Shown one piece after another: positions 1 through 64,000 of a DNA stretch of 64,000 nucleotides (position 1 is its first letter; each line of letters starts with the position of its first letter). The position numbers were made by a program, and so were the translations under genes. The notes below the pieces were generated by a model, which saw only the letters and a program-made list of their open reading frames with translations, was not told the origin of the DNA and did not search any database. The stretch is from Desulfosporosinus acidiphilus SJ4 (GTDB lineage Bacteria > Bacillota > Desulfitobacteriia > Desulfitobacteriales > Desulfitobacteriaceae), in NCBI RefSeq assembly GCF_000255115.2, contig NC_018068.1, positions 496,001 through 560,000 of the forward strand, written 5' to 3'.

Positions 1-2
1 GC

Positions 3-338
3 GCCTTTGATATGATTCAGGAAAAAGCCGGTAAAGATCCGCTGGAAGTCTTTAATAATGCCCTGAAAAACGTAATGCCGGTTTTGGAAGTTAAGGCCCG
101 TCGTGTCGGTGGAGCCAACTATCAAGTTCCTATCGAAGTACGTGCAGAACGTCGTTCGACTCTCGCACTCCGCTGGCTTGTTGCTATGGCGCGTAAGCGC
201 GGCGAGAAAACGATGCAAGAGAAAATTGCTGCTGAGTTGCTCGATGCAGCTAACAATACAGGCGGCTCTGTCAAAAAGAAGGAAGATATGCATAAAATGG
301 CTGAAGCGAATAAAGCTTTTGCGCATTACAAGTGGTAG
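3..338 (+). CDS. rpsG: 30S ribosomal protein S7 (5' truncated by window edge)
   Basis: C-terminal 111 residues of S7, which nucleates assembly of the 30S head and contacts E-site tRNA and mRNA. The reading frame is already open at base 3, and the visible part has the family block KDPLEVF...[15 protein letters not shown] and ends in the canonical [13 protein letters not shown] tail, so only the N-terminus (roughly 45 residues) is missing. It is the distal end of the str operon: rpsL is expected just outside the window and fusA follows after a 39-base gap. Identification is secure. Confidence 0.97.
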
Positions 339-377
339 TTTGTGGCACACTGATTTTGACAGAAAGGGGGAATCGCA

Positions 378-2456
378 GTGGCAAGACAAAATTCACTTGA
401 AAATACGCGTAATATTGGAATCATGGCCCATATTGACGCCGGGAAGACAACTGTTACAGAACGTATTCTTTTCTATACAGGACGTGTGCATAAAATTGGT
501 GAAGTTCATGATGGCGCAGCAACGATGGACTGGATGGTCCAAGAACAAGAGCGCGGTATTACGATTACTTCTGCGGCAACAACTTGTCAATGGAGAAACA
601 ATCGGATTAACATTATTGACACACCTGGGCACGTGGACTTCACTGTAGAAGTTGAACGTTCTCTGCGGGTGCTCGACGGTGCTGTAGCGGTATTTTGTTC
701 CGTAGGCGGAGTTGAGCCCCAGTCTGAAACGGTTTGGCGTCAGGCGGATAAATACAAGGTTCCGCGTATTGCTTATATTAATAAAATGGACCGGATGGGA
801 GCCGACTTCTTCCGTGGTGTTTCCATGATCTCTGACCGATTGGGTGCCAGGCCTGTTCCGATTCAGGTGCCTATTGGCGTGGAAGACAGCTTTAAAGGCG
901 TCGTAGATCTGGTAACAATGACAGCGATCATTTACACGGATGATTTAGGAACAACCGCAGAGCATAATGCGATCCCTGAAGAGTTACAGGATTTAGCGAA
1001 TGAATACCGAGAAAAGCTCGTTGAGGCTGTTGCCGAGACCAGCGAAGAGCTCATGATGAAATATCTCGAAGGTGAAGAATTAACCGAAGAGGAAATCCGC
1101 GCGGGTATTCGCAACGGCGTTATAGGCAACAAGTTTATTCCGGTGTTGTGCGGTTCAGCTTTTAAGAATAGAGGCGTTCAACCTCTCTTGGATGCTGTTG
1201 TTGACTATATGCCATCTCCGTTGGATGTTCCTCCAATTAAAGGTGTTAATCCGGATACCGGAGAAGATGATCATAGAACTGCATCCGACACCGAACCATT
1301 TTCCGCCTTGGCCTTTAAGATCATGGCAGACCCCTTTGTTGGGAAACTGGCTTTCTTCCGGGTCTATTCCGGGGTACTAAGCGCCGGTTCTTATGTATTC
1401 AACTCAACAAAAGGTAAGAAGGAACGGATCGGCCGTATTCTCCAAATGCACGCTAACCACCGTGAAGACATTCCGGAGGTTCGCTCAGGCGATATAGCAG
1501 CAGCAGTCGGTCTGAAAGATACGACCACTGGAGATACACTTTGTGATGAGAAACAGCCGATTATTCTTGAAAAAATGGTCTTCCCTGAGCCGGTTATCGA
1601 TGTTGCAATCGAGCCAAAGACAAAAGCAGACCAGGAGAAAATGGGCGGCGCCTTATCACGTTTGGCTGAAGAAGACCCAACGTTCAGAATGCGTACAGAC
1701 GTTGAGACGGGGCAAACAATTATCGCCGGTATGGGTGAACTCCATCTGGAGATTATTGTTGACCGTTTACAGCGGGAATTTAAAGTTCAATGTGACGTAG
1801 GACGTCCTCAGGTTGCCTATAAAGAAACTATCCGCAAAGCGGTTAAAGCTGAAGGAAAGTTCGTACGTCAGTCAGGCGGCCGTGGTCAATACGGACACTG
1901 CTGGGTTGAATTTGAACCTATGGAACCAGGATCCGGTTTTGAATTTGTCAATAAAATTGTTGGTGGGGTTATTCCTCGCGAATATATTAACCCAATCGGC
2001 GATGGTATCGAAGAAGCTATGCAAAACGGTATTCTCGCAGGATATCCTGCTCTCGATATACGGGCTACAGTCGTTGACGGCTCCTATCACGATGTTGACT
2101 CTTCAGAAATGGCCTTTAAGATTGCCGGCTCTATGGCTTTCAAAGCCGGTACCGCTAAAGCCGACCCGGTAATTTTGGAACCTGTTATGAAAGTTGAAGT
2201 AACGGTCCCTGAGGAATATATGGGTGATGTCATCGGTGATATCAGCTCACGTCGTGGACGTATTGAAGGAATGGAAGCTCGCGGTAATTCCCAAGTTGTA
2301 CGCGGCTTTGTTCCTCTCGCTGAAATGTTTGGTTATTCGACAGATTTACGGTCAGCCACCCAAGGTCGTGGAGTATACGTGATGCAATTTGACCATTACG
2401 AAGATGTTCCAAAGACCATTGCTGACGGCATTATAGCAAAACGTCAAGGTGCGTAA
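378..2456 (+). CDS. fusA: Elongation factor G
   Basis: Translocation GTPase of 692 residues, the usual EF-G length. The G1 loop AHIDAGKTT (residues 17-25), the switch [10 protein letters not shown] near 58, G3 DTPGHVDF near 81 and G4 NKMD near 135 are intact, and domains II-V continue without interruption to the C-terminal RQGA. The GTG start is preceded by AAAGGGGG at a suitable distance. It sits between rpsG and tuf in the standard str order. Nothing unusual was seen in the protein. Confidence 0.98.
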
Positions 2457-2475
2457 GCAAGGATTAAAGACCGGG

Positions 2476-2511
2476 GTTCAAATTCTTTTCAAGCTTGAAG
2501 AGGGTTTGAAC
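2476..2511 (+). promoter_or_regulatory. Stem-loop in the fusA-tuf gap
   Basis: A long hairpin lies in the 110-base gap: GTTCAAA (2476-2482) pairs with TTTGAAC (2505-2511) and the stem continues inward through G-U wobbles to a 6-base loop, about 15 pairs. No U-tract follows, so it does not look like a simple intrinsic terminator. It may be an RNA processing or tuf translation-control element. Seen directly; the function is inference. Confidence 0.45.
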
Positions 2512-2566
2512 TTCGGTACCTCGCTGAATTATAAAAACCCTGAAATATTTAAAAGGAGTGAAAAAC

Positions 2567-3769
2567 ATGGGAAAAGCGAAATACGAACGTACAAAACCAC
2601 ATGTTAACGTTGGAACCATCGGACACGTAGACCACGGTAAAACAACGACCACAGCTGCAATCACTGTTGTTCTTTCTAAAGTCGGCGGTGCTGTAGCTAC
2701 AGCATTTGACCAAATCGACAAAGCTCCGGAAGAGCGTGAACGTGGTATTACCATTTCTACCGCTCACGTTGAGTACGAAACCGAAACCCGTCACTATGCA
2801 CACGTTGACTGCCCAGGGCACGCTGACTATGTCAAGAACATGATCACCGGTGCTGCTCAAATGGACGGCGCAATCCTCGTTGTATCTGCTGCTGACGGTC
2901 CTATGCCGCAAACCCGTGAACACATTCTCTTGGCTCGCCAAGTTGGTGTTCCCAGTATCGTTGTTTGGCTTAATAAAGCCGACATGGTTGATGACGCCGA
3001 ACTTATAGAGCTCGTAGAAATGGAAATTCGTGAACTCTTAAGTTCTTATGAATTTGATGGCGACAATATTCCCATCGTTCCCGGATCTGGACTTAAAGCA
3101 CTGCAATGTGGCTGCGGAAAACGCGATTGCGAGTGGTGCGGAAAAATCTGGAACCTTATGGATGCAGTTGATTCCTACATTCCTACTCCGGAACGTGACA
3201 CCGATAAGCCTTTCTTGATGCCAGTTGAGGATGTTTTCACCATTACCGGTCGTGGTACCGTTGCTACCGGTCGTGTTGAGCGTGGTCAAGTGAAGGTCGG
3301 AGACGAAGTTGAGATCGTCGGATTAAGCACCGCTGCTCGTAAAACTGTTGTAACCGGCGTTGAGATGTTCCGTAAACTCTTAGACCAAGCACAAGCTGGA
3401 GACAATATCGGTGCACTCCTCCGTGGTGTTGAGCGTAAAGATATTGAGCGCGGTCAAGTTTTAGCGAAAACCGGCTCCATTAAACCTCACACCAAGTTTT
3501 CCGGAGAGGTTTACATCCTGAACAAAGAAGAAGGCGGACGTCATACTCCTTTCTTCAACAACTATCGTCCTCAATTCTATTTCCGTACAACCGATGTTAC
3601 CGGTGTAATCGATCTTCCTGAAGGAACTGAAATGGTTATGCCCGGCGACCGTGTAACGATTGATGTTGAACTCATTACTCCAATCGCTATGGAAGAAGGA
3701 CTTCGTTTTGCTATCCGTGAAGGCGGCAGAACTGTAGGTTCAGGAATTGTTGCCAAAATTAACGAGTAA
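2567..3769 (+). CDS. tuf: Elongation factor Tu, with a four-cysteine insertion
   Basis: EF-Tu of 400 residues that delivers aminoacyl-tRNA to the ribosome. G1 GHVDHGKTT (19-27), DCPGHADY near 80 and NKAD near 135 are intact, and domains 2 and 3 are complete. ATG 2567 is chosen because AAAAGGAG ends 8 bases upstream; a GTG at 2558 overlaps that Shine-Dalgarno sequence. Unusual feature: late in the G domain it carries Cys181, Cys183, Cys188 and Cys191 (C-x-C-x4-C-x2-C) where the E. coli protein has an acidic non-cysteine loop. I recall similar motifs in related Clostridia. Confidence 0.97.
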
Positions 3770-3789
3770 TTAGTCTTTTAAAGACACTA

Positions 3790-3822
3790 AATTAGAGAGG
3801 AAGAGATTCTTCCTCTCTAATT
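3790..3822 (+). terminator. Perfect 15-bp hairpin after tuf
   Basis: AATTAGAGAGGAAGA (3790-3804) is perfectly complementary to 3808-3822, around a 3-base loop. It lies 20 bases after the tuf stop. The stem ends in AAUU but there is no following U-run, so it may act as a weak terminator or a 3'-end stabiliser at the str/S10 boundary rather than a strong terminator. Confidence 0.5.
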
Positions 3823-3826
3823 GTGA

Positions 3827-3939
3827 AGGTCAGGTGAAGGAATGCCATCTGACCTCTGATATCTGGAATGGCGCAAAAGGTTGCTAGGCAGGTGACTCCG
3901 CTTGCCTGGGGAATTTTTGCGCTCAACCCGTGTAACGGG
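3827..3939 (+). promoter_or_regulatory. Structured 5' leader of the S10 operon
   Basis: Three further stem-loops follow in the 193-base tuf-rpsJ gap. (i) AGGTCAGGTG (3827-3836) pairs with the strand ending CTGACCT (3846-3855). (ii) GCGCAAAA (3871-3878) pairs with TTTTGCGC (3915-3922) and encloses AGGCA/TGCCT (3886-3890/3903-3907). (iii) CCCG/CGGG (3927-3930/3936-3939) lies just before the rpsJ Shine-Dalgarno sequence. The position fits an autogenous ribosomal-protein leader such as the L4-controlled S10 leader known in enterobacteria. Whether the ligand is the same here is unknown. Confidence 0.5.
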
Positions 3940-3962
3940 AATTTAAGGAGGTAGAATTTAAA

Positions 3963-4268
3963 ATGAGCCAAAAAATCAGAATTCGCTTAAAGGCTTTTGA
4001 TCACAAAACCTTGGATCAATCTGCAGAACGTATTGTAGAAACCGCAAAGAGGACAGGAGCTCAAGTCAGTGGACCGATTCCTCTCCCTACTGAGAAGAAC
4101 ATTTACACAATTTTGCGTTCCCCTCATGTTAACAAGGATTCAAGGGAACAATTTGAGATGCGGACGCATAAGCGCCTCATTGATATCCTTGAGCCTACGT
4201 CAAAAACTGTGGATGCCTTAATGCGCTTAGATCTCCCCGCTGGGGTTGATATTGAGATTAAGCTCTAA
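3963..4268 (+). CDS. rpsJ: 30S ribosomal protein S10
   Basis: S10 (NusE), 101 residues: 30S head protein and partner of NusB in antitermination. It starts [14 protein letters not shown] and carries the family SGPIPLPT and RTHKRLIDI blocks. AAGGAGG lies 8 bases before the ATG. It is the first gene of the S10 cluster, separated from rplC by a 168-base gap that is unusually large for this operon and contains a promoter-like sequence. Confidence 0.98.
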
Positions 4269-4280
4269 TTCTTTATTTTT

Positions 4281-4312
4281 TTGTAGCTTAATTATAAGTC
4301 TTGTGATATAAT
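4281..4312 (+). promoter_or_regulatory. Candidate internal promoter between rpsJ and rplC
   Basis: TATAAT at 4307-4312 is preceded by TG one base upstream (TGATATAAT), a textbook extended -10. A weak -35 match TTGTAG (4281-4286) is 20 bases upstream, longer than ideal, but extended -10 promoters tolerate this. It would give a transcript starting near 4319 with a leader of about 118 bases before rplC. Confidence 0.5.
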
Positions 4313-4377
4313 ATGTTGTACTTGTCGCGAGAAACGCCCGGTAGCGTGTAGAAAAATTGCGATGAGATAAATAAGAT

Positions 4378-4428
4378 GACACTCTCGTGCACCAGAGTAA
4401 TCCGGCGCACTTCAAAGTGTCTAGGAGG
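4378..4428 (+). promoter_or_regulatory. Stem-loop abutting the rplC ribosome-binding site
   Basis: GACACT (4378-4383) pairs with AGTGTC (4416-4421), and inside it GTGC (4387-4390) pairs with GCAC (4407-4410). The Shine-Dalgarno AGGAGG begins two bases after the stem. The placement suggests control of rplC-rplD translation initiation. This structure is seen by eye only. Confidence 0.4.
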
Positions 4429-4436
4429 TGGCATTC

Positions 4437-5066
4437 GTGTCAAAAGGAATTCTAGGTAAAAAAATAGGGATGACCCAAGTCTTCACTAGCGAAGGAAAAG
4501 TCATTCCGGTCACAGTGGTGGAAGCTGGTCCTTGCCCTGTGGTACAAAAGAAGACAGTTGCTACAGACGGATATAATGCTGTTCAACTGGGTTTTTCTGT
4601 ACTTCGTGAAGGATTGACCAACAAGCCTCGCCAAGGACATTTCCAAAAGGCAAACTTGAAGCCTATGCGTTATGTCAGAGAATTCAGGGTAGAAGACATC
4701 GACAGCTATGAAATTGGTCAAGAAGTCAATGCGGACCTGTTTACAGTCGGCGATCGCGTGGATGTCGTTGGTACTTCAAGAGGCAAAGGCTTTGAAGGTA
4801 TGATTAAACGCAACGGTGCCAGCCGCGGACCAATGGCTCACGGTTCAAAATATCATCGTCGCTCAGGTTCCCTTGGCGCGAAAGGCCCGGCTCGTGTTTT
4901 CAAAGGCCGTGTTTTGCCAGGCCGTATGGGCGGCGAGCGTGTAACTGTACAAAACTTGGAGGTCATCCGAGTTGACTTAGATAAAAACCTGATCTTGATC
5001 AAAGGGGCTGTCCCGGGAGCGAAAAAATCATTGCTCATTCTGAAGCCTTCTGTCAAGGCGAAGTAG
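4437..5066 (+). CDS. rplC: 50S ribosomal protein L3
   Basis: L3, 209 residues, an early 50S assembly protein near the peptidyl-transferase centre. The N-terminus [15 protein letters not shown] and the [12 protein letters not shown] block are family signatures. GTG 4437 is chosen over GTG 4428 because the latter is part of the AGGAGGTG Shine-Dalgarno sequence. It is followed by rplD after 23 bases. Confidence 0.97.
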
Positions 5067-5089
5067 CACTGAGAAAGGAGGAATAAGCA

Positions 5090-5713
5090 ATGCCTAAAGT
5101 TCAAGTAGTAAATATGCAAGGCGCACCTGTTGGTGAAATTGAACTAAGTGATAATATCTTTGGAATTACACCCAATGTTCCTGTTCTTCATTCAGCCGTT
5201 GTTTCCCAATTAGCTTCTCTGCGGCACGGAACGCAATCAGCTCTGCTGCGCGGCGAAGTACGCGGAGGCGGACGCAAACCATGGCGTCAAAAGGGAACTG
5301 GCCGTGCACGTTCCGGAAGTTCACGCTCCCCTGTTTGGAGAGGCGGCGGTGTTGTATTCGCACCGAAACCGCGTAAGTATGGATTTAAATTGCCGAAGAA
5401 AGTTAGACGTCTGGCTTTACACTCAGCACTTTCTTCGAAAGTCATAGAACAACAGCTTATCGTGTTGGATGCTCTGAAATTGGAAGAGGTTAAGACACGT
5501 GAAATCGTTAAACTTCTCAAGGCTCTGCAAGTCAGCAAGAAGGCAATGATTGTCACGGATGAGGTTGACGAAGCGGTTTTCCGTTCGGCTAGTAACATAG
5601 AGGGTGTAGTCACCATGGATGTTGCTGGGATGAATGTCGTAGACTTGCTCAACCATGATGTTCTTGTCATGACTAAGGCTGCGATCTCAAAAACAGAGGA
5701 GGTGTTTGCGTAA
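5090..5713 (+). CDS. rplD: 50S ribosomal protein L4
   Basis: L4, 207 residues, lines the peptide exit tunnel. The basic loop with [16 protein letters not shown] (about residues 61-76) is the diagnostic tunnel extension. In E. coli L4 represses its own S10 operon, which makes it the natural candidate ligand for the leader upstream of rpsJ. Its stop codon overlaps the rplW start (TAATG), implying translational coupling. Confidence 0.98.
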
Positions 5714-6000
5714 TGCGCGACGCACGTGAGGTCCTCAAAAGTCCGGTTATCTCTGAAAAATCAGTAGGTCTTGTTGAGGAAAACAAATACTCCTTCTGGG
5801 TTAATCCAGCAGCTAATAAAATCGAAATCAAAGCCGCAGTAGAAAAAATGTTTAAGGTTTCCGTAGTGGACATTCACACCATCAATGTTCGCGGGAAAAT
5901 GAAACGGGTAGGCAAGTACAGCGGTAAGACCGCAAATCGGAAAAAAGCGATTGCTACGCTTAAAGCTGGAGATAGAATTGAAAACTTCGCAGGCCTGTAA
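5713..6000 (+). CDS. rplW: 50S ribosomal protein L23
   Basis: L23, 95 residues, sits at the exit-tunnel rim and docks trigger factor and SRP. It starts [17 protein letters not shown] and has the typical KVSVVDIHTINVRGK segment. It overlaps rplD by one base. Length and sequence are ordinary. Confidence 0.97.
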   Translation: MRDAREVLKSPVISEKSVGLVEENKYSFWVNPAANKIEIKAAVEKMFKVSVVDIHTINVRGKMKRVGKYSGKTANRKKAIATLKAGDRIENFAGL

Positions 6001-6030
6001 GCAGCTTGAAGCAAAGGAGGAAAGAAACCA

Positions 6031-6858
6031 ATGGCACTGAAGTCATTTAAACCAACCTCGGCCAGTCGTCGTCAAATGACTGTTTCGACGTTTGAAGAAA
6101 TCACCAGAACTGAGCCTGAACGTTCTTTGTTAAAGCCTTTACGCAAAAAGGCCGGCCGCAACAGCGAAGGTCATTTAAGCGTTCGCCATAAAGGCGGCGG
6201 GCACAAGAGAATGTATCGTCAGATTGATTTCAAACGGAATAAAGATGGTATCCCGGCACGAGTGGCCAGTATTGAATATGATCCTAACCGATCGGCAAAT
6301 ATTGCCTTGCTTTACTACAAAGATGGGTTCAAAGCCTATATCTTAGCACCTAACGGTCTACAAGTCGATCAAATGGTCGTTTCTGGACCGGATGCAGATA
6401 TTAAAGTAGGAAACACTCTCCCTTTAAAAAATATACCAGTCGGTACTTTATTGCATAACATTGAGATGAAACCCGGCAAAGGAGCACAAATGGTCCGGAC
6501 CGCCGGAGTTGCAGCTCAATTAATGGCTAAAGAAGGCGCTTATGCAACCTTACGTCTTCCCTCGGGAGAAATGCGCATGATCCGTCTTGAATGCCGCGCA
6601 ACTATCGGTCAAGTCGGAAACTTAGACCATGAAAACATTAACATTGGTAAAGCCGGACGATCCCGTTGGCTGGGAATTCGCCCAACCGTTCGCGGATCAG
6701 TTATGAATCCTTGCGATCACCCCCATGGCGGTGGTGAAGGCCGTAACTCCATTGGACGTAATCCGGTTACACCTTGGGGAAAACCTGCCCTTGGTGCCAA
6801 GACTCGGAAGAAAAAGAACTTGTCGAATCGCTTTATTGTGAAACGGCGCAGTAAGTAG
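6031..6858 (+). CDS. rplB: 50S ribosomal protein L2
   Basis: L2, 275 residues, required for 30S-50S association and peptidyl transfer. It carries the C-terminal [17 protein letters not shown] motif with the conserved histidine implicated in activity and ends in the basic [10 protein letters not shown] tail. AAAGGAGG precedes the ATG. Standard position between rplW and rpsS. Confidence 0.98.
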
Positions 6859-6876
6859 TCGAAAGGAGGCCCATGA

Positions 6877-7158
6877 ATGAGCAGATCTGTAAAAAAAGGA
6901 CCTTTCGTCGAAGCTCGTCTCCTCGCACGTGTTGACGCGATGAACGAATCCGGTGACAAGCGCGTCATCAAGACATGGTCCAGACGCTCAACAATTTTCC
7001 CGCAAATGATTGGTTTTACTATAGCAGTGCACGATGGACGGAAACATGTTCCTATCTATATTACCGAAGACATGGTAGGGCATAAACTTGGCGAGTTCTC
7101 GCCGACTCGCACCTATAAGGGCCATGCTGGCAGTGAAAAGTCCAGCGGCCTACGATAA
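6877..7158 (+). CDS. rpsS: 30S ribosomal protein S19
   Basis: S19, 93 residues, 30S head protein that touches the A-site finger. It starts [16 protein letters not shown] and contains [22 protein letters not shown], the family core. AAAGGAGG precedes the ATG at 6877; another ATG at 6873 is out of frame. Confidence 0.97.
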
Positions 7159-7180
7159 TTCGAGAGGAGGCTAAAGACAC

Positions 7181-7522
7181 ATGCAAGCAAAAGCAGTGGC
7201 AAAATACGTACGTATCTCTCCTCGTAAGGTGCGCCAAGTTGTTAATTTGATCCGCGGCAAGAAGGTCAGTGATGCGTTCGCCATTCTTCAATTTACTGCT
7301 AAGGGATCAAGTGCTGATGTCACAAAGGTATTAAAATCAGCAGTTGCTAACGCAGAGCATAATTTTGACATGAATACAGATGAACTTATCATTACTCAAA
7401 TTTGTGTGGACGAAGGACCAACTTTAAAACGCATTAAGCCTAGAGCTATGGGACGTGCAGACCAAATCCGCAAACGGACGAGTCACATTACCGTGGTTGT
7501 TGGCGAAGAGAAGGAGGACTAG
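7181..7522 (+). CDS. rplV: 50S ribosomal protein L22
   Basis: L22, 113 residues, whose hairpin lines the exit tunnel and where macrolide-resistance changes arise in other species. Starts [16 protein letters not shown]; the tunnel hairpin region [21 protein letters not shown] is intact. Four bases separate its stop from the rpsC start. Confidence 0.97.
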
Positions 7523-7526
7523 AACT

Positions 7527-8189
7527 GTGGGTCAAAAGGTAAATCCCAAAGGCCTCCGCATCGGGATAATCCGTGATTGGGAAAGCCGATGGTATGCAGG
7601 TAAAAACTATGTAGAACTTCTTCACGAGGACTTGAAAATTCGTGAATTTGTAAAAAATAAACTTAAACAAGCCGGTTGCCCTAAGGTTGAGATCGAACGT
7701 GCGGCAAGCCGCATCAAGGTATCAGTTTACGCAGCCAAGCCGGGAATTGTCATTGGCCGCGGCGGCGCAGAAGTAGAAAATCTGCGTAAGCAACTGGAAG
7801 CCATGACGGGCAAACAAGTCGCAGTTAACATTGTTGAAATTAAAAAGCCTGAGCTGGATGCGCAATTAGTTGCGGAAAATATAGCCCAACAACTGGAGAA
7901 ACGTGTTTCCTTCCGTCGTGCTATGAAACAAACCGTCGGCAGGACTATGCGCCAGGGTTCCTTGGGAATCAAAATTCAGTGCAGCGGTCGTTTGGCTGGA
8001 GCCGAAATTGCCAGAACTGAATGGTACCATGAAGGAAAAGTACCCCTTCACACCTTACGTGCAGACATTGACTACGGGTTTGCCGAAGCAAATACCACGT
8101 ATGGAAAAATTGGTATCAAAGTTTGGATTTATAAAGGTGAGGTTCTTCCAGCGAAGAAGGTCGTCGCTCAGGTGGAAGGAGGAAACTAA
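7527..8189 (+). CDS. rpsC: 30S ribosomal protein S3
   Basis: S3, 220 residues, at the mRNA entry channel with helicase-like function. The KH motif [16 protein letters not shown] is visible near residues 70-85. GTG 7527 is taken as the start: GAAGGAGG lies 8 bases upstream and translation from it gives the canonical [15 protein letters not shown]-terminus. The open frame further upstream lies inside rplV. Confidence 0.97.
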
Positions 8190-8627
8190 ATGTTAGTCCC
8201 AACCAGAGTGAAACATAGAAAACAACATCGTGGTCGTTTGACCGGTAAAGCGACTCGTGGAACTACGATTACCTTTGGCCAATATGGTCTGGTAGCCCTG
8301 GAAAGCGGTTGGATAACCAATCGTCAAATCGAGGCCGCTCGTATCGCCATGACCCGTTATATTAAACGGGGCGGTCAAGTATGGATTAAAATTTTCCCTG
8401 ATAAGCCAATTACGGCAAAACCGGCTGAAACTCGTATGGGCAGCGGAAAAGGCTCGCCTGAGTATTGGGTAGCCGTTGTGAAACCCGGCCGTGTCATGTT
8501 TGAACTCGACGGCGTTGCAGAAGAAGTCGCCCGCGAAGCTCTTCGCTTGGCAATGCATAAGCTTCCGATCAAATGTAAGATCGCTTCCCGTGCAGATTTA
8601 CTAGGAGGTGACGCAAATGAAAACTAA
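8190..8627 (+). CDS. rplP: 50S ribosomal protein L16
   Basis: L16, 145 residues, supports the A-site and ribosome maturation. Starts [15 protein letters not shown] and contains the [24 protein letters not shown] signature. It begins directly after the rpsC stop and its 3' end overlaps rpmC by 11 bases, so the three genes are translationally coupled. Confidence 0.97.
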
Positions 8628-8820
8628 GGATTTCCGTGATCTGACAAATGACGAAGTCGTTAAGCAGATCGACGATTACAAAACCGAACTGTTTAATTTG
8701 CGTTTCCAATTGGCAACGGGTCAACTTGATAACCCAATGCGAATTCGTGAAATCCGCAAAGGTATTGCTCGCGGCAAAACGATTTTGCGTGAACGTGAGT
8801 TAAAGATCGAACGTTCTTAA
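8617..8820 (+). CDS. rpmC: 50S ribosomal protein L29
   Basis: L29, 67 residues, exit-tunnel rim protein next to L23. [18 protein letters not shown] is the usual helical N-terminus. ATG 8617 is chosen with AGGAGGTG just upstream; it lies inside the end of rplP in another frame. Confidence 0.96.
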
Positions 8821-8843
8821 GTTGAGAAAGGAGGCTTTATAGC

Positions 8844-9104
8844 GTGGAAAGAGCCCAGCGTAAAGTTCGGATCGGCAAAGTAGTCAGCGATAAGATGGAC
8901 AAAACCATTGTTGTGTCTGTTGAAATTACTGAAAGCCATCCCTTATATAAAAAGACATTTACTCGCACAAAGAAATTTAAAGCTCATGATGAGAACAACG
9001 AAGCTCATATCGGAGATACTGTTTCAATCATGGAAACCCGCCGTTTAAGTAAGGATAAATGCTGGCGCATGGTTAAAGTTCTGGAAAGGGCTGTAGCGCT
9101 CTAA
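8844..9104 (+). CDS. rpsQ: 30S ribosomal protein S17
   Basis: S17, 86 residues, primary 16S rRNA binder. It has the OB-fold block [17 protein letters not shown] and the [13 protein letters not shown] loop. GTG start with GAAAGGAGG upstream. Ordinary member. Confidence 0.97.
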
Positions 9105-9140
9105 ACTAGTTATATTTAGTTCGGAAGGGGGTCAAAGGGA

Positions 9141-9506
9141 ATGATCCAGGTACAAACCAGGCTTCGGGTTGGAGACAACTCTGGTGCTAAAGAATTGATG
9201 TGTATTCGTGTGCTCGGGGGCTCAATGCGTCGGTATGCATCAATTGGAGATATTATTGTGGCTTCTGTTAAACAGGCAACGCCAGGGGGCGTTGTTAAAA
9301 AGGGTGACGTCGTTAAGGCAGTTGTTGTTCGCACAAAGAAGGAAATTCGACGTCCTGACGGTTCTTATATACGCTTCAGCGAGAATGCTGCTGTCATCAT
9401 CAGAGATGACAAGAGCCCTCGCGGAACTCGTATCTTTGGGCCAGTTGCCCGTGAACTTCGTGATAATTATATGAAAATTATTTCCCTGGCACCGGAGGTT
9501 ATCTAA
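9141..9506 (+). CDS. rplN: 50S ribosomal protein L14
   Basis: L14, 121 residues, at the subunit interface and target of RsfS-type silencing. Starts [27 protein letters not shown] and has the [21 protein letters not shown] signature. GGAAGGGGG precedes the ATG. First gene of the spc group. Confidence 0.98.
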
Positions 9507-9534
9507 GACCCCATGACAGATGGAGGTGAAGAAA

Positions 9535-9888
9535 GTGGCTGCTACTAAGCATAAAGTACAACCCAATAAACTGCACGTTAAAAAAGGCGACTACGTCATG
9601 GTCATCAGCGGTAAAGACGCCGGCAAAAAAGGTAAAGTAATCGAAGTGATCCCCAAAAAGGGTCGCGTCGTTGTAGAAAAGGCTAATATTGTTAAACGTC
9701 ACACCAAGCCCTCTCAAGCGATGCCTCAAGGCGGTATTGTTTCTAAGGAAGCTCCGATGGCCAGTTCGAATGTTATGTTATATTGCCAAGAGTGTAATTC
9801 CGTAACTCGTGTAAGTGTCAAGTTGACGGATAACGGAAAAGTTCGCGTCTGCAAACATTGCGGAGTGAATCTCCCAGATAAACACTAA
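9535..9888 (+). CDS. rplX: 50S ribosomal protein L24 with zinc-ribbon tail
   Basis: L24, 117 residues, assembly initiator with an N-terminal KOW motif ([19 protein letters not shown]). GTG 9535 is chosen because TGGAGGTG (9521-9528) is its Shine-Dalgarno sequence; the ATG at 9520 overlaps that site. The C-terminus carries CQEC and CKHC pairs separated by about 20 residues, a likely zinc ribbon absent from the E. coli protein and slightly longer than usual. Zn binding is inference. Confidence 0.96.
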
Positions 9889-9908
9889 TCGAGAAAGGAG
9901 GGACCCCA

Positions 9909-10448
9909 GTGGCTCGTCTAAAAGACAGATATGTCAGTGAAATAGCTCCTGCGCTGCAGCAGAAGTTTGCTTATAAAAATGTAATGGAAATCCCCAAGCT
10001 TGCTAAAATTGTTGTCAACATGGGTGTGGGTGAGGCTGTTCAGAACTCCAAAGCCATTGATTCCGCGGTTGGAGATCTTATGATTATCACCGGTCAAAAA
10101 CCCATTGTGACCAGAGCAAAAAAATCTATTTCAGCATTTAAACTCCGCGAAGGAATGCCCATCGGATGTAAGGTAACGCTTCGCGGTGAGAGAATGTATG
10201 AATTCATGGATCGCCTCTTAAGTGTGGCTTTGCCTCGGGTTCGCGACTTCCGCGGCATCTCAGGTAAAGCGTTTGATGGACGGGGAAACTACACTTTAGG
10301 GATCAAGGAGCAATTGATCTTCCCGGAAATCGAGTACGACAAGATCGACAAGCTTCGCGGTATGGATGTAGTTTTCGTAACAACGGCAAAGACGGACGAA
10401 GAAGCACGGGAATTGCTTCGCGGATTCGGAATGCCGTATCGTGATTAG
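9909..10448 (+). CDS. rplE: 50S ribosomal protein L5
   Basis: L5, 179 residues, 5S rRNA binder of the central protuberance. It contains [16 protein letters not shown] and the [20 protein letters not shown] signature. GTG start with AAAGGAGGG upstream. Follows rplX by 20 bases. Confidence 0.98.
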
Positions 10449-10468
10449 AGAAAGGGAGGTTCAAGAGC

Positions 10469-10654
10469 GTGGCTAAAACATCGATGATTGTTCGCCAAAA
10501 TCGTGGACAAAAGTTCGCCGTACGTTCGCATAACCGTTGTAAGCTTTGTGGACGTCCCCATGCTTATATTCGGAAGTTTGGTATATGCCGGGTTTGCTTC
10601 CGGGAGTTGGCTCACAAAGGTGAACTTCCTGGAGTTACGAAGGCCAGTTGGTAA
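10469..10654 (+). CDS. rpsN: 30S ribosomal protein S14, zinc type
   Basis: S14 of 61 residues, the short zinc-binding form: CKLC (near 24-27) and CRVC (near 40-43) flank [12 protein letters not shown]. Many Gram-positives also keep a longer zinc-free paralogue for zinc starvation; none is visible here. GTG start with AAAGGGAGG upstream. Confidence 0.97.
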
Positions 10655-10682
10655 TACTATGTAAGGAAGGGGGACGACTGAA

Positions 10683-11081
10683 GTGTCAATGTCAGATCCG
10701 ATCGCAGATTTTCTAACACGTATCCGCAACGCCGGAATGGTTTACCATGATAAAGTTGAGGTACCATCATCACGTATCAAAAGAGAGCTTGCGGAACTGC
10801 TTAAAGCTGAAGGTTATATTAAAGACGTAGAATATATTGCGGACGACAAACAAGGTGTCATTCGGATGTATTTGAAATATGGTCCCAATCGCGAACGCGT
10901 TATCACAGGACTGAAACGGATTAGCCGTCCGGGCTTGCGTGTCTACGCAAAGAAGGATGAAGTGCCCAAAGTCCTCGGAGGCCTCGGAGTTGCAATTATT
11001 TCAACTTCCAAGGGGATTATGACGGACAGAAAGGCCCGCAAAGAGGGTCTAGGAGGAGAAGTAATCTCCTATATTTGGTAA
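10683..11081 (+). CDS. rpsH: 30S ribosomal protein S8
   Basis: S8, 132 residues, binds the 16S central domain; in E. coli it is the autogenous repressor of the spc operon. Contains [16 protein letters not shown] and the C-terminal [14 protein letters not shown] 10683 is preferred over ATG 10689, as the GGAAGGGGG at 10664-10672 is better spaced for it. Confidence 0.97.
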
Positions 11082-11104
11082 TTTTGCAGCGGGAGGTGCA
11101 GTGA

Positions 11105-11662
11105 ATGTCCAGAATTGGCAAGCGTCCCATTGGAATTCCCAGTGGTGTCGACTTCAAGATAGAGGATAACTTCGTCACTGTTAAGGGTCCTAAGGGTACC
11201 CTGAGCAGACAAATTCATTCATTAATGACGGTCACAGTAGAAAATTCAGAGATCACTGTCACTCGAGCCGATGATGAACCCTTGAGCCGTTCCTTACATG
11301 GATTGACTCGCACTCTGATTGCCAACATGGTAGAAGGTGTGACGAATGGGTTCACCAAAGGACTGGATATGGTCGGTGTCGGATACCGTGCTGCCAAGCA
11401 AGGTAATAAACTCGTTTTAACGGTTGGTAAATCCCATCCTGTAGAGCTAGTTCCTTTTGAAGGCATCGATTTTGAAGTCCCGGCTCCTAATAAGATCTTA
11501 ATTAAAGGTATGGATAAGGAGCTCGTTGGAGCTTTTGCAGCTGTTGTCCGCTCAGAAAGAGAACCTGAGCCCTACAAAGGTAAAGGTATCAAGTATGAGA
11601 ACGAGGTTGTTCGCCGTAAAGTTGGTAAGACCGGTGGTAAAAAGGGCGGCGCTAAGAAATAA
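11105..11662 (+). CDS. rplF: 50S ribosomal protein L6
   Basis: L6, 185 residues, near the sarcin-ricin loop and factor site. It starts [15 protein letters not shown] and has the [16 protein letters not shown] signature, ending in a lysine-rich tail [16 protein letters not shown] precedes the ATG. Confidence 0.98.
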
Positions 11663-11715
11663 TCATTAAATAGCAAGGGCAAAATCTCTTGCAGTTCGAA
11701 AGGAGTGTGTTCCCT

Positions 11716-12084
11716 TTGATTAAGCGCATTGACCGAAAGGCTCTACGTTTGAAAAAGCATAAGAGTATCCGGAAAACTATTATCGGGATGGCTGATCGTC
11801 CGCGTTTAGCGGTTTTCCGAAGCTTGAATCATATCTACGCGCAAATCATCAATGATGAGCTTGGCGTCACTTTGGCTGCGGCTTCTTCTCTTGACTCGGA
11901 ATTTAAAGCAGCAAATCTGTCCGGCGGTAATACTGCCGGGGCACAAAAAGTCGGCGAATTAATTGCTAAAAAGGCTCTTGATAAAGGAATTACGCAGGTT
12001 GTTTTCGATCGTGGCGGAAATATCTATCATGGCCGAATTTCTGCATTAGCAGAATCAGCACGTGAAGCTGGACTCAGCTTTTAA
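11716..12084 (+). CDS. rplR: 50S ribosomal protein L18
   Basis: L18, 122 residues, 5S rRNA binder. TTG 11716 is chosen: GAAAGGAG lies about 10 bases upstream and this yields the expected basic N-terminus [18 protein letters not shown] more upstream TTG at 11689 would add nine residues that include the Shine-Dalgarno region. Family core [18 protein letters not shown] is intact. Confidence 0.95.
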
Positions 12085-12111
12085 GCTAGGGTAAAGGAGG
12101 GAAAAATCAAG

Positions 12112-12612
12112 TTGGCGAAATTCGAAGCAAACAAGTCGGAATTGAACGAGAGGGTTGTTCATATAGCCCGTGTTGCTAAAGTTGTAAAGGGCGGACGCCG
12201 TTTTAGTTTCAGTGCTCTCGTTGTTGTCGGTGATGGTCATGGACGTGTTGGAGCAGGACTGGGTAAAGCCAGTGAAGTTCCGGAGGCTATTCGTAAGGGC
12301 GTCGAAGATGCGAAGAAGAACCTCCATTCCGTTCCTATGCACGGAACAACCATTACTCATCCAATTATTGGGATCTTTGGCGCAGGACAAGTTTTATTGA
12401 AACCTGCTTCCAAAGGAACTGGTGTCATTGCCGGAGGTGCTGTTCGTGCGGTTCTTGAAGCAGCAGGAGTGCATGATATCTTAGCAAAGTCTTTGGGTTC
12501 GGCAAACGCGCATAATATGGTCAATGCGACAATGGCTGCGTTAAAATCTCTTAAGCGTCCGGATGAGATTGCCAAACTCCGAGGTAAAAACGTAGAAGAA
12601 ATTCTAGGTTAA
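12112..12612 (+). CDS. rpsE: 30S ribosomal protein S5
   Basis: S5, 166 residues, decoding-fidelity protein. Contains [22 protein letters not shown] and the [16 protein letters not shown] block. TTG start, preceded by AAAGGAGG. Spectinomycin-contact loop residues look wild type, as far as can be judged by eye. Confidence 0.97.
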
Positions 12613-12624
12613 GGAGGGTTGGTC

Positions 12625-12804
12625 ATGAAAATTAAAGTGACGCTGACGAAAAGTCCGATCGGATATTCTAAGGCACAGCATAAAGTACTGCAAGCACTTG
12701 GCTTAGGTAAGGTAGGCTCTAGTGCCGTTCATGAAGACTCCCCGAGCATTTTAGGGATGATTCATAAATGCATGCATTTAGTTACAGTCGAACAAGTTCA
12801 ATAG
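12625..12804 (+). CDS. rpmD: 50S ribosomal protein L30
   Basis: L30, 59 residues. [31 protein letters not shown] is the family core. ATG 12625 is preferred to TTG 12619, which abuts the AAGGAGGG Shine-Dalgarno sequence. Lies 12 bases after rpsE. Confidence 0.96.
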
Positions 12805-12822
12805 AAGGAGGTGTGGGCGAGC

Positions 12823-13263
12823 ATGAAACTGCATGATCTCAAGCCTGCTGAAGGTTCAACTCATGCCCCGAAACGTCTTGGCCGCGGCATTGGATCGGGA
12901 AACGGCAAAACCGCCGGCAAAGGGCATAAAGGGCAAAATTCCCGAGCAGGTGGAGGTGTCCGTCCCGGTTTTGAAGGCGGACAAAATCCACTCTATCGCA
13001 GAATGCCGAAACGAGGATTTTCCAATAGATCCAGAAAAGAAATCGTAGCCCTGAATGTTCGGGATTTAGAACGATTTGAAAACGGGACGGAAATCACCCT
13101 TGAAAGCCTCTTAGAGAGCGGTCTGATTAAGGCCGTAAAAGATGGTGTCAAGATTTTAGCAACGGGGGAATTGACCAAAGCTCTGACCGTCAAAATTGAC
13201 AAAGTCAGCCCGGCTGCGGTAGAAAAAATTGTTGCAGCTGGTGGAAAAGTAGAGGTGGAATAG
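12823..13263 (+). CDS. rplO: 50S ribosomal protein L15
   Basis: L15, 146 residues, late-assembly protein. The glycine- and arginine-rich N-terminal arm [18 protein letters not shown] is diagnostic. ATG 12823 follows GAAGGAGGTG. It runs to within one base of secY. Confidence 0.97.
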
Positions 13264-13264
13264 G

Positions 13265-14551
13265 ATGATTTTCGATTCCCTGAAGAATGCGTGGAATGTA
13301 GCGGATCTCAGGAAGAAAATCGGTTACACCCTTCTTATGTTCCTGATCTTCCGTATCGGAGCACATATTCCCATTCCTTTTGTAAATCATGAAGTTTTGA
13401 AGAATATGCTTGGAACTGGGGGCATGTTCGATTTTATGGACACGCTCTCAGGAGGTTCCTTCAAACGGCTTACGGTATTTGCTTTGAGTATTACACCTTA
13501 CGTAACAGCTTCCATCATTCTTCAGCTGCTGACGATTGTCATCCCTTCTTTAGAGAGACTCTCTAAAGAAGGAGAATATGGCCGCAAAAAGATAACGCAA
13601 TATACGCGTTATGGAACAGTTGCTTTAGGGTTTATTCAAGCTTTTGGTCTTACCTTTGGGATCCGTACTGCCTTAATGGTTCCCAGCTCCGCATGGAAGT
13701 GGGCGGTTTACCTTTTAGTAGCCCTCGTTCTGACTGCCGGAACGGCATTTTTAATGTGGCTTGGTGAAGCAATTACTGAAAACGGAGTTGGAAATGGTAT
13801 CTCACTGATTATTTTTGCAGGTATCGTTTCACGGGTTCCAAGTGCCCTCGGATATTTATACAGCTTGTTTACGGTTCATGAGATCAATATCTTCAGCCTT
13901 CTCGGCTTAGCAGTCATTGTGGTATTTATTATCGCAGGAGTTATCTATGTTCAGGAAGGTACACGAAGGGTCTCAGTTCAGTATGCCAAGAGAGTTGTTG
14001 GACGCCGTGTCTACGGTGGACAAAGCAGCCATATCCCTTTGAAGGTTAATCAAGCCGGTGTTATTCCGGTCATTTTTGCGATTTCCTTGCTCGCGTTTCC
14101 GCAGACCATTGCAACATGGATGCCTACTTCTGGATTTGCGAGATTTGTCAACACTTGGTTCAGCATGAATGGGACGGTTCAATCGATCCCTTACTTGTTG
14201 GTCTACGGTGTGCTCATAATATTCTTTACTTACTTCTACACGGCTGTTACCTTTAATCCAGCGGATGTAGCAGACAACTTGAAGAAGTATGGAGGATTTA
14301 TCCCTGGCCTTCGTCCTGGGCGCCCTACGGCTGAGTATCTCTCCAAGATCTTAAGCCGGATTACGCTGGCAGGCGGCATATTCCTAGCATTGATAGCAAT
14401 CCTACCGACAATAGTCATGGGACTGACAGGTCTTAAAAACATCTATTTTGGTGGTACTTCCCTTCTGATCGTAGTTGGGGTTGCGCTTGAAACGATGAAA
14501 CAGATCGAATCCCAACTTATGTCAAGGCATTATCAAGGGTTTATGAAGTAA
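13265..14551 (+). CDS. secY: Preprotein translocase channel SecY
   Basis: SecY, 428 residues, the ten-helix protein-conducting channel of the plasma membrane. The start MIFDSLKNAWNVADLRKKIGY and the plug/helix-2 GGSFKRLTVFALSITPYVTA region are canonical, as is the cytosolic loop GFIPGLRPGRPTAEYL. Its Shine-Dalgarno sequence is within the end of rplO (AGAGGTGGA), so the two are coupled. Standard position at the end of the spc operon. Confidence 0.98.
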   Translation: MIFDSLKNAWNVADLRKKIGYTLLMFLIFRIGAHIPIPFVNHEVLKNMLGTGGMFDFMDTLSGGSFKRLTVFALSITPYVTASIILQLLTIVIPSLERLSKEGEYGRKKITQYTRYGTVALGFIQAFGLTFGIRTALMVPSSAWKWAVYLLVALVLTAGTAFLMWLGEAITENGVGNGISLIIFAGIVSRVPSALGYLYSLFTVHEINIFSLLGLAVIVVFIIAGVIYVQEGTRRVSVQYAKRVVGRRVYGGQSSHIPLKVNQAGVIPVIFAISLLAFPQTIATWMPTSGFARFVNTWFSMNGTVQSIPYLLVYGVLIIFFTYFYTAVTFNPADVADNLKKYGGFIPGLRPGRPTAEYLSKILSRITLAGGIFLALIAILPTIVMGLTGLKNIYFGGTSLLIVVGVALETMKQIESQLMSRHYQGFMK

Positions 14552-15208
<657 letters not shown>

Positions 15209-15214
15209 TTAACC

Positions 15215-15961
15215 ATGATAGAGCTTAAAAATGCAAATCAGTTTAAGCGGATGCGTAAGGCAGGAAAAATTGTGGCAGATACTCTTGCTCTAATGCGGGA
15301 TGCTGCAAAGCCGGGAATAACGACCCTTGAACTGGATCGCATGGCAGAAGATTATATTCGAGCACAAGGAGCAATTCCGGCGTTTAAAGGCTATAACGGG
15401 TTTCCGGCAACCCTCTGTACTTCAGTTAATGAACAAGTGGTTCATGGATTCCCAAGTTTAAGGAGTTTAGAATCTGGAGATATTATCAGTATTGATTGCG
15501 GCGCGGTCATTGACGGATACTTCGGAGATTCCGCCGTAACTTTGCCAATCGGGGAAGTTACTGAAGATCTCCTTAAACTCCTTAAGGTCACAGAGGAGTC
15601 ACTAATGTTAGGTATTGCCCAGGCAAAGGTTGGAAATCGTCTTTATGATGTATCCCACGCAGTTCAGACGCACGTAGAGAAACATGGTTTTTCGGTTGTG
15701 CGTGATTATGTAGGGCACGGGATTGGCCGAGCCATGCATGAAGACCCGCAGATCCCTAATTTTGGCAAGCCCGGCCGGGGACCACGACTCGAGGTAGGTA
15801 TGGCCTTGGCTATTGAACCCATGGTAAACATGGGTACGTATGAAGTGCTGACACTGAAGGATCACTGGACTGTGGTTACGAAAGACAAGAAGCCGTCGGC
15901 TCATTTCGAACACACAGTTGCGCTTACGGAAAATGGCTTGGAAATTCTGACTCGAAGTTAG
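15215..15961 (+). CDS. map: Type I methionine aminopeptidase
   Basis: Removes N-terminal methionine from new proteins. 248 residues; the dinuclear metal ligands are in DCGAVIDGYFGDSAVT (two Asp), GHGIGRAMHEDP (His), IEPMV (Glu) and HFEHTVAL (Glu). It starts 6 bases after adk, with no strong separate Shine-Dalgarno sequence, suggesting coupling to adk. Confidence 0.97.
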   Translation: MIELKNANQFKRMRKAGKIVADTLALMRDAAKPGITTLELDRMAEDYIRAQGAIPAFKGYNGFPATLCTSVNEQVVHGFPSLRSLESGDIISIDCGAVIDGYFGDSAVTLPIGEVTEDLLKLLKVTEESLMLGIAQAKVGNRLYDVSHAVQTHVEKHGFSVVRDYVGHGIGRAMHEDPQIPNFGKPGRGPRLEVGMALAIEPMVNMGTYEVLTLKDHWTVVTKDKKPSAHFEHTVALTENGLEILTRS

Positions 15962-16000
15962 ATGTGTACCGTAGGATTGTCAGGGGAGGGGAATTTAAGT

Positions 16001-16219
16001 ATGTCAAAAGAAGACGTTATAGAAGTGGAAGGTAAAGTATTAGAGCCATTGCCAAATGCCATGTTTTCCGTTGAATTGCCCAATGGACACAAGGTATTGG
16101 CACATGTCTCCGGTAAAATACGCATGAACTTTATTAGGATTCTCCCCGGGGATAGAGTCACTGTGGAACTTTCCCCCTATGATCTATCACGGGGCAGAAT
16201 CACCTATAGGTTTAAGTAA
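16001..16219 (+). CDS. infA: Translation initiation factor IF-1
   Basis: IF-1, 72 residues, S1/OB fold that occupies the 30S A-site. Starts [22 protein letters not shown] and contains [25 protein letters not shown] 16001 is chosen with GGGGAGGGG upstream. Many related genomes have a KOW-domain gene between map and infA; here only 39 bases separate them. Confidence 0.97.
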
Positions 16220-16237
16220 GTCAAGGGAGGGATTACA

Positions 16238-16351
16238 GTGAAAGTAAAGCCTTCTGTCAAACCAATTTGCGAAAAATGTAAAGTTATTCGCCGCCATGGC
16301 AAAATCATGGTTATTTGCGAAAACCCGAAACACAAGCAACGTCAAGGATAA
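16238..16351 (+). CDS. rpmJ: 50S ribosomal protein L36
   Basis: L36, 37 residues. [14 protein letters not shown] followed by [12 protein letters not shown] gives the C-x2-C...C-x4-H zinc knuckle of the zinc-dependent form. GTG start preceded by AAGGGAGG. Too short to be found by length-filtered ORF calling, but unambiguous. Confidence 0.96.
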
Positions 16352-16372
16352 ACAGTTTCGGTTGCGCGGCTG

Positions 16373-16390
16373 ATCAGAGCGTTCTCTGAT
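16373..16390 (+). promoter_or_regulatory. Hairpin in the rpmJ-rpsM gap
   Basis: ATCAGAG (16373-16379) and CTCTGAT (16384-16390) form a perfect 7-bp stem with a CGTT tetraloop, in the 94-base gap before rpsM. There is no U-run after it. It could be a processing site or part of an alpha-operon leader (S4 controls this operon in E. coli). Function is inferred only. Confidence 0.35.
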
Positions 16391-16445
16391 GCACCGATTT
16401 TTATAATTTGAGTAAGAACTGAAATGTTGGAGGTGTAAATTATAG

Positions 16446-16817
16446 ATGGCACGTATCGCTGGGGTTGACTTACCGCGCGAGAAACGTATAGAGGTTGCCT
16501 TAACCTATATTTATGGCATTGGGCTCCCGACTTCACACAAGATTCTCGCTAAAACGGGTGTGAGCCCGGATGTCCGAGTGCGCGACTTGTCAGAGGACGA
16601 AGTCGGCAAGCTTCGGGAAGTTATTGATAAAGAGTATAAAATTGAAGGCGATTTGCGTCGCGAAGTTTCCCTCAATATCAAGCGTCTGATGGAAATTGGC
16701 TGTTATCGTGGCTTGCGTCATCGTCGCGGGCTTCCTGTACGGGGACAACGCACGAAAACCAATGCCCGTACTCGCAAGGGTCCGGCTAAAACTGTCGGAG
16801 CAAAACGTAAGAAATAA
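16446..16817 (+). CDS. rpsM: 30S ribosomal protein S13
   Basis: S13, 123 residues, forms intersubunit bridges with L5 and contacts P-site t[27 protein letters not shown] and the [24 protein letters not shown] signature are intact, with a basic tail. First gene of the alpha group. Confidence 0.98.
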
Positions 16818-16835
16818 TAAGGAGGGATAACCGAG

Positions 16836-17225
16836 ATGGCACGTAAAGTTGTCCGGACAAAACGCCGGGAACGCAAGAATATTGACAGTGGAATTGCCCA
16901 TATCAAATCCACGTTCAACAATACCATGGTGACCATTACGGATTTGAGCGGAAATGCCCTCTCCTGGTCAAGTGCAGGTTCTTTGGGCTTTAAAGGCTCC
17001 CGTAAGAGCACACCCTTTGCAGCACAAATGGCTGCTGAAACCTGTGCTAAAGTAGCAATGGAACATGGCTTAAAAGATGTTGAATGCTATGTAAAAGGAC
17101 CTGGAGCAGGTCGTGAGGCTGCCATTCGTGCTCTGCAAGCTGCAGGCTTAGAAGTTAATTTAATTAAAGACGTGACACCGATTCCGCATAACGGCTGTCG
17201 GCCACCAAAACGCAGAAGGGTATAG
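16836..17225 (+). CDS. rpsK: 30S ribosomal protein S11
   Basis: S11, 129 residues, 30S platform protein. Contains [20 protein letters not shown] and the [20 protein letters not shown] signature, ending [19 protein letters not shown] precedes the ATG. Confidence 0.98.
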
Positions 17226-17238
17226 GAGGTGTGTAATC

Positions 17239-17868
17239 ATGGCTAGATATACTGGACCAGTCTGCCGCTTATGTCGGCGTGAAGGTATGAAGTTATTCCT
17301 TAAAGGAGAACGTTGCTATACCGGAAAGTGTGCAATTGACCGTCGTGCTTACGCCCCTGGACAACACGGCCAGGCCCGCGGCAAGAAGCCAACCGAATAT
17401 GGCCTTCAGCTGCGTGAGAAACAAAAAGCTCGTCGTTTGTATGGTGTCATGGAAAAACAATTCCAGCACTATTTTGATGAGGCTGCCCGCCGCAAAGGGG
17501 TAACCGGTGAGAACTTGCTTGTATTGTTAGAAAGACGTTTGGATAATGTTATATTCCATTTAGGTTTTGCGACATCGCGTCCAGAAGCACGTCAACTCGT
17601 GAACCACGGTCACTTTACAGTGAACGGAAGACGAGTCGATATACCTTCCTATTCCGTACGTGTTGGGGAAGTTATTGCAGTTAAAGAAGGCAGCAAAAGT
17701 TCACCCAGAATGAAACAAATTCTCGAAAACTTAGGCACACGTACTGTACCGGGATGGTTGAGTTTGGATGCAAACGCTGCTGCAGGAACCGTTGTTGCGC
17801 TTCCTACTCGTGAAGATATTCAACTTCCAATTCAAGAACACCTCATCGTGGAGAAATACTCCCGTTAA
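17239..17868 (+). CDS. rpsD: 30S ribosomal protein S4, zinc type
   Basis: S4, 209 residues, 30S body nucleator and fidelity protein. The N-terminal CRLC (9-12) and CYTGKC cysteines make a zinc-finger form; the S4 RNA-binding domain ([30 protein letters not shown]) is near residues 98-127. TAGGAGGTG upstream. S4 is the alpha-operon autoregulator in E. coli; here it is in the operon, unlike B. subtilis. Confidence 0.98.
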
Positions 17869-17937
17869 TGTTGACGTTCTGCCCTTATGGGTCGGATGGT
17901 TTGTATATCAAGTTCTCGAGAAAGAAGGTGCATTCCG

Positions 17938-18885
17938 ATGTTGGAAATCGAGAAGCCCAGAATCGAGTGTGTCGAGCGTTCTGAAGATGACTCCTATGCA
18001 AAATTTGTCGTTGAGCCATTAGAAAGAGGCTACGGGATCACCTTAGGAAACTCACTAAGACGGATCTTGTTATCTTCTCTTGAAGGATCAGCGGTTACAT
18101 CGGTCAAAATCGAAGGGGTACTCCATGAGTTTTCCACGATTCCGGGTGTCTTAGAAGATGTCACGGACATTATTCTTAATCTTAAGTCCTTGGCTTTAAA
18201 AGGCTATACCGATGAGCCCAAAGTCATTCGTTTAGAGTCCCAGAATGAAGGGATTGTGACTGCAGGAGATATCATTACAGACCCGGATATTGAGATTCTA
18301 AACCGTGACTTAAAGATTGCCACATTAGATCATGATGGACGTCTCTTTATGGAGATGACAGTGGAACGTGGCCGTGGTTATGTGTCTGCAGACCGTAATA
18401 AGAAGCCGGATCAGGTCATTGGGGTTATACCCATTGATTCGATCTTCGCCCCCATCTACAAGGTTAACTATACTGTCGAGGATACCCGTGTCGGGCAAAC
18501 CACAGACTATGATAAGTTAACTCTCGAAGTATGGTCTAATGGCAGTATTTCTCCGGAAGAGGCTACAAGTTCTGCCGCCAAAATTTTGAGCGATCACCTG
18601 CGCCTTTTCATGGGACTTACTGATAAACTTAATAATGTTGAAATCATGGTAGAAAAAGAAGAAGAAGCCAAAGATAAAATCCTCGAAATGACCATTGAGG
18701 AATTGGATTTGTCTGTCCGTTCTTATAATTGCCTGAAACGAGCAGGAATTAACTCCGTTGAAGAGTTAACTCAGAAGACGGAAGAAGACATGATAAAAGT
18801 ACGTAATCTTGGTCGTAAGTCTTTGGAAGAAGTGGAATTCAAGCTTAAAGATTTAGGTTTATCGTTCCGCCCATCTGAGGACTAA
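17938..18885 (+). CDS. rpoA: RNA polymerase alpha subunit
   Basis: Alpha subunit, 315 residues: N-terminal dimerisation and assembly domain ([18 protein letters not shown] near 28-45) and C-terminal UP-element/activator-binding domain ([22 protein letters not shown] near 260). ATG 17938 is preferred; the frame is open 17 codons further upstream but those residues do not match the family and AGAAGGTG is spaced for 17938. Confidence 0.98.
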
Positions 18886-18910
18886 TTCGGTGCAAAAGGA
18901 GGGAATGTAA

Positions 18911-19249
18911 TTGGCTTACCGCAAGTTGGGAAGAAACTCAGGTCATCGCGGAGCAATGTTACGCAACATTGTCACTTCCCTATTACGACATGAACGTATT
19001 GAAACGACCGAAGCACGCGCCAAGGAACTTAGTTCAATTGCTGAAAAGATGATTACGCTTGGAAAGCAAGGCGATCTCGCAGCACGTCGCTTAACGATGT
19101 CTTATCTGATGGATGAGGATGTTGTTAAAAAATTATTTGATACCATTGCGCCAAAATATGCTGACCGTCAGGGAGGCTATACTCGCATTATGAAACTCGG
19201 CATGCGTCGGGGAGATGCTGCGACAATGGTTATCGTTGAACTCGTCTAG
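18911..19249 (+). CDS. rplQ: 50S ribosomal protein L17
   Basis: L17, 112 residues. [23 protein letters not shown] and [22 protein letters not shown] are diagnostic. TTG start after AAAGGAGGG. Last gene of the alpha operon, followed by a terminator-like hairpin. Confidence 0.97.
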
Positions 19250-19263
19250 AAGCGAGTTGCTAG

Positions 19264-19300
19264 AGGCCGGGCTGCTTATACGCTAAGCACCCGGCCTTTG
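19264..19300 (+). terminator. Terminator-like hairpin after rplQ
   Basis: AGGCCGGG (19264-19271) pairs with CCCGGCCT (19290-19297), continued by TGCTTA/TAAGCA (19273-19278/19284-19289) across a single bulged C: 14 pairs. The following U-run is short (TTTGCTAAT), so readthrough into the ECF genes, whose start is only 25 bases away, is plausible. Confidence 0.65.
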
Positions 19301-19321
19301 CTAATATCAGGGAGTGGTCTC

Positions 19322-20770
19322 ATGAGCTCGGGAAAAATTCTTGAACTTCATAATATTAGGTACGTGAACTTGCTTAAGGATGTAACCTTTGACTGGCAGC
19401 AGGGGGAAGTCATTGCTCTGATGGGTATAAATGGTGCCGGTAAGTCGACCTTAGCTCGCCTGATTGCCGGATTGCTCTTGCCAGAGAGTGGGGAGATCCG
19501 CATGCGGCAAAACGGAACCTATCTTCAGTGGGAGAAGCTTAAGCGTTGGCAGGAGATAGGTTATGTCGGTCAGCACCCCAGACGACAGACCATTGGGGCC
19601 ACAGTTGCCGAAGAGTTGGGCTTTGGTCAAATAAACCTCGGTTTAGACCGAAAGACGGTACGTGACAGAGTTAAGGAATTAACAGTTCAGATAGGGCTCA
19701 AGGGCAAGGAGAATCAGTCTCCCGCAACATTATCCGGAGGAGAGCGCCAACGGCTTGTCATAGCCGCAATCTTAGCGCTAAACCCTTCCTTTTTAATTTT
19801 AGATGAAGCCCTCAGCATGCTCGACGCTAAGGCGCAGGAAACAATTTTAGAACTATTAAGAAACATGCGGCTTAAAACAGGACAATTGTGGATTACCCAT
19901 GATCCGGAGTTGGCAAGGCAAGCGGATCGTTTGCTGGTCCTTAACCAAGGAGCAATTGCAGACTGGGGCAACCCTGCAGAGGCTTTTAAGTACCACTATG
20001 AAGAGCTTTCGCTTTTTGACAAAAGAACAGTTCATCTAAAGCAGGCTTCTTTGCAGGCAAGACCAGGGCATGAGTCGTGCAAACCGGTTTTAGAATGGGA
20101 AGACGCCGATTATAATTCGCGTTTGAGGATAAATAACTACATAAAACCCGGCGAATTTATAGCCGTCGTGGGCTCCTCAGGCGCCGGAAAAACTACGATT
20201 TTAGAAAGTGTTTTTGGTTTTATCCTGCCGGCAAAAGGGCGGCTATCCGTCTTCGGAAAAGGAATGGGCAAAGGTAATGTCAACGAATTGCGGCGAAAGG
20301 TGGGTTATGTCCTGCAAGAAGCGGGGGAATATCTGCTCGGCACCAGTGTGTTCAAGGAAATATTTCGTGAGACAAAGAATTCTGTGGTTAACTCCCTTAC
20401 CGAAGAGCAGGGTTTATACCTGGAAGGGTATGAAATTTCATTATCATTAGCCTGGAGTTCTCCTGAGCGACTTAGCGGCGGAGAGCGACAAAAAGTCGCA
20501 CTTGCAGCAGCGATGCGAACTGTACCGGAGATTCTTCTTCTGGACGAACCTCTGCTTGGCCTGGATGCCAAAAGCAAGGTGAGTATTCAGACACTCATAT
20601 TTGCACTTAGGGGCGTTACAATTCTTTTCGTAACCCATGATCTTCGGGATGTGCTAGGAGCTGCCGATCGGATTTGGCTCGTGGAGAATGGAGCATTAAC
20701 TCTTGATTGCTCCGCGGAAGAATGGACAAACTTTCGGGACCAATTTGTCCGTTCCGGGGTGCGTTGTTGA
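19322..20770 (+). CDS. Fused ECF-transporter ATPase (EcfA1-EcfA2 in one chain)
   Basis: Energy-coupling ATPase for vitamin/metal uptake by ECF transporters. The 482-residue chain has two complete ABC modules: Walker A GINGAGKST, signature LSGGERQR and Walker B FLILDEAL in the first half; GSSGAGKTT, LSGGERQK and ILLLDEPL in the second. Most Firmicutes encode these as two genes (ecfA1, ecfA2) right after rplQ; here they form one gene. ATG 19322 follows CAGGGAG. The substrate-binding S component is not in the window, so the substrate is unknown. Confidence 0.93.
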   Translation: MSSGKILELHNIRYVNLLKDVTFDWQQGEVIALMGINGAGKSTLARLIAGLLLPESGEIRMRQNGTYLQWEKLKRWQEIGYVGQHPRRQTIGATVAEELGFGQINLGLDRKTVRDRVKELTVQIGLKGKENQSPATLSGGERQRLVIAAILALNPSFLILDEALSMLDAKAQETILELLRNMRLKTGQLWITHDPELARQADRLLVLNQGAIADWGNPAEAFKYHYEELSLFDKRTVHLKQASLQARPGHESCKPVLEWEDADYNSRLRINNYIKPGEFIAVVGSSGAGKTTILESVFGFILPAKGRLSVFGKGMGKGNVNELRRKVGYVLQEAGEYLLGTSVFKEIFRETKNSVVNSLTEEQGLYLEGYEISLSLAWSSPERLSGGERQKVALAAAMRTVPEILLLDEPLLGLDAKSKVSIQTLIFALRGVTILFVTHDLRDVLGAADRIWLVENGALTLDCSAEEWTNFRDQFVRSGVRC

Positions 20771-20792
20771 GTTGCTGAGAGAGGGAGAGAGT

Positions 20793-21557
20793 ATGATGGA
20801 TCAGGAGCTTTATTGGCATAGCGACAGCATTCTGCATCGGTTGGATCCCAGATTAAAAGTGGGAGGACTGGCAATTTTGTCACTGCTTTTGACGTTGACT
20901 CATTGGCAGGGTTTAGCTCTCACTTCAGCCATGCTGATTGGTTTAGTGTTGATTAATCATGCTCCTCTCAAGATGTTTCGAGGGATGACTTTGGTTCTTC
21001 TATGGCTGGGGCTATTTTATTGTTTTGCAGCAGGATGGACCTGGAGTGAATCAGCTTCTTTTTGGCAGGGGCATTGGTCGCAGGCAGGATTAATACAAGC
21101 TATGATCATGCTTTGGCGAATAGCTTTAGTATTTACCTTAACCCGGCTTTTTGCGGCGGTAACGTTACCCATGGAACAAGGTCTTGGAATTATTTACTTT
21201 TTTGCTCCCCTCACCCGTTTCTCCTCTAGGGCGGCAGAATTTGCTCTTTTACTGACCATGACCTTGCGGTTTATACCGCTTCTTTTAGAAGAAGGGTCTT
21301 TGATTTGGAAGGCGAGATTGATCAAGGGAAATTGGCCTGACTCATGGCTGCGGCGATCCTGGGAAATCGTGCAGATGATAGTTCCAATAATCCTTATCAG
21401 TCTTAAGCGGGCTGAAGAACTTGGCGAAAATATGATAGCCCGCGGCTATGGTTCAGGAAGCGTTCAATCATTTTTGTTTCATGAGAGAACGGTTATAGAC
21501 TTTTGGTGTGGATTTATCATGGCCTTGTGGGGATTACTGCTCTTAATCTGGCACTAA
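20793..21557 (+). CDS. ecfT: ECF transporter transmembrane protein EcfT
   Basis: Membrane scaffold that couples ECF ATPases to S components. 254 residues with several hydrophobic helices, and an arginine-containing cytoplasmic motif AEELGENMIARGYGSGS near the C-terminus that corresponds to the A-R-G coupling motifs contacting the ATPases. ATG 20793 follows GAGGGAGAGA; it starts 22 bases after the ATPase gene. Operon order ATPase-EcfT-truA matches other Firmicutes. Confidence 0.92.
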   Translation: MMDQELYWHSDSILHRLDPRLKVGGLAILSLLLTLTHWQGLALTSAMLIGLVLINHAPLKMFRGMTLVLLWLGLFYCFAAGWTWSESASFWQGHWSQAGLIQAMIMLWRIALVFTLTRLFAAVTLPMEQGLGIIYFFAPLTRFSSRAAEFALLLTMTLRFIPLLLEEGSLIWKARLIKGNWPDSWLRRSWEIVQMIVPIILISLKRAEELGENMIARGYGSGSVQSFLFHERTVIDFWCGFIMALWGLLLLIWH

Positions 21558-21586
21558 ACGGTAATAGTCGGAGGTTGGTGACACAA

Positions 21587-22375
21587 ATGCGTAACATACG
21601 GCTCAAGGTAGCCTATGACGGTACAAATTATCATGGATTCCAGCGCCAGATCGAAACAGCCGGTCCCACGATCCAAGGAACCTTAGAAAAGGTTTGGGAA
21701 CGGCTGGTAGAAGAAAAAGTAACTATTGCTATGGCAGGACGAACTGATGCCGGTGTGCATGCCTCGGGCCAAGTTGTAAACTTTCTGACTGAAGCCAGAA
21801 TACCGGAAGATAAAATTCCCAAGGCCTTCAACAGTCTGCTGCCTAAAGATATTCGCATACTGCTGGCGGAGGATGTTCCCTGGGATTTTAATGCCCGTTG
21901 GTCTGCTACATGGAAACGCTACGACTACCATATAGACAACCAGCGCATACCGGAGGTTTTTACACGGCTTTATTCCTGGCATATCCCTGTTCCCCTTAAC
22001 ATCTCATCTATGAGGGAGGCGGCAAAGTTCCTGGAAGGAAGACATAATTTTAAAACCTTCGCTGCCGCCGGAGGGGACAGCAAGACCTTTGAACGAACAC
22101 TGTATCGCTGTCTTGTCCGGGCGGATCAAGATTTGATTCGTATTTCCTGCGTTGGGGACGGTTTTTTATACCACATGGTGCGAATTATTGTAGGAACACT
22201 GGCAGACGTGGGCAGAGGGAGGATTATGCCCGGGGAAATTCCCGGAATTATCGAGAGTCAAGAGCGGAGACAAGCCCGGTTGATTGCTCCTGCTCATGGT
22301 TTGTTTCTGACCCATGTAAATTATACAGTGGAAAGTCCTTTTGAAATATTTCCTGACCTTGAACCTTTAATCTAA
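21587..22375 (+). CDS. truA: tRNA pseudouridine(38-40) synthase
   Basis: TruA isomerises uridines 38-40 in tRNA anticodon arms. 262 residues; the catalytic Asp lies in AGRTDAGVHASGQV near residue 54, and the YHMVRIIVGTLADVG motif is present near the C-terminus. ATG 21587 is chosen with TCGGAGG upstream; GTG 21578 is too close to that site. Confidence 0.97.
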   Translation: MRNIRLKVAYDGTNYHGFQRQIETAGPTIQGTLEKVWERLVEEKVTIAMAGRTDAGVHASGQVVNFLTEARIPEDKIPKAFNSLLPKDIRILLAEDVPWDFNARWSATWKRYDYHIDNQRIPEVFTRLYSWHIPVPLNISSMREAAKFLEGRHNFKTFAAAGGDSKTFERTLYRCLVRADQDLIRISCVGDGFLYHMVRIIVGTLADVGRGRIMPGEIPGIIESQERRQARLIAPAHGLFLTHVNYTVESPFEIFPDLEPLI

Positions 22376-22431
22376 TCTTTAAACGTCGGTATTCTCTTTC
22401 ATATGAAGATTTCTTAGGCATCTGCAGACTA

Positions 22432-22486
22432 TGAAAATAAGTGGACAAGTTTATCGCCACACTGCGACGTATTACGCACACACCTG
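22432..22486 (+). repeat. Partial copy (R1) of a dispersed palindromic repeat
   Basis: This 55-base segment aligns closely with parts of 36185-36279 (R2) and 40250-40345 (R3). Shared features are an ATAAG(C/T)GGA...TTAT hairpin, CCACACTGC, ATTACGCA and CCTG. It lies between truA and the rplM promoter. R1 lacks the right half (the second GTGG arm) and looks degenerate. Confidence 0.6.
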
Positions 22487-22503
22487 TAAAAACTAAATTG
22501 AAC

Positions 22504-22532
22504 TTGACAAAGAACGAAAATCAAAATAAAAT
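22504..22532 (+). promoter_or_regulatory. Promoter of rplM-rpsI
   Basis: TTGACA (22504-22509), 17-base spacer, TAAAAT (22527-22532): a strong vegetative promoter. The transcript would start near 22539 and carry a leader of about 118 bases before the rplM ATG. Confidence 0.75.
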
Positions 22533-22551
22533 ATCATTATGAGTTTTTATG

Positions 22552-22617
22552 CCATGGTTGTGATTGAGCCCCATAACCTTGGTGTGTCACAAGCATGATT
22601 GAGCCCCATGATTGTGA
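22552..22617 (+). promoter_or_regulatory. Twin-hairpin leader of rplM (candidate L13 autoregulatory leader)
   Basis: Two consecutive hairpins present the same 9-base loop ATTGAGCCC closed by G-C. Hairpin 1: CCA/TGG plus GGTTGTG/CATAACC (22552-22582, loop 22563-22571). Hairpin 2: TCACAA/TTGTGA plus ATG/CAT (22587-22617, loop 22598-22606). The stems differ in sequence but keep pairing, so the loop is what is conserved. An L13 leader in Firmicutes is an established RNA family; I cannot confirm by search that this is a member. Confidence 0.7.
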
Positions 22618-22656
22618 AGCAAAAACGGAAATCTGTTGAATTTTGGAGGGAAAGTC

Positions 22657-23088
22657 ATGACCACGTTTTTTGCAAAGGCGCAGGACCAAGAGCGCAAATG
22701 GTATATCATTGACGCCGCAGGTATTCCCTTGGGTCGTATTGCTACAGAAGCAGCACGTCTCCTGAGAGGTAAACATAAACCGACCTTTACCCCGAACGTT
22801 GATACCGGGGATCACGTTATCATTATTAATGCTGAGAAATTATTACTTACGGGTAATAAATTAAATGCTAAAGTTTATCGTCGTCACTCTGGGTTTCCCG
22901 GTGGATTGAAAGAAATCCCCTACAAAAAATTAATGAAAACCATGCCTGAACGTGCTATGGAACATGCTGTCAAGGGAATGCTTCCTCATAACAAGTTGGG
23001 CGCCCAGATGTACACCAAACTGAAAGTGTACAAGGGGGAAACACATCCCCATCAAGCTCAACAACCTGAAGTCTGGACAATACAGTAG
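22657..23088 (+). CDS. rplM: 50S ribosomal protein L13
   Basis: L13, 143 residues, early 50S assembly protein. [27 protein letters not shown] and the [21 protein letters not shown] signature are intact. ATG 22657 follows TTGGAGGG. In an operon with rpsI from its own promoter. Confidence 0.97.
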
Positions 23089-23112
23089 GTTTAGGAAGGA
23101 GGAAGATTAAAC

Positions 23113-23508
23113 ATGGCAACTCAATTACAATATGCTGCAACAGGACGTCGTAAGAACGCAATCGCACGCGTTCGTCTTATTCCCGGTGAAGGAAAATTTA
23201 TTATTAATCAACGGGAAGTATCGGAATACTTCGGTAAGAAAACTTTAGAAATGATTGTACAACAACCCTTTAATATAACGGATACCCTCTCCAAATATGA
23301 TGTTATCGCACTTGCTCACGGAGGCGGAACTACCGGTCAAGCGGGAGCTATTCGTCTCGGGATTGCCCGCGCATTGCTGAAAGCAGATGCAAGTCTACGT
23401 CCAAGTTTAAAACGCGCTGGTTTCTTGACCCGTGACCCAAGAATGAAGGAACGTCGTAAATACGGCTTGAAGAAAGCTCGTAAAGCTCCTCAGTTCTCTA
23501 AACGTTAA
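23113..23508 (+). CDS. rpsI: 30S ribosomal protein S9
   Basis: S9, 131 residues, whose C-terminal tail reaches P-site t[19 protein letters not shown] and [19 protein letters not shown] blocks plus the terminal KAPQFSKR with the conserved final Lys-Arg are present. AAGGAGGA precedes the ATG. Confidence 0.98.
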
Positions 23509-23523
23509 TTATCGGAAAACGTC

Positions 23524-23557
23524 AAATCCCCGACCATGCGTGGTTCGGGGATTTTTT
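23524..23557 (+). terminator. Intrinsic terminator of rplM-rpsI
   Basis: AAATCCCCG (23524-23532) pairs with CGGGGATTT (23546-23554), extended by ACCA/TGGT inside, followed by TTT. A strong, classic terminator 15 bases after rpsI. Confidence 0.9.
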
Positions 23558-23690
23558 AGGTTTACACATTCTTTTCGTCGATGTTTTTAAGCGTAAGTTT
23601 ACCAGGCATAGACACAAGCCTTTGTGATAATGAAAAGATAGATGAATCTTTCCCTAAAAAGTCAGGGGATGTTATTGGATAAAACGAAGA

Positions 23691-23721
23691 AAATCCGGTC
23701 ACGTACAAGACGGCCGGACTT
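23691..23721 (-). terminator. Terminator of the small minus-strand gene
   Basis: On the minus strand AAGTCCGGCC... pairs with GACCGGATTT and is followed by TCTTCG. About 10 pairs including G-U wobbles, 19 bases past the stop of the 66-residue gene. Confidence 0.55.
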
Positions 23722-23739
23722 ATGAGGAGATATCAGAAT

Positions 23740-23940
23740 TTAGACAGCGATGTCCCGCTGTATGTGACTGCAAAGCATCAACGCAGCCACCTCAGGAGTT
23801 TCACCATAGGATACGAACTCTTTATCGTTTATGTACTTCGATGCTCGCCATGGTTGTAAGTTGTTGTTTTCCTCATCAAATTCAACAAAACATTCGAAAT
23901 CGCCAACATCTTTATTAAAGCTAAATGATTGCAGTGCCAT
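23740..23940 (-). CDS. Small hypothetical protein (66 aa)
   Basis: Unrecognised acidic protein of 66 residues, starting MALQSFSFNKDVGDFECF, with a central DEENNN stretch. It has no signal peptide or membrane segment. Evidence that it is real: AAAGGGGAG sits 7 bases before its ATG on the minus strand, a terminator-like hairpin follows the stop, and the composition is protein-like. Function unknown; its neighbours rpsI and cwlD do not hint at one. Confidence 0.65.
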   Translation of the reverse strand: MALQSFSFNKDVGDFECFVEFDEENNNLQPWRASKYINDKEFVSYGETPEVAALMLCSHIQRDIAV

Positions 23941-24210
23941 ATGTTCGCTCCCCTTTAAGTTCTTACTTTATTATATACCTAATAGGACTAATGGTCAAAA
24001 GTTATAGGACTTTAGCACTAGAAGAAGATTAAAGGTGTAAATTATGTATCATTTTGGCATAAGGCTTATATAATAGGGGTTCCCATTCTCACCAGTGCGA
24101 TGGACGGCTTTCCCTACTGCGCTGTATTTTTGGTTTTGGGGTACAAGCAAAGCGAATATTTTCCACCCTCTTCCCATATTGTAGTGACGAATAGTGGGGA
24201 GGGTGAAAAG

Positions 24211-24936
24211 ATGAAACGGATTAGAGTTGTTACATTTCAATCTCGAAAGGTCCTGAGCATAGGCGGTGTTGTGTTGGCTTGTCTGATTCTCGCTGCGGCA
24301 TGGAAATTGGAGAGCGGTGACCAAAAAATATGGAGCTGGGTTTTGGGTAATAAAGTAGTAGTTATTGATGCGGGTCATGGTGGTGTCGATCCCGGAGCTG
24401 TAGGAAAGAACAAGGTTCTGGAAAAGGACATCACCCTGGCAGTAGCAAAGCGTCTGCAAGCTCATATCCAGCAAAGCGGTGCCAAGGCAATTATGGTTCG
24501 CGATGAGGACGAGGATTTAGGCACTTCCCAAGGGCTATTAAAGCGGAAGCGAGAGGATTTAAGCCAGCGAATTAAACTGGCAATGGAAGCTCAAGCCGAC
24601 GTATATATCAGCATTCACGCCAATAGTTTTCCGAATGAAAAGTTGACTGGGGCACAAATATTCTATAATTCCGATTCTCCTGAAGGGAAGTTATTAGCAC
24701 AATCTATCCAAGAAAAACTAAATTTAATAACCAACGGCAAAAGAGTTATAAAAGCTAATAACGAGATCTATGTTCTGAAAAAGGCGCATCAAGCAGCAGT
24801 AACTGTAGAAGTAGGTTTTTTATCGAATCCCTCTGAAGAACAATTGTTAACAAAACCGGAGTATCAGGAGAAATTAGCAGTGGCGATTTATCAAGGGTTA
24901 GATGATTACTTTAGCAAACCAGCAGTCAAGAATTAA
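24211..24936 (+). CDS. cwlD: N-acetylmuramoyl-L-alanine amidase, CwlD-like
   Basis: Amidase_3 family enzyme that cleaves the muramic acid side chain; CwlD does this in spore cortex to form muramic delta-lactam. 241 residues (B. subtilis CwlD is of similar size): N-terminal membrane anchor (about 15-32), then VVIDAGHGGVDPGAVG with the zinc His, ISIHANS (second His), and TVEVGFLSNPSEE (catalytic Glu). ATG 24211 follows GGGGAGGGTG. It sits near the ribosomal cluster, as in other spore formers. Supports a sporulating host. Confidence 0.9.
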   Translation: MKRIRVVTFQSRKVLSIGGVVLACLILAAAWKLESGDQKIWSWVLGNKVVVIDAGHGGVDPGAVGKNKVLEKDITLAVAKRLQAHIQQSGAKAIMVRDEDEDLGTSQGLLKRKREDLSQRIKLAMEAQADVYISIHANSFPNEKLTGAQIFYNSDSPEGKLLAQSIQEKLNLITNGKRVIKANNEIYVLKKAHQAAVTVEVGFLSNPSEEQLLTKPEYQEKLAVAIYQGLDDYFSKPAVKN

Positions 24937-25273
24937 TGAGTTCTCCCACTGAAGCCCTGAGGTTCAGTTTTAGCGGAACTAGTTCACTCCGTATGAACGT
25001 TAGCAGTTAATATTCCCTTCGACTTTATACTGGAAATATGAGAATTGAGAAAAGGCTGTTATGTAGACTGAAGTATCTGTTATCTCGGCAAGTATCAGAA
25101 TATTCGTTGCAAGATAAAAGGATTGTGGGTAAAATATAGAAAGAGAAGGAATTTGATCAACAGCCGATAGAAGCTCAAGCTCAACATGAAACTTTTAGAT
25201 CCCAAGAACAAAATAGAAGCATTTGTAAAGAAAAAAATGAATTCCAAACTGCAAAAAATGGAAGAGAGATGGG
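24937..25273. other. cwlD-M20 intergenic region with a possible IS200/IS605-type end remnant
   Basis: 337 bases without a convincing gene. At 24946-24992 lie CTGAA...TTCAG pairing and the palindrome GAACTAGTTC, an arrangement that reminds me of subterminal hairpins of IS200/IS605 elements (inference, weak). A 38-codon reading frame from ATG 25189 overlaps the next gene and has no clear ribosome-binding site. No promoter stands out. Confidence 0.3.
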
Positions 25274-26446
25274 ATGTGCATGGATGCCATAAAAGCTTTT
25301 TATAAAGATCAGGCAAAGCATCTGCACAGCGAAGTATGGGAACTTGCTCGTCAGATCGGGGAGAACCCGGAACTCGGATATAAAGAATATTTTGCTTCAG
25401 AGGTGTTAAGCAATTTTCTCAAGAAACATAAGTTTGAAGTTACTTCGGGGATCGCGGGAGTAGAAACTGCTTTTTTAGCCCATTATAAGAGCACACTTCC
25501 AGGGCCAAAGATCGCTTTTCTGGCAGAATATGATGCCCTTCCAGGTGTAGGCCACGGCTGCGGACATAATTTAATTGGTGCAGCCAGTGCCGGAGCGGCA
25601 GTAGTACTAAGTAAAAGTTTAGAGTTACCGGGAGAGATCATTGTTGTTGGCAGTCCGGCGGAAGAAACCAGTGGGGCAAAGGTAACTTTAGTTGAAGAGG
25701 GAATTTTTAAAGGTATTGATGCCGCCATAATGTTTCACCCGGGGAGTCAAAATGTTCCTGTCATTTCCAGCTTGGCTTTGGATGCTTTGGAATTTACCTT
25801 TCATGGCAGAGCAGCCCATGCAGTAGCAGCTTCATATTTTGGAATTAATGCCCTCGATGCAGTGATCAATTTCTTTGTGGGGATCAATTCTTTAAAGAAG
25901 CAAATACCTCAGGATATGAAGATTAACGGAGTTATTACCGAAGGGGGTACAGTTCCGAATATCATTCCTGATCGAGCTGTAGCTCGTTTTTACCTCCGGG
26001 CTCGCAAGCGAAGAGAACTTGACGATTTGCGAGAGCAAGTGATACGCTGCGCAGAAGGAGCAGCAGCGATGGTGTCGGCCAAGATGACTTGGAAAAAGTT
26101 CGAGTTTTCTTATGATGAAATGCATACAAATTTAACTTTAGCAGATTGTTTTACGAGAAATCTCCGTGAGTTGGGAATTCAGCATATTGCTCCGCCGCAA
26201 ACTGCTATGGGTTCAGTGGACATGGGAAATGTCAGCAGGGCTGTTCCTGCGATACATCCCTACTTGGCTCTGGGAAGCGGAACCGAAATCCCACATACAA
26301 AAGAGTTTGCTAAGGCAGCTCTATCTTCTGAAGGTGGAAAGCTTCTTATGCTAGCTATGCAAATCCTTGCTTTTACCGGATCGGACGTGTTAAGGGATAA
26401 GAAACTTCTGCAACAAATTAAGAAGGAATTTCGTTCAAGCCGTTGA
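25274..26446 (+). CDS. M20 family amidohydrolase/peptidase
   Basis: Zinc amidohydrolase of the M20D type, similar to p-aminobenzoyl-glutamate hydrolase B and related aminoacylases. 390 residues: metal motifs AEYDALPGVGHGCGHN (near 84-99), PAEETSGAK (Glu pair), FHPG, and a dimerisation domain FHGRAAHAVAAS (near 182-193). Start could be ATG 25274 or ATG 25280; the AGAGAG upstream does not decide. The true substrate cannot be read from sequence. It lies just before the arginine operon, but is separated by two terminator-like hairpins, so it is probably independent. Confidence 0.85.
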   Translation: MCMDAIKAFYKDQAKHLHSEVWELARQIGENPELGYKEYFASEVLSNFLKKHKFEVTSGIAGVETAFLAHYKSTLPGPKIAFLAEYDALPGVGHGCGHNLIGAASAGAAVVLSKSLELPGEIIVVGSPAEETSGAKVTLVEEGIFKGIDAAIMFHPGSQNVPVISSLALDALEFTFHGRAAHAVAASYFGINALDAVINFFVGINSLKKQIPQDMKINGVITEGGTVPNIIPDRAVARFYLRARKRRELDDLREQVIRCAEGAAAMVSAKMTWKKFEFSYDEMHTNLTLADCFTRNLRELGIQHIAPPQTAMGSVDMGNVSRAVPAIHPYLALGSGTEIPHTKEFAKAALSSEGGKLLMLAMQILAFTGSDVLRDKKLLQQIKKEFRSSR

Positions 26447-26496
26447 GTTTAAATAATTAATGATGTTCTTGTAGACAACTTGCGATTGACGTAACG

Positions 26497-26529
26497 AGGC
26501 ATAAGCATAGACTTATGCCTTGTTTTTTT
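26497..26529 (+). terminator. Terminator of the M20 gene
   Basis: AGGCATAAG (26497-26505) pairs with CTTATGCCT (26512-26520) and is followed by TGTTTTTTTA. Strong intrinsic terminator in the 321-base gap before argC. Confidence 0.85.
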
Positions 26530-26664
26530 ATGTGACTTGAATGTAAACTTAGTTTTCTTGTATTGATTTTCTGACTCGAGGAATAATGAATTATAAATAA
26601 GTGAAGATACTAGGGTTATATTTCATAAGTTAAAAGATTTAATGTCAGAATAAGAAAAAGAGGA

Positions 26665-26696
26665 AAAGAGAGCTCATGGAGACAGGCTCTTTTTTA
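26665..26696 (+). terminator. Second terminator-like hairpin upstream of argC
   Basis: AGAGC (26669-26673) pairs with GCTCT (26686-26690), extended by A-U pairs, followed by TTTTTT. It lies just upstream of the argC promoter, insulating it from upstream transcription. The weak core stem lowers confidence. Confidence 0.55.
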
Positions 26697-26705
26697 ATGA
26701 AGGGC

Positions 26706-26743
26706 ATTGAATTTTTATACGTAGATATGTATAATTATGAAAA
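26706..26743 (+). promoter_or_regulatory. argC promoter overlapped by two ARG boxes
   Basis: TTGAAT (26707-26712), 17-base spacer, TATAAT (26730-26735). Two sites match the ArgR/AhrC half-palindrome TGAAT-WWWW-ATTCA: TGAATTTTTATACG (26708-26721, 12 of 14) over the -35, and TGTATAATTATGAA (26728-26741, 11 of 14) over the -10. Centres are 20 bases apart, two turns of helix, the classical tandem ARG-box spacing. Arginine-dependent repression is therefore expected; the argR gene is not in the window. Confidence 0.8.
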
Positions 26744-26767
26744 GATAACTAGAGTGGAGGAAATGAC

Positions 26768-27793
26768 ATGAGAGTTGGTGTGCTAGGAGCCACAGGATAT
26801 GCAGGGCAAGAATTGGTACGACTCTTGCGTCGTCATGAAGAAGTAGAAGAGCTCGTGCTTTCATCGTCCAGTGTAGCAGGTCAGGAGTATGAGGAAGTTT
26901 ATCCCCATTGGTGCGGTCAAAATATAGGTTTCTTGCATGATGAAGAGGTTTCTGATCTTGACGTCCTATTTTGCGCTCTTCCTCATGGCTTGACAGCTTC
27001 AAGAACGAGAGCATTTCTCGAGCGCAATATGAAGGTTATAGACTTAGGAGCGGATTTTCGTCTGAATTCAGCCGATGTTTATGAGGAATGGTACAAACTT
27101 AAACATCCAGACGTGGAGTTGCTGTCTAAGGCAGTATACGGTTTACCGGAATTATACCGTGAGAAAATCGTGGGACAATCCTTAGTTGCCAATCCGGGGT
27201 GTTATCCTACTGCCACATTGCTGGCCCTTGTCCCTTTGCTGAAAGCTCAGCTTCTTCAGACCGAGATGTTGATCATAGATGCTAAATCAGGGGTTTCAGG
27301 TGCCGGTCGGGGACTTTCTTTAGGGAATCACTTTTCAGAGGTGAACGAAAATTTCAAAGCTTATGGAGTGGCGAGTCACCGTCACACCCCGGAAATAGAG
27401 CAAGAACTTTCACGGGCAGCCGGCCGGCCCTTAACCATTAATTTCACCCCTCACCTTGTGCCCATGACAAGAGGAATGTTAATCACCATCTATGCAAAGG
27501 TTAACGAAGGAGTTAGCGAGGAAGATCTGCGCCGCTGTTGGTTAAGGCATTATGAGACGGAACAGTTTGTTCACCTATTGCCTCAGGGAACATGGCCCCA
27601 GACGAAATATGCCAGCGGCAGCAATCATGCTTTTTTACAGCTAACCGTAGATCAGAGAACCGGCAATGCCGTAATTGTGTCAACCATCGACAATCTAATG
27701 AAAGGCGCCGCGGGGCAGGCGGTGCAAAATATGAACCTGATCATGGGTTGTCCTGAAAATCAAGGACTCACCGGAACGGCGCTCTGGCCTTAA
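26768..27793 (+). CDS. argC: N-acetyl-gamma-glutamyl-phosphate reductase
   Basis: Third step of arginine synthesis: NADPH reduction of N-acetylglutamyl phosphate. 341 residues; N-terminal Rossmann GATGYAGQELVRLL, catalytic Cys in VANPGCYPTATLLAL (near 145) and the HRHTPEIEQE His motif. GTGGAGG precedes the ATG. First gene of an apparent argCJBD-carAB operon. Confidence 0.98.
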   Translation: MRVGVLGATGYAGQELVRLLRRHEEVEELVLSSSSVAGQEYEEVYPHWCGQNIGFLHDEEVSDLDVLFCALPHGLTASRTRAFLERNMKVIDLGADFRLNSADVYEEWYKLKHPDVELLSKAVYGLPELYREKIVGQSLVANPGCYPTATLLALVPLLKAQLLQTEMLIIDAKSGVSGAGRGLSLGNHFSEVNENFKAYGVASHRHTPEIEQELSRAAGRPLTINFTPHLVPMTRGMLITIYAKVNEGVSEEDLRRCWLRHYETEQFVHLLPQGTWPQTKYASGSNHAFLQLTVDQRTGNAVIVSTIDNLMKGAAGQAVQNMNLIMGCPENQGLTGTALWP

Positions 27794-27844
27794 GGGATAA
27801 TATTTTCTTCAGGAATATTCGATTATGGTTGCTTCTGAGGAGGC

Positions 27845-27871
27845 GAGACAGAGAGACGGTTCTCTTGTCTC
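27845..27871 (+). other. Hairpin in the argC-argJ gap
   Basis: GAGACA (27845-27850) pairs with TGTCTC (27866-27871), continued by AGAGA/TCTCT across a bulged G: 11 pairs with a CGGT loop, inside a 154-base gap. No U-run follows, so it is more likely an mRNA processing or stability element than a terminator. Confidence 0.4.
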
Positions 27872-27947
27872 ACTTTAGATAATACAAGAACATTTATCAT
27901 TGGACACAAACAGTTTAATGGCGGTGTCATAGAAGGAGTTTGATAAC

Positions 27948-29207
27948 ATGGAAAAAACAGTCGAAGGATGGAAACAGCTTGCCGGCGGGGTCGCCGCTCC
28001 CAAAGGATTTTATGCTGTAGGCGTTCAGGCGGGAATAAAATATCCTGATAAATATGACGTAGCCTTAATTTATTCAAAAGTTCAAGCACAAGCCGCGGGA
28101 GTCTATACAAAGAATTTAGTTAAGGCACACCCTCTTTACTTAACTCAGCGTCATTTAGACAATGGGATAGCTCAAGCAGTTGTCATTAACAGCGGCAATG
28201 CCAATGCTTGCGTAGGCGATTTTGGAGATAAGTCCGCTGAAGCAATGGCAGAGGCAGTGGCAAAGGTTGTATCAATTCCCAAAGAGGATGTACTTGTGGC
28301 CTCCACCGGCGTGATCGGAGTTGAAATGCCGATCGAAAGAGTTTTAACCGGTATTAGTAATGCAGGGGAGGAGCTGTTAAGTCAGGTTGGGAAAGATCTG
28401 CAGGGACAGCAGGATACTCCTGATGACGGAGCCCATCGTGCGGCTCTAGCTATTATGACCACTGACACGGTGGTTAAGGAATACGCCTATGAGCTTCCTT
28501 GTTCCCAGGGAGGGGTTATCAAATTTGGAGCCATGGCAAAGGGGTCGGGGATGATTCACCCGAATATGGGAACGATGTTAGGGTTTCTGACGACAGATGC
28601 AGATGTTCCATCTTCGGTTTTGCAGCGATTTCTGAGGGAGGCTGTCGAAGAGAGTTTCAATATGGTGACAGTGGATGGAGATACGAGTACTAACGATATG
28701 GTAGTCATTCTTGCCAATGGTGCTTCCGGAGTAACTCCCAGCGGTGACGATATGGTGCACTTTGAGTCCATGGTTAAAGGAATATGTATTCAGCTTGCTA
28801 AGGATATTGCCAGGGATGGGGAAGGTGCCAGTAAGTTTATGGAAGTAATTGTTTCCGGGGTTAAAACAAGGGAAGATGCTCGGAAAATTGCCCGCAGTAT
28901 TTGTGGCTCCAGTTTGGTTAAAGCGGCTTTGTTTGGAGAGGACGCTAACTGGGGAAGAATTCTGACGGCTGCAGGGTATTCAGGAGCTGACTTCAACCCG
29001 AGCAGGGTGGATATTTTTCTCGGTGATTTGGTTGTAGCCCAAGGGGGAAAAGGAGTTTCTTTTTCCGAAGAAACAGCCAAAAAGATTTTAGAACAAAAAG
29101 AAGTGCAGATAAGATTAGCACTCAATGACGGAGAAGAAAGCGCTACAGCCTGGGGTTGTGACCTTACTCATGAATATGTCACGATCAATGGAAGCTATAG
29201 AACCTAA
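27948..29207 (+). CDS. argJ: Ornithine acetyltransferase / N-acetylglutamate synthase
   Basis: Bifunctional ArgJ moves acetyl from N-acetylornithine to glutamate (cyclic pathway). 419 residues; the autocleavage/nucleophile threonine is in AIMTTDTVVKEYA (near residue 180), giving alpha and beta chains. No argA or argE is present in the window, consistent with the acetyl-recycling route. GAAGGAG precedes the ATG. Whether it also accepts acetyl-CoA cannot be told from sequence. Confidence 0.97.
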   Translation: MEKTVEGWKQLAGGVAAPKGFYAVGVQAGIKYPDKYDVALIYSKVQAQAAGVYTKNLVKAHPLYLTQRHLDNGIAQAVVINSGNANACVGDFGDKSAEAMAEAVAKVVSIPKEDVLVASTGVIGVEMPIERVLTGISNAGEELLSQVGKDLQGQQDTPDDGAHRAALAIMTTDTVVKEYAYELPCSQGGVIKFGAMAKGSGMIHPNMGTMLGFLTTDADVPSSVLQRFLREAVEESFNMVTVDGDTSTNDMVVILANGASGVTPSGDDMVHFESMVKGICIQLAKDIARDGEGASKFMEVIVSGVKTREDARKIARSICGSSLVKAALFGEDANWGRILTAAGYSGADFNPSRVDIFLGDLVVAQGGKGVSFSEETAKKILEQKEVQIRLALNDGEESATAWGCDLTHEYVTINGSYRT

Positions 29208-29234
29208 AGAACCTAAAGAGAGGAGGCGGCTGAG

Positions 29235-30128
29235 ATGACACCCATTGAAGAGGGGATTGGCAAAGCCGGAGTTTTAGTAGAAGCTCTGCCCTATATTCAA
29301 AAATTCGCAGGAAAGACAGTTGTTATTAAATATGGCGGTCATGCCATGGTGGATCCTGTACTTAAAGAGTCCGTCATGTTGGATATTTTGCTCTTGCATT
29401 CCGTGGGAATACGTCCCGTTTTAGTTCATGGCGGCGGACCGGAGATTAATGCCATGTTAAAAAAGGTGGGAATAGAGAGTCAGTTTGTTCAAGGTTTGCG
29501 GGTAACAGATGCTCAAACCATGGAAATCGCTCAAATGGTTTTAGTTGGGAAGCTGAACACTGAGATGGTTTCCATGCTGAATAGTTTTGGCGGGAAGAGT
29601 GTCGGCTTGTCAGGAAAAGATGCTCAGTTATTATTAGCGACAAAGAAACCTCTCCAAATGCCCAATAGCGATGGAACGATGGAAGAAATTGATTTAGGTC
29701 TCGTAGGTGAGATTCAGACAGTGACCCCGGGCATTTTAAATACTTTGTTGGAGCAAGGGTATATTCCAGTGGTTTCTCCGGTGGCCAGCGGTGAAAAAGG
29801 TGAAACCTTCAATGTCAATGCCGATACGGCTGCGGGGAAAATCGCGGAAGCACTAAAGGCAGATAAAATGCTGCTGTTAACGGATGTGCGTGGTATTCTT
29901 CGCGATGTCTCAGATCCTGCCTCACTTCTCTCCACCATTAATAGGGATGAAGTGGATAACTTGATAGAACAGGGTGTTTTGAAAGGCGGTATGCTGCCGA
30001 AGGTCGAGTGCGCTTTATCGGCTCTGGAACAAGGCGTGGGCAGTGTCCATATCCTTGATGGTCGTATACGTCATGCGATACTTCTTGAATTATTTACGGA
30101 CGGCGGCATTGGGACAATGTTTGTTTAG
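29235..30128 (+). CDS. argB: Acetylglutamate kinase
   Basis: Phosphorylates N-acetylglutamate; in cyclic pathways this is usually the arginine-inhibited step. 297 residues; KYGGHAMVD and [10 protein letters not shown] glycine-rich loops, and the C-terminal [14 protein letters not shown]. An N-terminal extension helix (about residues 5-18), typical of arginine-sensitive kinases, is present. GAGGAGG precedes the ATG. Confidence 0.97.
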
Positions 30129-30144
30129 GATAGGAGGAAAAATA

Positions 30145-31359
30145 ATGACAGGGTTAGAAAGTTTAACAACAGAAGAAGTCATTGAGCATGGAAAAAAGGT
30201 AGTGATGAACACCTACGGCCGCTTACCTATGACTATAGTCAAAGGGAAAGGCGCCTGGGTTTGGGACATAGAAGGAAAACGTTACTTGGATTTTTTAACC
30301 GGACTGGCTGTCAATTCACTGGGACATAGTCATCCGGCTATTGTCCAGGCTATTCAAGATCAGGCCGAAGAAATTTTGCATACGTCGAATTTGTATTGGA
30401 TACCCAATCAAATTGCTCTAGCGGAGCGTCTCGTTAAAAACTCATTTGCTGATAAAGTGTTCTTTTGCAACAGCGGCGCTGAAGCAAATGAAGCGGCCTT
30501 TAAATTAGCTCGCAAATATGCTAAGAAAAAATACGGCGATGATAAATACGAAGTAGTTTCTCTCGAAAACTCCTTCCACGGTCGTACACTAGCAACCTTG
30601 ACACTAACCGGACAAACAAAATATCAGGAGGGGTATGATCCTCTGCCTGCCGGTTTGAGTTATACAGCTCTCAATGATTTTGAGGGTTTAAAGGCTAAAG
30701 TTAATGAAAAAACGGCTGCGGTCTTTATTGAACCAATTCAGGGTGAAGGGGGAGTCATTCCTGCATCGCAGGAGTTCTTGCAGGCCGCTCGGGATTTGTG
30801 TGATCAATATGGGGCCTTGTTGATTTTTGACGAAGTACAGTGCGGAGTGGGAAGAACAGGAAAACTTTTTGCCTATGAGTGGAGCGGGGTGACTCCGGAT
30901 ATCATGACCTTGGCTAAAGCTTTGGGAGGTGGGGTACCCATCGGAGCAATGCTGGCTACTGATATGGTTGCCGATGCTTTTCAACCGGGAGACCATGCTT
31001 CAACCTTTGGAGGAAATCCTTTAGCAACGGCGGTAGGTTGCGCTGTTCTGGATGTTATGCTCCAAGAAGGATTTTTCTCAAGTGTGCAGGAGAGGTCGAA
31101 CTATTTCCGCCGAGGATTGGAAGGTCTGGCCCAGAAGTACCAAACAGGAGATCCGGTCCGAGGAGAAGGTTTTATCATCGGCTGGCCCGTTTCAAAGGTC
31201 GGTCCAGAAATTGTGGCTCGTTGTCTCCAAAAGGGACTCTTAATTAACTGTGTAGGCGGTAAGACATTGCGGTTTCTTCCTCCACTGATCGTAGAGAAGC
31301 CTGAAATCGATGAGGCCTTAAAAATATTAGACGAAGTCTTCTGTGAGATTTGGAAGTAA
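30145..31359 (+). CDS. argD: Acetylornithine aminotransferase
   Basis: PLP-dependent class III aminotransferase making N-acetylornithine. 404 residues; FCNSGAEANEAAFKLAR, FDEVQCGVGRTGK (PLP Asp) and LAKALGGGVPIGA with the Schiff-base Lys. ATG 30145 follows TAGGAGG; the frame is open further upstream inside argB but that region belongs to argB. Confidence 0.96.
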   Translation: MTGLESLTTEEVIEHGKKVVMNTYGRLPMTIVKGKGAWVWDIEGKRYLDFLTGLAVNSLGHSHPAIVQAIQDQAEEILHTSNLYWIPNQIALAERLVKNSFADKVFFCNSGAEANEAAFKLARKYAKKKYGDDKYEVVSLENSFHGRTLATLTLTGQTKYQEGYDPLPAGLSYTALNDFEGLKAKVNEKTAAVFIEPIQGEGGVIPASQEFLQAARDLCDQYGALLIFDEVQCGVGRTGKLFAYEWSGVTPDIMTLAKALGGGVPIGAMLATDMVADAFQPGDHASTFGGNPLATAVGCAVLDVMLQEGFFSSVQERSNYFRRGLEGLAQKYQTGDPVRGEGFIIGWPVSKVGPEIVARCLQKGLLINCVGGKTLRFLPPLIVEKPEIDEALKILDEVFCEIWK

Positions 31360-31403
31360 CTTGAAATCAGATATACCGTATTCTTGATCCGAGGAGGGAT
31401 GAA

Positions 31404-32504
31404 ATGAAGGCAGCACTCGTCCTTGAGACAGGCAAAGTATTTGTAGGGGAATCTTTTGGAGCCTCCGGAGAGGCATGGGGTGAAGTAGTCTTCAATACGG
31501 GAATGACAGGCTACCAAGAGGTCCTGACAGACCCATCCTATGCCGGCCAGATGGTTTGCATGACTTATCCCCTTATTGGAAATTATGGAATTAACAAGCA
31601 AGATGATCAGTCAGAAAAAATTCAAGTTCAAGGATTTATCGTCAAAGAGGCTGCCCTTAATCCTAACCATTGGCAACTGGAGAAAAACCTCTCGAGAACC
31701 TTGGCTCAGGCCGGCATTGTGGGGATTAAAGGGATTGATACCCGCGCCTTAACGAGGATTATTCGCGAATATGGAGTTTTGCGCGGGGTGATAACGACTC
31801 ACTTGGAACACCTCGACGAATTTATTTCTAAATTAAAAACTTACCAAGTCCCAGAGAACGTGGTGGCAGAGGTCAGTACTAAGAAAATATACACCTTGCC
31901 CGCAGCCGAAACGAATAAGGGGTCGTTTCATGTCGTGGTGATGGATTTCGGCATCAAAAGAAATATTTTGCAGGCTATGCAGGCCCAAGGCTTTCAATTG
32001 ACGGTTGTTCCTTATAGCACTTCAGCCAAGCAAATTTTAGAACGGCAGCCCGATGGGATATTTCTTTCCAACGGTCCGGGTGATCCTAAATGCGTTCAAA
32101 AGGGGATCGAAACCATTCGTAATTTGATTGAGCAGCGTCCCGTTTTTGGAATATGTCTTGGTCATCAACTTCTGTCCTTGGCCTTAGGAGGAGATACCTA
32201 CAAGATGAAGTTTGGGCACCGGGGGGGAAACCAACCTGTCCAGGAGTTGGAGTCAAAACGGGTAACGATTACTTCCCAGAATCACGGCTATGCAATTTCT
32301 GAGGACAGTTTAGGTCAGACCCCCCTGTACGTAACCCATCGCAATCTTAACGATCAAAGCGTTGAAGGGGTTAGACATCGGGATTTGCCCGTTTTTTCCG
32401 TACAATATCATCCGGAGGCCGGACCTGGGCCCAGTGAATCATTGTATTTGTTTGACGAGTTTGCACAATTGATGCAGGAATGGAGGGCTCAGCATGCCTC
32501 TTAA
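31404..32504 (+). CDS. carA: Carbamoyl-phosphate synthase small (glutaminase) subunit
   Basis: Releases ammonia from glutamine for CarB. 366 residues; class I amidotransferase triad Cys in [16 protein letters not shown] (near 250) with the HPE of QYHPEAGPG near 336. GAGGAGGG precedes the ATG. Its 3' end overlaps carB by 11 bases, so the subunits are coupled. Placement after argD suggests the arginine branch supplies the regulation. Confidence 0.97.
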
Positions 32505-35500
32505 TCCGGCCTGGAGAAAGGTCCTCGTTATTGGGTCAGGGCCGATTGTCATCGGGCAAGCCGCAGAATTTGATTATGCAGGGACTCAAGCCTGTAAAGC
32601 ATTGCGGGAAGTAGGCCTGGAAGTGGTTTTAGTGAACAGTAATCCGGCCACGATTATGACTGATGTCAAAATGGCTGATCTCACTTACATAGAACCTCTT
32701 TTGCCGGAATCTCTCGAAAGAATTATTAAAAAAGAAAATCCTGATGCCTTGCTGCCAACGTTAGGAGGACAAACGGGTCTTAATCTTGCCATGGAGTTGG
32801 AGCGCAGCGGAGTGCTGAAGAAATACGGCGTCGATCTGATTGGCTGTAATGCTGAAACAATTTATAAAGCTGAGGATCGCGACGCTTTTAAAGAGACGAT
32901 GCTTGCTCTTAGCGAACCTGTCGCTGAGAGCGTTATTGTGACAACGCTCCAAGAAGGGGAGGATTTCGCCCAGAAGCAAGGCTTTCCTCTGATTATTCGG
33001 CCTGCCTATACCTTAGGAGGCACAGGAGGCGGGATTGCCAAGAATACCAAACAACTCGCGGAAATATTGCACCGGGGACTGCAGGCAAGCCCTATCGGCC
33101 AGTGCCTATTGGAGCGGAGTGTGGCGGGCTGGAAGGAAATTGAATATGAAGTCATGCGTGATGATGCGGATAACTGTATTACAATTTGTAACATGGAAAA
33201 TATTGATCCTGTGGGTATCCATACGGGAGACAGTATCGTCGTGGCTCCTTCTCAAACCTTGAGTGATGTTGAATACCAGATGCTGCGGGCGTCTTCCCTA
33301 AAAATTATCCGGGCTTTAGGAGTCAATGGCGGATGTAATGTTCAGTTTGCCCTGAATCCGGTGAGCCGGGAATATGTGGTTATCGAAGTCAATCCTCGGG
33401 TTAGCCGTTCCAGTGCTCTTGCCTCAAAGGCCACGGGTTACCCCATCGCTAAAATGGCTGCCCTGCTCTCGGTTGGTTTTACTCTTCCGGAATTAACGAA
33501 TCCGGTGACCGGGCATACAAGTGCCTGTTTTGAGCCTGCCTTAGATTATGTCGTGGTAAAATTTCCGCGCTGGCCTTTTGACAAATTCCCGGCTGCCGAC
33601 CATCGTCTAGGGACCCAAATGAAGGCAACCGGTGAAGTCATGGCCATGGAACGCACTTTGGAAGGGGCTCTTTTAAAAGCCGCCCGCTCGTTGGAAATAG
33701 GCAGTGTAGGACTACGGATTGCCGCTTCCGGCGGATGGACAGAGATGGAAATTGAAGACAAACTGGCTTCCACGGATCACGAACGATTTTTCGCTATTGC
33801 TGAAGCCTTTCGTCGGGATTGGACAAATCTCGAAGTTCAAATGCTGACCCAGATTGATCCCTTTTATTTGTTTAAAATTAAAGAACTTGTCTTATTAGAG
33901 CGTCGTCTCCAGGGCGAACCCCTAACTCCTGAATTGCTGCGTTTGGCGAAGGTTCGAGGTTTTTCGGACTTGGCCGTTGCTAAGCTGACTGGACGGGTAG
34001 AAGAGGCCGTGCGGGAATTGCGCATGAAATACGGGATTATCCCTGTCTTTAAGACCGTTGATACTTGTGCCGCTGAATTCGCTTCGGCAACCCCGTACTA
34101 TTATTCGGCCTATGAAGAAGAGGATGAAGGGGAAGTGACCTCGGGCCCTAAAATTGTTGTTTTAGGTTCTGGTCCCATTCGAATTGGGCAAGGGATAGAG
34201 TTCGATTATTGCTCGGTTCATGCCCTTATGGCCTTGCAGGAAGCCGGCGTGGAAGCCATTATGGTCAATAACAATCCGGAGACGGTTTCTACGGATTTTG
34301 ATACTGCAGATAAGCTTTACTTTGAGCCACTAACCGTAGAAGACGTGCTTCATGTGTTGCAGAAGGAGAGAGCAGATGGAGTGCTGGTTCAATTTGGCGG
34401 GCAAACGGCCATTAATTTGGCGGGACGGCTGGAACGGGCCGGTGTTAAAATTTTTGGTACTCCCGTGGACTCCATTGATCTGGCAGAGGATCGGGAGCGC
34501 TTTGCCGAACTTTTATCTCATTTAGGAATTCCCCAATCAGAAGGCCGGACTGTCATTTCGCTTGATCAGGCCCCAAGGATTGCTGAAGAACTAGAATTTC
34601 CGGTGATTGTCCGCCCGTCCTATGTCATCGGCGGGCGAGCCATGCAAGTGGTATATACCTTGGAAGAGCTGGAAGACTATCTGCGTCGGGCAATCTATCT
34701 CTCGCCGGAACATCCCATTTTAGTGGACCGCTATTTAGAAGGCAAAGAAGTTGAAGTTGATGCCGTTTCGGACGGAGAAACGACCGTGATTGCCGGAATT
34801 ATGGAACATATTGAGCGGGCCGGTGTCCATTCCGGGGATAGTTTAGCGGTTTATCCTCCGCAAAGTCTGACTCCTTCCGAGATTGACCAGATTCAGGATT
34901 TCACTTGCCGGCTGGCTTCAGGGATTGGGATACGAGGACTTATCAATATCCAATTTGTCGTTGTTCGCGGCAAAGTCTTTGTCTTAGAAGTAAATCCCCG
35001 GGCGAGCCGAACGGTACCCATTCTTTCTAAGGTAACGGGAATTCCACTGGTAAATTTAGCTGTTCAGGTTGCCTTGGGCAAGACCTTGCAGGAGCTGGGA
35101 TATAAACATGGCCTTGCTCCCGAGGTGCCTTTCGTGGTGGTAAAGGCTCCGGTCTTTTCATTTGAGAAATTGACAAAAGTTGAAACATCCCTGGGGCCGG
35201 AAATGAAATCCACGGGTGAAGTTTTAGGGATGGATACTCAGTTTGGGCATGCTTTAGCTAAGGCGTTTGCTGCCTCGCGCATTTCGCTTCCCAAGGACGG
35301 GAATATTCTGGTAGCTGTTGCTGAAAAGGACCGCCCTGAGGCAATTGCCCTTGCTCAACAACTGGCTCAGCTTGGTTTTGGGGTTAAAGGAACCGGTGAT
35401 ACGGCGAAAGCTTTAGCTCTCTGCGGCGTAAAGGTTGATGCTGTCAGTGAATCAAGTCAGGCTTTGCAGGAAGCCATTCGGCAGCGGGAGTTCTCGTTTA

Positions 35501-35688
35501 TTCTGAGTACCCCCACCAAGGGAACAACCCCGGAACATACAGGTTACTTGTTAAGGCGTTTGGCGGTTGAACATGGTGTGCCCTGCTTCTCGTCAATGGA
35601 TACGGCGAAGGCAGTGGTGCGTGCTTTGCAGGAGATCAGAAGTCAGACGATACCTCAAGTGCTTTCGCTGCAGGAGTACCTGTCGTAA
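32494..35688 (+). CDS. carB: Carbamoyl-phosphate synthase large subunit
   Basis: 1064 residues, full length, with two homologous ATP-grasp halves: the first begins [22 protein letters not shown], the second [20 protein letters not shown] (near residue 552). A C-terminal MGS-like allosteric domain occupies roughly 930-1064. GGAGGG within the end of carA is its Shine-Dalgarno sequence. Last gene of the operon, followed by a strong terminator. Confidence 0.98.
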
Positions 35689-35726
35689 AAATTGCGTAAA
35701 AAGGTTGCTACATTTTATAGAAGTTA

Positions 35727-35766
35727 AAACTCCTGCCTGATGTTTCTGTTCAGGCAGGAGTTTTTG
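35727..35766 (+). terminator. Terminator of the argCJBD-carAB operon
   Basis: AAACTCCTGCCTGA (35727-35740) is perfectly complementary to 35750-35763, followed by TT in TTTTTG. Strong intrinsic terminator 38 bases past carB. Confidence 0.92.
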
Positions 35767-35780
35767 CGCTATGAGACTTC

Positions 35781-36186
35781 TATGCCGCTTAGATAAACCA
35801 TCAGATGATAAAATAGGTCACGTCCTCGGGTCGGGCGGCTTTGCCCACACCGTTCACCCAGCATTCCGAGGCTCGCTCACTCGCTTGCGCGGGAGCTACG
35901 CCGAACCTCTGGGTAATACCTGATGTGAACCACGGCTCCGCTTCCCCCACGCAAGCTTTGTGAGCTGTATCGCCTCTCCATGAAATGGGTTCACTCATGT
36001 GGTCAAAGCCGCCTTTCTTTTGGGTCTGTGGTGTTCGGGGTAGTTTTTTCAGAGTAGCCTTTCATGCCGTTTCCGCTGCGTCAGCAGATGATGAAAATAG
36101 GTCAAGTCCTCGGGTTGGGTAGCTTCGCCTACATTGTTCACCGGACATTTTCGTGCCGAACCTCAGAGTAGTACCTGATGTGAACC
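35781..36186. repeat. Two diverged direct copies of a ~100-130 bp repeat (A1, A2)
   Basis: A1 (about 35781-35931) and A2 (about 36063-36186) share CAGATGAT, AAATAGGTCA, GTCCTCGGGT, GTTCACC, GCCGAACCTC and TACCTGATGTGAACC in the same order. A1 has an extra ~25-base GC-rich insert (CTCGCTCACTCGCTTGCGC). They occupy most of the carB-zinc-ribbon gene gap. No coding potential is convincing; they look like decayed copies of one element. Confidence 0.65.
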
Positions 36187-36279
36187 GCTGGCCTGACGAT
36201 AAGCGGACGAGCTTATCCCCACACTGCAACTGATTACGCAGACTCCTGCAGTGTGGATTGGCCGAGTGTCCCCGAAGCC
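36185..36279. repeat. Full copy (R2) of a dispersed palindromic repeat
   Basis: 95 bases nearly identical to 40250-40345 upstream of argH and partly to 22432-22486. It contains a short hairpin ATAAGC...GCTTAT (36199-36215) and a long one, CCACACTGCA...TGCAGTGTGG, enclosing ATTACGCAGACTCC. It follows A2 directly and runs into the 41-bp direct repeat. Confidence 0.75.
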
Positions 36280-36353
36280 AAGGACGGCGAAAGGGGACCG
36301 CTGGCCATGGACGGCCGAGTGTCCCCGAAGCCAAGGACGGCGAAAGGGGACCG
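36260..36353. repeat. Perfect 41-bp direct repeat
   Basis: GGCCGAGTGTCCCC...GGGGACCG occurs at 36260-36300 and again, identical, at 36313-36353, separated by 12 bases (CTGGCCATGGAC) that resemble the left end of R2. Each unit contains GTCCCC/GGGGAC able to form a stem. It ends 18 bases before the stop of the minus-strand zinc-ribbon gene. Confidence 0.85.
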
Positions 36354-36371
36354 TTGGGAGTCAGGAGTTGC

Positions 36372-37556
36372 TTATAGTTTTGTACCGCATTGGGGACAAT
36401 AGGCCGTGCCTGTATTCGCTTTCCCACAGGAAGGGCAGAAGTTTGGCCTCTCATTTGTATCAGAGGGTTGATGCTCAGGCACTTCTTCAGAGGGTGCCTC
36501 AGAAACAGGCTGAGCAGGGGACTCAGTTTTTTGGAGAGAAATAGTGTTGTCCGGGGTAGGGAAAGGCGTAGTTGAGGGAAGGGGAATGCCATCGGAGACG
36601 TTCGTGTCTGCGGGGGTAGCCGAGGTGGGTTCTTCTGTCTGAGTATAGTCTGATGGAGGAACATAGGTGTCTGTTGGAGTTAAGGTAGGAGAAGTTCCCG
36701 CGATACCTTTATCTTCAAGGGATAATACCCAGACAATGGCCAGGACCGCAATGAAGGGGCTCACAATGAGAGAGAGCAATCCGCCAAGGCCTGAGACAAT
36801 GCGATTGAGAATTTGAACGCCGATTTCTATTAATGCGACTGTGCCGATATATCCCCAAAGAATTCCCATGTGGTTCCGAAAGAATTTCCAACTGTCACTA
36901 AGGGCTTTGCTGAAATTATTTTGCCGGTGAGCCAATAAGTAAATGCCTGAAACGGCAAGCCAGGGTAAAGCATAGACGACAACTATGATTAGAAACAGAG
37001 CGTAAACAAGGAGAAAAACAATCAGCCCTCCGTAAGAATTTCTCAAGATGATGGCTCCGATTACTCCCACTAGAACTATAAAGATTTTAATCAGCAGGAG
37101 CATCCCTTGCCAACCAAGAAGCCGGAAAAAACCTGAATAGCTGAAGTCCTTAAATGTTACAGGTTCTTGATAAGCTTTGGCAGTTAAATTGTAGAGCCCG
37201 GTATAAAAAGCTGTTCCTAACAACCAAGCGATAACAATCATCAAAAAGAGAGTTCCAGCTACATTTTTTAAGAGGGAAAGAAGTATTGAAAGGCGTCCAA
37301 ATGAGCCGTTAAAGGGACCGAAAGGGCTGTCACCGTAGGCGGGAGGTACCCCTGGAATAGGCATGTCCGGCGAATACCCTCCAAAGGATTGAGAAAGGTG
37401 AGGAAAGGCCCAGCCTAATTGAGCAACCGCCCCAATTACCAGGGCTATCATAACTACAACGCCAATTCCTATATAGATAAGGGTCCAGGCATATAAAGGA
37501 AGAGCCTCTCGTTTAAATATTTTCCAAGCTAGTTTTATTCGTTCTGTCCAGTCCAT
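36372..37556 (-). CDS. Multi-pass membrane protein with C-terminal zinc ribbon
   Basis: 394 residues, no recognised family. N-terminal ~290 residues hold about six hydrophobic helices (for example near 24-46, 118-140, 155-200, 225-285). Then comes a disordered Thr/Pro/Ser/Glu-rich linker (about 300-370), and finally a double-cysteine zinc ribbon CPSCGK...CPQCGTKL at the extreme C-terminus, cytosolic if the helix count is right. Such zinc_ribbon tails often accompany membrane proteins of unknown function. It interrupts the arginine cluster on the opposite strand and diverges from argF. Role unknown. Confidence 0.85.
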   Translation of the reverse strand: MDWTERIKLAWKIFKREALPLYAWTLIYIGIGVVVMIALVIGAVAQLGWAFPHLSQSFGGYSPDMPIPGVPPAYGDSPFGPFNGSFGRLSILLSLLKNVAGTLFLMIVIAWLLGTAFYTGLYNLTAKAYQEPVTFKDFSYSGFFRLLGWQGMLLLIKIFIVLVGVIGAIILRNSYGGLIVFLLVYALFLIIVVVYALPWLAVSGIYLLAHRQNNFSKALSDSWKFFRNHMGILWGYIGTVALIEIGVQILNRIVSGLGGLLSLIVSPFIAVLAIVWVLSLEDKGIAGTSPTLTPTDTYVPPSDYTQTEEPTSATPADTNVSDGIPLPSTTPFPTPDNTISLQKTESPAQPVSEAPSEEVPEHQPSDTNERPNFCPSCGKANTGTAYCPQCGTKL

Positions 37557-37764
37557 AATGATCCTAGTTTCAAGGGATGCTTCAAAATCCCAACTGCTTT
37601 TTTGACAAAGAATGTTATGAAACTAGGAATTTCACCTCTTTTCTTTTTACTATAGGTCTATCGAATTTACAAATTCGGGCAAGATAATTGTCGATAGAAG
37701 TTGGTTAGTTATCCTTCGCTATACTAATTTATTTATCCTGCAAAAAAACTATACATTTTAGCTA

Positions 37765-37799
37765 TTGCATTTTTATGCATAACTAAGTATAATAATGCA
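37765..37799 (+). promoter_or_regulatory. argF promoter overlapped by two ARG boxes
   Basis: TTGCAT (37765-37770), 17-base spacer, TATAAT (37788-37793). TGCATTTTTATGCA (37766-37779) is a perfect palindrome matching the ARG box at 12 of 14; AGTATAATAATGCA (37786-37799) matches 11 of 14. Centres are again 20 bases apart, one box on each promoter element, exactly as at argC. Strong evidence that argC and argF are co-repressed. Confidence 0.82.
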
Positions 37800-37820
37800 C
37801 ATCAAAGGGGTGGAAGAGAT

Positions 37821-38765
37821 ATGATAACAATGGATCGTTCACAATTTAAAGGTCGGGATTTTATCTCCTTACATGATTTTTCTCAGGACGAATTAAAATG
37901 CTTTTTGGATGTTGCCCATGAACTTAAGGAAGAGCAGAAAGCCGGGCGGCCGCATCCAATTCTTCAGGGCAAGACCTTGGGAATGATTTTCACTAAGTCT
38001 TCAACAAGGACTAGAGTTTCATTTGAGGTGGGGATATATCAACTTGGCGGTCAAGGATTATTTTTAAGCGGCCGGGACATTCAACTGGGCAGGGGAGAAA
38101 CCATCGCAGATACAGCGCGGGTACTGTCCCGCATGGTGGATGGCATTATGATTCGAACCTTCAGTCATCAGGAAGTTTTAGACTTAGCCCACTATGCGAC
38201 GATTCCCATTATTAATGGACTTACAGATATGCTTCATCCTTGTCAAGTGCTGGCGGATCTTATGACGATTCAGGAACATAAAGGACGTTTAGCCGGGTTA
38301 AAACTGGCTTACGTCGGAGATGGAAATAATATGGCTCATTCTTTAATGTTTGGCGGCGCCAAAATGGGGCTGCAAGTTGTAATCGCCTCTCCCAAGGGCT
38401 ATAAGCCTGATCCTGATTTGGTAGCTTTAGCCCAGGAGGATGCCAAAGAGAATGGCGGCAGCGTTGAAATCGTTGATGATCCTTCAGAGGCAGTGAAAGA
38501 TGCCGACGTTCTATATACGGATGTTTGGGCAAGTATGGGACAGGAGGCAGAGGCAAATGAGCGCATGAAGGCTTTTCAAGGTTACCAGATCAATGATGAA
38601 TCTTTAAAACTTGCGCATCCGTCCTCCATTGTTCTGCACTGTTTACCGGCTCATCGCGGAGAGGAAATTACTGACGACGTTATTGAGGGTGCTCATTCCG
38701 TTGTCTTCGACGAGGCCGAAAATCGTTTGCATGCTCAAAAGGCAATTATGGCGTTGGTTATGTAA
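37821..38765 (+). CDS. argF: Ornithine carbamoyltransferase (anabolic)
   Basis: Makes citrulline from ornithine and carbamoyl phosphate. 314 residues; carbamoyl-phosphate site SSTRTRVSFE (near 58), the HPCQVLAD block and ornithine motif HCLPAHRGEE near 277. AAAGGGGTGG precedes ATG 37821. Standing apart from argCJBD-carAB but with the same operator architecture. Biosynthetic rather than catabolic role is inferred from context. Confidence 0.96.
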   Translation: MITMDRSQFKGRDFISLHDFSQDELKCFLDVAHELKEEQKAGRPHPILQGKTLGMIFTKSSTRTRVSFEVGIYQLGGQGLFLSGRDIQLGRGETIADTARVLSRMVDGIMIRTFSHQEVLDLAHYATIPIINGLTDMLHPCQVLADLMTIQEHKGRLAGLKLAYVGDGNNMAHSLMFGGAKMGLQVVIASPKGYKPDPDLVALAQEDAKENGGSVEIVDDPSEAVKDADVLYTDVWASMGQEAEANERMKAFQGYQINDESLKLAHPSSIVLHCLPAHRGEEITDDVIEGAHSVVFDEAENRLHAQKAIMALVM

Positions 38766-38810
38766 AGGGCTACAGCTTGACTTAGAAACTATGGTTAGAT
38801 ATGATTTCGG

Positions 38811-38837
38811 AGAAGATAATTTCTTCTATCTTTTTTA
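38811..38837 (+). terminator. Possible terminator after argF
   Basis: AGAAGA (38811-38816) pairs with TCTTCT (38822-38827) and TTTTTT follows at 38831-38836. The stem is short and A-T rich, so termination may be partial, allowing readthrough to argG. Confidence 0.4.
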
Positions 38838-38936
38838 AACGATCAGTCAAATTGCAGTTAATTGGATCAAAAGGATCTTAAATCGTAATTTTAGGTGGAT
38901 TTGAATTTATGCATTAAAGGAAAAGGAGAATAGAGT

Positions 38937-40145
38937 ATGAAAAAGGTTGTTTTGGCATATTCCGGCGGTCTGGATACATCTATTATTATTCCTTGGCTGA
39001 AGGAAACCTACGGATATGAAGTTATTGCGATGGTTGCAGATTTGGGCCAAGGAGAAGAGTTAGCTCCTCTGCAGGAAAAGGCTATTAAAAGCGGAGCGAG
39101 TAAATTATATATCGAAGACCTCAGAGAAAAATTCGTGACGGAGTTTATCTTTCAGACCTTAAAAGCCGGAGCAGTTTATGAAGGGGACTATCTCCTGGGG
39201 ACATCCTTCGCTCGTCCGCTCATTGCCCGCCGCTTAGTTGAGATTGCTGAAAAAGAAGGCGCTGTCGCCATAGCCCACGGAGCCACTGGCAAAGGTAACG
39301 ACCAAGTTCGTTTCGAACTGAGTGTTAAAGCCTTAAATCCCGATTTGGAAATTATTGCACCCTGGCGGTTATGGAACTTAAAATCTCGTGAAGACTGTAT
39401 TGACTATGCAGAAGCTCGCGGAATTCCCGTTCCGGTCACTAAAGATCGTCCCTACAGCATGGATCGCAACTTATGGCATCTAAGCCATGAAGGCGGAGAC
39501 CTGGAGAATCCCTGGAATGAACCTAAAAGAGATCTTTATCTGCTCGGTGTTGCCCCGGAAGATGCCCCAGATGAAGCAACATACCTGGAACTAGGTTTTG
39601 AACAAGGGATCCCCACCTCCTTAAACGGGCAGAAGGTACCTCCTGTTAAATTATTGGAAACTCTCAACGAATTAGGCGGCAAAAATGGAATTGGAATTGT
39701 CGACATGGTGGAAAACCGTCTGGTGGGCATGAAATCCCGTGGGGTCTATGAAACCCCGGGCGGAACGATTCTTTATACGGCTCATAAGGCCTTAGAGCAT
39801 CTGACTCTGGATCGGCTCACCCTTCATTATAAAGAACAGGTCGCTTTAAAATATGCTGAAATCGTGTATGATGGGGTTTGGTATTCGCCGCTGCGCGAAG
39901 CCCTCGATGCTTTTGTAAATGTGACTCAGAAGAATGTTACAGGGACCGTGCGAGTGAAATTGTATAAAGGAAATTGTTCATCGGCAGGGGTAAAATCCCC
40001 CTACTCACTCTATAACGAAGCTTATGCTACCTTCGGAGAAGATGGAGTCTATGATCAAAAAGATGCTGCCGGCTTTATCAATCTTTTTGGATTACCATTA
40101 AAAGTCAGAGCCTTGATGGAGAAACAATCAGGACTGCGAAAATAG
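38937..40145 (+). CDS. argG: Argininosuccinate synthase
   Basis: Condenses citrulline and aspartate with ATP. 402 residues; PP-loop [12 protein letters not shown] (8-19), and the [14 protein letters not shown] block near 117. AAAGGAG precedes the ATG. It lies 171 bases after argF with no convincing ARG box in the gap, so it may depend on readthrough from the argF promoter. Confidence 0.97.
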
Positions 40146-40249
40146 AATAAAAAATGGCAAGGCGTCGAATATTTCGGCGCCTGTTTCAGAATAAGGGTGA
40201 CAGGGGGGCAAGGCTCCCCTTCTTGTGCTATCGAAAAGAAACTGGGTTG

Positions 40250-40345
40250 CCGCTGGCCATGACAATAAGCGGATGAGCTTATTGCCATACTGCAACTCAT
40301 TATGTATACTCCTGCAGAGTGGATTGGCCAAGTGTCTCTGACGCC
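40250..40345. repeat. Full copy (R3) of a dispersed palindromic repeat
   Basis: 96 bases matching R2 (36185-36279) almost throughout, including CCGCTGGCC, ATAAGCGGA(T/C)GAGCTTAT, ACTGCAACT, ACTCCTGCAG and GTGGATTGGCC. It fills the argG-argH gap and ends 34 bases before the argH start, so it would be transcribed as part of the argH leader. Confidence 0.75.
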
Positions 40346-40379
40346 ACGTATTAATTTACTTCGGGAAGGAAGATGGACT

Positions 40380-41765
40380 GTGAAACTTTGGGGCGGACGC
40401 TTTGAAAAAACAACGGATGCGTTGGTGGAGGATTTTCATTCCTCAATTCGTTTTGACCAGCGCTTATATAAACAGGATATTTTAGGAAGCATAGCACATG
40501 CCAGAATGCTGGGTACTGTGGGAGTTATCAGCGAAGATGAAGCCTTGCAGCTGATCGAAGGCCTTCAGGGAATTCTTAAGGATATACAAGCCGGAAACGT
40601 GGAATTCGAGATTGGTGCCGAAGATATTCACATGAATGTGGAAAAGCTCTTGACTGAGAAAATCGGGTTTGTAGGCAAAAAGTTACATACCGGACGGAGC
40701 CGGAACGACCAAGTGGCCTTAGATTTAAGACTCTATTTAAGAGAAGAGATTGATCAGACAAAGACCTACCTTGGAAACTTGATTCAAACTCTGTTAAAGA
40801 TTGCTGACGAGCATCTGGAAACCTGGATGCCCGGGTATACGCATCTGCAAAAAGCCCAGCCTATTAGTTTAGCCCATCATCTGATGGCCTATAGTCAGAT
40901 GTTTTTGCGTGATCTTGGTCGGTTAAACGATACCAGAAAACGGCTGAATGTGTCGCCGCTGGGTTCAGGGGCCATGGCTGGGACTACGTTTCCTCTTGAT
41001 CGGGAGAAGGTGGCTCGAGAATTGGGATTTTCAGATGTAACCTTAAACAGTTTAGACGGCGTCAGTGACCGGGATTTTGCCTTGGAATTTTTAGCGGCTG
41101 CTTCCATCATCATGATGCATCTTAGTCGATTATGTGAAGAACTCGTACTTTGGTCAAGCGGGGAATTTCAATTTATTTCCATGGATGATGGCTACTCAAC
41201 CGGCTCAAGTATTATGCCGCAAAAGAAAAACCCCGATGTTGCCGAATTAGTCCGGGGAAAAACCGGGCGCGTATATGGGGATTTGATGGCTCTCCTGACG
41301 GTAATGAAGGGACTGCCCCTGGCGTACAATAAAGATATGCAAGAGGATAAGGAACAGGTTTTTGATGCTGTGGATACGCTGCAAAAGTGCCTGATTGTTG
41401 TAGAACCGATGCTCAGGACCATGCAAGTTAATAAAGGTGCCATGGCCTGGGGAGCCAAAGGCGGCTTTACCAATGCCACGGATTTGGCGGATTACTTAGC
41501 TAAGAAAGGTCTGCCTTTCCGGGAAGCGCACGAGCTGGTGGGACGGCTTGTTTTGCACTGTACAAAACAAGGAATAGGTTTAGAAGAGCTGCCCCTTAGT
41601 GAATACAAAGCTCTTTCCCCTGTCTTTGACCAGGATCTTTTTGCCGCCATTGGCATTGAACATTGTGTACGTGCTCGTAAGCTGATAGGAGGACCTTCTC
41701 CGGAAACCGTTGCGCAAGGAATCCGCTTAAGCCAGGAAGCCTTAAAAAACTTGCTGGAGGGATAG
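40380..41765 (+). CDS. argH: Argininosuccinate lyase
   Basis: Final step to arginine plus fumarate. 461 residues; starts [22 protein letters not shown] and has the superfamily signature [12 protein letters not shown] (near 279) with the catalytic Ser. GTG 40380 is chosen with GGGAAGGAAG upstream; the open frame continues 26 codons upstream into repeat R3, which is not coding. Order argF-argG-argH on one strand suggests co-expression. Confidence 0.96.
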
Positions 41766-42266
41766 CCCCTCGAAACCAAATAAATATGGATGATTTAAAG
41801 AACTATAGAGTTGCTGTGGATAACTACCAATATATTGGATAATTATGTAAATGATTAGTTGAATAGCATTATTATACGGGTATAGGGTTTAATCATGTAC
41901 TTGAATCTTGCATTAGTTCTGGTTTTTGCCGTCTAATTACTTCGCTTGCTGACAAAAAACTGTGCATAGTGTGGATAACTCTGTGGATAATATCGAAATA
42001 GATGGATTATTATCGTGGATAAGTAGGAGGGGGCTGGGGACAAATCAGCTAAAATAGTGGATAAGTATCTTGAAATTTCGATATAAATTGACAAACATAA
42101 TCTATAAGCCTTGTTTTCTCTGAGATAAACAATTATTCCGGCGCGAAAGCAGGAAATGATAACACAAAGGTAGAAATTCTCACACATGAATTTTTTCAGA
42201 CTATTATATCTTAGATTTAAGAAACCCGGTCATAATTTTATGGGTGAGAGTGGCGAGGTAAAGTAA
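41766..42266. other. AT-rich argH-pncB intergenic region with a DnaA-box cluster
   Basis: 501 bases with no convincing gene. It holds three perfect DnaA boxes in the TGTGGATAA orientation (41815-41823, 41970-41978, 41982-41990) and further near matches: TGTGCATAG (41961-41969, 8 of 9), CGTGGATAA (42014-42022, 8 of 9), AGTGGATAA (42056-42064, 8 of 9) and ATTGGATAA (41834-41842, 7 of 9). All point the same way. DnaA titration or a DnaA-controlled promoter is inferred; there is no dnaA, dnaN or other origin gene here. Confidence 0.75.
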
Positions 42267-43727
42267 ATGGAAAATCTAACAATGCTTACAGATCTATACC
42301 AGTTAACCATGATGCAAGGGTATTATGTCAACGGCTGCCGCGATAAGGAAGCTGTATTTGATGTGTTTTTCCGTTCGCTGCCCTTTGAAGGAGGGTATGC
42401 GTTAGCCGCCGGACTTGAACAGGTTGTGGATTTCATCGAAAATCTAAAGTTCCGTGAAGAGGACATAGCCTATCTTAAGGGGCTTCATATTTTTCAGAAT
42501 GATTTTTTGGAAGAACTGCGTAATTTTAAATTTACCGGTGATGTTGATGCCGTTCAGGAAGGTACCCCTATTTTTCCCTATGAGCCCATCATAAGAGTTA
42601 AGGGACGTATTTTTGAAGCACAACTTTTAGAAACGGCCATTTTAAATTTAATTAATTTTGAAACTCTCATTGCCACAAAGGCTTCGAGAGTAGTGTCTGC
42701 TGCTGGCAAGGGACCCGTGATGGAATTTGGCCTGCGCAGAGCTCAGGGCCCGGATGCAGGAGTTTTAGGAGCACGCGCTGCCTTTATCGGAGGGTGCCAA
42801 TCAACATCGAACGTTTTAGCCGGAGAACGCTATGCCATCCCAGTATCGGGTACTCAGGCCCATAGCTGGATTCAATGTTTCTCTTCTGAATTAGAGGCAT
42901 TTCGCGCCTATGCTCGAACCTTTCCGGATAATTGTTTATTGTTGGTAGATACCTACAGTGCCCTTGATTCGGGTGTCCCTAATGCCATTAAAGTAGGATT
43001 GGAGCTCGAAGCCGAAGGTCATCATTTTCAAGGGATACGGATTGACAGCGGAGATTTGACGTATTTGTCTAAAGAAGCCCGCCGGATGCTAGATGAAGCA
43101 GGTTTAACCCAGGCAATTATTGTCGGCTCCAATGATTTAGATGAAGAAACTATTTTTTCCATCCGTGCCCAGGGAGCCGCTATTGATGCCTGGGGAGTGG
43201 GGACTCATCTGATAACCTCTAAGGACAGCCCTTCCTTAGGCGGTGTGTATAAACTAGCTGCCGAGGGAGAGAACGGGGTCTTTCATCCTCGACTGAAGGT
43301 ATCGGAAAATATCTCGAAGATCACAAATCCTGGAATTAAAAAGATTGTGCGTTTTTATGACCGGGCAGGGAAAGCGATGGCCGATGTGATTGCTTTAGAG
43401 GATGAGGTCTTCAGCGATCGCAAATCGCTGACGATTTTTGACCCGATACAGACTTGGAAACGAAAGACCCTGGCGAATTTTCGGACGAGAGAGCTTTTAC
43501 AGCCGATCTTCAGAAAGGGAAAAAGGGTTTACGATTTGCCTTCCTTGTTAGAAATACAGCAATATTCACGACAGGAATTAGATTCTTTTTGGGATGAGGT
43601 CAAACGCTTAGCGAACCCGCATAGATATATCGTTGATTTATCATCAAAGCTGTATGATTTAAAGCAACAATTGCTTTTGAAGATTCATAATGAAATAAAG
43701 TTAAATGAGAATCAGGAGGTAGAATAA
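42267..43727 (+). CDS. pncB: Nicotinate phosphoribosyltransferase
   Basis: Salvages nicotinate to nicotinate mononucleotide for NAD synthesis. 486 residues; begins with the family LTDLYQLTMMQGYY and has EFGLRRAQGPDAG (phosphoribosyl site), SGTQAHSW with the His that is phosphorylated in this family, and RIDSGDL. Immediately followed by nadE with no gap, so the two form a salvage operon. No NrtR or NadR box was recognised. Confidence 0.95.
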   Translation: MENLTMLTDLYQLTMMQGYYVNGCRDKEAVFDVFFRSLPFEGGYALAAGLEQVVDFIENLKFREEDIAYLKGLHIFQNDFLEELRNFKFTGDVDAVQEGTPIFPYEPIIRVKGRIFEAQLLETAILNLINFETLIATKASRVVSAAGKGPVMEFGLRRAQGPDAGVLGARAAFIGGCQSTSNVLAGERYAIPVSGTQAHSWIQCFSSELEAFRAYARTFPDNCLLLVDTYSALDSGVPNAIKVGLELEAEGHHFQGIRIDSGDLTYLSKEARRMLDEAGLTQAIIVGSNDLDEETIFSIRAQGAAIDAWGVGTHLITSKDSPSLGGVYKLAAEGENGVFHPRLKVSENISKITNPGIKKIVRFYDRAGKAMADVIALEDEVFSDRKSLTIFDPIQTWKRKTLANFRTRELLQPIFRKGKRVYDLPSLLEIQQYSRQELDSFWDEVKRLANPHRYIVDLSSKLYDLKQQLLLKIHNEIKLNENQEVE

Positions 43728-44507
43728 ATGTGGACTGAGAAGGAACTAGCCAGTCGGATTAATACAGCGGTAGAATGGCTGAGAAGCAACGTTGCCGAGG
43801 CTAATGCAAAAGGAGTAGTCGTTGGAATCTCAGGCGGTGTGGATTCAGCAGTGGTAACCGGTCTTTGTGTCCGTGCCTTTCCGGAGAACTGCATCGGAGT
43901 GATTATGCCCAGTCACTCGAACCCGGAAGACCGGGAAGATGCCCTCTGGATTGCCGAGGGTTTTGAGCTTAGACCTTTGGAAATTGACCTAAGTGAGGCG
44001 CATACTTTAATTTTTAACCAAGTTAAACAGGGGTTACCTATGTCATCACAAGGCAGTCAAATGGTCGGTGAAGCAATGAGTCAGGGCAATTTAAAGGCCC
44101 GTTTACGTATGTCAACACTCTATGCTGTAGCTAATGCCATGAATTATCTGGTGGTGGGGACAGACAACGCTCCGGAAAGCTATACCGGATATTTTACTAA
44201 GTACGGGGACGGAGGAGTTGACCTTTTGCCCATAAGCTCTCTGACTAAGACCGAGGTACGAGCTTGGGCATGGATGTTGGGATTACCGCAAAAAATAGCC
44301 ATGCGTGTTCCTACTGCCGGCCTCTGGCCCGGGCAGACGGATGAAGCGGAAATGGGTCTGACGTATGATTTGATCGATCGCTATTTACTTGGGGAAGAAG
44401 TTCCCGCAGAAGCTAAAGAACGGATCGAAAAGCTGCACCATCAAAGCGAACATAAACGAAATCTTCCTCCCAGCCTTGAACTTCCCAAACTTGAAAGGTT
44501 AGATTGA
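43728..44507 (+). CDS. nadE: NH3-dependent NAD synthetase
   Basis: Amidates nicotinate adenine dinucleotide to NAD. 259 residues without a glutaminase domain, hence the ammonia-dependent type. PP-loop GISGGVDSAVV near 30-40 and the GTDNAPESYTGYFTKYGDGG block near 144. AGGAGG in the end of pncB is its Shine-Dalgarno sequence. The intermediate enzyme nadD is not in the window. Confidence 0.95.
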   Translation: MWTEKELASRINTAVEWLRSNVAEANAKGVVVGISGGVDSAVVTGLCVRAFPENCIGVIMPSHSNPEDREDALWIAEGFELRPLEIDLSEAHTLIFNQVKQGLPMSSQGSQMVGEAMSQGNLKARLRMSTLYAVANAMNYLVVGTDNAPESYTGYFTKYGDGGVDLLPISSLTKTEVRAWAWMLGLPQKIAMRVPTAGLWPGQTDEAEMGLTYDLIDRYLLGEEVPAEAKERIEKLHHQSEHKRNLPPSLELPKLERLD

Positions 44508-44508
44508 C

Positions 44509-45069
44509 GTGCGGATTGGAGTTGACATCGACGGTGTTGTTTCTGATAGTTACCCTTATTGGATGCAGGAATTAAATCGATTTTTCGGCAAAGACATAAA
44601 GATTATTACGGATTATGATATTCACAAAGTGTTTGATGTTCCTAGATCCGATATGAACGATTTTTTTGTTGGTAATTCGGAACGATTGCTGTATATGCCA
44701 AACATTGTCCCGGGAGCAAAAGAAGGAATCGAAACTCTGGTCAAAGAAGGTCATGAGATTATTTATGTGACTGCTCGAACATCGGAAGAAAAAGATGTCA
44801 CGGTTCGCTGGCTGGCAAAGAGTGAGATTCCTCATGAGCACGTTCTATTTTCAGGATTTAATAGTAAAGTAAACCTAGTCAAGGAATGGGATATCGACGT
44901 TTTTATTGAAGACTATCATGTGAATGCAGAGGAAATTGCAGCAATCGGAGTTCCGGTTTTTCTGTTGACAACCAGTTATAATCAAAACTGTGAAGTGCTT
45001 CCCAAAGGAATCAAGCGATGCCGGAATTGGGAAGATATTGTGGAAGGAATCCGGCAATTAAACAGCTAG
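44509..45069 (+). CDS. HAD-family 5'(3')-deoxyribonucleotidase-like phosphatase
   Basis: 186 residues, resembling the NT5C/YqfW-type nucleotidases of the HAD superfamily. Motif I is DIDGVVSD (6-13) with nucleophile Asp, motif II is VTART (near 88), motif III Lys near SKVNLVKEWDIDVFIEDY, where the final Asp pair is motif IV. GTG start one base after nadE, so translationally coupled; probably dephosphorylates a nucleotide, perhaps in the pyridine salvage context (inference). Confidence 0.8.
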   Translation: MRIGVDIDGVVSDSYPYWMQELNRFFGKDIKIITDYDIHKVFDVPRSDMNDFFVGNSERLLYMPNIVPGAKEGIETLVKEGHEIIYVTARTSEEKDVTVRWLAKSEIPHEHVLFSGFNSKVNLVKEWDIDVFIEDYHVNAEEIAAIGVPVFLLTTSYNQNCEVLPKGIKRCRNWEDIVEGIRQLNS

Positions 45070-45183
45070 TTCTGATATAGAGCAACCTAATTAGAATCAG
45101 ATTATTAATCGAACTCCCTGCCTTTGCAAAGGCATTATAAATCAAGAAAGATTATCCGTTTTTTGGGGAGAGATAGGTAAATA

Positions 45184-45234
45184 AAAAGTAGAGCAGATAA
45201 CGATTGAATGCGCTTTCGTTTCTGCTCTACTTTT
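45184..45234. terminator. Bidirectional terminator between the pncB and murC transcripts
   Basis: AAAAGTAGAGCAGA (45184-45197) is perfectly complementary to 45221-45234. A-rich 5' and T-rich 3' flanks let it work on both strands, as expected between convergent units. A smaller perfect palindrome TGCCTTTGCAAAGGCA lies at 45119-45134. Confidence 0.85.
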
Positions 45235-45272
45235 ATATCCTTAGCAAAATTAACGTTTTTGTAAACCTTCGA

Positions 45273-45404
45273 TTAAATTCCGTAAGAAGAGTTAATAGGT
45301 ACGAAGACAGTGCCTTCGTCCTCTAGCATAAGTCGACTAAAGATGTCGCTGTCGCCAAAGGATGCAAGAAGGGTTAATTCGTGCGAAGATGTGTTTTTGA
45401 GCAC
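45273..45404 (-). CDS. Small reading frame, possibly the 3' part of a frameshifted gene
   Basis: 43 codons from a GTG on the minus strand, between murC and the terminator. The translation ends LMLEDEGTVFVPINSSYGI and looks protein-like. There is no good ribosome-binding site before the GTG. Upstream, a run of nine A (minus strand; 45413-45421) interrupts a longer frame: with one extra A the frame would reach about 60 codons to a GTG near 45451. It could be a small protein, a pseudogene or a slippage site. No family recognised. Confidence 0.3.
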   Translation of the reverse strand: MLKNTSSHELTLLASFGDSDIFSRLMLEDEGTVFVPINSSYGI

Positions 45405-45478
45405 CCACCAAGTTTTTTTTTATTAGGGGGTACTTTGAAATGATGACTTTGCACTTCTGTGACCTATTTGGTTCGAAT

Positions 45479-46831
45479 TTAACTGACGATATCTAAACCA
45501 ACTTTGTAGATATCTCCAGCCCCTAAGGTTAGAACGAGATCCTCCGGAGCCAGTGTTTGATTAAGATATACTTTAATATCGTCCAACGTTCCAATATAGC
45601 GTGCTTGAATTCCCTGTTCCTTAATTAACTCAGCCAGAGTAAGGGCGGAGATAGTTTCGTGTCCTTGCTCGCGTGCCGAAGCAAAAATATCGGCAATGAC
45701 GACTTCGTCAGCGCTCTGAAAGGCCAGTGAGAATTCCTGGAGGAGTTTTTCTGTGCGGCTAAAGGTATGGGGTTGAAAAACGGCACGGATTCGGCGATCC
45801 GGGAAGGACAAGCGGGCGCCTTCTAGAGTCGTGCGGATTTCCGTTGGATGATGAGCATAGTCATCAACGATAAGGGCTCCGTTGGTATTGCTGCCAAGAT
45901 GCTCAAAGCGGCGTTTTGTCCCATTAAATTGGCTTAGGCTGCTGAGAATTTCCTGAATGGGGATGCCAATTTCGTGGCAGACTGCAATTGTAGCCAAAGC
46001 ATTGAGAATATTATGCCGACCTGCCACATGAAGATCCAAATTTCCCACATATTGCCCTTTAAGCATGATTTTCATTGAACTTTGTTCATCGCGAAAGAGG
46101 ATTTCCGTTGCGCGAACATCAGCAGATTCTGAGAGACCAAAGGTTGTAATGGGTGCAGTACTGCGAATAGCCTGACAATTCGGGTCCTCAGCCCATATGT
46201 AAATGTGACCATGGTCAGGAACTTTCAGAGCAAGTTCAGCAAAAGCAGAAATGACGTCGTCAAGATCCTGAAAATAATCGGGGTGATCAAATTCTATATT
46301 CGTGATGACAAGATGCTCCGGGGAATAGTAAAGAAAGTGACGACGGTATTCACAGGATTCCGCCACAAAGTATTCACCCGTTCCGGAATGAGCATTCCCG
46401 CCAATGCTGGGAACATCGCTGCCGACAACAATTGTCGGATCAAAACCGGCGTTGAGCATGACAAGTCCCATCATAGCAGTGGTTGTGGTCTTGCCGTGAG
46501 TTCCTGAGATGGAGATCCCTCGTTTTTTAGAAAGCAACCGCCCAAGATATTGAGGGTAGCTTAAGACTGGTATATTTAATTCCAACGCACGGGCAATCTC
46601 CGGATGTTGGTTTGTATAAGCGGCTGAAGCAACAACTAAGTCAGCTTTTTCTACATTACTGGGTGAAAAACTCAGAACAGGAATCTTAGCACGCTTCAGA
46701 ACACTATCTGTGAAAAAACTCTCTTCTACATCTGAGCCTGAGATGGTAGCACCTTCGATTTGAGCGCTAATTTGAGCCAAAGCACTCATACCTGTGCCCT
46801 TTATGCCAACAAAATGAATATGCAATCCCAA
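45479..46831 (-). CDS. murC: UDP-N-acetylmuramate--L-alanine ligase
   Basis: First amino-acid-adding enzyme of peptidoglycan synthesis. 450 residues; N-terminal HFVGIKGTGMSALAQ nucleotide-sugar domain, ATP loop [13 protein letters not shown] near 109, central DYAHHPTEI near 326 and C-terminal domain. Start is TTG 46831 with GAAGGGA upstream. It stands alone outside the usual dcw cluster. The related ligase Mpl is less likely because the length and C-terminal FQPHTFSRTEKLL are MurC-like. Confidence 0.93.
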   Translation of the reverse strand: MGLHIHFVGIKGTGMSALAQISAQIEGATISGSDVEESFFTDSVLKRAKIPVLSFSPSNVEKADLVVASAAYTNQHPEIARALELNIPVLSYPQYLGRLLSKKRGISISGTHGKTTTTAMMGLVMLNAGFDPTIVVGSDVPSIGGNAHSGTGEYFVAESCEYRRHFLYYSPEHLVITNIEFDHPDYFQDLDDVISAFAELALKVPDHGHIYIWAEDPNCQAIRSTAPITTFGLSESADVRATEILFRDEQSSMKIMLKGQYVGNLDLHVAGRHNILNALATIAVCHEIGIPIQEILSSLSQFNGTKRRFEHLGSNTNGALIVDDYAHHPTEIRTTLEGARLSFPDRRIRAVFQPHTFSRTEKLLQEFSLAFQSADEVVIADIFASAREQGHETISALTLAELIKEQGIQARYIGTLDDIKVYLNQTLAPEDLVLTLGAGDIYKVGLDIVS

Positions 46832-46873
46832 AACATATCGTCCCTTCTATGTATAACTCTATCTCTATCTCTC

Positions 46874-46879
46874 ATTATA
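46874..46879 (-). promoter_or_regulatory. Possible -10 element for murC
   Basis: TATAAT on the minus strand about 43 bases upstream of the murC start, within a 95-base gap. No matching -35 at 17 bases was found, so confidence is low. Confidence 0.35.
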
Positions 46880-46926
46880 CCCAAACTTATACAAAAAGGT
46901 ATCATAAATATTCAAGGAAAATATTT

Positions 46927-47583
46927 CTAGCTTCTTTTAGGCGGAGGCTTTCGTTCATACCCTGAAACCATAGCCTGGAGATGGCTGAGATTCTCTGTAA
47001 TGCTAAGATATATGTGCAGTGAGATCGTCGCCAAGAAGTAAATGGTGATGGAAAATTTTATCCACCTTAGCCGTTGAAAACCACCGACTAATCTCCATAC
47101 CCAAATGAGATGCTCTCCATGCCAATAGGAAGATAAGCCGAGAAGGCTGGCAATCAGGAAAAGAGGGAGCCAGGAAAAGTAAATAAGACTTTGCCCGCTG
47201 TTATATTTGCGACTGAGAGGAGGAGCGGGACGCAGGAATAGGTAGTATGCTACAAGTTTAGGGAATACCTTGAAATCACGTAGTTTAGGAATGAGAGATT
47301 GGTCCTGCCGGAGAATTGCATCTGTACAACGCAGAGCCACAAATCCGAGGGCAAACCAACTTGATATTACATGAATTTCAAACATATCGCCATAGGAAAC
47401 CGCAAGAAACTTGGCTGGTTTATGTAATTCTAAACCACTTAACAGGATTCCGGTCAGACTGACGGCAAATCCCCAATGAAAAATCCTTACCAATAAAGGC
47501 TGAAAAAGAATAATTTCTCCCTTGACCTTTCCCTTTTGCAGTTCTTTGAAAAAAGTTTTCCTCAATTTATTCTTATGTTTCAT
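46927..47583 (-). CDS. hyaC: Hydrogenase cytochrome b subunit
   Basis: Di-haem membrane cytochrome b that passes electrons from the periplasmic [NiFe] dimer to the quinone pool. 218 residues, four hydrophobic helices. Candidate haem-ligating histidines are in RIFHWGF, FEIHVISSW, YWHGEH and SLHIYLS. Third gene of the operon, 58 bases after the large subunit. Strongly basic N- and C-termini suggest both face the cytoplasm. Confidence 0.88.
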   Translation of the reverse strand: MKHKNKLRKTFFKELQKGKVKGEIILFQPLLVRIFHWGFAVSLTGILLSGLELHKPAKFLAVSYGDMFEIHVISSWFALGFVALRCTDAILRQDQSLIPKLRDFKVFPKLVAYYLFLRPAPPLSRKYNSGQSLIYFSWLPLFLIASLLGLSSYWHGEHLIWVWRLVGGFQRLRWIKFSITIYFLATISLHIYLSITENLSHLQAMVSGYERKPPPKRS

Positions 47584-47641
47584 GTTTTTTTACCATGCCC
47601 CTGATCGTTGCCGTCCATTTCGTCGCTGCGCTAAAAAGTCC

Positions 47642-49033
47642 TTATTTAATTCCTAAAGTCCGAGTATGTTCGCCGTCAATTAAATGAACACTGCAGGAAA
47701 AACAGGGATCAAAAGAACGGATGACTCTGCCGGCCTCCTTAAGGTCCTCTGATTGGACCTTCAATCCCAGCAAGGATGATTCTCCTACGCTGCGAGTTCC
47801 TGACTCGTCTCTGGCACCAAAATTAAAGGCCGAGGGAGTAATGATCTGGTAGTGCTCTACCCGACCGTTTTTAACCTGAAGCCAATGGCCTAAAAAGCCA
47901 CGCATAGCTTCGTGGAGACCTACACTGCTTCCTGAGTTTTGTTTGATTTTGCAGTTGAGGGTTTCTGCCCCCGGTTCGAGGCGATTCAGCCACACCAGCG
48001 TTGCCAGAGCGATCTTCTTGATTTCGAGGGACCGTGCCCATATTCTTGCCAGAGCTCCATGCCCTATGACCTTTTCTTTATTGATAATCGCTCGCGCTAA
48101 AGGGCCGACTTCGACCGGCTGACCACGATAACGGGGAGACTTCACCCATGTGTATCCTTTGTTCTGGCTATGATCGGGAATTGTATCTTCTACTGAAGGG
48201 TGAAGTGGTCCATGAGGCTTATACCAGGCGTGGGTTACATCTTCGGTAATATATTTCTCATAAAAGCTTTGCCTTTCATCCAGAATAAGGACTCCTTGGG
48301 GAAACAGCGTACCCCCCTCGGGATTTGGAAATCCCCCCACAGAGATATAATTTCCATTTCCTGCGCCGATATCTACATAGTCCGGGTACCGCTTTATAAT
48401 TAAGTCGACATCCGGGAGGAGTGTATCGTCCAGAAAGCTTAAGATTTCTATAATATACCCTCGATAGCGGTTGACCTTGTCGGCGTCAACTTCCATACTG
48501 GCCCCTCCCGGTACAATTCCGTGACCATGGGGAGCCTTTCCGCCAAATACTGCAAAGGCGGCGTGAGCGGCCCGAGAAATTTCCAAGGCTTTAAAATAAT
48601 GCTCGCTGAGAAGGGTATTTTCTTGTTTGGAAAGACGCAGGTCGGATTCCGAATGGGGAATAAACGGAGCAAGATCCGGACCGCGAAAATAATCCGGCAA
48701 TGCATATAAATATAGGTGACGAATATGATTCTGAATCATATCACTGGCAAAGATTAGATTGCGGATTAAAATACCATTAGGAGGAACCTCCATTCCCAAG
48801 GCTTTCTCCACGGCCAAGGCAGCTGTAATGGCATGAGCGGAAGAACAGATACCACAAATGCGTTGAGTGTAATAAGGCATATCCATGGGGGAGCGGCCAA
48901 TCAGAATTTGTTCAAATCCTCTGTAGAGGGTATCGGAAATAAAGGCATCTTTGATTTCTCCATTGTCTAACCATGCCTCTAACAACATCGGATTGTGAAT
49001 GCGAGTTACAGGGAAAATGACCTTTTTATTCAG
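47642..49033 (-). CDS. hyaB: [NiFe] hydrogenase large subunit (probable CTG start)
   Basis: Catalytic subunit with the Ni-Fe site: RICGICSSAHA near the N-terminus and DPCFSCSVH near the C-terminus supply the four Cys ligands. The 15-residue tail after the final His is the peptide removed by a maturation protease. ATG 48988 would drop the conserved TRIHNP segment; the frame is open to a TGA, and the only plausible start is CTG 49033, which has AAGGAG at 9-base spacing. This gives 463 residues. Maturation genes are not in the window. Confidence 0.9.
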   Translation of the reverse strand: MNKKVIFPVTRIHNPMLLEAWLDNGEIKDAFISDTLYRGFEQILIGRSPMDMPYYTQRICGICSSAHAITAALAVEKALGMEVPPNGILIRNLIFASDMIQNHIRHLYLYALPDYFRGPDLAPFIPHSESDLRLSKQENTLLSEHYFKALEISRAAHAAFAVFGGKAPHGHGIVPGGASMEVDADKVNRYRGYIIEILSFLDDTLLPDVDLIIKRYPDYVDIGAGNGNYISVGGFPNPEGGTLFPQGVLILDERQSFYEKYITEDVTHAWYKPHGPLHPSVEDTIPDHSQNKGYTWVKSPRYRGQPVEVGPLARAIINKEKVIGHGALARIWARSLEIKKIALATLVWLNRLEPGAETLNCKIKQNSGSSVGLHEAMRGFLGHWLQVKNGRVEHYQIITPSAFNFGARDESGTRSVGESSLLGLKVQSEDLKEAGRVIRSFDPCFSCSVHLIDGEHTRTLGIK

Positions 49034-49050
49034 TACCGGTCACTCCTTAA

Positions 49051-50169
49051 TTAAGATTTTTTGACACGATAGCGATGAAAAGTTTTTGCTTTTTTGAGGG
49101 TAAATCGATGTTTCCCCCGCACAGTGGACTTCAGCATATTTCTTTGTATTCTTCCCGTATAAAGAGAAGCCGAAACATGACCAACTATCGCTGCAGTAGT
49201 TAAGCCTAATACTCCCAGGCCAACAGAATCGGTTGTGACCTTTGTTCCGCCGGGCAGGGAAATATCAGGCAGGTGAGCGGTAAATGGGGACATTAGATCA
49301 GGATAGCCCGGCTCCGTACAGCCGATACAAGGAGTATTGCAGCCAATGGGCCAATTATAGCGATCATTCCAGCGCCGAATCGGACAATCGGCATAGGTAA
49401 CCGGTCCTTTACACCCCACCCGATAAAGGCATTCTTTCTGACCAATTTCTGTGGCAAAAATTCCTTGGTCATAAAAGTATCTCCGCGGACATCGATTATG
49501 AATAGTTTCGCCGTAAAACATCTTTGGCCTTCCGTACTTTTCTAGCTCCGGCTCACCATAAAGAGCTAGGTGAAGTAAGGTACCCATAATCCAATCCGGG
49601 TGAGCAGGGCAGCCCGAGACATTAATGACTCTTCGCTCAGGAAGGATATTTTGTACTCCCGTTGCCCGAGTTGGATTGGGATAACCGGAAACCGGCCCCC
49701 CGTAAGCAGCACAACTTCCTATAGCGACGACATATTTGGCTTTTAGGCCAAAGCGGCGTACCAGGTCTATTCCGGTGGTGAGTTTGCCCTGCTCGTAGGC
49801 AACATGGTCGTAATGTCCGGCGTCGCTGCGAATCATAGCTCCCTGGACAAGAAGGACGTATTCGTAAGGCATTTTGGTATACGTATCTTGAAGAACTTGG
49901 TAAACGGCATCCCCTTGAGCTTGATTCATGCTCCAATCGTAGCGCCAATCAAGGATGTTGGAAAGAATATCGGAAAAAGTCGGGGTCCAGATATTATCAA
50001 AGGAGATGCTGTCTCCTGTACAAGTACCTGTTTCAATCATTACTACCGGAAGCTTTTTAACGTCACCTGCCGTAACTGCTTGAGCCAGGGGAGGGGTAAT
50101 AAGTTTATAAAAGTTACCCAGAATAGCTCCCTTGACGATTAGTTTTATAAACTCACGACGATCCAGCAT
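49051..50169 (-). CDS. hyaA: [NiFe] hydrogenase small subunit, Tat-exported, Asp in place of a cluster cysteine
   Basis: Electron-transfer subunit with three Fe-S clusters. 372 residues: Tat signal RREFIK (4-9) with hydrophobic stretch to about 34; proximal-cluster motif is CTGD (Cys50, Asp53) rather than the usual CTGC; other ligands in GSCAAYGG, SGCPAHPDW, IHNRC, CLYRVGC, ADC and PCIGC are present, with the Pro of the medial [3Fe-4S] motif. A C-terminal membrane anchor spans roughly 308-332. First gene of the operon, transported with HyaB as a folded pair. Confidence 0.92.
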   Translation of the reverse strand: MLDRREFIKLIVKGAILGNFYKLITPPLAQAVTAGDVKKLPVVMIETGTCTGDSISFDNIWTPTFSDILSNILDWRYDWSMNQAQGDAVYQVLQDTYTKMPYEYVLLVQGAMIRSDAGHYDHVAYEQGKLTTGIDLVRRFGLKAKYVVAIGSCAAYGGPVSGYPNPTRATGVQNILPERRVINVSGCPAHPDWIMGTLLHLALYGEPELEKYGRPKMFYGETIHNRCPRRYFYDQGIFATEIGQKECLYRVGCKGPVTYADCPIRRWNDRYNWPIGCNTPCIGCTEPGYPDLMSPFTAHLPDISLPGGTKVTTDSVGLGVLGLTTAAIVGHVSASLYTGRIQRNMLKSTVRGKHRFTLKKAKTFHRYRVKKS

Positions 50170-50549
50170 GACATACCCCCCTGAGAGGGTATTATTTCCA
50201 AAAAGGAAATGCTTACACGTACAATACTATGAAAATTAAATTGTCAATCTATCATATCATCCATCTATTCCAATAGTTATTATTTAGTCAAGTTGTTACA
50301 GCAACAGTGGGGATGATCCTTATTCAACCGATAAAGCACCTTCTGCTACAACGGAAATTAGGTTTTCTGTAGTTAAATAGACTAGGGGAATTGGGAGAAT
50401 TAGGGGATTAGGAGAATCACTAAAAAATATTTATATAGCCTTAACAAACGAATCGACTTGTGTTATACTGTCTAAGTCGCAATGAGTTGCTCAATTTTGG
50501 GAAAAATGAGTTGCTCTTGATGAGAATGAAATTAACTCAACATTTTTAT
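50170..50549. other. Divergent region between hyaA and tRNA-Thr
   Basis: 380 bases with no gene. On the minus strand TTGACA (50247-50242) is a good -35 for hyaA but the -10 about 17 bases downstream is poor. On the plus strand lies the tRNA promoter. A short stem ATTTCC/GGAAAT is close to the hyaA start. No FNR or Rex box was recognised by eye. Confidence 0.4.
50441..50469 (+). promoter_or_regulatory. Promoter of tRNA-Thr
   Basis: TTAACA (50441-50446), 17-base spacer, TATACT (50464-50469) preceded by TG one base upstream (extended -10). The leader carries the 12-base direct repeat AATGAGTTGCTC at 50481-50492 and 50505-50516. Confidence 0.7.
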
Positions 50550-50624
50550 GCCGATGTGGCTCAGAGGTAGAGCAGCTCACTCGTAATGAGCAGGTCGTCG
50601 GTTCGATTCCGACCATCGGCTCCA
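50550..50624 (+). tRNA. tRNA-Thr (anticodon CGU)
   Basis: 75 bases including an encoded CCA. Cloverleaf: acceptor GCCGATG/CATCGGC, D stem GCTC/GAGC, anticodon stem GCTCA/TGAGC with loop CTCGTAA (anticodon CGT, reading ACG), T stem GTCGG/CCGAC with TTCGATT loop. All stems pair perfectly. It stands alone with its own promoter and terminator. Confidence 0.96.
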
Positions 50625-50636
50625 CTGGAAAGGTAG

Positions 50637-50664
50637 ACCCCGCAAGAGATTGCGGGGTTTTTTC
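50637..50664 (+). terminator. Terminator of tRNA-Thr
   Basis: ACCCCGCAA (50637-50645) pairs perfectly with TTGCGGGGT (50650-50658) around GAGA, followed by TTTTTTC. Textbook intrinsic terminator. Confidence 0.93.
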
Positions 50665-50963
50665 TTTAGGCTTTTTTGCGCAAATAAGAGTCGAGTACTG
50701 CAACCCGGTTCTCAGCTAAATTTTTAGGTTCAGCATTGGCCTTTCCCATATTATAAGAGGATGGGAAGCTAATTACAAATTTGTATGAATTTGTTGTGAA
50801 ATAATAATGAATTTTAGATGTTTTAGTGTTTTAAATTTAGATAAAATTCCAGTTTTTTGAGACTTTTTTATAAGTAATTCATAACTTAGTCATAATTAAC
50901 AGTTATACTATGGTTGTCAATGGGAACCTTTGGTAATATACGTTAACTGAAAGGATTAACACT
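50665..50963. other. AT-rich gap upstream of the HD-GYP gene
   Basis: About 300 bases with no gene. TTCCCAT (50743-50749) and ATGGGAA (50761-50767) form a short inverted repeat, and a TATACT hexamer lies about 55 bases before the next ATG without a good -35. I looked for a cyclic-di-GMP riboswitch and did not see one. Confidence 0.35.
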
Positions 50964-52571
50964 ATGAAACGTTTCTCAACTCAGCCAGGAGAGGATTCAT
51001 TTATAATACGGAAGTTAATCCGACAAAACTTGGTCTATCTCTTAGTTATTCTCCTTTTGCTAATTATCTTTGGAATATCGCTATACTTTGGGACGAGGCA
51101 GGTCTATGAAGAGGAAGAGCAGTGGAGAAGTCAAAAAACTATGGCCGAAGTTGCTTCAGGCAAAACGAATATCAGCGAATATTTTTTGGATTTTCGGAGA
51201 GACTTAGACTTTATTTTGTCATTACCAAATGTGAAATCTTACTTTAATGAGAACTTCAATCCTTCAAAACGAAGTGGGGCAGAGAAACTACTCTCGAGTT
51301 TTTCGGATAGCAAAAAATTATATCAAATGACCGTCACAAATCTGTCGGGTGCTGAGACGTTAAAAGTGGAAGGATCAACGAAACGAAAATCCACTTGGTC
51401 CGATGGTATGAGCAATGAAGAACTACATAGGAAACTTTTCGAAAAAGCGATTACCTTGAACAAAGGGCAGGAAACACTTTCTCCAATCTATTATGGGACG
51501 GTAAAAGAAGGGGCAAACACCACAAAACGGGTATTAATGACACTTGCTATGCCTATCTACGATGATCGTTCTGTGAAAGGTGTCTTGTTCATCGATATCG
51601 ATTTAATGAACGTATTTGAGGTTTTACCTAACACGCAGTTGTTTCTGCAAACGGATTATGGTGCTGACATTTTCCTCGATCAGAAGACTGGATTGCTTAA
51701 CGTTCAAAGACTAGGTTATGATTTAACAGGTAACAAGGGTTGGTATCCAGTGACTGATTTGGAAATGATCCATTATTCTTGGGTAAAAGTCTTTTCTGAC
51801 CAACCATTTATTATTGCCGAATATCATCAATTACCTTTGTTAAAGGTAACTTTAGGTAAATTCATTTACCTGTTCGGAGCTATATGTGTGGTTTTTCTCA
51901 GTTTAATCATATTGAGTATCTTCACCACTTTTTCAGTGGTGAAAAAGACGATTAACACACAAAAGGCTATCGTCTTTTCACTTGCAACCCTGGCGGAGGG
52001 GCGTGATTCAGAGACAGGGAAACATTTAGAACGATCCAGGGATTACGCCATGATCATAGCTCGACAATTAAGTACCACCAAAAGGTATAACAAGGTTATT
52101 ACTCATGACTTTTTAGATAATCTTTATTACGCGGCAGCATTGCATGATATTGGTAAAGTAGCGGTTCCCGATGCTGTTTTATTAAAAGAGGGTAAATTGA
52201 CGGACGCAGAGTATCAGGAAATGAAAAAACACGTACGAACAGGCCAAAATCTTCTTAGAGAGACAATTGAAAAATATCATTTGACAGAGTCATTCATTGA
52301 AATGGGTATGAACATCTGCGCCTATCACCATGAGAAATTTAATGGAAGAGGGTACCCGGAGGGACTCGCGGGTGAGGAGATACCCTTGGAAGCTAGAATT
52401 TTTGCCCTCTGTGATGCGTATGACGCAATTCGATCGAAGAGATCTTATAAGAAAGGACTCTCTCATCAAGAAGCTGTCGAAAGAATTGTCGCCGATAAAA
52501 ATCAGCATTTTGACCCGGAAGTCGTAGAAGCCTTTCTGCAATGTGAAGAGAAACTTTTGGCGATTACTTAA
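50964..52571 (+). CDS. Membrane sensor HD-GYP cyclic-di-GMP phosphodiesterase
   Basis: 535 residues. TM helix near 22-46, extracytoplasmic sensor domain (about 47-290, Cache-like by architecture, not certain), second TM near 295-320, then an HD-GYP domain. HDIGK at 394-398 and HHEKFNGRGYP at 455-465 are the catalytic and GYP motifs, so cyclic-di-GMP hydrolysis is expected. It is followed after 16 bases by a GGDEF gene, a paired make/break module. The ligand of the sensor domain is unknown. Confidence 0.9.
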   Translation: MKRFSTQPGEDSFIIRKLIRQNLVYLLVILLLLIIFGISLYFGTRQVYEEEEQWRSQKTMAEVASGKTNISEYFLDFRRDLDFILSLPNVKSYFNENFNPSKRSGAEKLLSSFSDSKKLYQMTVTNLSGAETLKVEGSTKRKSTWSDGMSNEELHRKLFEKAITLNKGQETLSPIYYGTVKEGANTTKRVLMTLAMPIYDDRSVKGVLFIDIDLMNVFEVLPNTQLFLQTDYGADIFLDQKTGLLNVQRLGYDLTGNKGWYPVTDLEMIHYSWVKVFSDQPFIIAEYHQLPLLKVTLGKFIYLFGAICVVFLSLIILSIFTTFSVVKKTINTQKAIVFSLATLAEGRDSETGKHLERSRDYAMIIARQLSTTKRYNKVITHDFLDNLYYAAALHDIGKVAVPDAVLLKEGKLTDAEYQEMKKHVRTGQNLLRETIEKYHLTESFIEMGMNICAYHHEKFNGRGYPEGLAGEEIPLEARIFALCDAYDAIRSKRSYKKGLSHQEAVERIVADKNQHFDPEVVEAFLQCEEKLLAIT

Positions 52572-52587
52572 GAGGGAGAGAGGACGT

Positions 52588-53268
52588 ATGAGAAAATTAG
52601 GGTTGTTAATTGCTATGATCTTGACCGGAATATTTTATTCGATAATACTTTTGTATTTTATGGATAAGCCTCTATTTAATAATCTGTTTTTGCATTGCCT
52701 AATAATGGGGATTTTGTATGGACTAACAAATTTCATTATCTTTCTCATTTATGACAAACAACTTGATAAAATTAAAAGGCTTAACTATCAATTAAAGTCT
52801 AGCCTTCTCATGGATAATATGACAGGACTTCTTAACCGTAGGGCATTTGACCAAGATATAAATAAAGTAATAAATTATGGGGTTTACTCTCTTATATTTC
52901 TCGATATTGATAATTTCAGGGATTTCAACAATCACTTTGGTCATGCTATTGGGGATATGGTACTCAAAAAGGTAGGAAAAACAATTAAAACTTGTGTTCG
53001 TGCTACGGATCGAGTTTATCGATATGGTGGGGAGGAAATAGTCCTATTTTTATCAGATTGTGAAAAGGCGAACGCTATCAAAATGGCTGAAAAAATTAGA
53101 TCTAAAATATGCCAACTGGATAATGGTGAGTTTCCTCAGGTAACCGTATCTTTGGGTGTTTCAAGTTATCCGGACGATGGAAGATCTATTCATGAGGTTA
53201 TTGCCGTTTCGGATAAAGCTCTACTAAAAGCTAAACTAAGCGGAAAGAATTGCACGATATCCAGTTAA
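52588..53268 (+). CDS. Membrane-anchored GGDEF diguanylate cyclase
   Basis: 226 residues: two N-terminal TM helices (about 5-25 and 33-55), a short linker, and a GGDEF domain. The active-site motif is GGEE at 147-150 and the product-inhibition I-site RATD (138-141) lies exactly five residues before it, so an active, feedback-inhibited cyclase is likely. ATG 52588 follows GAGGGAGAGAGG. Pairs with the HD-GYP gene upstream. Confidence 0.9.
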   Translation: MRKLGLLIAMILTGIFYSIILLYFMDKPLFNNLFLHCLIMGILYGLTNFIIFLIYDKQLDKIKRLNYQLKSSLLMDNMTGLLNRRAFDQDINKVINYGVYSLIFLDIDNFRDFNNHFGHAIGDMVLKKVGKTIKTCVRATDRVYRYGGEEIVLFLSDCEKANAIKMAEKIRSKICQLDNGEFPQVTVSLGVSSYPDDGRSIHEVIAVSDKALLKAKLSGKNCTISS

Positions 53269-53360
53269 TGGTGATGAACACTTTTTTGATGCTGATTTCT
53301 TGAAGATGGCAGCGAACCGATACAAAAATTAGGGCTTAGAAGTTACAGCTAAACTCATTA

Positions 53361-53493
53361 GTTGAGTTATCCATCTGTTTACGAACTGCTGCCGACCAAT
53401 ACAAACTAGGCTCACCGGTAAGTCGTAATAATCTAAGACCAGGAGATCTTGTGTTTTTTCAATTATTTACATACGCATTGCCATTGATCACGT
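53361..53493 (+). pseudogene. Remnant of an NlpC/P60 cell-wall hydrolase
   Basis: One reading frame gives LRTAADQYKLGSPV, then SRNNLRPGDLVFF, matching the conserved P-R-T-x2-DQ...LxPGDLVFF segment of NlpC/P60 endopeptidases. The catalytic Cys region upstream and the SHVGIYIG His region downstream are missing; the frame ends at a TAA near 53493. A decayed gene fragment. Confidence 0.6.
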
Positions 53494-53511
53494 AAAGAGG
53501 CAGATATTAAC

Positions 53512-53598
53512 GAGCTCTTCGTGACAAGAGAGGAGGGTTCCGGAACTCGCAAAGCCATAGAGATTGTGCTTAGGGAGAGAGGGCTAGATCCTAATTAA
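53512..53598 (+). pseudogene. Remnant of a LysR-type regulator C-terminus
   Basis: ELFVTREEGSGTRKAIE, then IVLRERGLDPN, is the effector-domain (R-E-x-GSGT-R) segment of LysR regulators, ending at TAA 53596-53598 much earlier than normal. No N-terminal helix-turn-helix is nearby. A truncated fragment 19 bases after the NlpC remnant, so this 540-base gap is a gene graveyard. Confidence 0.55.
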
Positions 53599-53665
53599 TT
53601 AAATCTTTCCCTTAGAGAACTACAATACAACAAGTGCTTTGGGTAAATTGGTTTGGATTATGGTT

Positions 53666-53703
53666 GGGATGTAGCGAAGCTTATAATTTCGTTACATCCC
53701 TTT
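53666..53703 (+). terminator. Terminator-like hairpin before the first Met-rich gene
   Basis: GGGATGTAGCGAA (53666-53678) pairs with TTCGTTACATCCC (53688-53700), 13 pairs with one G-U, followed by TTTC. Possibly the surviving terminator of the decayed genes upstream. Confidence 0.7.
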
Positions 53704-53811
53704 CTTCATGGGAAATTCACAACTTTTTCATGAGATAGTCGTATCCAAAAGCTACACTAAGAACATAGAAAGCAGTTAAATAAATTCAAATAAAAATAAG
53801 GGGGAATTACA

Positions 53812-54255
53812 ATGAAAAAATTAACTAAGAAAATTACAGCAATCGTAGGAACTGCAACATTGGCGGTAGGGCTTATGGCTTTACCGGCTTTGGCGGGAAC
53901 GACTCAGGGACAGGAAAATGGCTGGTTTGGTCAAATGCAAAATTTCATGCAGCAAACCTTTACCCCAGCCCAACACCAGGCATTAATGAACTCATCAGCA
54001 ATGCAAAATCTCCATAATTCAGCCGCAATGCAAAAAGCTATGCAAACAGGAGACGTTAAGTCAATGCAAGATCTCATGAATTCAGACCCAGCCGTAAAGA
54101 CTCAAATAGGACAAGATAACCTTAACAAAATGAATCAATTCATGAGCCAATTTCAAGGGAATATGATGAGTGGAAGTCGTGCTGCGAGTTCGGGTAATAC
54201 AATGATGAACGGAATTGGGGGGGCCTATACCGGAAGTACCATGATGAATTTCTGA
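53812..54255 (+). CDS. Secreted methionine/glutamine-rich protein
   Basis: 147 residues of unknown family. Sec signal peptide (basic MKKLTKK, hydrophobic core, ALA at 26-28), then a mature chain rich in Met, Gln, Asn and Ser with many QM, MQ and MM pairs and no cysteine. A helical repeat-like middle (AMQNLHNSAAMQKAMQTGD) precedes a Gly/Ser/Met-rich tail. GGGGGA precedes the ATG. Met-rich exported proteins elsewhere bind Cu(I) or Ag(I); that role here is inference. It is one of several Met-rich proteins in this island. Confidence 0.85.
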   Translation: MKKLTKKITAIVGTATLAVGLMALPALAGTTQGQENGWFGQMQNFMQQTFTPAQHQALMNSSAMQNLHNSAAMQKAMQTGDVKSMQDLMNSDPAVKTQIGQDNLNKMNQFMSQFQGNMMSGSRAASSGNTMMNGIGGAYTGSTMMNF

Positions 54256-54303
54256 TTAAAGCGATTATATGATGATGGGTTAAAGTATTTGAATGCTACA
54301 AAA

Positions 54304-54354
54304 AGGGGCCGTTGCAAAACGAACTAAAATAGTTCGCAAGCAACGGCCCTTTTT
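54304..54354. terminator. Left-end hairpin of the IS, terminator-like
   Basis: GGGCCGTTGC (about 54306-54315) pairs with GCAACGGCCC (54340-54349), with an inner GAACTA/TAGTTC stem, followed by TTTTTC. It would block readthrough from the Met-rich gene into the transposase and vice versa. Confidence 0.7.
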
Positions 54355-54415
54355 CTTACTAAAAATAGAAAACTGCGGGTCCCAAAGAACTCGCAGTTAG
54401 CGTATAATTTAAGTT

Positions 54416-56020
54416 ATGCTAAAAACCAAATTACACACTAAGAATTATAACGAATTAGGTGGACACTATCAATTAGCTTTGCCATTTAATTTTAACGTGT
54501 TAATACCAGAGGATGACTCCGTTCGACTACTAAGCCACATTTTGGAGGGATTAAATTACGAAGCGTTGTATAAGGCCTACTCTTCCACTGGAAGAAAACC
54601 GGTAGTCGAACCCAAAATCCTGTTTAAAGTATTGACCTATGCCTATATGAATAACATTTACTCCAGCCGAAAAATTGAAGTCGCCTGTAAAAGAGACATT
54701 AACTTCATGTGGTTATTGGCAGGATGCAAAGCACCTGACCACAGCACCATTGCTCGATTCCGAAAAGACTATCTGAAGGAAGCCATAGAAGACCTCTTTT
54801 TCCAAATGGTAAAGCATTTACATGAGCTTGGTGAAGTAGAGTTTAAGAACCTCTTTGTCGATGGAACAAAAATTGAAGCCAGTGCTAACCGTTATACCTT
54901 TGTCTGGAAAAAAGTCGTTAACAAAAATGAGGCAAAGATGTTCTTGAAAATTCAGTCTTGTCTTGAGGAGATCAATTTGACCTATTTAAAGGACTTCAAC
55001 GTAACCAAAGAGACGTTACTTAAGGATCTTAAGACTGCTATCTCTTACCTAGAAGAAAAATGTCAGCAAGAGCAGATTGAATTTGTTCACGGTATTGGAA
55101 AACGGAAATCAAAGCTGCAGAAATTTATAGAAAGCCTGAAGGAATTCTATACCCGGCAAGAAAAGTACAATGCACATCACCAATTCTTCGAAGGAAGAAA
55201 TAGCTACTCTAAGACCGATCCTGATGCAACGTTCATGCATATGAAAGATGATCATATGCGCAATGCTCAGTTAAAGCCGGCTTACAATGTCCAGATTGGC
55301 GTGGAAAGCGAATATGTAACAGGGGTTGGGATCTTCCAGGATCGTAACGACATAGCCACATTAATTCCTTTTTTAAATATGCTTGAATCAAAACTACAGG
55401 CGCATTATGAGAATGTTACCGCAGACTCTGGTTATGAGAGCGAAGAGAACTATCTTTATCTCGAAGGAAAACATCAGACCTGCTACATAAAGCCACAGAC
55501 CTATGAACAATGGAAAAAGAAGAGCTTCAAAAAAGATATTAGTAAGCGAGAAAACATGGCTTACAATGCGGAAATCGATGAATACACGTGTCATAATGGA
55601 AAACAACTCAAACCCGTTGGAATCACTCATCGAACATCAGCAACCGGTTACCAGTCCGAAATAACAGTCTATGAATGTGAAGACTGCAGTGACTGTCCGT
55701 GTAAAAGTCGCTGTACAAAAGCTAAAGGCAATCGACGAATGCAAGTATCCAAAACGTTTGTGGCCAAACGCCAGATCTCGTATAGAAACATCACAACCAA
55801 AGAAGGAATACTGCTAAGAGTAAATCGGTCCATACAGGTTGAAGGAGCCTTTGGGGTCCTCAAAAATGACTATAACTTCAACCGCTTTCTAACACGAGGC
55901 AAAAACAGTGTGAAAACTGAATTTATGCTGCTGTGTTTTGGGTATAACGTGAATAAACTTCACTCTAAAATACAAAATGAACGAATTGGGAAACCCCTTC
56001 ATCCACTAAAAACCGCATAA
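54416..56020 (+). CDS. IS1182-family DDE transposase
   Basis: 534 residues, apparently intact. N-terminal DUF772-like region (LEGLNYEALYKAYSSTGRKP, APDHSTIARFRKDYL), catalytic Asp in LFVDGTKIEASANRY, second Asp in VTADSGYESEENY, Glu in QVEGAFGVLKNDYNFNRF, plus a C-terminal cysteine cluster (CEDCSDCPCKSRC). No frameshift, so the element may be active. Confidence 0.92.
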   Translation: MLKTKLHTKNYNELGGHYQLALPFNFNVLIPEDDSVRLLSHILEGLNYEALYKAYSSTGRKPVVEPKILFKVLTYAYMNNIYSSRKIEVACKRDINFMWLLAGCKAPDHSTIARFRKDYLKEAIEDLFFQMVKHLHELGEVEFKNLFVDGTKIEASANRYTFVWKKVVNKNEAKMFLKIQSCLEEINLTYLKDFNVTKETLLKDLKTAISYLEEKCQQEQIEFVHGIGKRKSKLQKFIESLKEFYTRQEKYNAHHQFFEGRNSYSKTDPDATFMHMKDDHMRNAQLKPAYNVQIGVESEYVTGVGIFQDRNDIATLIPFLNMLESKLQAHYENVTADSGYESEENYLYLEGKHQTCYIKPQTYEQWKKKSFKKDISKRENMAYNAEIDEYTCHNGKQLKPVGITHRTSATGYQSEITVYECEDCSDCPCKSRCTKAKGNRRMQVSKTFVAKRQISYRNITTKEGILLRVNRSIQVEGAFGVLKNDYNFNRFLTRGKNSVKTEFMLLCFGYNVNKLHSKIQNERIGKPLHPLKTA

Positions 56021-56190
56021 AAAGGAGAGAAAAACGGCCTAATCCTGAAGGCTTATTTTGTTATACTCAAATTTAAGAAGAAAGTAGAGATTAAGCATTT
56101 CAATCAAACCAATAAATATCTTTCAAGGGAAAAAGAAAAAGGGAGCATCGCTTGCTACTTTAGAAAAGTAGTTTTGCGACACCTCCTTTT

Positions 56191-56486
56191 CCAAAGGTTA
56201 TTACATAGTTCAATCACAATTTACAAACATGGCTACTTTCTTGATTCAATCAATAAACCTTCCTCGATTATTTCTGTTATTCTTGTAATTACATCTATGC
56301 CTCAAGCAATCTCTGCCGTGTTACCTCCTTCCGAACAACAGCAACAACAGCTACCACAAGATCATAATCTTCATCACCATTAATAATATTATATAGGGGA
56401 TCTTCAACGTTGCTCATTACTTAGTTTATAGCTGTACCCAATCAAGCGCCTTTTCACGTTTGTGTGAAAGGCGCTTGGTTCTGATA
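56191..56486. other. Gap between the IS and rsgI
   Basis: No convincing gene. On the minus strand 56295-56392 encodes an unanchored peptide (NGDEDYDLVVAVVAVVRKEV) without a start codon, perhaps a gene remnant. A Gln/His-rich plus-strand frame (56174-56383) begins inside the IS and is not credible. Confidence 0.4.
56443..56477 (-). terminator. Terminator-like hairpin after rsgI
   Basis: CAAGCGCCTTT (56443-56453) and CAC pair with GTG and AAAGGCGCTTG (ending 56477), 14 pairs with one bulge, 10 bases past the rsgI stop on the minus strand. No U-run, so termination efficiency is uncertain. Confidence 0.55.
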
Positions 56487-57404
56487 TTATCGCATCATAC
56501 CTTGTGTTCCTGAGCCACTTTGACTACTAGATCCACCTTGCATGGGCATTTGGGTTGAAGGCATTTTTTCGCCAGACATGGGAGTACCCATTGAACTTGG
56601 TTCTTCTTGACGAGTCCCGCTTTGAGGAGCTATTGTCATACTTTCCTGAGGAAAAAGAGAATGTAATGTAGTATTAGCTTCGCTCAACATATGGTTGGTG
56701 TCATTGGGGTTGGTGCTGCTTGTATTAGCTACTAGTCCCTTATCCATTAAGCGCTTATACACCAGATAATTATTGACGCTCATGCCAAGGTCTTGGGCTG
56801 TTTTTTGAGTCGCTTCATCGGTCTGGCTTACCATCAGATCAGCAGAGATGTTTTTATCAAGCATATGACGACGAATTGAGTCTCGCAGTTTCGCTTGATC
56901 AATAACATCTTCTTGACGATTATCTAAGGATATAATGCTTGCCATAACCAGGTTTTTGCTTCCTTTTAAGGTTTCTTGAGAATTCGCTTGATCGATTAAA
57001 AGGTCAACCGATGTATAGATATCCTTTCCTTGAAGCTGAATCTCAGAAGTTAAGGGTTTAGATCCTTGAGTTAAATCAATCACCCTAAGTACTTTGGCAT
57101 CACGATTAACGAATAGTTCCTTACTATTATTAATATCCATCACAACAGCAGCCACTGCAGTATTTGCGTTTGAGACTATGTTAAATACACCAAGGCCCAA
57201 GGCGAGAAGCAGAATGGCAGCCATAGAAGCCAATTTAAGGAGTCTTTGGTTTGAAATGTTACGTTCTGACAAATCTATTTCAATAACGTGTCCGAGAAGG
57301 GGTGGGGTGATCGGAGTTCTGATTTCCAAATAGTCACCACGTTCTGTGTAAAGGATCGTTTTCTTTTTAGTGGTGTTCATAACAATGCCTTTGACCTTTT
57401 CCAT
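56487..57404 (-). CDS. rsgI: RsgI-like anti-sigma-I factor with Met-rich tail
   Basis: 305 residues. N-terminal cytosolic RsgI domain (about 1-45, KGIVMNTTKKKTILYTERGDYLEI), one TM helix (about 58-78), an extracytoplasmic domain from 80 on, and a disordered C-terminus (about 265-305) rich in Met, Ser and Gly. In RsgI proteins I recall, the conserved DINPS in this domain is an autoproteolysis site; here it reads DINNS (Asn92-Asn93). ATG 57404 overlaps the sigI stop (TAATG) and has AAAGGGG upstream. Sequesters SigI; the tail is unlike carbohydrate-binding versions. Confidence 0.85.
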   Translation of the reverse strand: MEKVKGIVMNTTKKKTILYTERGDYLEIRTPITPPLLGHVIEIDLSERNISNQRLLKLASMAAILLLALGLGVFNIVSNANTAVAAVVMDINNSKELFVNRDAKVLRVIDLTQGSKPLTSEIQLQGKDIYTSVDLLIDQANSQETLKGSKNLVMASIISLDNRQEDVIDQAKLRDSIRRHMLDKNISADLMVSQTDEATQKTAQDLGMSVNNYLVYKRLMDKGLVANTSSTNPNDTNHMLSEANTTLHSLFPQESMTIAPQSGTRQEEPSSMGTPMSGEKMPSTQMPMQGGSSSQSGSGTQGMMR

Positions 57405-58144
57405 TACGCTAACCCCTTTCTTGACGTTATTGGATCCGTTTGTGCAAAACTTTTTAACGACATAAAATCGGGATCGGATAAGATTAAAACCGTAGCAATA
57501 ATATATTTTCTCCCTCTCTCTAGCACTTTGCGTTTTATCCCGGTCAGGAGTTCTAACTCTTTGAGAGGCAAACATTTATTCTTAGTTAGGTATTGCAATA
57601 AATCGTCCCGATCACTAAGCTCTTGAGCAACTTTATAGAGAGTCGCTTTACTATCACGATGCTTAGGAGAGACTTTAACTAAATCTTCTAAGGTTATTCC
57701 ATATTCGGCTAGGGCCAACACATAACTTTTAACGGTTTCCACAAAATCATAGTTTTGTTCTGTTTCTTGATACATTTCCATGGATACTTCTGAATCGTAA
57801 TTCTTAAAGTCGTTACTGTCTGATTCTGAAGGAGAAAGCGAGAGGAGTTGATATTTTGACTCTTTGCGGAAGTGATCAATTAATCGTCGCGTCATAACTG
57901 TTTTAGAAAACCCATAAAACGAGGCACCTTCACCAGGCTCATATTTATCGATTGCTTCATTAAAGGCAACTAAGGCGATGCTCAGTTCATCGTCAACTCC
58001 CCAGGTAAGATAGCGCTTACATAGATTGGAGCTTATTTTCATAATAAATGGTTTATGATTTTTTATGAATTCTTCTCTAAGTAACTCATCTCCGCTTTTG
58101 GCTAGTTGTAAAGTCTTTTGAATTGATAATTCTTGCAATTTCAA
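57404..58144 (-). CDS. sigI: RNA polymerase sigma factor SigI
   Basis: 246 residues. Region 2 is recognisable (LTWGVDDELSIALVAFNEAIDKYEPGEGASFYGFSKTVMTRRLIDHFRK), and a helix-turn-helix-like C-terminal region (LPLKELELLTGIKRKVLERGRKYIIA) is typical of SigI. TTG-rich upstream region; ATG 58144 follows GGCGGAGGGG. Coupled to rsgI by a 1-base overlap. SigI governs heat/envelope stress in Bacillus and polysaccharide sensing in C. thermocellum; the cue here is unknown. Confidence 0.88.
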   Translation of the reverse strand: MKLQELSIQKTLQLAKSGDELLREEFIKNHKPFIMKISSNLCKRYLTWGVDDELSIALVAFNEAIDKYEPGEGASFYGFSKTVMTRRLIDHFRKESKYQLLSLSPSESDSNDFKNYDSEVSMEMYQETEQNYDFVETVKSYVLALAEYGITLEDLVKVSPKHRDSKATLYKVAQELSDRDDLLQYLTKNKCLPLKELELLTGIKRKVLERGRKYIIATVLILSDPDFMSLKSFAQTDPITSRKGLA

Positions 58145-58164
58145 CCCCTCCGCCTAGAAGAAAG

Positions 58165-58194
58165 TTCGTATAAAGATCAGAAATTTGAGGGGGT
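58165..58194 (-). promoter_or_regulatory. Candidate SigI-type promoter of sigI-rsgI
   Basis: On the minus strand ACCCCC (58194-58189) and CGAA (58168-58165), separated by 20 bases, match the -35/-10 boxes I know for SigI promoters (A)CCCCC and CGAA. It would make sigI autoregulated. The spacer is a little long, which keeps confidence moderate. Confidence 0.55.
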
Positions 58195-58231
58195 ACTTGA
58201 AGAAAATATTCCTAAAAGATGATTCATAGCT

Positions 58232-58260
58232 ACCCCCCGATAACCGAGTAAGCTGTCGAA
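58232..58260 (+). promoter_or_regulatory. Candidate SigI-type promoter of the Met-rich gene
   Basis: ACCCCC (58232-58237) and CGAA (58257-58260), spacer 19 bases, on the plus strand, 105 bases before the ATG of the Met-rich secreted protein. With the divergent copy before sigI it implies a shared sigma-I regulon. Confidence 0.55.
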
Positions 58261-58365
58261 TACTATGGTGTCAACAGGAGGTGAGAGTTCACACCAAAAT
58301 CAAAATTGGGTTCAGAAACATTTTGTTTCAAAATATATTTGATCTAGAAAGGATTGAACAGCATT

Positions 58366-58860
58366 ATGAAAAAGAGAATATTCGTCGCAACATTATCTAT
58401 GGCTTCAATCATTGGAGTGGCGGGGATTGTGAATGCAGCAACCATGGGGAGCCCTAGTAGCACGTCATCTCATCCTTCCAATGCGTCTTCTTATACGAAC
58501 CCTAATAATGTCACGGGTATGGGTCCAATGCCAAGAACAAATGCACAGTCTGATCAAACACAACAGGCTCAAACAACTCAGACTCCGTCTTCTCAGTCAT
58601 ATCAGGCTGCAAATCAGATAACTATGCCTCATATGAATGCCTCTGTGGCTAGCTCGGGGCAGAACATACCCATAAATAATCAAATGCAAACAATGCCGAT
58701 GAGTACCTCAATGAATGGACAAACGGGTAATCCACAAAGTATGCAAGGAATGGGTGGAACCCCCCGGTTCAATCCAATGAATTCTTCGAGCGTTGTACAG
58801 CCATCAAGCCTAAATTCTAGGGTTAACACAATGGGGGCAATGGGAAGAATGGGTCGGTAA
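58366..58860 (+). CDS. Secreted Met/Ser/Gln-rich low-complexity protein
   Basis: 164 residues of unknown family. Sec signal peptide (MKKRIFVATLSM..., cleavage near NAA 23-25), then a disordered chain rich in Ser, Asn, Gln, Pro and Met (MGPMPR, MQTMPMSTSMNG, MQGMGG, MGAMGRMGR). No cysteine, no aromatic core. ATG 58366 with AGAAAGGA about 12 bases upstream; a TTG at 58354 abuts that site. Divergent from sigI and behind a SigI-like promoter. Metal binding through Met is inference. Confidence 0.85.
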   Translation: MKKRIFVATLSMASIIGVAGIVNAATMGSPSSTSSHPSNASSYTNPNNVTGMGPMPRTNAQSDQTQQAQTTQTPSSQSYQAANQITMPHMNASVASSGQNIPINNQMQTMPMSTSMNGQTGNPQSMQGMGGTPRFNPMNSSSVVQPSSLNSRVNTMGAMGRMGR

Positions 58861-58914
58861 AATAGTTTTTCCAAAGAATGTTTCTAAAATTCATGGAAGT
58901 CATAACTCCTTCAA

Positions 58915-59018
58915 GGCTTATTTGAATTTGTTTTGATGCAATTCAAATAAGCCAATGTATACAGATAATAGTAAGGCCATAGAGAAAAAACTAACCTAGC
59001 AAGGTTAAACTCTATGGC
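58915..59018. terminator. Two terminator-like hairpins between convergent genes
   Basis: Hairpin 1: GGCTTATTTGAATT (58915-58928) perfectly complements 58940-58953. Hairpin 2: GCCATAGAG (58976-58984) complements CTCTATGGC (59010-59018) and encloses AACCT/AGGTT. They separate the plus-strand Met-rich gene from the minus-strand kinase remnant. Neither has a long U-tract. Confidence 0.6.
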
Positions 59019-59052
59019 TTACTTACTCTTATATAGTTATCCATGGTTACAA

Positions 59053-59741
59053 TTAATCAATCTTTCTAGGGAGTTGTAAAATAAACTCAGCTTCTTGTCC
59101 AACATTGCTTTTTACAGCAATTGTCCCATGGTGGAGGTCTGTAATTTGTTTTACTAAAGCAAGGCCAATTCCTGTTCCTCCGGTGCTGCGAGACGACGGC
59201 TTGTGAAGAAACTGAGGATAATCCCGAACACAAGTGCCAGACCTCCAGCGAATAGTAACGAGTACAAGACCGAGGACTGAAAGAGGATATCTTGTGGATT
59301 GAGGATCGGTCCAGGGTACTGAACGTTGGCAGTAGCTAAAATTCCTTGAGGCCCCGACACCGTTAACGTTTTTGTTTTCCAATTAGTGATTGAAGAGGAC
59401 ATACTCATACTCATCCCCATGCTCATGCCGCCTTGACCGTGCATCATGTCGCCCATCATGTTACTAAACGAAGCAATCTGTTTGCCGTTTGGATCGGTTA
59501 GAGTGACTGCTGTTCCAACCGGGAGAGACTGGCTAATTTCATCGAATGACACAGAATCCCAAGTTCCCTTGCTTTGATAGAGGGCGCTTAGACGAGTGGG
59601 TAATTGTTCAATAGCTGTTTCACTCGTTTTGGCTAAATAATTGCTGAACTGTTGGTGGAAGACGAGATTAACGGCTAGTATGCAGAAAGTTAAGGTAATC
59701 AGTGTAATAATAAGTGTGGATAGAAATAACTTTTTACGCAT
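59053..59741 (-). pseudogene. Sensor histidine kinase, internally deleted and frameshifted
   Basis: The N-terminal half is a normal sensor: TM1 (about 7-28), extracytoplasmic domain with nine Met in NMMGDMMHGQGGMSMGM and MSM, and TM2 (about 160-182). After SRRLAAP it changes frame to RSTGGTGIGLALVKQITD, the G2 box and end of the ATPase domain. HAMP, the phospho-acceptor His domain and the N and G1 boxes are absent, roughly 650-700 bases by comparison with family length. The junction (59184-59194) is CGCAGCACCGG, which fits both sides, suggesting deletion by microhomology. ATG is 1 base after the regulator gene. Confidence 0.8.
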
Positions 59742-59742
59742 C

Positions 59743-60435
59743 TTATCCTCCAGCGCTTGGATTGAATTTATAGCCTATGCCGTAAACCGTCATGACGATT
59801 TGTGGATCGCTTGGTTTGGCCTCAATTTTCTGGCGGATTTTTTTAATATGAGCATCAATGACACGGTCATCACCCTCAAAGTCATGTCCTTGGACGATTT
59901 CCACCAGTTGGCCGCGAGAGTACACTCGTCCCGGGTGCTTGGCGAGAGCGCCTAAGATTTTAAATTCAGTGGGTGTTAATAAGACATCTTGATCATGAAG
60001 TCGAATTTCATGCTGAATGTTATCAATGGTAAGGCCATTGTCATACGTGATTACGTCTGCCAAGGGTGATGTTTCGGTGTTCGCGCGGCGAAGGACTGCC
60101 CGAACCCGGGCAACAACTTCACGAGGACTAAAAGGTTTTGTAATGTAATCATCGGCACCAATCCTGAGTCCCTGGATGCGGTCTTCCTCTTCGACTCTGG
60201 CCGTGAGCATAATAATCGGAACGGAGGATAGTTTCCGGATTTCACGACATATTTCTGTCCCAGACATTCCGGGAAGCATCAAATCGAGGATAATAAGGTC
60301 ATAGGAATTTTCCTTAAACATGGTTAGAGCGATTATGCCATTTATAGCCGTGCTGACTTGAAATCCTTCCTGTTGAAGGTAGGCTTTAAGCACTGACGTA
60401 ATTTTCTTCTCATCATCAACGATTAAAATTCTCAT
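59743..60435 (-). CDS. OmpR/PhoB-family response regulator
   Basis: 230 residues: receiver domain with acidic pocket VDDE (near 6-9), phospho-acceptor Asp in LIILDLMLPGMSG (near 52) and Lys in DDYITKPFSPREV; C-terminal winged helix with LTPTEFKILGALAKHPGRVYSRGQLVE. ATG 60435 is chosen (MRILIVDDEKK); AAGGAG lies 12 bases upstream. Its cognate kinase directly downstream is broken, so the regulator is either an orphan or served by another kinase. Confidence 0.92.
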   Translation of the reverse strand: MRILIVDDEKKITSVLKAYLQQEGFQVSTAINGIIALTMFKENSYDLIILDLMLPGMSGTEICREIRKLSSVPIIMLTARVEEEDRIQGLRIGADDYITKPFSPREVVARVRAVLRRANTETSPLADVITYDNGLTIDNIQHEIRLHDQDVLLTPTEFKILGALAKHPGRVYSRGQLVEIVQGHDFEGDDRVIDAHIKKIRQKIEAKPSDPQIVMTVYGIGYKFNPSAGG

Positions 60436-60527
60436 TAAAGCATAAACTCCTTCGGCACAAATCAAAATTTAGTACAAGGTAATTATAACAAAGAAATGAA
60501 ACGTAATTCTGCCATTGTGAAGTTATA

Positions 60528-61139
60528 TTACCCTTTAACTTGGCTGATCATGGTTTTAAGTTGTTCGGAGTAAGGGCTATTAGGATCTTGGTTTAAGACG
60601 GTTTGCCACATGCGAATGGCTGACGAATTGTCCTTCTTAATTTGATACAGATAAATACCGTAATTAAACAAAGCAGGAGAAAAGTTTGGGTTGATGGTCA
60701 AGACCTTTTGGTAACTTTTTTCCGCTAAGTCCTGCTGCCCGCTATAGAAAGCAGCCGTCGCCATATCGGTCATGACATTGATATCTTGTTTGCTCTTAAG
60801 AACGTTTTGATAATTCTTGACTGCCAGAGTAAATTCATCTTTTGCTTCATTTGGGGCATTTTTCTGGTCTGCGGTTCCCAAATCATAGTAGGAATTTCCT
60901 AAATCCTCCTGCAGCCCAATATCATTAGGGCTTGCTTTTAATTGTTGGATTAAAGTATTGACTCGGTTCTTGGTATTGAGATAGACACTATTGTTAGACG
61001 TTGAAGACGATGAAATCGAGGAACTGCCAGCGTTATTCGAATTATAAAAGTATCCAAAAGCTCCTGCTCCAATTAAACAAACGGCAAGTAATATAAAAAT
61101 AACAATGGTTTTGAATTTTTGATTTACGTTTCCCTGCAT
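60528..61139 (-). CDS. Membrane-anchored TPR protein
   Basis: 203 residues. Short cytosolic start, one TM helix (about 10-30), Ser/Asn-rich linker (35-52), then three or so tetratricopeptide repeats (ASPNDIGLQEDLGNSYYDLG near 70; INPNFSPALFNYGIYLYQIK near 150; QDPNSPYSEQLKTM at the end). TPR domains of this topology act in cytochrome maturation or membrane assembly. Upstream of the response regulator by 92 bases. Likely an assembly helper for the FixG/FixH-like pair; inference. Confidence 0.8.
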   Translation of the reverse strand: MQGNVNQKFKTIVIFILLAVCLIGAGAFGYFYNSNNAGSSSISSSSTSNNSVYLNTKNRVNTLIQQLKASPNDIGLQEDLGNSYYDLGTADQKNAPNEAKDEFTLAVKNYQNVLKSKQDINVMTDMATAAFYSGQQDLAEKSYQKVLTINPNFSPALFNYGIYLYQIKKDNSSAIRMWQTVLNQDPNSPYSEQLKTMISQVKG

Positions 61140-61205
61140 GCTGCATTCTCCTTCCTAAATTCTTGAAGGTACCCTATATTTTTTTTGGGATTCGTTAAGT
61201 TATAT

Positions 61206-61281
61206 TTGACCTCGTGCGACAAGAAGTTTCCCACCTCTAAGCGTTAGCGTAGGTGGTGGGAGTATGTCACTTTGTTCAAGT
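61206..61281. mobile_element. Palindromic remnant resembling an IS200/IS605 right end
   Basis: GACA (61218-61221)/TGTC (61265-61268) encloses CCCACCT/AGGTGG-T-GGG around CTAAGCGTTAGCGT. It is flanked on the left by TTTGAC and on the right by TTCAAG, which recall target and end tetranucleotides of IS200/IS605 elements. About 75 bases without a gene: a possible PATE-type non-autonomous element between two genes of the minus-strand cluster. Confidence 0.4.
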
Positions 61282-61307
61282 TAATTAATCATACGTATAA
61301 AAGGGTA

Positions 61308-61353
61308 ACGAATGGATGAGCGCACTCGCTCGAGTGCGCCCTAATCCATTCGT
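61308..61353 (-). terminator. Large hairpin downstream of the FixG-like gene
   Basis: ACGAATGGAT (61308-61317) and ATCCATTCGT (61344-61353) are perfect complements, and inside them GCGCACTCG (61320-61328) complements CGAGTGCGC (61331-61339). 19 pairs in total, 13 bases past the stop on the minus strand, followed there by ACCCTTTTATA. Likely a terminator, which would separate fixHG-like genes from the TPR-regulator unit. Confidence 0.75.
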
Positions 61354-61365
61354 TGAGATTATAAG

Positions 61366-62742
61366 TTACATCCGCATTGCCATCCTTACAGTAAAGGTTA
61401 AGAAGTTTAATACACCGAAGAGCAAGATGACAACAAGATAAGGCATTGAGACGGACAAAGCTTTGCCTAAGCCGTAATTCTTTTTAGCGATTCGATAGGC
61501 AGTGTACATGGAGCCAAGCGTTCCGGCAATGACTAAGAAATACTGCATAACTTGGATGATCGGGTCCGGAACGAATGAGGTTGAACCTTCAAGATGCACC
61601 CCAAAGAGTCCCATGAATGTATAATAGGTGGCTTTCCCTTCTGCCAGAAGGTGGAATAAATTATGGGCCATATGAGAGGCAAGGTCGAGAGGAATGACGG
61701 CGTAACCGAAGCGGGCGAAGGCATTACGCAGCGTTTCACCCGTGAAACGTTTGGAAAGAGCTGTTGCTGAGAAAAGAAGTAACACAGGAGTGGCCATGGC
61801 CAAAATAAAGAGCAGTGTGAAGGCAACATCTTGATTAGCGATCCCTAAGGTCTTTTCTACCCACTTGAGGAAAGCGGGGTAAAAGTCTAACATGGTGACA
61901 TTTTGGACGAAAACAATTCCCACGATAACAATGGCTAAGAAGGATTCTTCGAAACGAGCGCGAGTCATCGACCAAAATTCACTGGTTGGTTTACGGGGGG
62001 TTAAGCGAATTGAATCGTGGGGGCAATTTTTGATGCAGCTTCCGCAAAGATTGCAATTGGCGTTGTTTTCCATAGCCATCGGAAATTCAAACATCGGACA
62101 CCCCGGTGCGTTAGCCCCACCTTTGTAACAATCGCGCGTTTTACAGGTTTTACAAACATTCTTATCAGCGCGCAGTTCTAACATACCAGCCCGGGAATAG
62201 TTGCCGGACAAACTACCGAGAAAACAGAGGTAACGGCACCAAGTACGGCGTTCAAAAAGCAAGGCACTTACCATAACTCCGCCTAGTATGAGCAATAAGA
62301 GAGTTCCGGACCCTCGCGGGGATTCCACAATCCCCCAAATGTGATCGGACCAGGTGATTAAAATAAAAGTGATATCAATTATCCAAAGACCATTTTTCTT
62401 AATGAAATTGGGAACTTTAAGGTTAGCTCCAAATAACTTCTGTGTTAAATCACTCACCCAGGCAAACGGGCAAATCCCGCACCAGAAGCGTCCCAGGAGG
62501 AAAAAGAAAAAAGGGATTAACGGCCACCAAAGAACCCAGGTTGCAGCAGAACCAAAGTTATTGTCTACGGCAGTAGGTCCTGCAAGGGTCTCAAACATAA
62601 TCACTGCAAAAACGATCACCGTAATCCATTGGAAAATTCGTGGGTAAAAATAGCTCGTTAGAAACCGTTTAAGCCAGCGAACGTTAAGAAGATTCGTCGG
62701 TTGTTTAGTCGGTTGCTTGTTGATGGAATTTGTTGAAGACAT
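61366..62742 (-). CDS. FixG/CcoG/NapH-like membrane polyferredoxin
   Basis: 458 residues. Multiple TM helices; membrane-proximal Cys motifs FWCGICPF and WCRYLC (NapH/CcoG hallmark), an extra Cys set CKTCKTRDC and CP, a classical ferredoxin motif CNLCGSCIKNCP near residue 227, then a long C-terminal membrane half with a His-rich helix DLASHMAHNLFHLL. NapH proteins are shorter, about 290. CcoG is known as a cupric reductase for oxidase assembly; nos-type polyferredoxins are an alternative. Starts 18 bases after the FixH-like gene, so an operon. Confidence 0.82.
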   Translation of the reverse strand: MSSTNSINKQPTKQPTNLLNVRWLKRFLTSYFYPRIFQWITVIVFAVIMFETLAGPTAVDNNFGSAATWVLWWPLIPFFFFLLGRFWCGICPFAWVSDLTQKLFGANLKVPNFIKKNGLWIIDITFILITWSDHIWGIVESPRGSGTLLLLILGGVMVSALLFERRTWCRYLCFLGSLSGNYSRAGMLELRADKNVCKTCKTRDCYKGGANAPGCPMFEFPMAMENNANCNLCGSCIKNCPHDSIRLTPRKPTSEFWSMTRARFEESFLAIVIVGIVFVQNVTMLDFYPAFLKWVEKTLGIANQDVAFTLLFILAMATPVLLLFSATALSKRFTGETLRNAFARFGYAVIPLDLASHMAHNLFHLLAEGKATYYTFMGLFGVHLEGSTSFVPDPIIQVMQYFLVIAGTLGSMYTAYRIAKKNYGLGKALSVSMPYLVVILLFGVLNFLTFTVRMAMRM

Positions 62743-62760
62743 ATCCAGGCCTCTACTTTC

Positions 62761-63351
62761 TTACTTTTTCCTTCCTTTTAAGGCAGCAGCGATAATTCCA
62801 GCAATGACGACAACACCGGCGACACTGCCAATAAGCACATAATCAGGTCCTGATTTTCCGACCGTTATTGGAAAATTGACCGTACTTTGGCCTAGGGACG
62901 AAGAAATAGTAATTGCTTGGTTCCATTGGCCAGGTTGGTTGAAGTTCATGTTTTGCATCATATAGGAACCTGGCTCCATGGACATTGACCCCATGGAAGA
63001 TTGTTCTTGCATGACCATTCCGCTTTGGCTATCCATGCTTGATGACATATTCATACCCGCCATGTTTCCACCATCATTGGAGTTAGAGCCCATCATGGTG
63101 GGATTGCTCATCGTAACTTTTGCTCCGGTTACGGGTTGGCCTGTTGCCTTATTCTTAACGATGATGGTCATGGTTCCGGATTGGTTAGCCATGGGTGTTT
63201 CCGGGTTCATTTGCATAATGACATGATAAGGGCCGGCGTCTTGCTCAAGCTGAGATGCCGCGAAGGCATTGGTTGCAAACATAAAAGTCAAGAGTAAAAA
63301 GGATGATAAGGTAAGAAGGATTTTCGAAATAGGTTTTCTTGGATAACTCAT
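62761..63351 (-). CDS. FixH/YtkA-like membrane protein with methionine-rich insert
   Basis: 196 residues. Signal peptide (1-31, NAFA), an Ig-like YtkA/FixH beta domain (YHVIMQMNPETPMANQSGTM and KNKATGQPVTGAKVTM), a 55-residue insert with about 15 Met (NMAGMNM, MVMQEQ, MGSMSM, MMQNMNF), then a C-terminal TM helix (about 170-192) with a KGRKK stop-transfer tail. First gene of the FixH-FixG-like pair. The Met cluster strongly suggests soft-metal (Cu+ or Ag+) binding at the outer face; inference. Confidence 0.8.
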   Translation of the reverse strand: MSYPRKPISKILLTLSSFLLLTFMFATNAFAASQLEQDAGPYHVIMQMNPETPMANQSGTMTIIVKNKATGQPVTGAKVTMSNPTMMGSNSNDGGNMAGMNMSSSMDSQSGMVMQEQSSMGSMSMEPGSYMMQNMNFNQPGQWNQAITISSSLGQSTVNFPITVGKSGPDYVLIGSVAGVVVIAGIIAAALKGRKK

Positions 63352-63617
63352 AAAACACGCTCCTCTAATTTATTGAGACGGCAATTATCAATGCAAAAGT
63401 CATGCCAAGTTGCGCTTAATATCAAATTATGATGTAATAGCACTATGATTATGGAGTTTTGTCGACTTGTATTGGCATTTTCGAGTATTCTATTCATACT
63501 AACTTGTAAAATATAGATCAATTAAAAGAAGAAAGTACAAAAAAGTGTGGGAGAAGACACAGTTTACTGCGCCTTTTCCCACAACAATCCTAAGTGCAGG
63601 TCTAAGGGGATGAAATA
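63352..63617. other. Divergent region upstream of the NtrC-like regulator
   Basis: 266 bases without a gene. A hairpin TGTGGGAGAAG (63546-63556) pairs with CTTTTCCCACA (63573-63583, one G-U) in the leader of the regulator. No clear promoter could be assigned. Confidence 0.4.
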
Positions 63618-64000
63618 GTGCGACGGATATTAGTTGCCGATGATGAAGTAAATATGCGCTGGGTTTTAGAGCGAGCCTTAACAAAAGCAGGATATGATGT
63701 TGAAACTGTAGCAGATGGGCAATTAGCCATAGAACGGGCACTGTCGGAACGCCCGGATCTTGTTCTTGTTGATTTAAAGATGCCCAAGGCTGATGGGTTA
63801 AGTGTGCTGCGTACATTGAAAGAACATTATCCAGATTTATTATTTGTCATGATGACAGCGCACGGCAGTACGGAAATAGCGGTGGAGGCGATGAAGGCAG
63901 GGGCTCATGACTATCTAATGAAACCGTTTGAGATTGATGAACTACTCATCACTGTTGAGAAGGCCTTAGAAGTAGAAAGTCTGCGTGAGCAGGTGGACTA
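63618..64000 (+). CDS. NtrC-family response regulator (3' truncated by window edge)
   Basis: The visible 127 residues are a complete receiver domain: acidic pocket ADDE (6-9), phospho-acceptor in VLVDLKMPKADG, T in MMTAHGS and Lys in YLMKPFEIDEL, with the linker helix KALEVESLREQVD that precedes the sigma-54 AAA+ domain in AtoC/NtrC regulators. GTG 63618 follows AGGGG. The AAA+ and helix-turn-helix domains lie outside the window; the family call rests on the linker and motif order. Confidence 0.75.
   Translation, partial: MRRILVADDEVNMRWVLERALTKAGYDVETVADGQLAIERALSERPDLVLVDLKMPKADGLSVLRTLKEHYPDLLFVMMTAHGSTEIAVEAMKAGAHDYLMKPFEIDELLITVEKALEVESLREQVD

Follow-up and report, generated by a model that had tools for sequence, protein, structure and literature searches.

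The window analysed here, a stretch of 64,000 nucleotides from Desulfosporosinus acidiphilus SJ4 (NC_018068.1, positions 496,001 to 560,000), contains a hydrogenase locus of three genes on its minus strand, in which the gene for the small subunit is followed by the gene for the large subunit and then by a gene for a cytochrome b. The genome comprises 4,991,181 bases in three contigs. The [NiFe]-hydrogenase small subunit (49051..50169, minus strand) is encoded by an intact open reading frame, whose 372-residue product belongs to the TIGR00391 family (238.9 bits, against a curated cut-off of 179.5) and also scores above the cut-offs of PF14720 and PF01058. Among the best 80 of 117 relatives, its nearest named relative is that of Desulfosporosinus acididurans (87%). 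The small subunit starts with MLDRREFIKL, and on the Tat consensus we take DRREFIKL to be a Tat-type signal, whose twin arginine, R4-R5, was read by eye at 50155..50160 (minus strand). Its C-terminus has a hydrophobic segment, and residues 313-337 form a helix in an AlphaFold2 model of overall low confidence.

The large subunit (47642..49033, minus strand) was identified by profile matches and has intact L1 (RICGICSSAH) and L2 (DPCFSCSVH) motifs. No ATG, GTG or TTG is present at its expected start, where an in-frame CTG (49031-49033, minus strand) lies behind AAGGAG. Since the same in-frame CTG behind AAGGAG recurs in several orthologues, translation probably starts at this CTG at 49033 rather than at the ATG at 48988. 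The third gene (46927..47583, minus strand) encodes a membrane subunit of the cytochrome b type (PF01292, 61.7 bits, cut-off 30.1), which remains below the cut-off of the Ni/Fe-hydrogenase b-type cytochrome model TIGR02125 (53.8 of 121.5 bits). The operon contains no maturation protease gene, and two such genes are located elsewhere in the genome. The Tat-type signal and the adjoining cytochrome b gene bear out the description in the earlier note of a Tat-exported, cytochrome b-linked enzyme and, Desulfosporosinus being a genus of anaerobes, its description of the host as an apparent anaerobe stands as well.

The proximal cluster of such small subunits normally has a CxxC motif. At this position the D. 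acidiphilus protein reads C50-T-G-D53 (50011..50022, minus strand; TGT ACA GGA GAC), in frame with the open reading frame of the 372-residue protein, which runs from 50169 to 49051. Re-reading of the minus-strand codon and its frame confirmed that position 53 is Asp, encoded by GAC (50011..50013). According to the earlier note all other ligands of the Fe-S clusters are present, and the alignment agrees: in addition to C50, nine other Cys/His ligands are found. These are (i) the proximal ligands Cys153 (49711..49713) and Cys187 (49609..49611), (ii) the distal ligands H224, C227, C247 and C253 (49411..49500), and (iii) the medial ligands C262, C281 and C284 (49318..49386), all on the minus strand. 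The usual fourth medial position, which is Cys in a [4Fe-4S] medial cluster, is occupied by Pro274 within the same interval, as in the [3Fe-4S] type. The AlphaFold2 model of the small subunit is poor (mean pLDDT 66.7, residues 51-64 below 50) and is uninformative at the site. The other two small subunits of this genome keep the cysteine, with CTGC in L003 and CTCC in L002. The latter (L002:1414-2538; C3:1871271-1872260 of the genome) has a further Cys in NACVQGAHPNPT, as in the O2-tolerant Hyd-1 (GCVQ).

The set of orthologues more than 60% identical to the small subunit comprises 31 distinct sequences, one of which is a contig fragment that starts past the motif. Position 53 is Asp in all 30 readable ones, the gene itself counted, and it is encoded by GAC in 16 and by GAT in 14. 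A sequencing error or a decayed gene therefore has a negligible probability, as the same residue recurs across many genomes with both Asp codons and the genes are intact. The orthologues likewise exclude a mutation private to this gene. Conservation of the residue with use of both codons indicates that Asp53 is kept by selection. Nor does a cysteine elsewhere appear to take over the role of the missing ligand, which the earlier note had named as an observation that would overturn its reading. In an alignment of 13 small subunits no cysteine is invariant apart from C50 and the other eight that act as ligands. In the large subunit, Cys exceeds one half in any group only at the four catalytic columns, so that no conserved substitute is evident in either subunit.

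To place this protein among its relatives, sequences were collected from several sources. Of 60 related genomes, 52 had a match; a scan of GTDB genomes provided 79 loci for the best 80 of 117 relatives; and a scan of the same phylum gave matches in 168 of 398 genomes, from which the best 30 loci were read together with 40 selected from the lower matches. A total of 60 further stretches, these lower matches among them, were added, and plasmids supplied yardstick sequences. Weaker matches, mostly 32-38% identical, were left out save L002 and L003, and a Cys-bearing member of the clade described below could thus be missed. A scan of viral contigs gave 11 pattern matches and no relative. A profile search of the collection produced 201 matches, corresponding to 150 distinct sequences, of which 92 were used as representatives in a small-subunit tree after clustering at 82% identity and removal of rows lacking the motif or having fewer than 200 aligned residues. 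The tree was built without the trait columns. A large-subunit tree was built from the 84 of these 92 that have an adjoining large subunit of more than 300 amino acids.

Positions 50 and 53 of the 141 distinct sequences of loci L001-L192, which we took as Bacillota together with one Armatimonadota metagenome-assembled genome (MAG), read CD in 70, CN in 41, CC in 11, CE in 10, SN in seven and CG in one, with one unread; these counts do not represent prevalence, because the sequences were gathered by similarity to an alignment rich in D and N. In the small-subunit tree, 73 of the 92 representatives group in a single clade with a support of 100/99, and the same clade is present in the large-subunit tree with the 65 members that have a usable large subunit (support 97/91). 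Among the clade members read, 30 have CN, 30 CD, six SN, six CE and one CG, and none has CC. Position 53 is hence N in 36 members, six of which also lack C50, D in 30, E in six and G in one, the single Gly being that of L119, a MAG. On the whole tree the distinction between Cys and non-Cys needs four changes and the identity of the residue at position 53 needs 21. Because all 73 non-Cys representatives of the L001-L192 set group together without any CC, a single loss of the cysteine is probable in this clade, after which D, N and E would have been swapped many times. Other non-Cys residues lie outside the clade: the group-2a-like rows have Asn, as does an enzyme of Sulfurimonas that branches near Hyd-2, whereas HofK and a relative of it from Kitasatospora have Asp. 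A Sulfurimonas plasmid (L200) encodes two small subunits, one with CNGN and one with CAGN (966-1904 and 3249-4547), which are located on separate branches of the tree.

Several other features of the clade were read from the alignments. At position 59, Asn is shared by 71 of the 73 members, but it is also present in 8 of 14 CxxC rows. C262 is absent in L161, L167 and L171. In the large subunits, the catalytic Cys columns are kept in all five SN rows and, for the other clade rows, in 60 of 60 at L1 and in 54 of 60 at L2, a number that may be affected by several large subunits that end at a locus edge. L2 variants are present in L098 and L138 (FDVCSACATH and FDICSACASH), and many other rows run beyond L2 or stop at a locus edge; with regard to selenocysteine, no tail read among the relatives that fail the L2 pattern ends in DP followed by TGA. 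A gene for cytochrome b lies near at least 35 of the 73 clade members, a lower bound since many of the loci are cut short, and the fetched locus of the window itself was scored as lacking one. In Alkalihalophilus pseudofirmus, an open reading frame that by eye resembles a cytochrome b5-type heme domain (L117:5384-5920) precedes a small subunit with CSGN.

Two side observations concern the large subunits. At position 99, in the aligned row that starts with FPVTRI (QNHIRH, a His-rich stretch), 61 of the 65 clade members have Arg, and 13 of 14 CxxC relatives have Leu, Thr, Val or Ile. Furthermore, three large-subunit homologues (L168:2150-3637, L174:4550-5893 and L175:1754-3100) lack both L1 cysteines (e.g. 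QRTNGLDFVAH) and end at RSF, right before DPCxxC, next to CxxC small subunits. These apparently belong to hydrogenase-like complexes without a NiFe site.

One subclade has departed further from the four-cysteine arrangement. Seven distinct sequences (L120:5983-6990, L122, L180, L182, L183, L184 and L186), corresponding to six representatives, have DSGDNN at the motif, with Ser at the position of C50 and Asn at position 53; a Pelotomaculum is among the carriers. The aligned domain contains eight cysteines in one representative and nine or ten in the other five. Since that one representative has the eight remaining ligand cysteines only, C153 and C187 are the sole conserved proximal cysteines in this subclade. 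L1 and L2 are kept in six of the seven adjoining large subunits, that of L180 being split over two open reading frames. In L120 the genes lie beside open reading frames that by eye resemble hypF, hypD and hypE, and the small subunit of this locus has no Tat signal. In the stretches collected for the six representatives, the search for a cytochrome b gave nothing. In L120 the hydrogenase genes are followed by an open reading frame that by eye is ferritin- or rubrerythrin-like (8455-9072). The DSGDNN subclade is stranger than Asp53 itself, and it raises the question of which cluster, if any, these proteins carry at the proximal site.

Comparison with known enzymes puts the substitution into context. 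The best solved relative of the small subunit, 1frv, has CTGC (E 9.3e-54). The closest solved large subunits are those of [NiFeSe] hydrogenases (5jsu, E 4.6e-87), and assignment to that type was rejected on scores of 225.4 of 470 bits (NF045520) and 423.7 of 600 bits (NF033181) and on the presence of Cys, and no selenocysteine, in L2. The O2-tolerant membrane-bound enzymes of group 1d, with a [4Fe-3S] cluster and extra proximal cysteines, have CTCC in HoxK and Hyd-1 versus CTGD here, and this group was rejected as well. Huc of group 2a (PDB 7uur, E 1e-27) has a non-Cys residue, Asn, in the same column. L196, a relative of Huc, carries Lys at position 274 and Gln in place of the distal His, and membership of group 2a was rejected because Asn at the second proximal position goes together with Lys274 in L196 and Huc, versus Asp53 and Pro274 here. 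The closest likeness by description is to three-Cys variants among the group 1 respiratory uptake enzymes, which share the Tat-type small subunit, the C-terminal anchor, the b-type cytochrome and L1/L2. According to PMC5364354, one proximal Cys is exchanged for Asn or Asp in enzymes of group 1f from Roseiflexus, Geobacter and Frankia; in other enzymes of groups 1b, 1f and 1g no more than three cysteines serve the proximal cluster, and in group 2a this position is Asn. Table 1 of PMC4070099 gives Asp for Geobacter metalloreducens and Asn for N. punctiforme at the second proximal position. The occurrence of Asp or Asn there in some enzymes of groups 1b, 1f, 1g and 2a is thus already in print, and the CxxD motif described here is another example of a known substitution. 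The excerpts of PMC9888536 and PMC6372793 give hydrogenase groups for Desulfitobacterium and Desulfosporosinus, including a group 1a enzyme in D. hafniense, and contain nothing on the ligand, and nothing on the proximal-ligand question was drawn from those of PMC10657181, PMC13111528, PMC9012536, PMC11018855 and PMC5037454. Searches of an open-licence library, from which most subscription papers are absent, turned up neither the mixed D/N/E clade nor its subclade that is two cysteines short.

The earlier note had likened the motif to that of the actinobacterial-type hydrogenase of Ralstonia, where Asp goes with unusual O2 behaviour. The residue itself bears the comparison, as HofK of Ralstonia/Cupriavidus HofKG (group 1h/5, PDB 5aa5) has CDGD with Asp in the same alignment column, and the D. 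acidiphilus protein shares its CxxD pattern. The resemblance does not extend much further. The similarity of HofK to our small subunit is weak (E 8.4e-27) and covers only residues 135-301, positions 262 and 274 are Val and Cys in HofK, and L1 and L2 of HofKG read RICGICGDNH and DPCLPCGVH versus RICGICSSAH and DPCFSCSVH here. Group 1h enzymes have TSRICGICGDNH as L1 and SFDPCLPCGVH as L2 and are said to lack a Tat signal and a C-terminal membrane helix (PMC5364354); the D. acidiphilus motifs differ, and both the signal (by eye) and the helix (in the low-confidence model) are present in its small subunit. Membership of group 1h was rejected on the L1/L2 motifs and the Tat signal. HofK branches apart from the clade in the best trees of both subunits, and in that of the small subunit it shares a separate long branch with its Kitasatospora relative. 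However, trees that join them with the clade are not rejected by the AU test (p-AU 0.229 for the small and 0.108 for the large subunit), and for this reason an origin separate from HofK is favoured, and no more than that.

That Asp would confer O2 insensitivity or a high affinity, the effect suggested for the actinobacterial-type enzyme, is on balance very improbable, even though the same residue stands in the same column and the AU test does not reject a common clade. The named carriers in the clade, which include Desulfosporosinus, Sporomusa, Pelosinus, Pelotomaculum and others, are mostly anaerobes. The two named Bacillaceae, Alkalihalophilus pseudofirmus (L117) and Alteribacter natronophilus (L121), carry Asn and not Asp, and the better candidate for O2 tolerance in the D. 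acidiphilus genome is L002, which has CTCC and groups with Hyd-1 and HoxK. Given the mixture of D, N and E, the anaerobic carriers, the absence of the other group 1h features and a substitution that is common in relatives and already in print, a link of Asp53 to O2 tolerance is unsupported.

Our best reading is that the locus encodes an H2-uptake enzyme whose proximal cluster would be held by three Cys and one oxygen-donor residue, as either [4Fe-4S](Cys)3(Asp) or [3Fe-4S]. In this enzyme the small subunit, large subunit and cytochrome b would form a Tat-exported, membrane-anchored uptake [NiFe]-hydrogenase that passes electrons from H2 via the cytochrome b to the (mena)quinone pool. The proximal cluster would be bound by C50, C153 and C187, with an oxygen of Asp53 replacing the fourth cysteine. 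It would most likely be [4Fe-4S](Cys)3(Asp) with a raised potential, from which the Asp-bound iron can leave to give [3Fe-4S], and H2 oxidation would be favoured over H2 production, the medial cluster also being of the [3Fe-4S] type. We infer the cluster type, its potential, the catalytic bias and the quinone as acceptor, and we assign a probability of about 0.6 to this uptake enzyme with a [4Fe-4S] cluster ligated by Asp53 as a whole. PMC7174314 and PMC5364354 state that the HofK Asp coordinates the proximal [4Fe-4S] cluster. According to PMC4070099, C81D and C81N at the second proximal position, introduced into the G1 variant (H230C/P285C) of the enzyme from Alteromonas macleodii, resulted in lowered yet measurable activity. 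These data, the Asp of all 30 readable close orthologues and an oxygen-donor side chain (D, N or E) in 72 of the 73 clade representatives argue for Asp53 as a ligand of a [4Fe-4S] cluster, and the intact L1 and L2, the complete set of other cluster ligands and the adjoining cytochrome b gene agree with the enzyme as proposed. Against it count the Asn of Huc, the Gly member (L119) and the subclade without C50. It should be noted that the interchange of D, N and E is explained equally well by a fourth iron that is missing or only loosely bound as by an Asp ligand.

The interchange also agrees with a proximal [3Fe-4S] cluster as in Huc, where a polar residue would be needed at position 53 and Asp53 would only contact the cluster without being its ligand. 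Huc has CSGN (7uur_D), with Asn in the same column, and its three clusters are reported, in PMC10017518, to be [3Fe-4S] on the basis of the density, the fourth coordinating residue and EPR, that fourth residue presumably being the Asn. Consistent with this alternative, N is the commonest residue at position 53 (36 of 73), and Pro occupies the medial position 274 in all clade rows but L161, L164, L165 and L171 (69 of 73). However, Asp is a better ligand than Asn and is reported to bind in HofK, and all 30 readable near orthologues have it, which leaves a Huc-like proximal cluster as a serious though unlikely alternative. Functionless drift, in which any tolerated residue could follow the single loss of the cysteine, would account for four states (N, D, E and G) in the clade and for the 21 or more changes that the tree as a whole requires. 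It is improbable, as 72 of the 73 representatives have D, N or E, the remaining one being a Gly in a MAG, and as Asp is strictly conserved in the 30 readable close orthologues. We therefore retain an Asp-ligated [4Fe-4S] cluster as the preferred reading.

In a wider sense, the trees and alignments suggest, at what we consider even odds, that Bacillota harbor a large and old clade of [NiFe]-hydrogenases in which the fourth proximal Cys was lost once and not regained in the members read, an oxygen donor (Asp, Asn or Glu) was kept, and one subclade, that with DSGDNN, went down to two proximal cysteines. The residue concerned belongs to the cluster nearest the active site, and its identity hence bears on the catalytic bias and on the reaction with O2. 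Within the clade, anaerobes supply one enzyme in natural variants with Asp, Asn (as in Sporomusa ovata) or Glu (as in Pelosinus propionicus), by which the effect of the ligand becomes separable from oxygen, and CxxD should not be read as a marker of O2 tolerance. If the view presented here is true, this branch, with its menaquinone-linked and soluble enzymes of anaerobes, would as a rule have proximal clusters not ligated by four thiolates, and this would be unrelated to oxygen.
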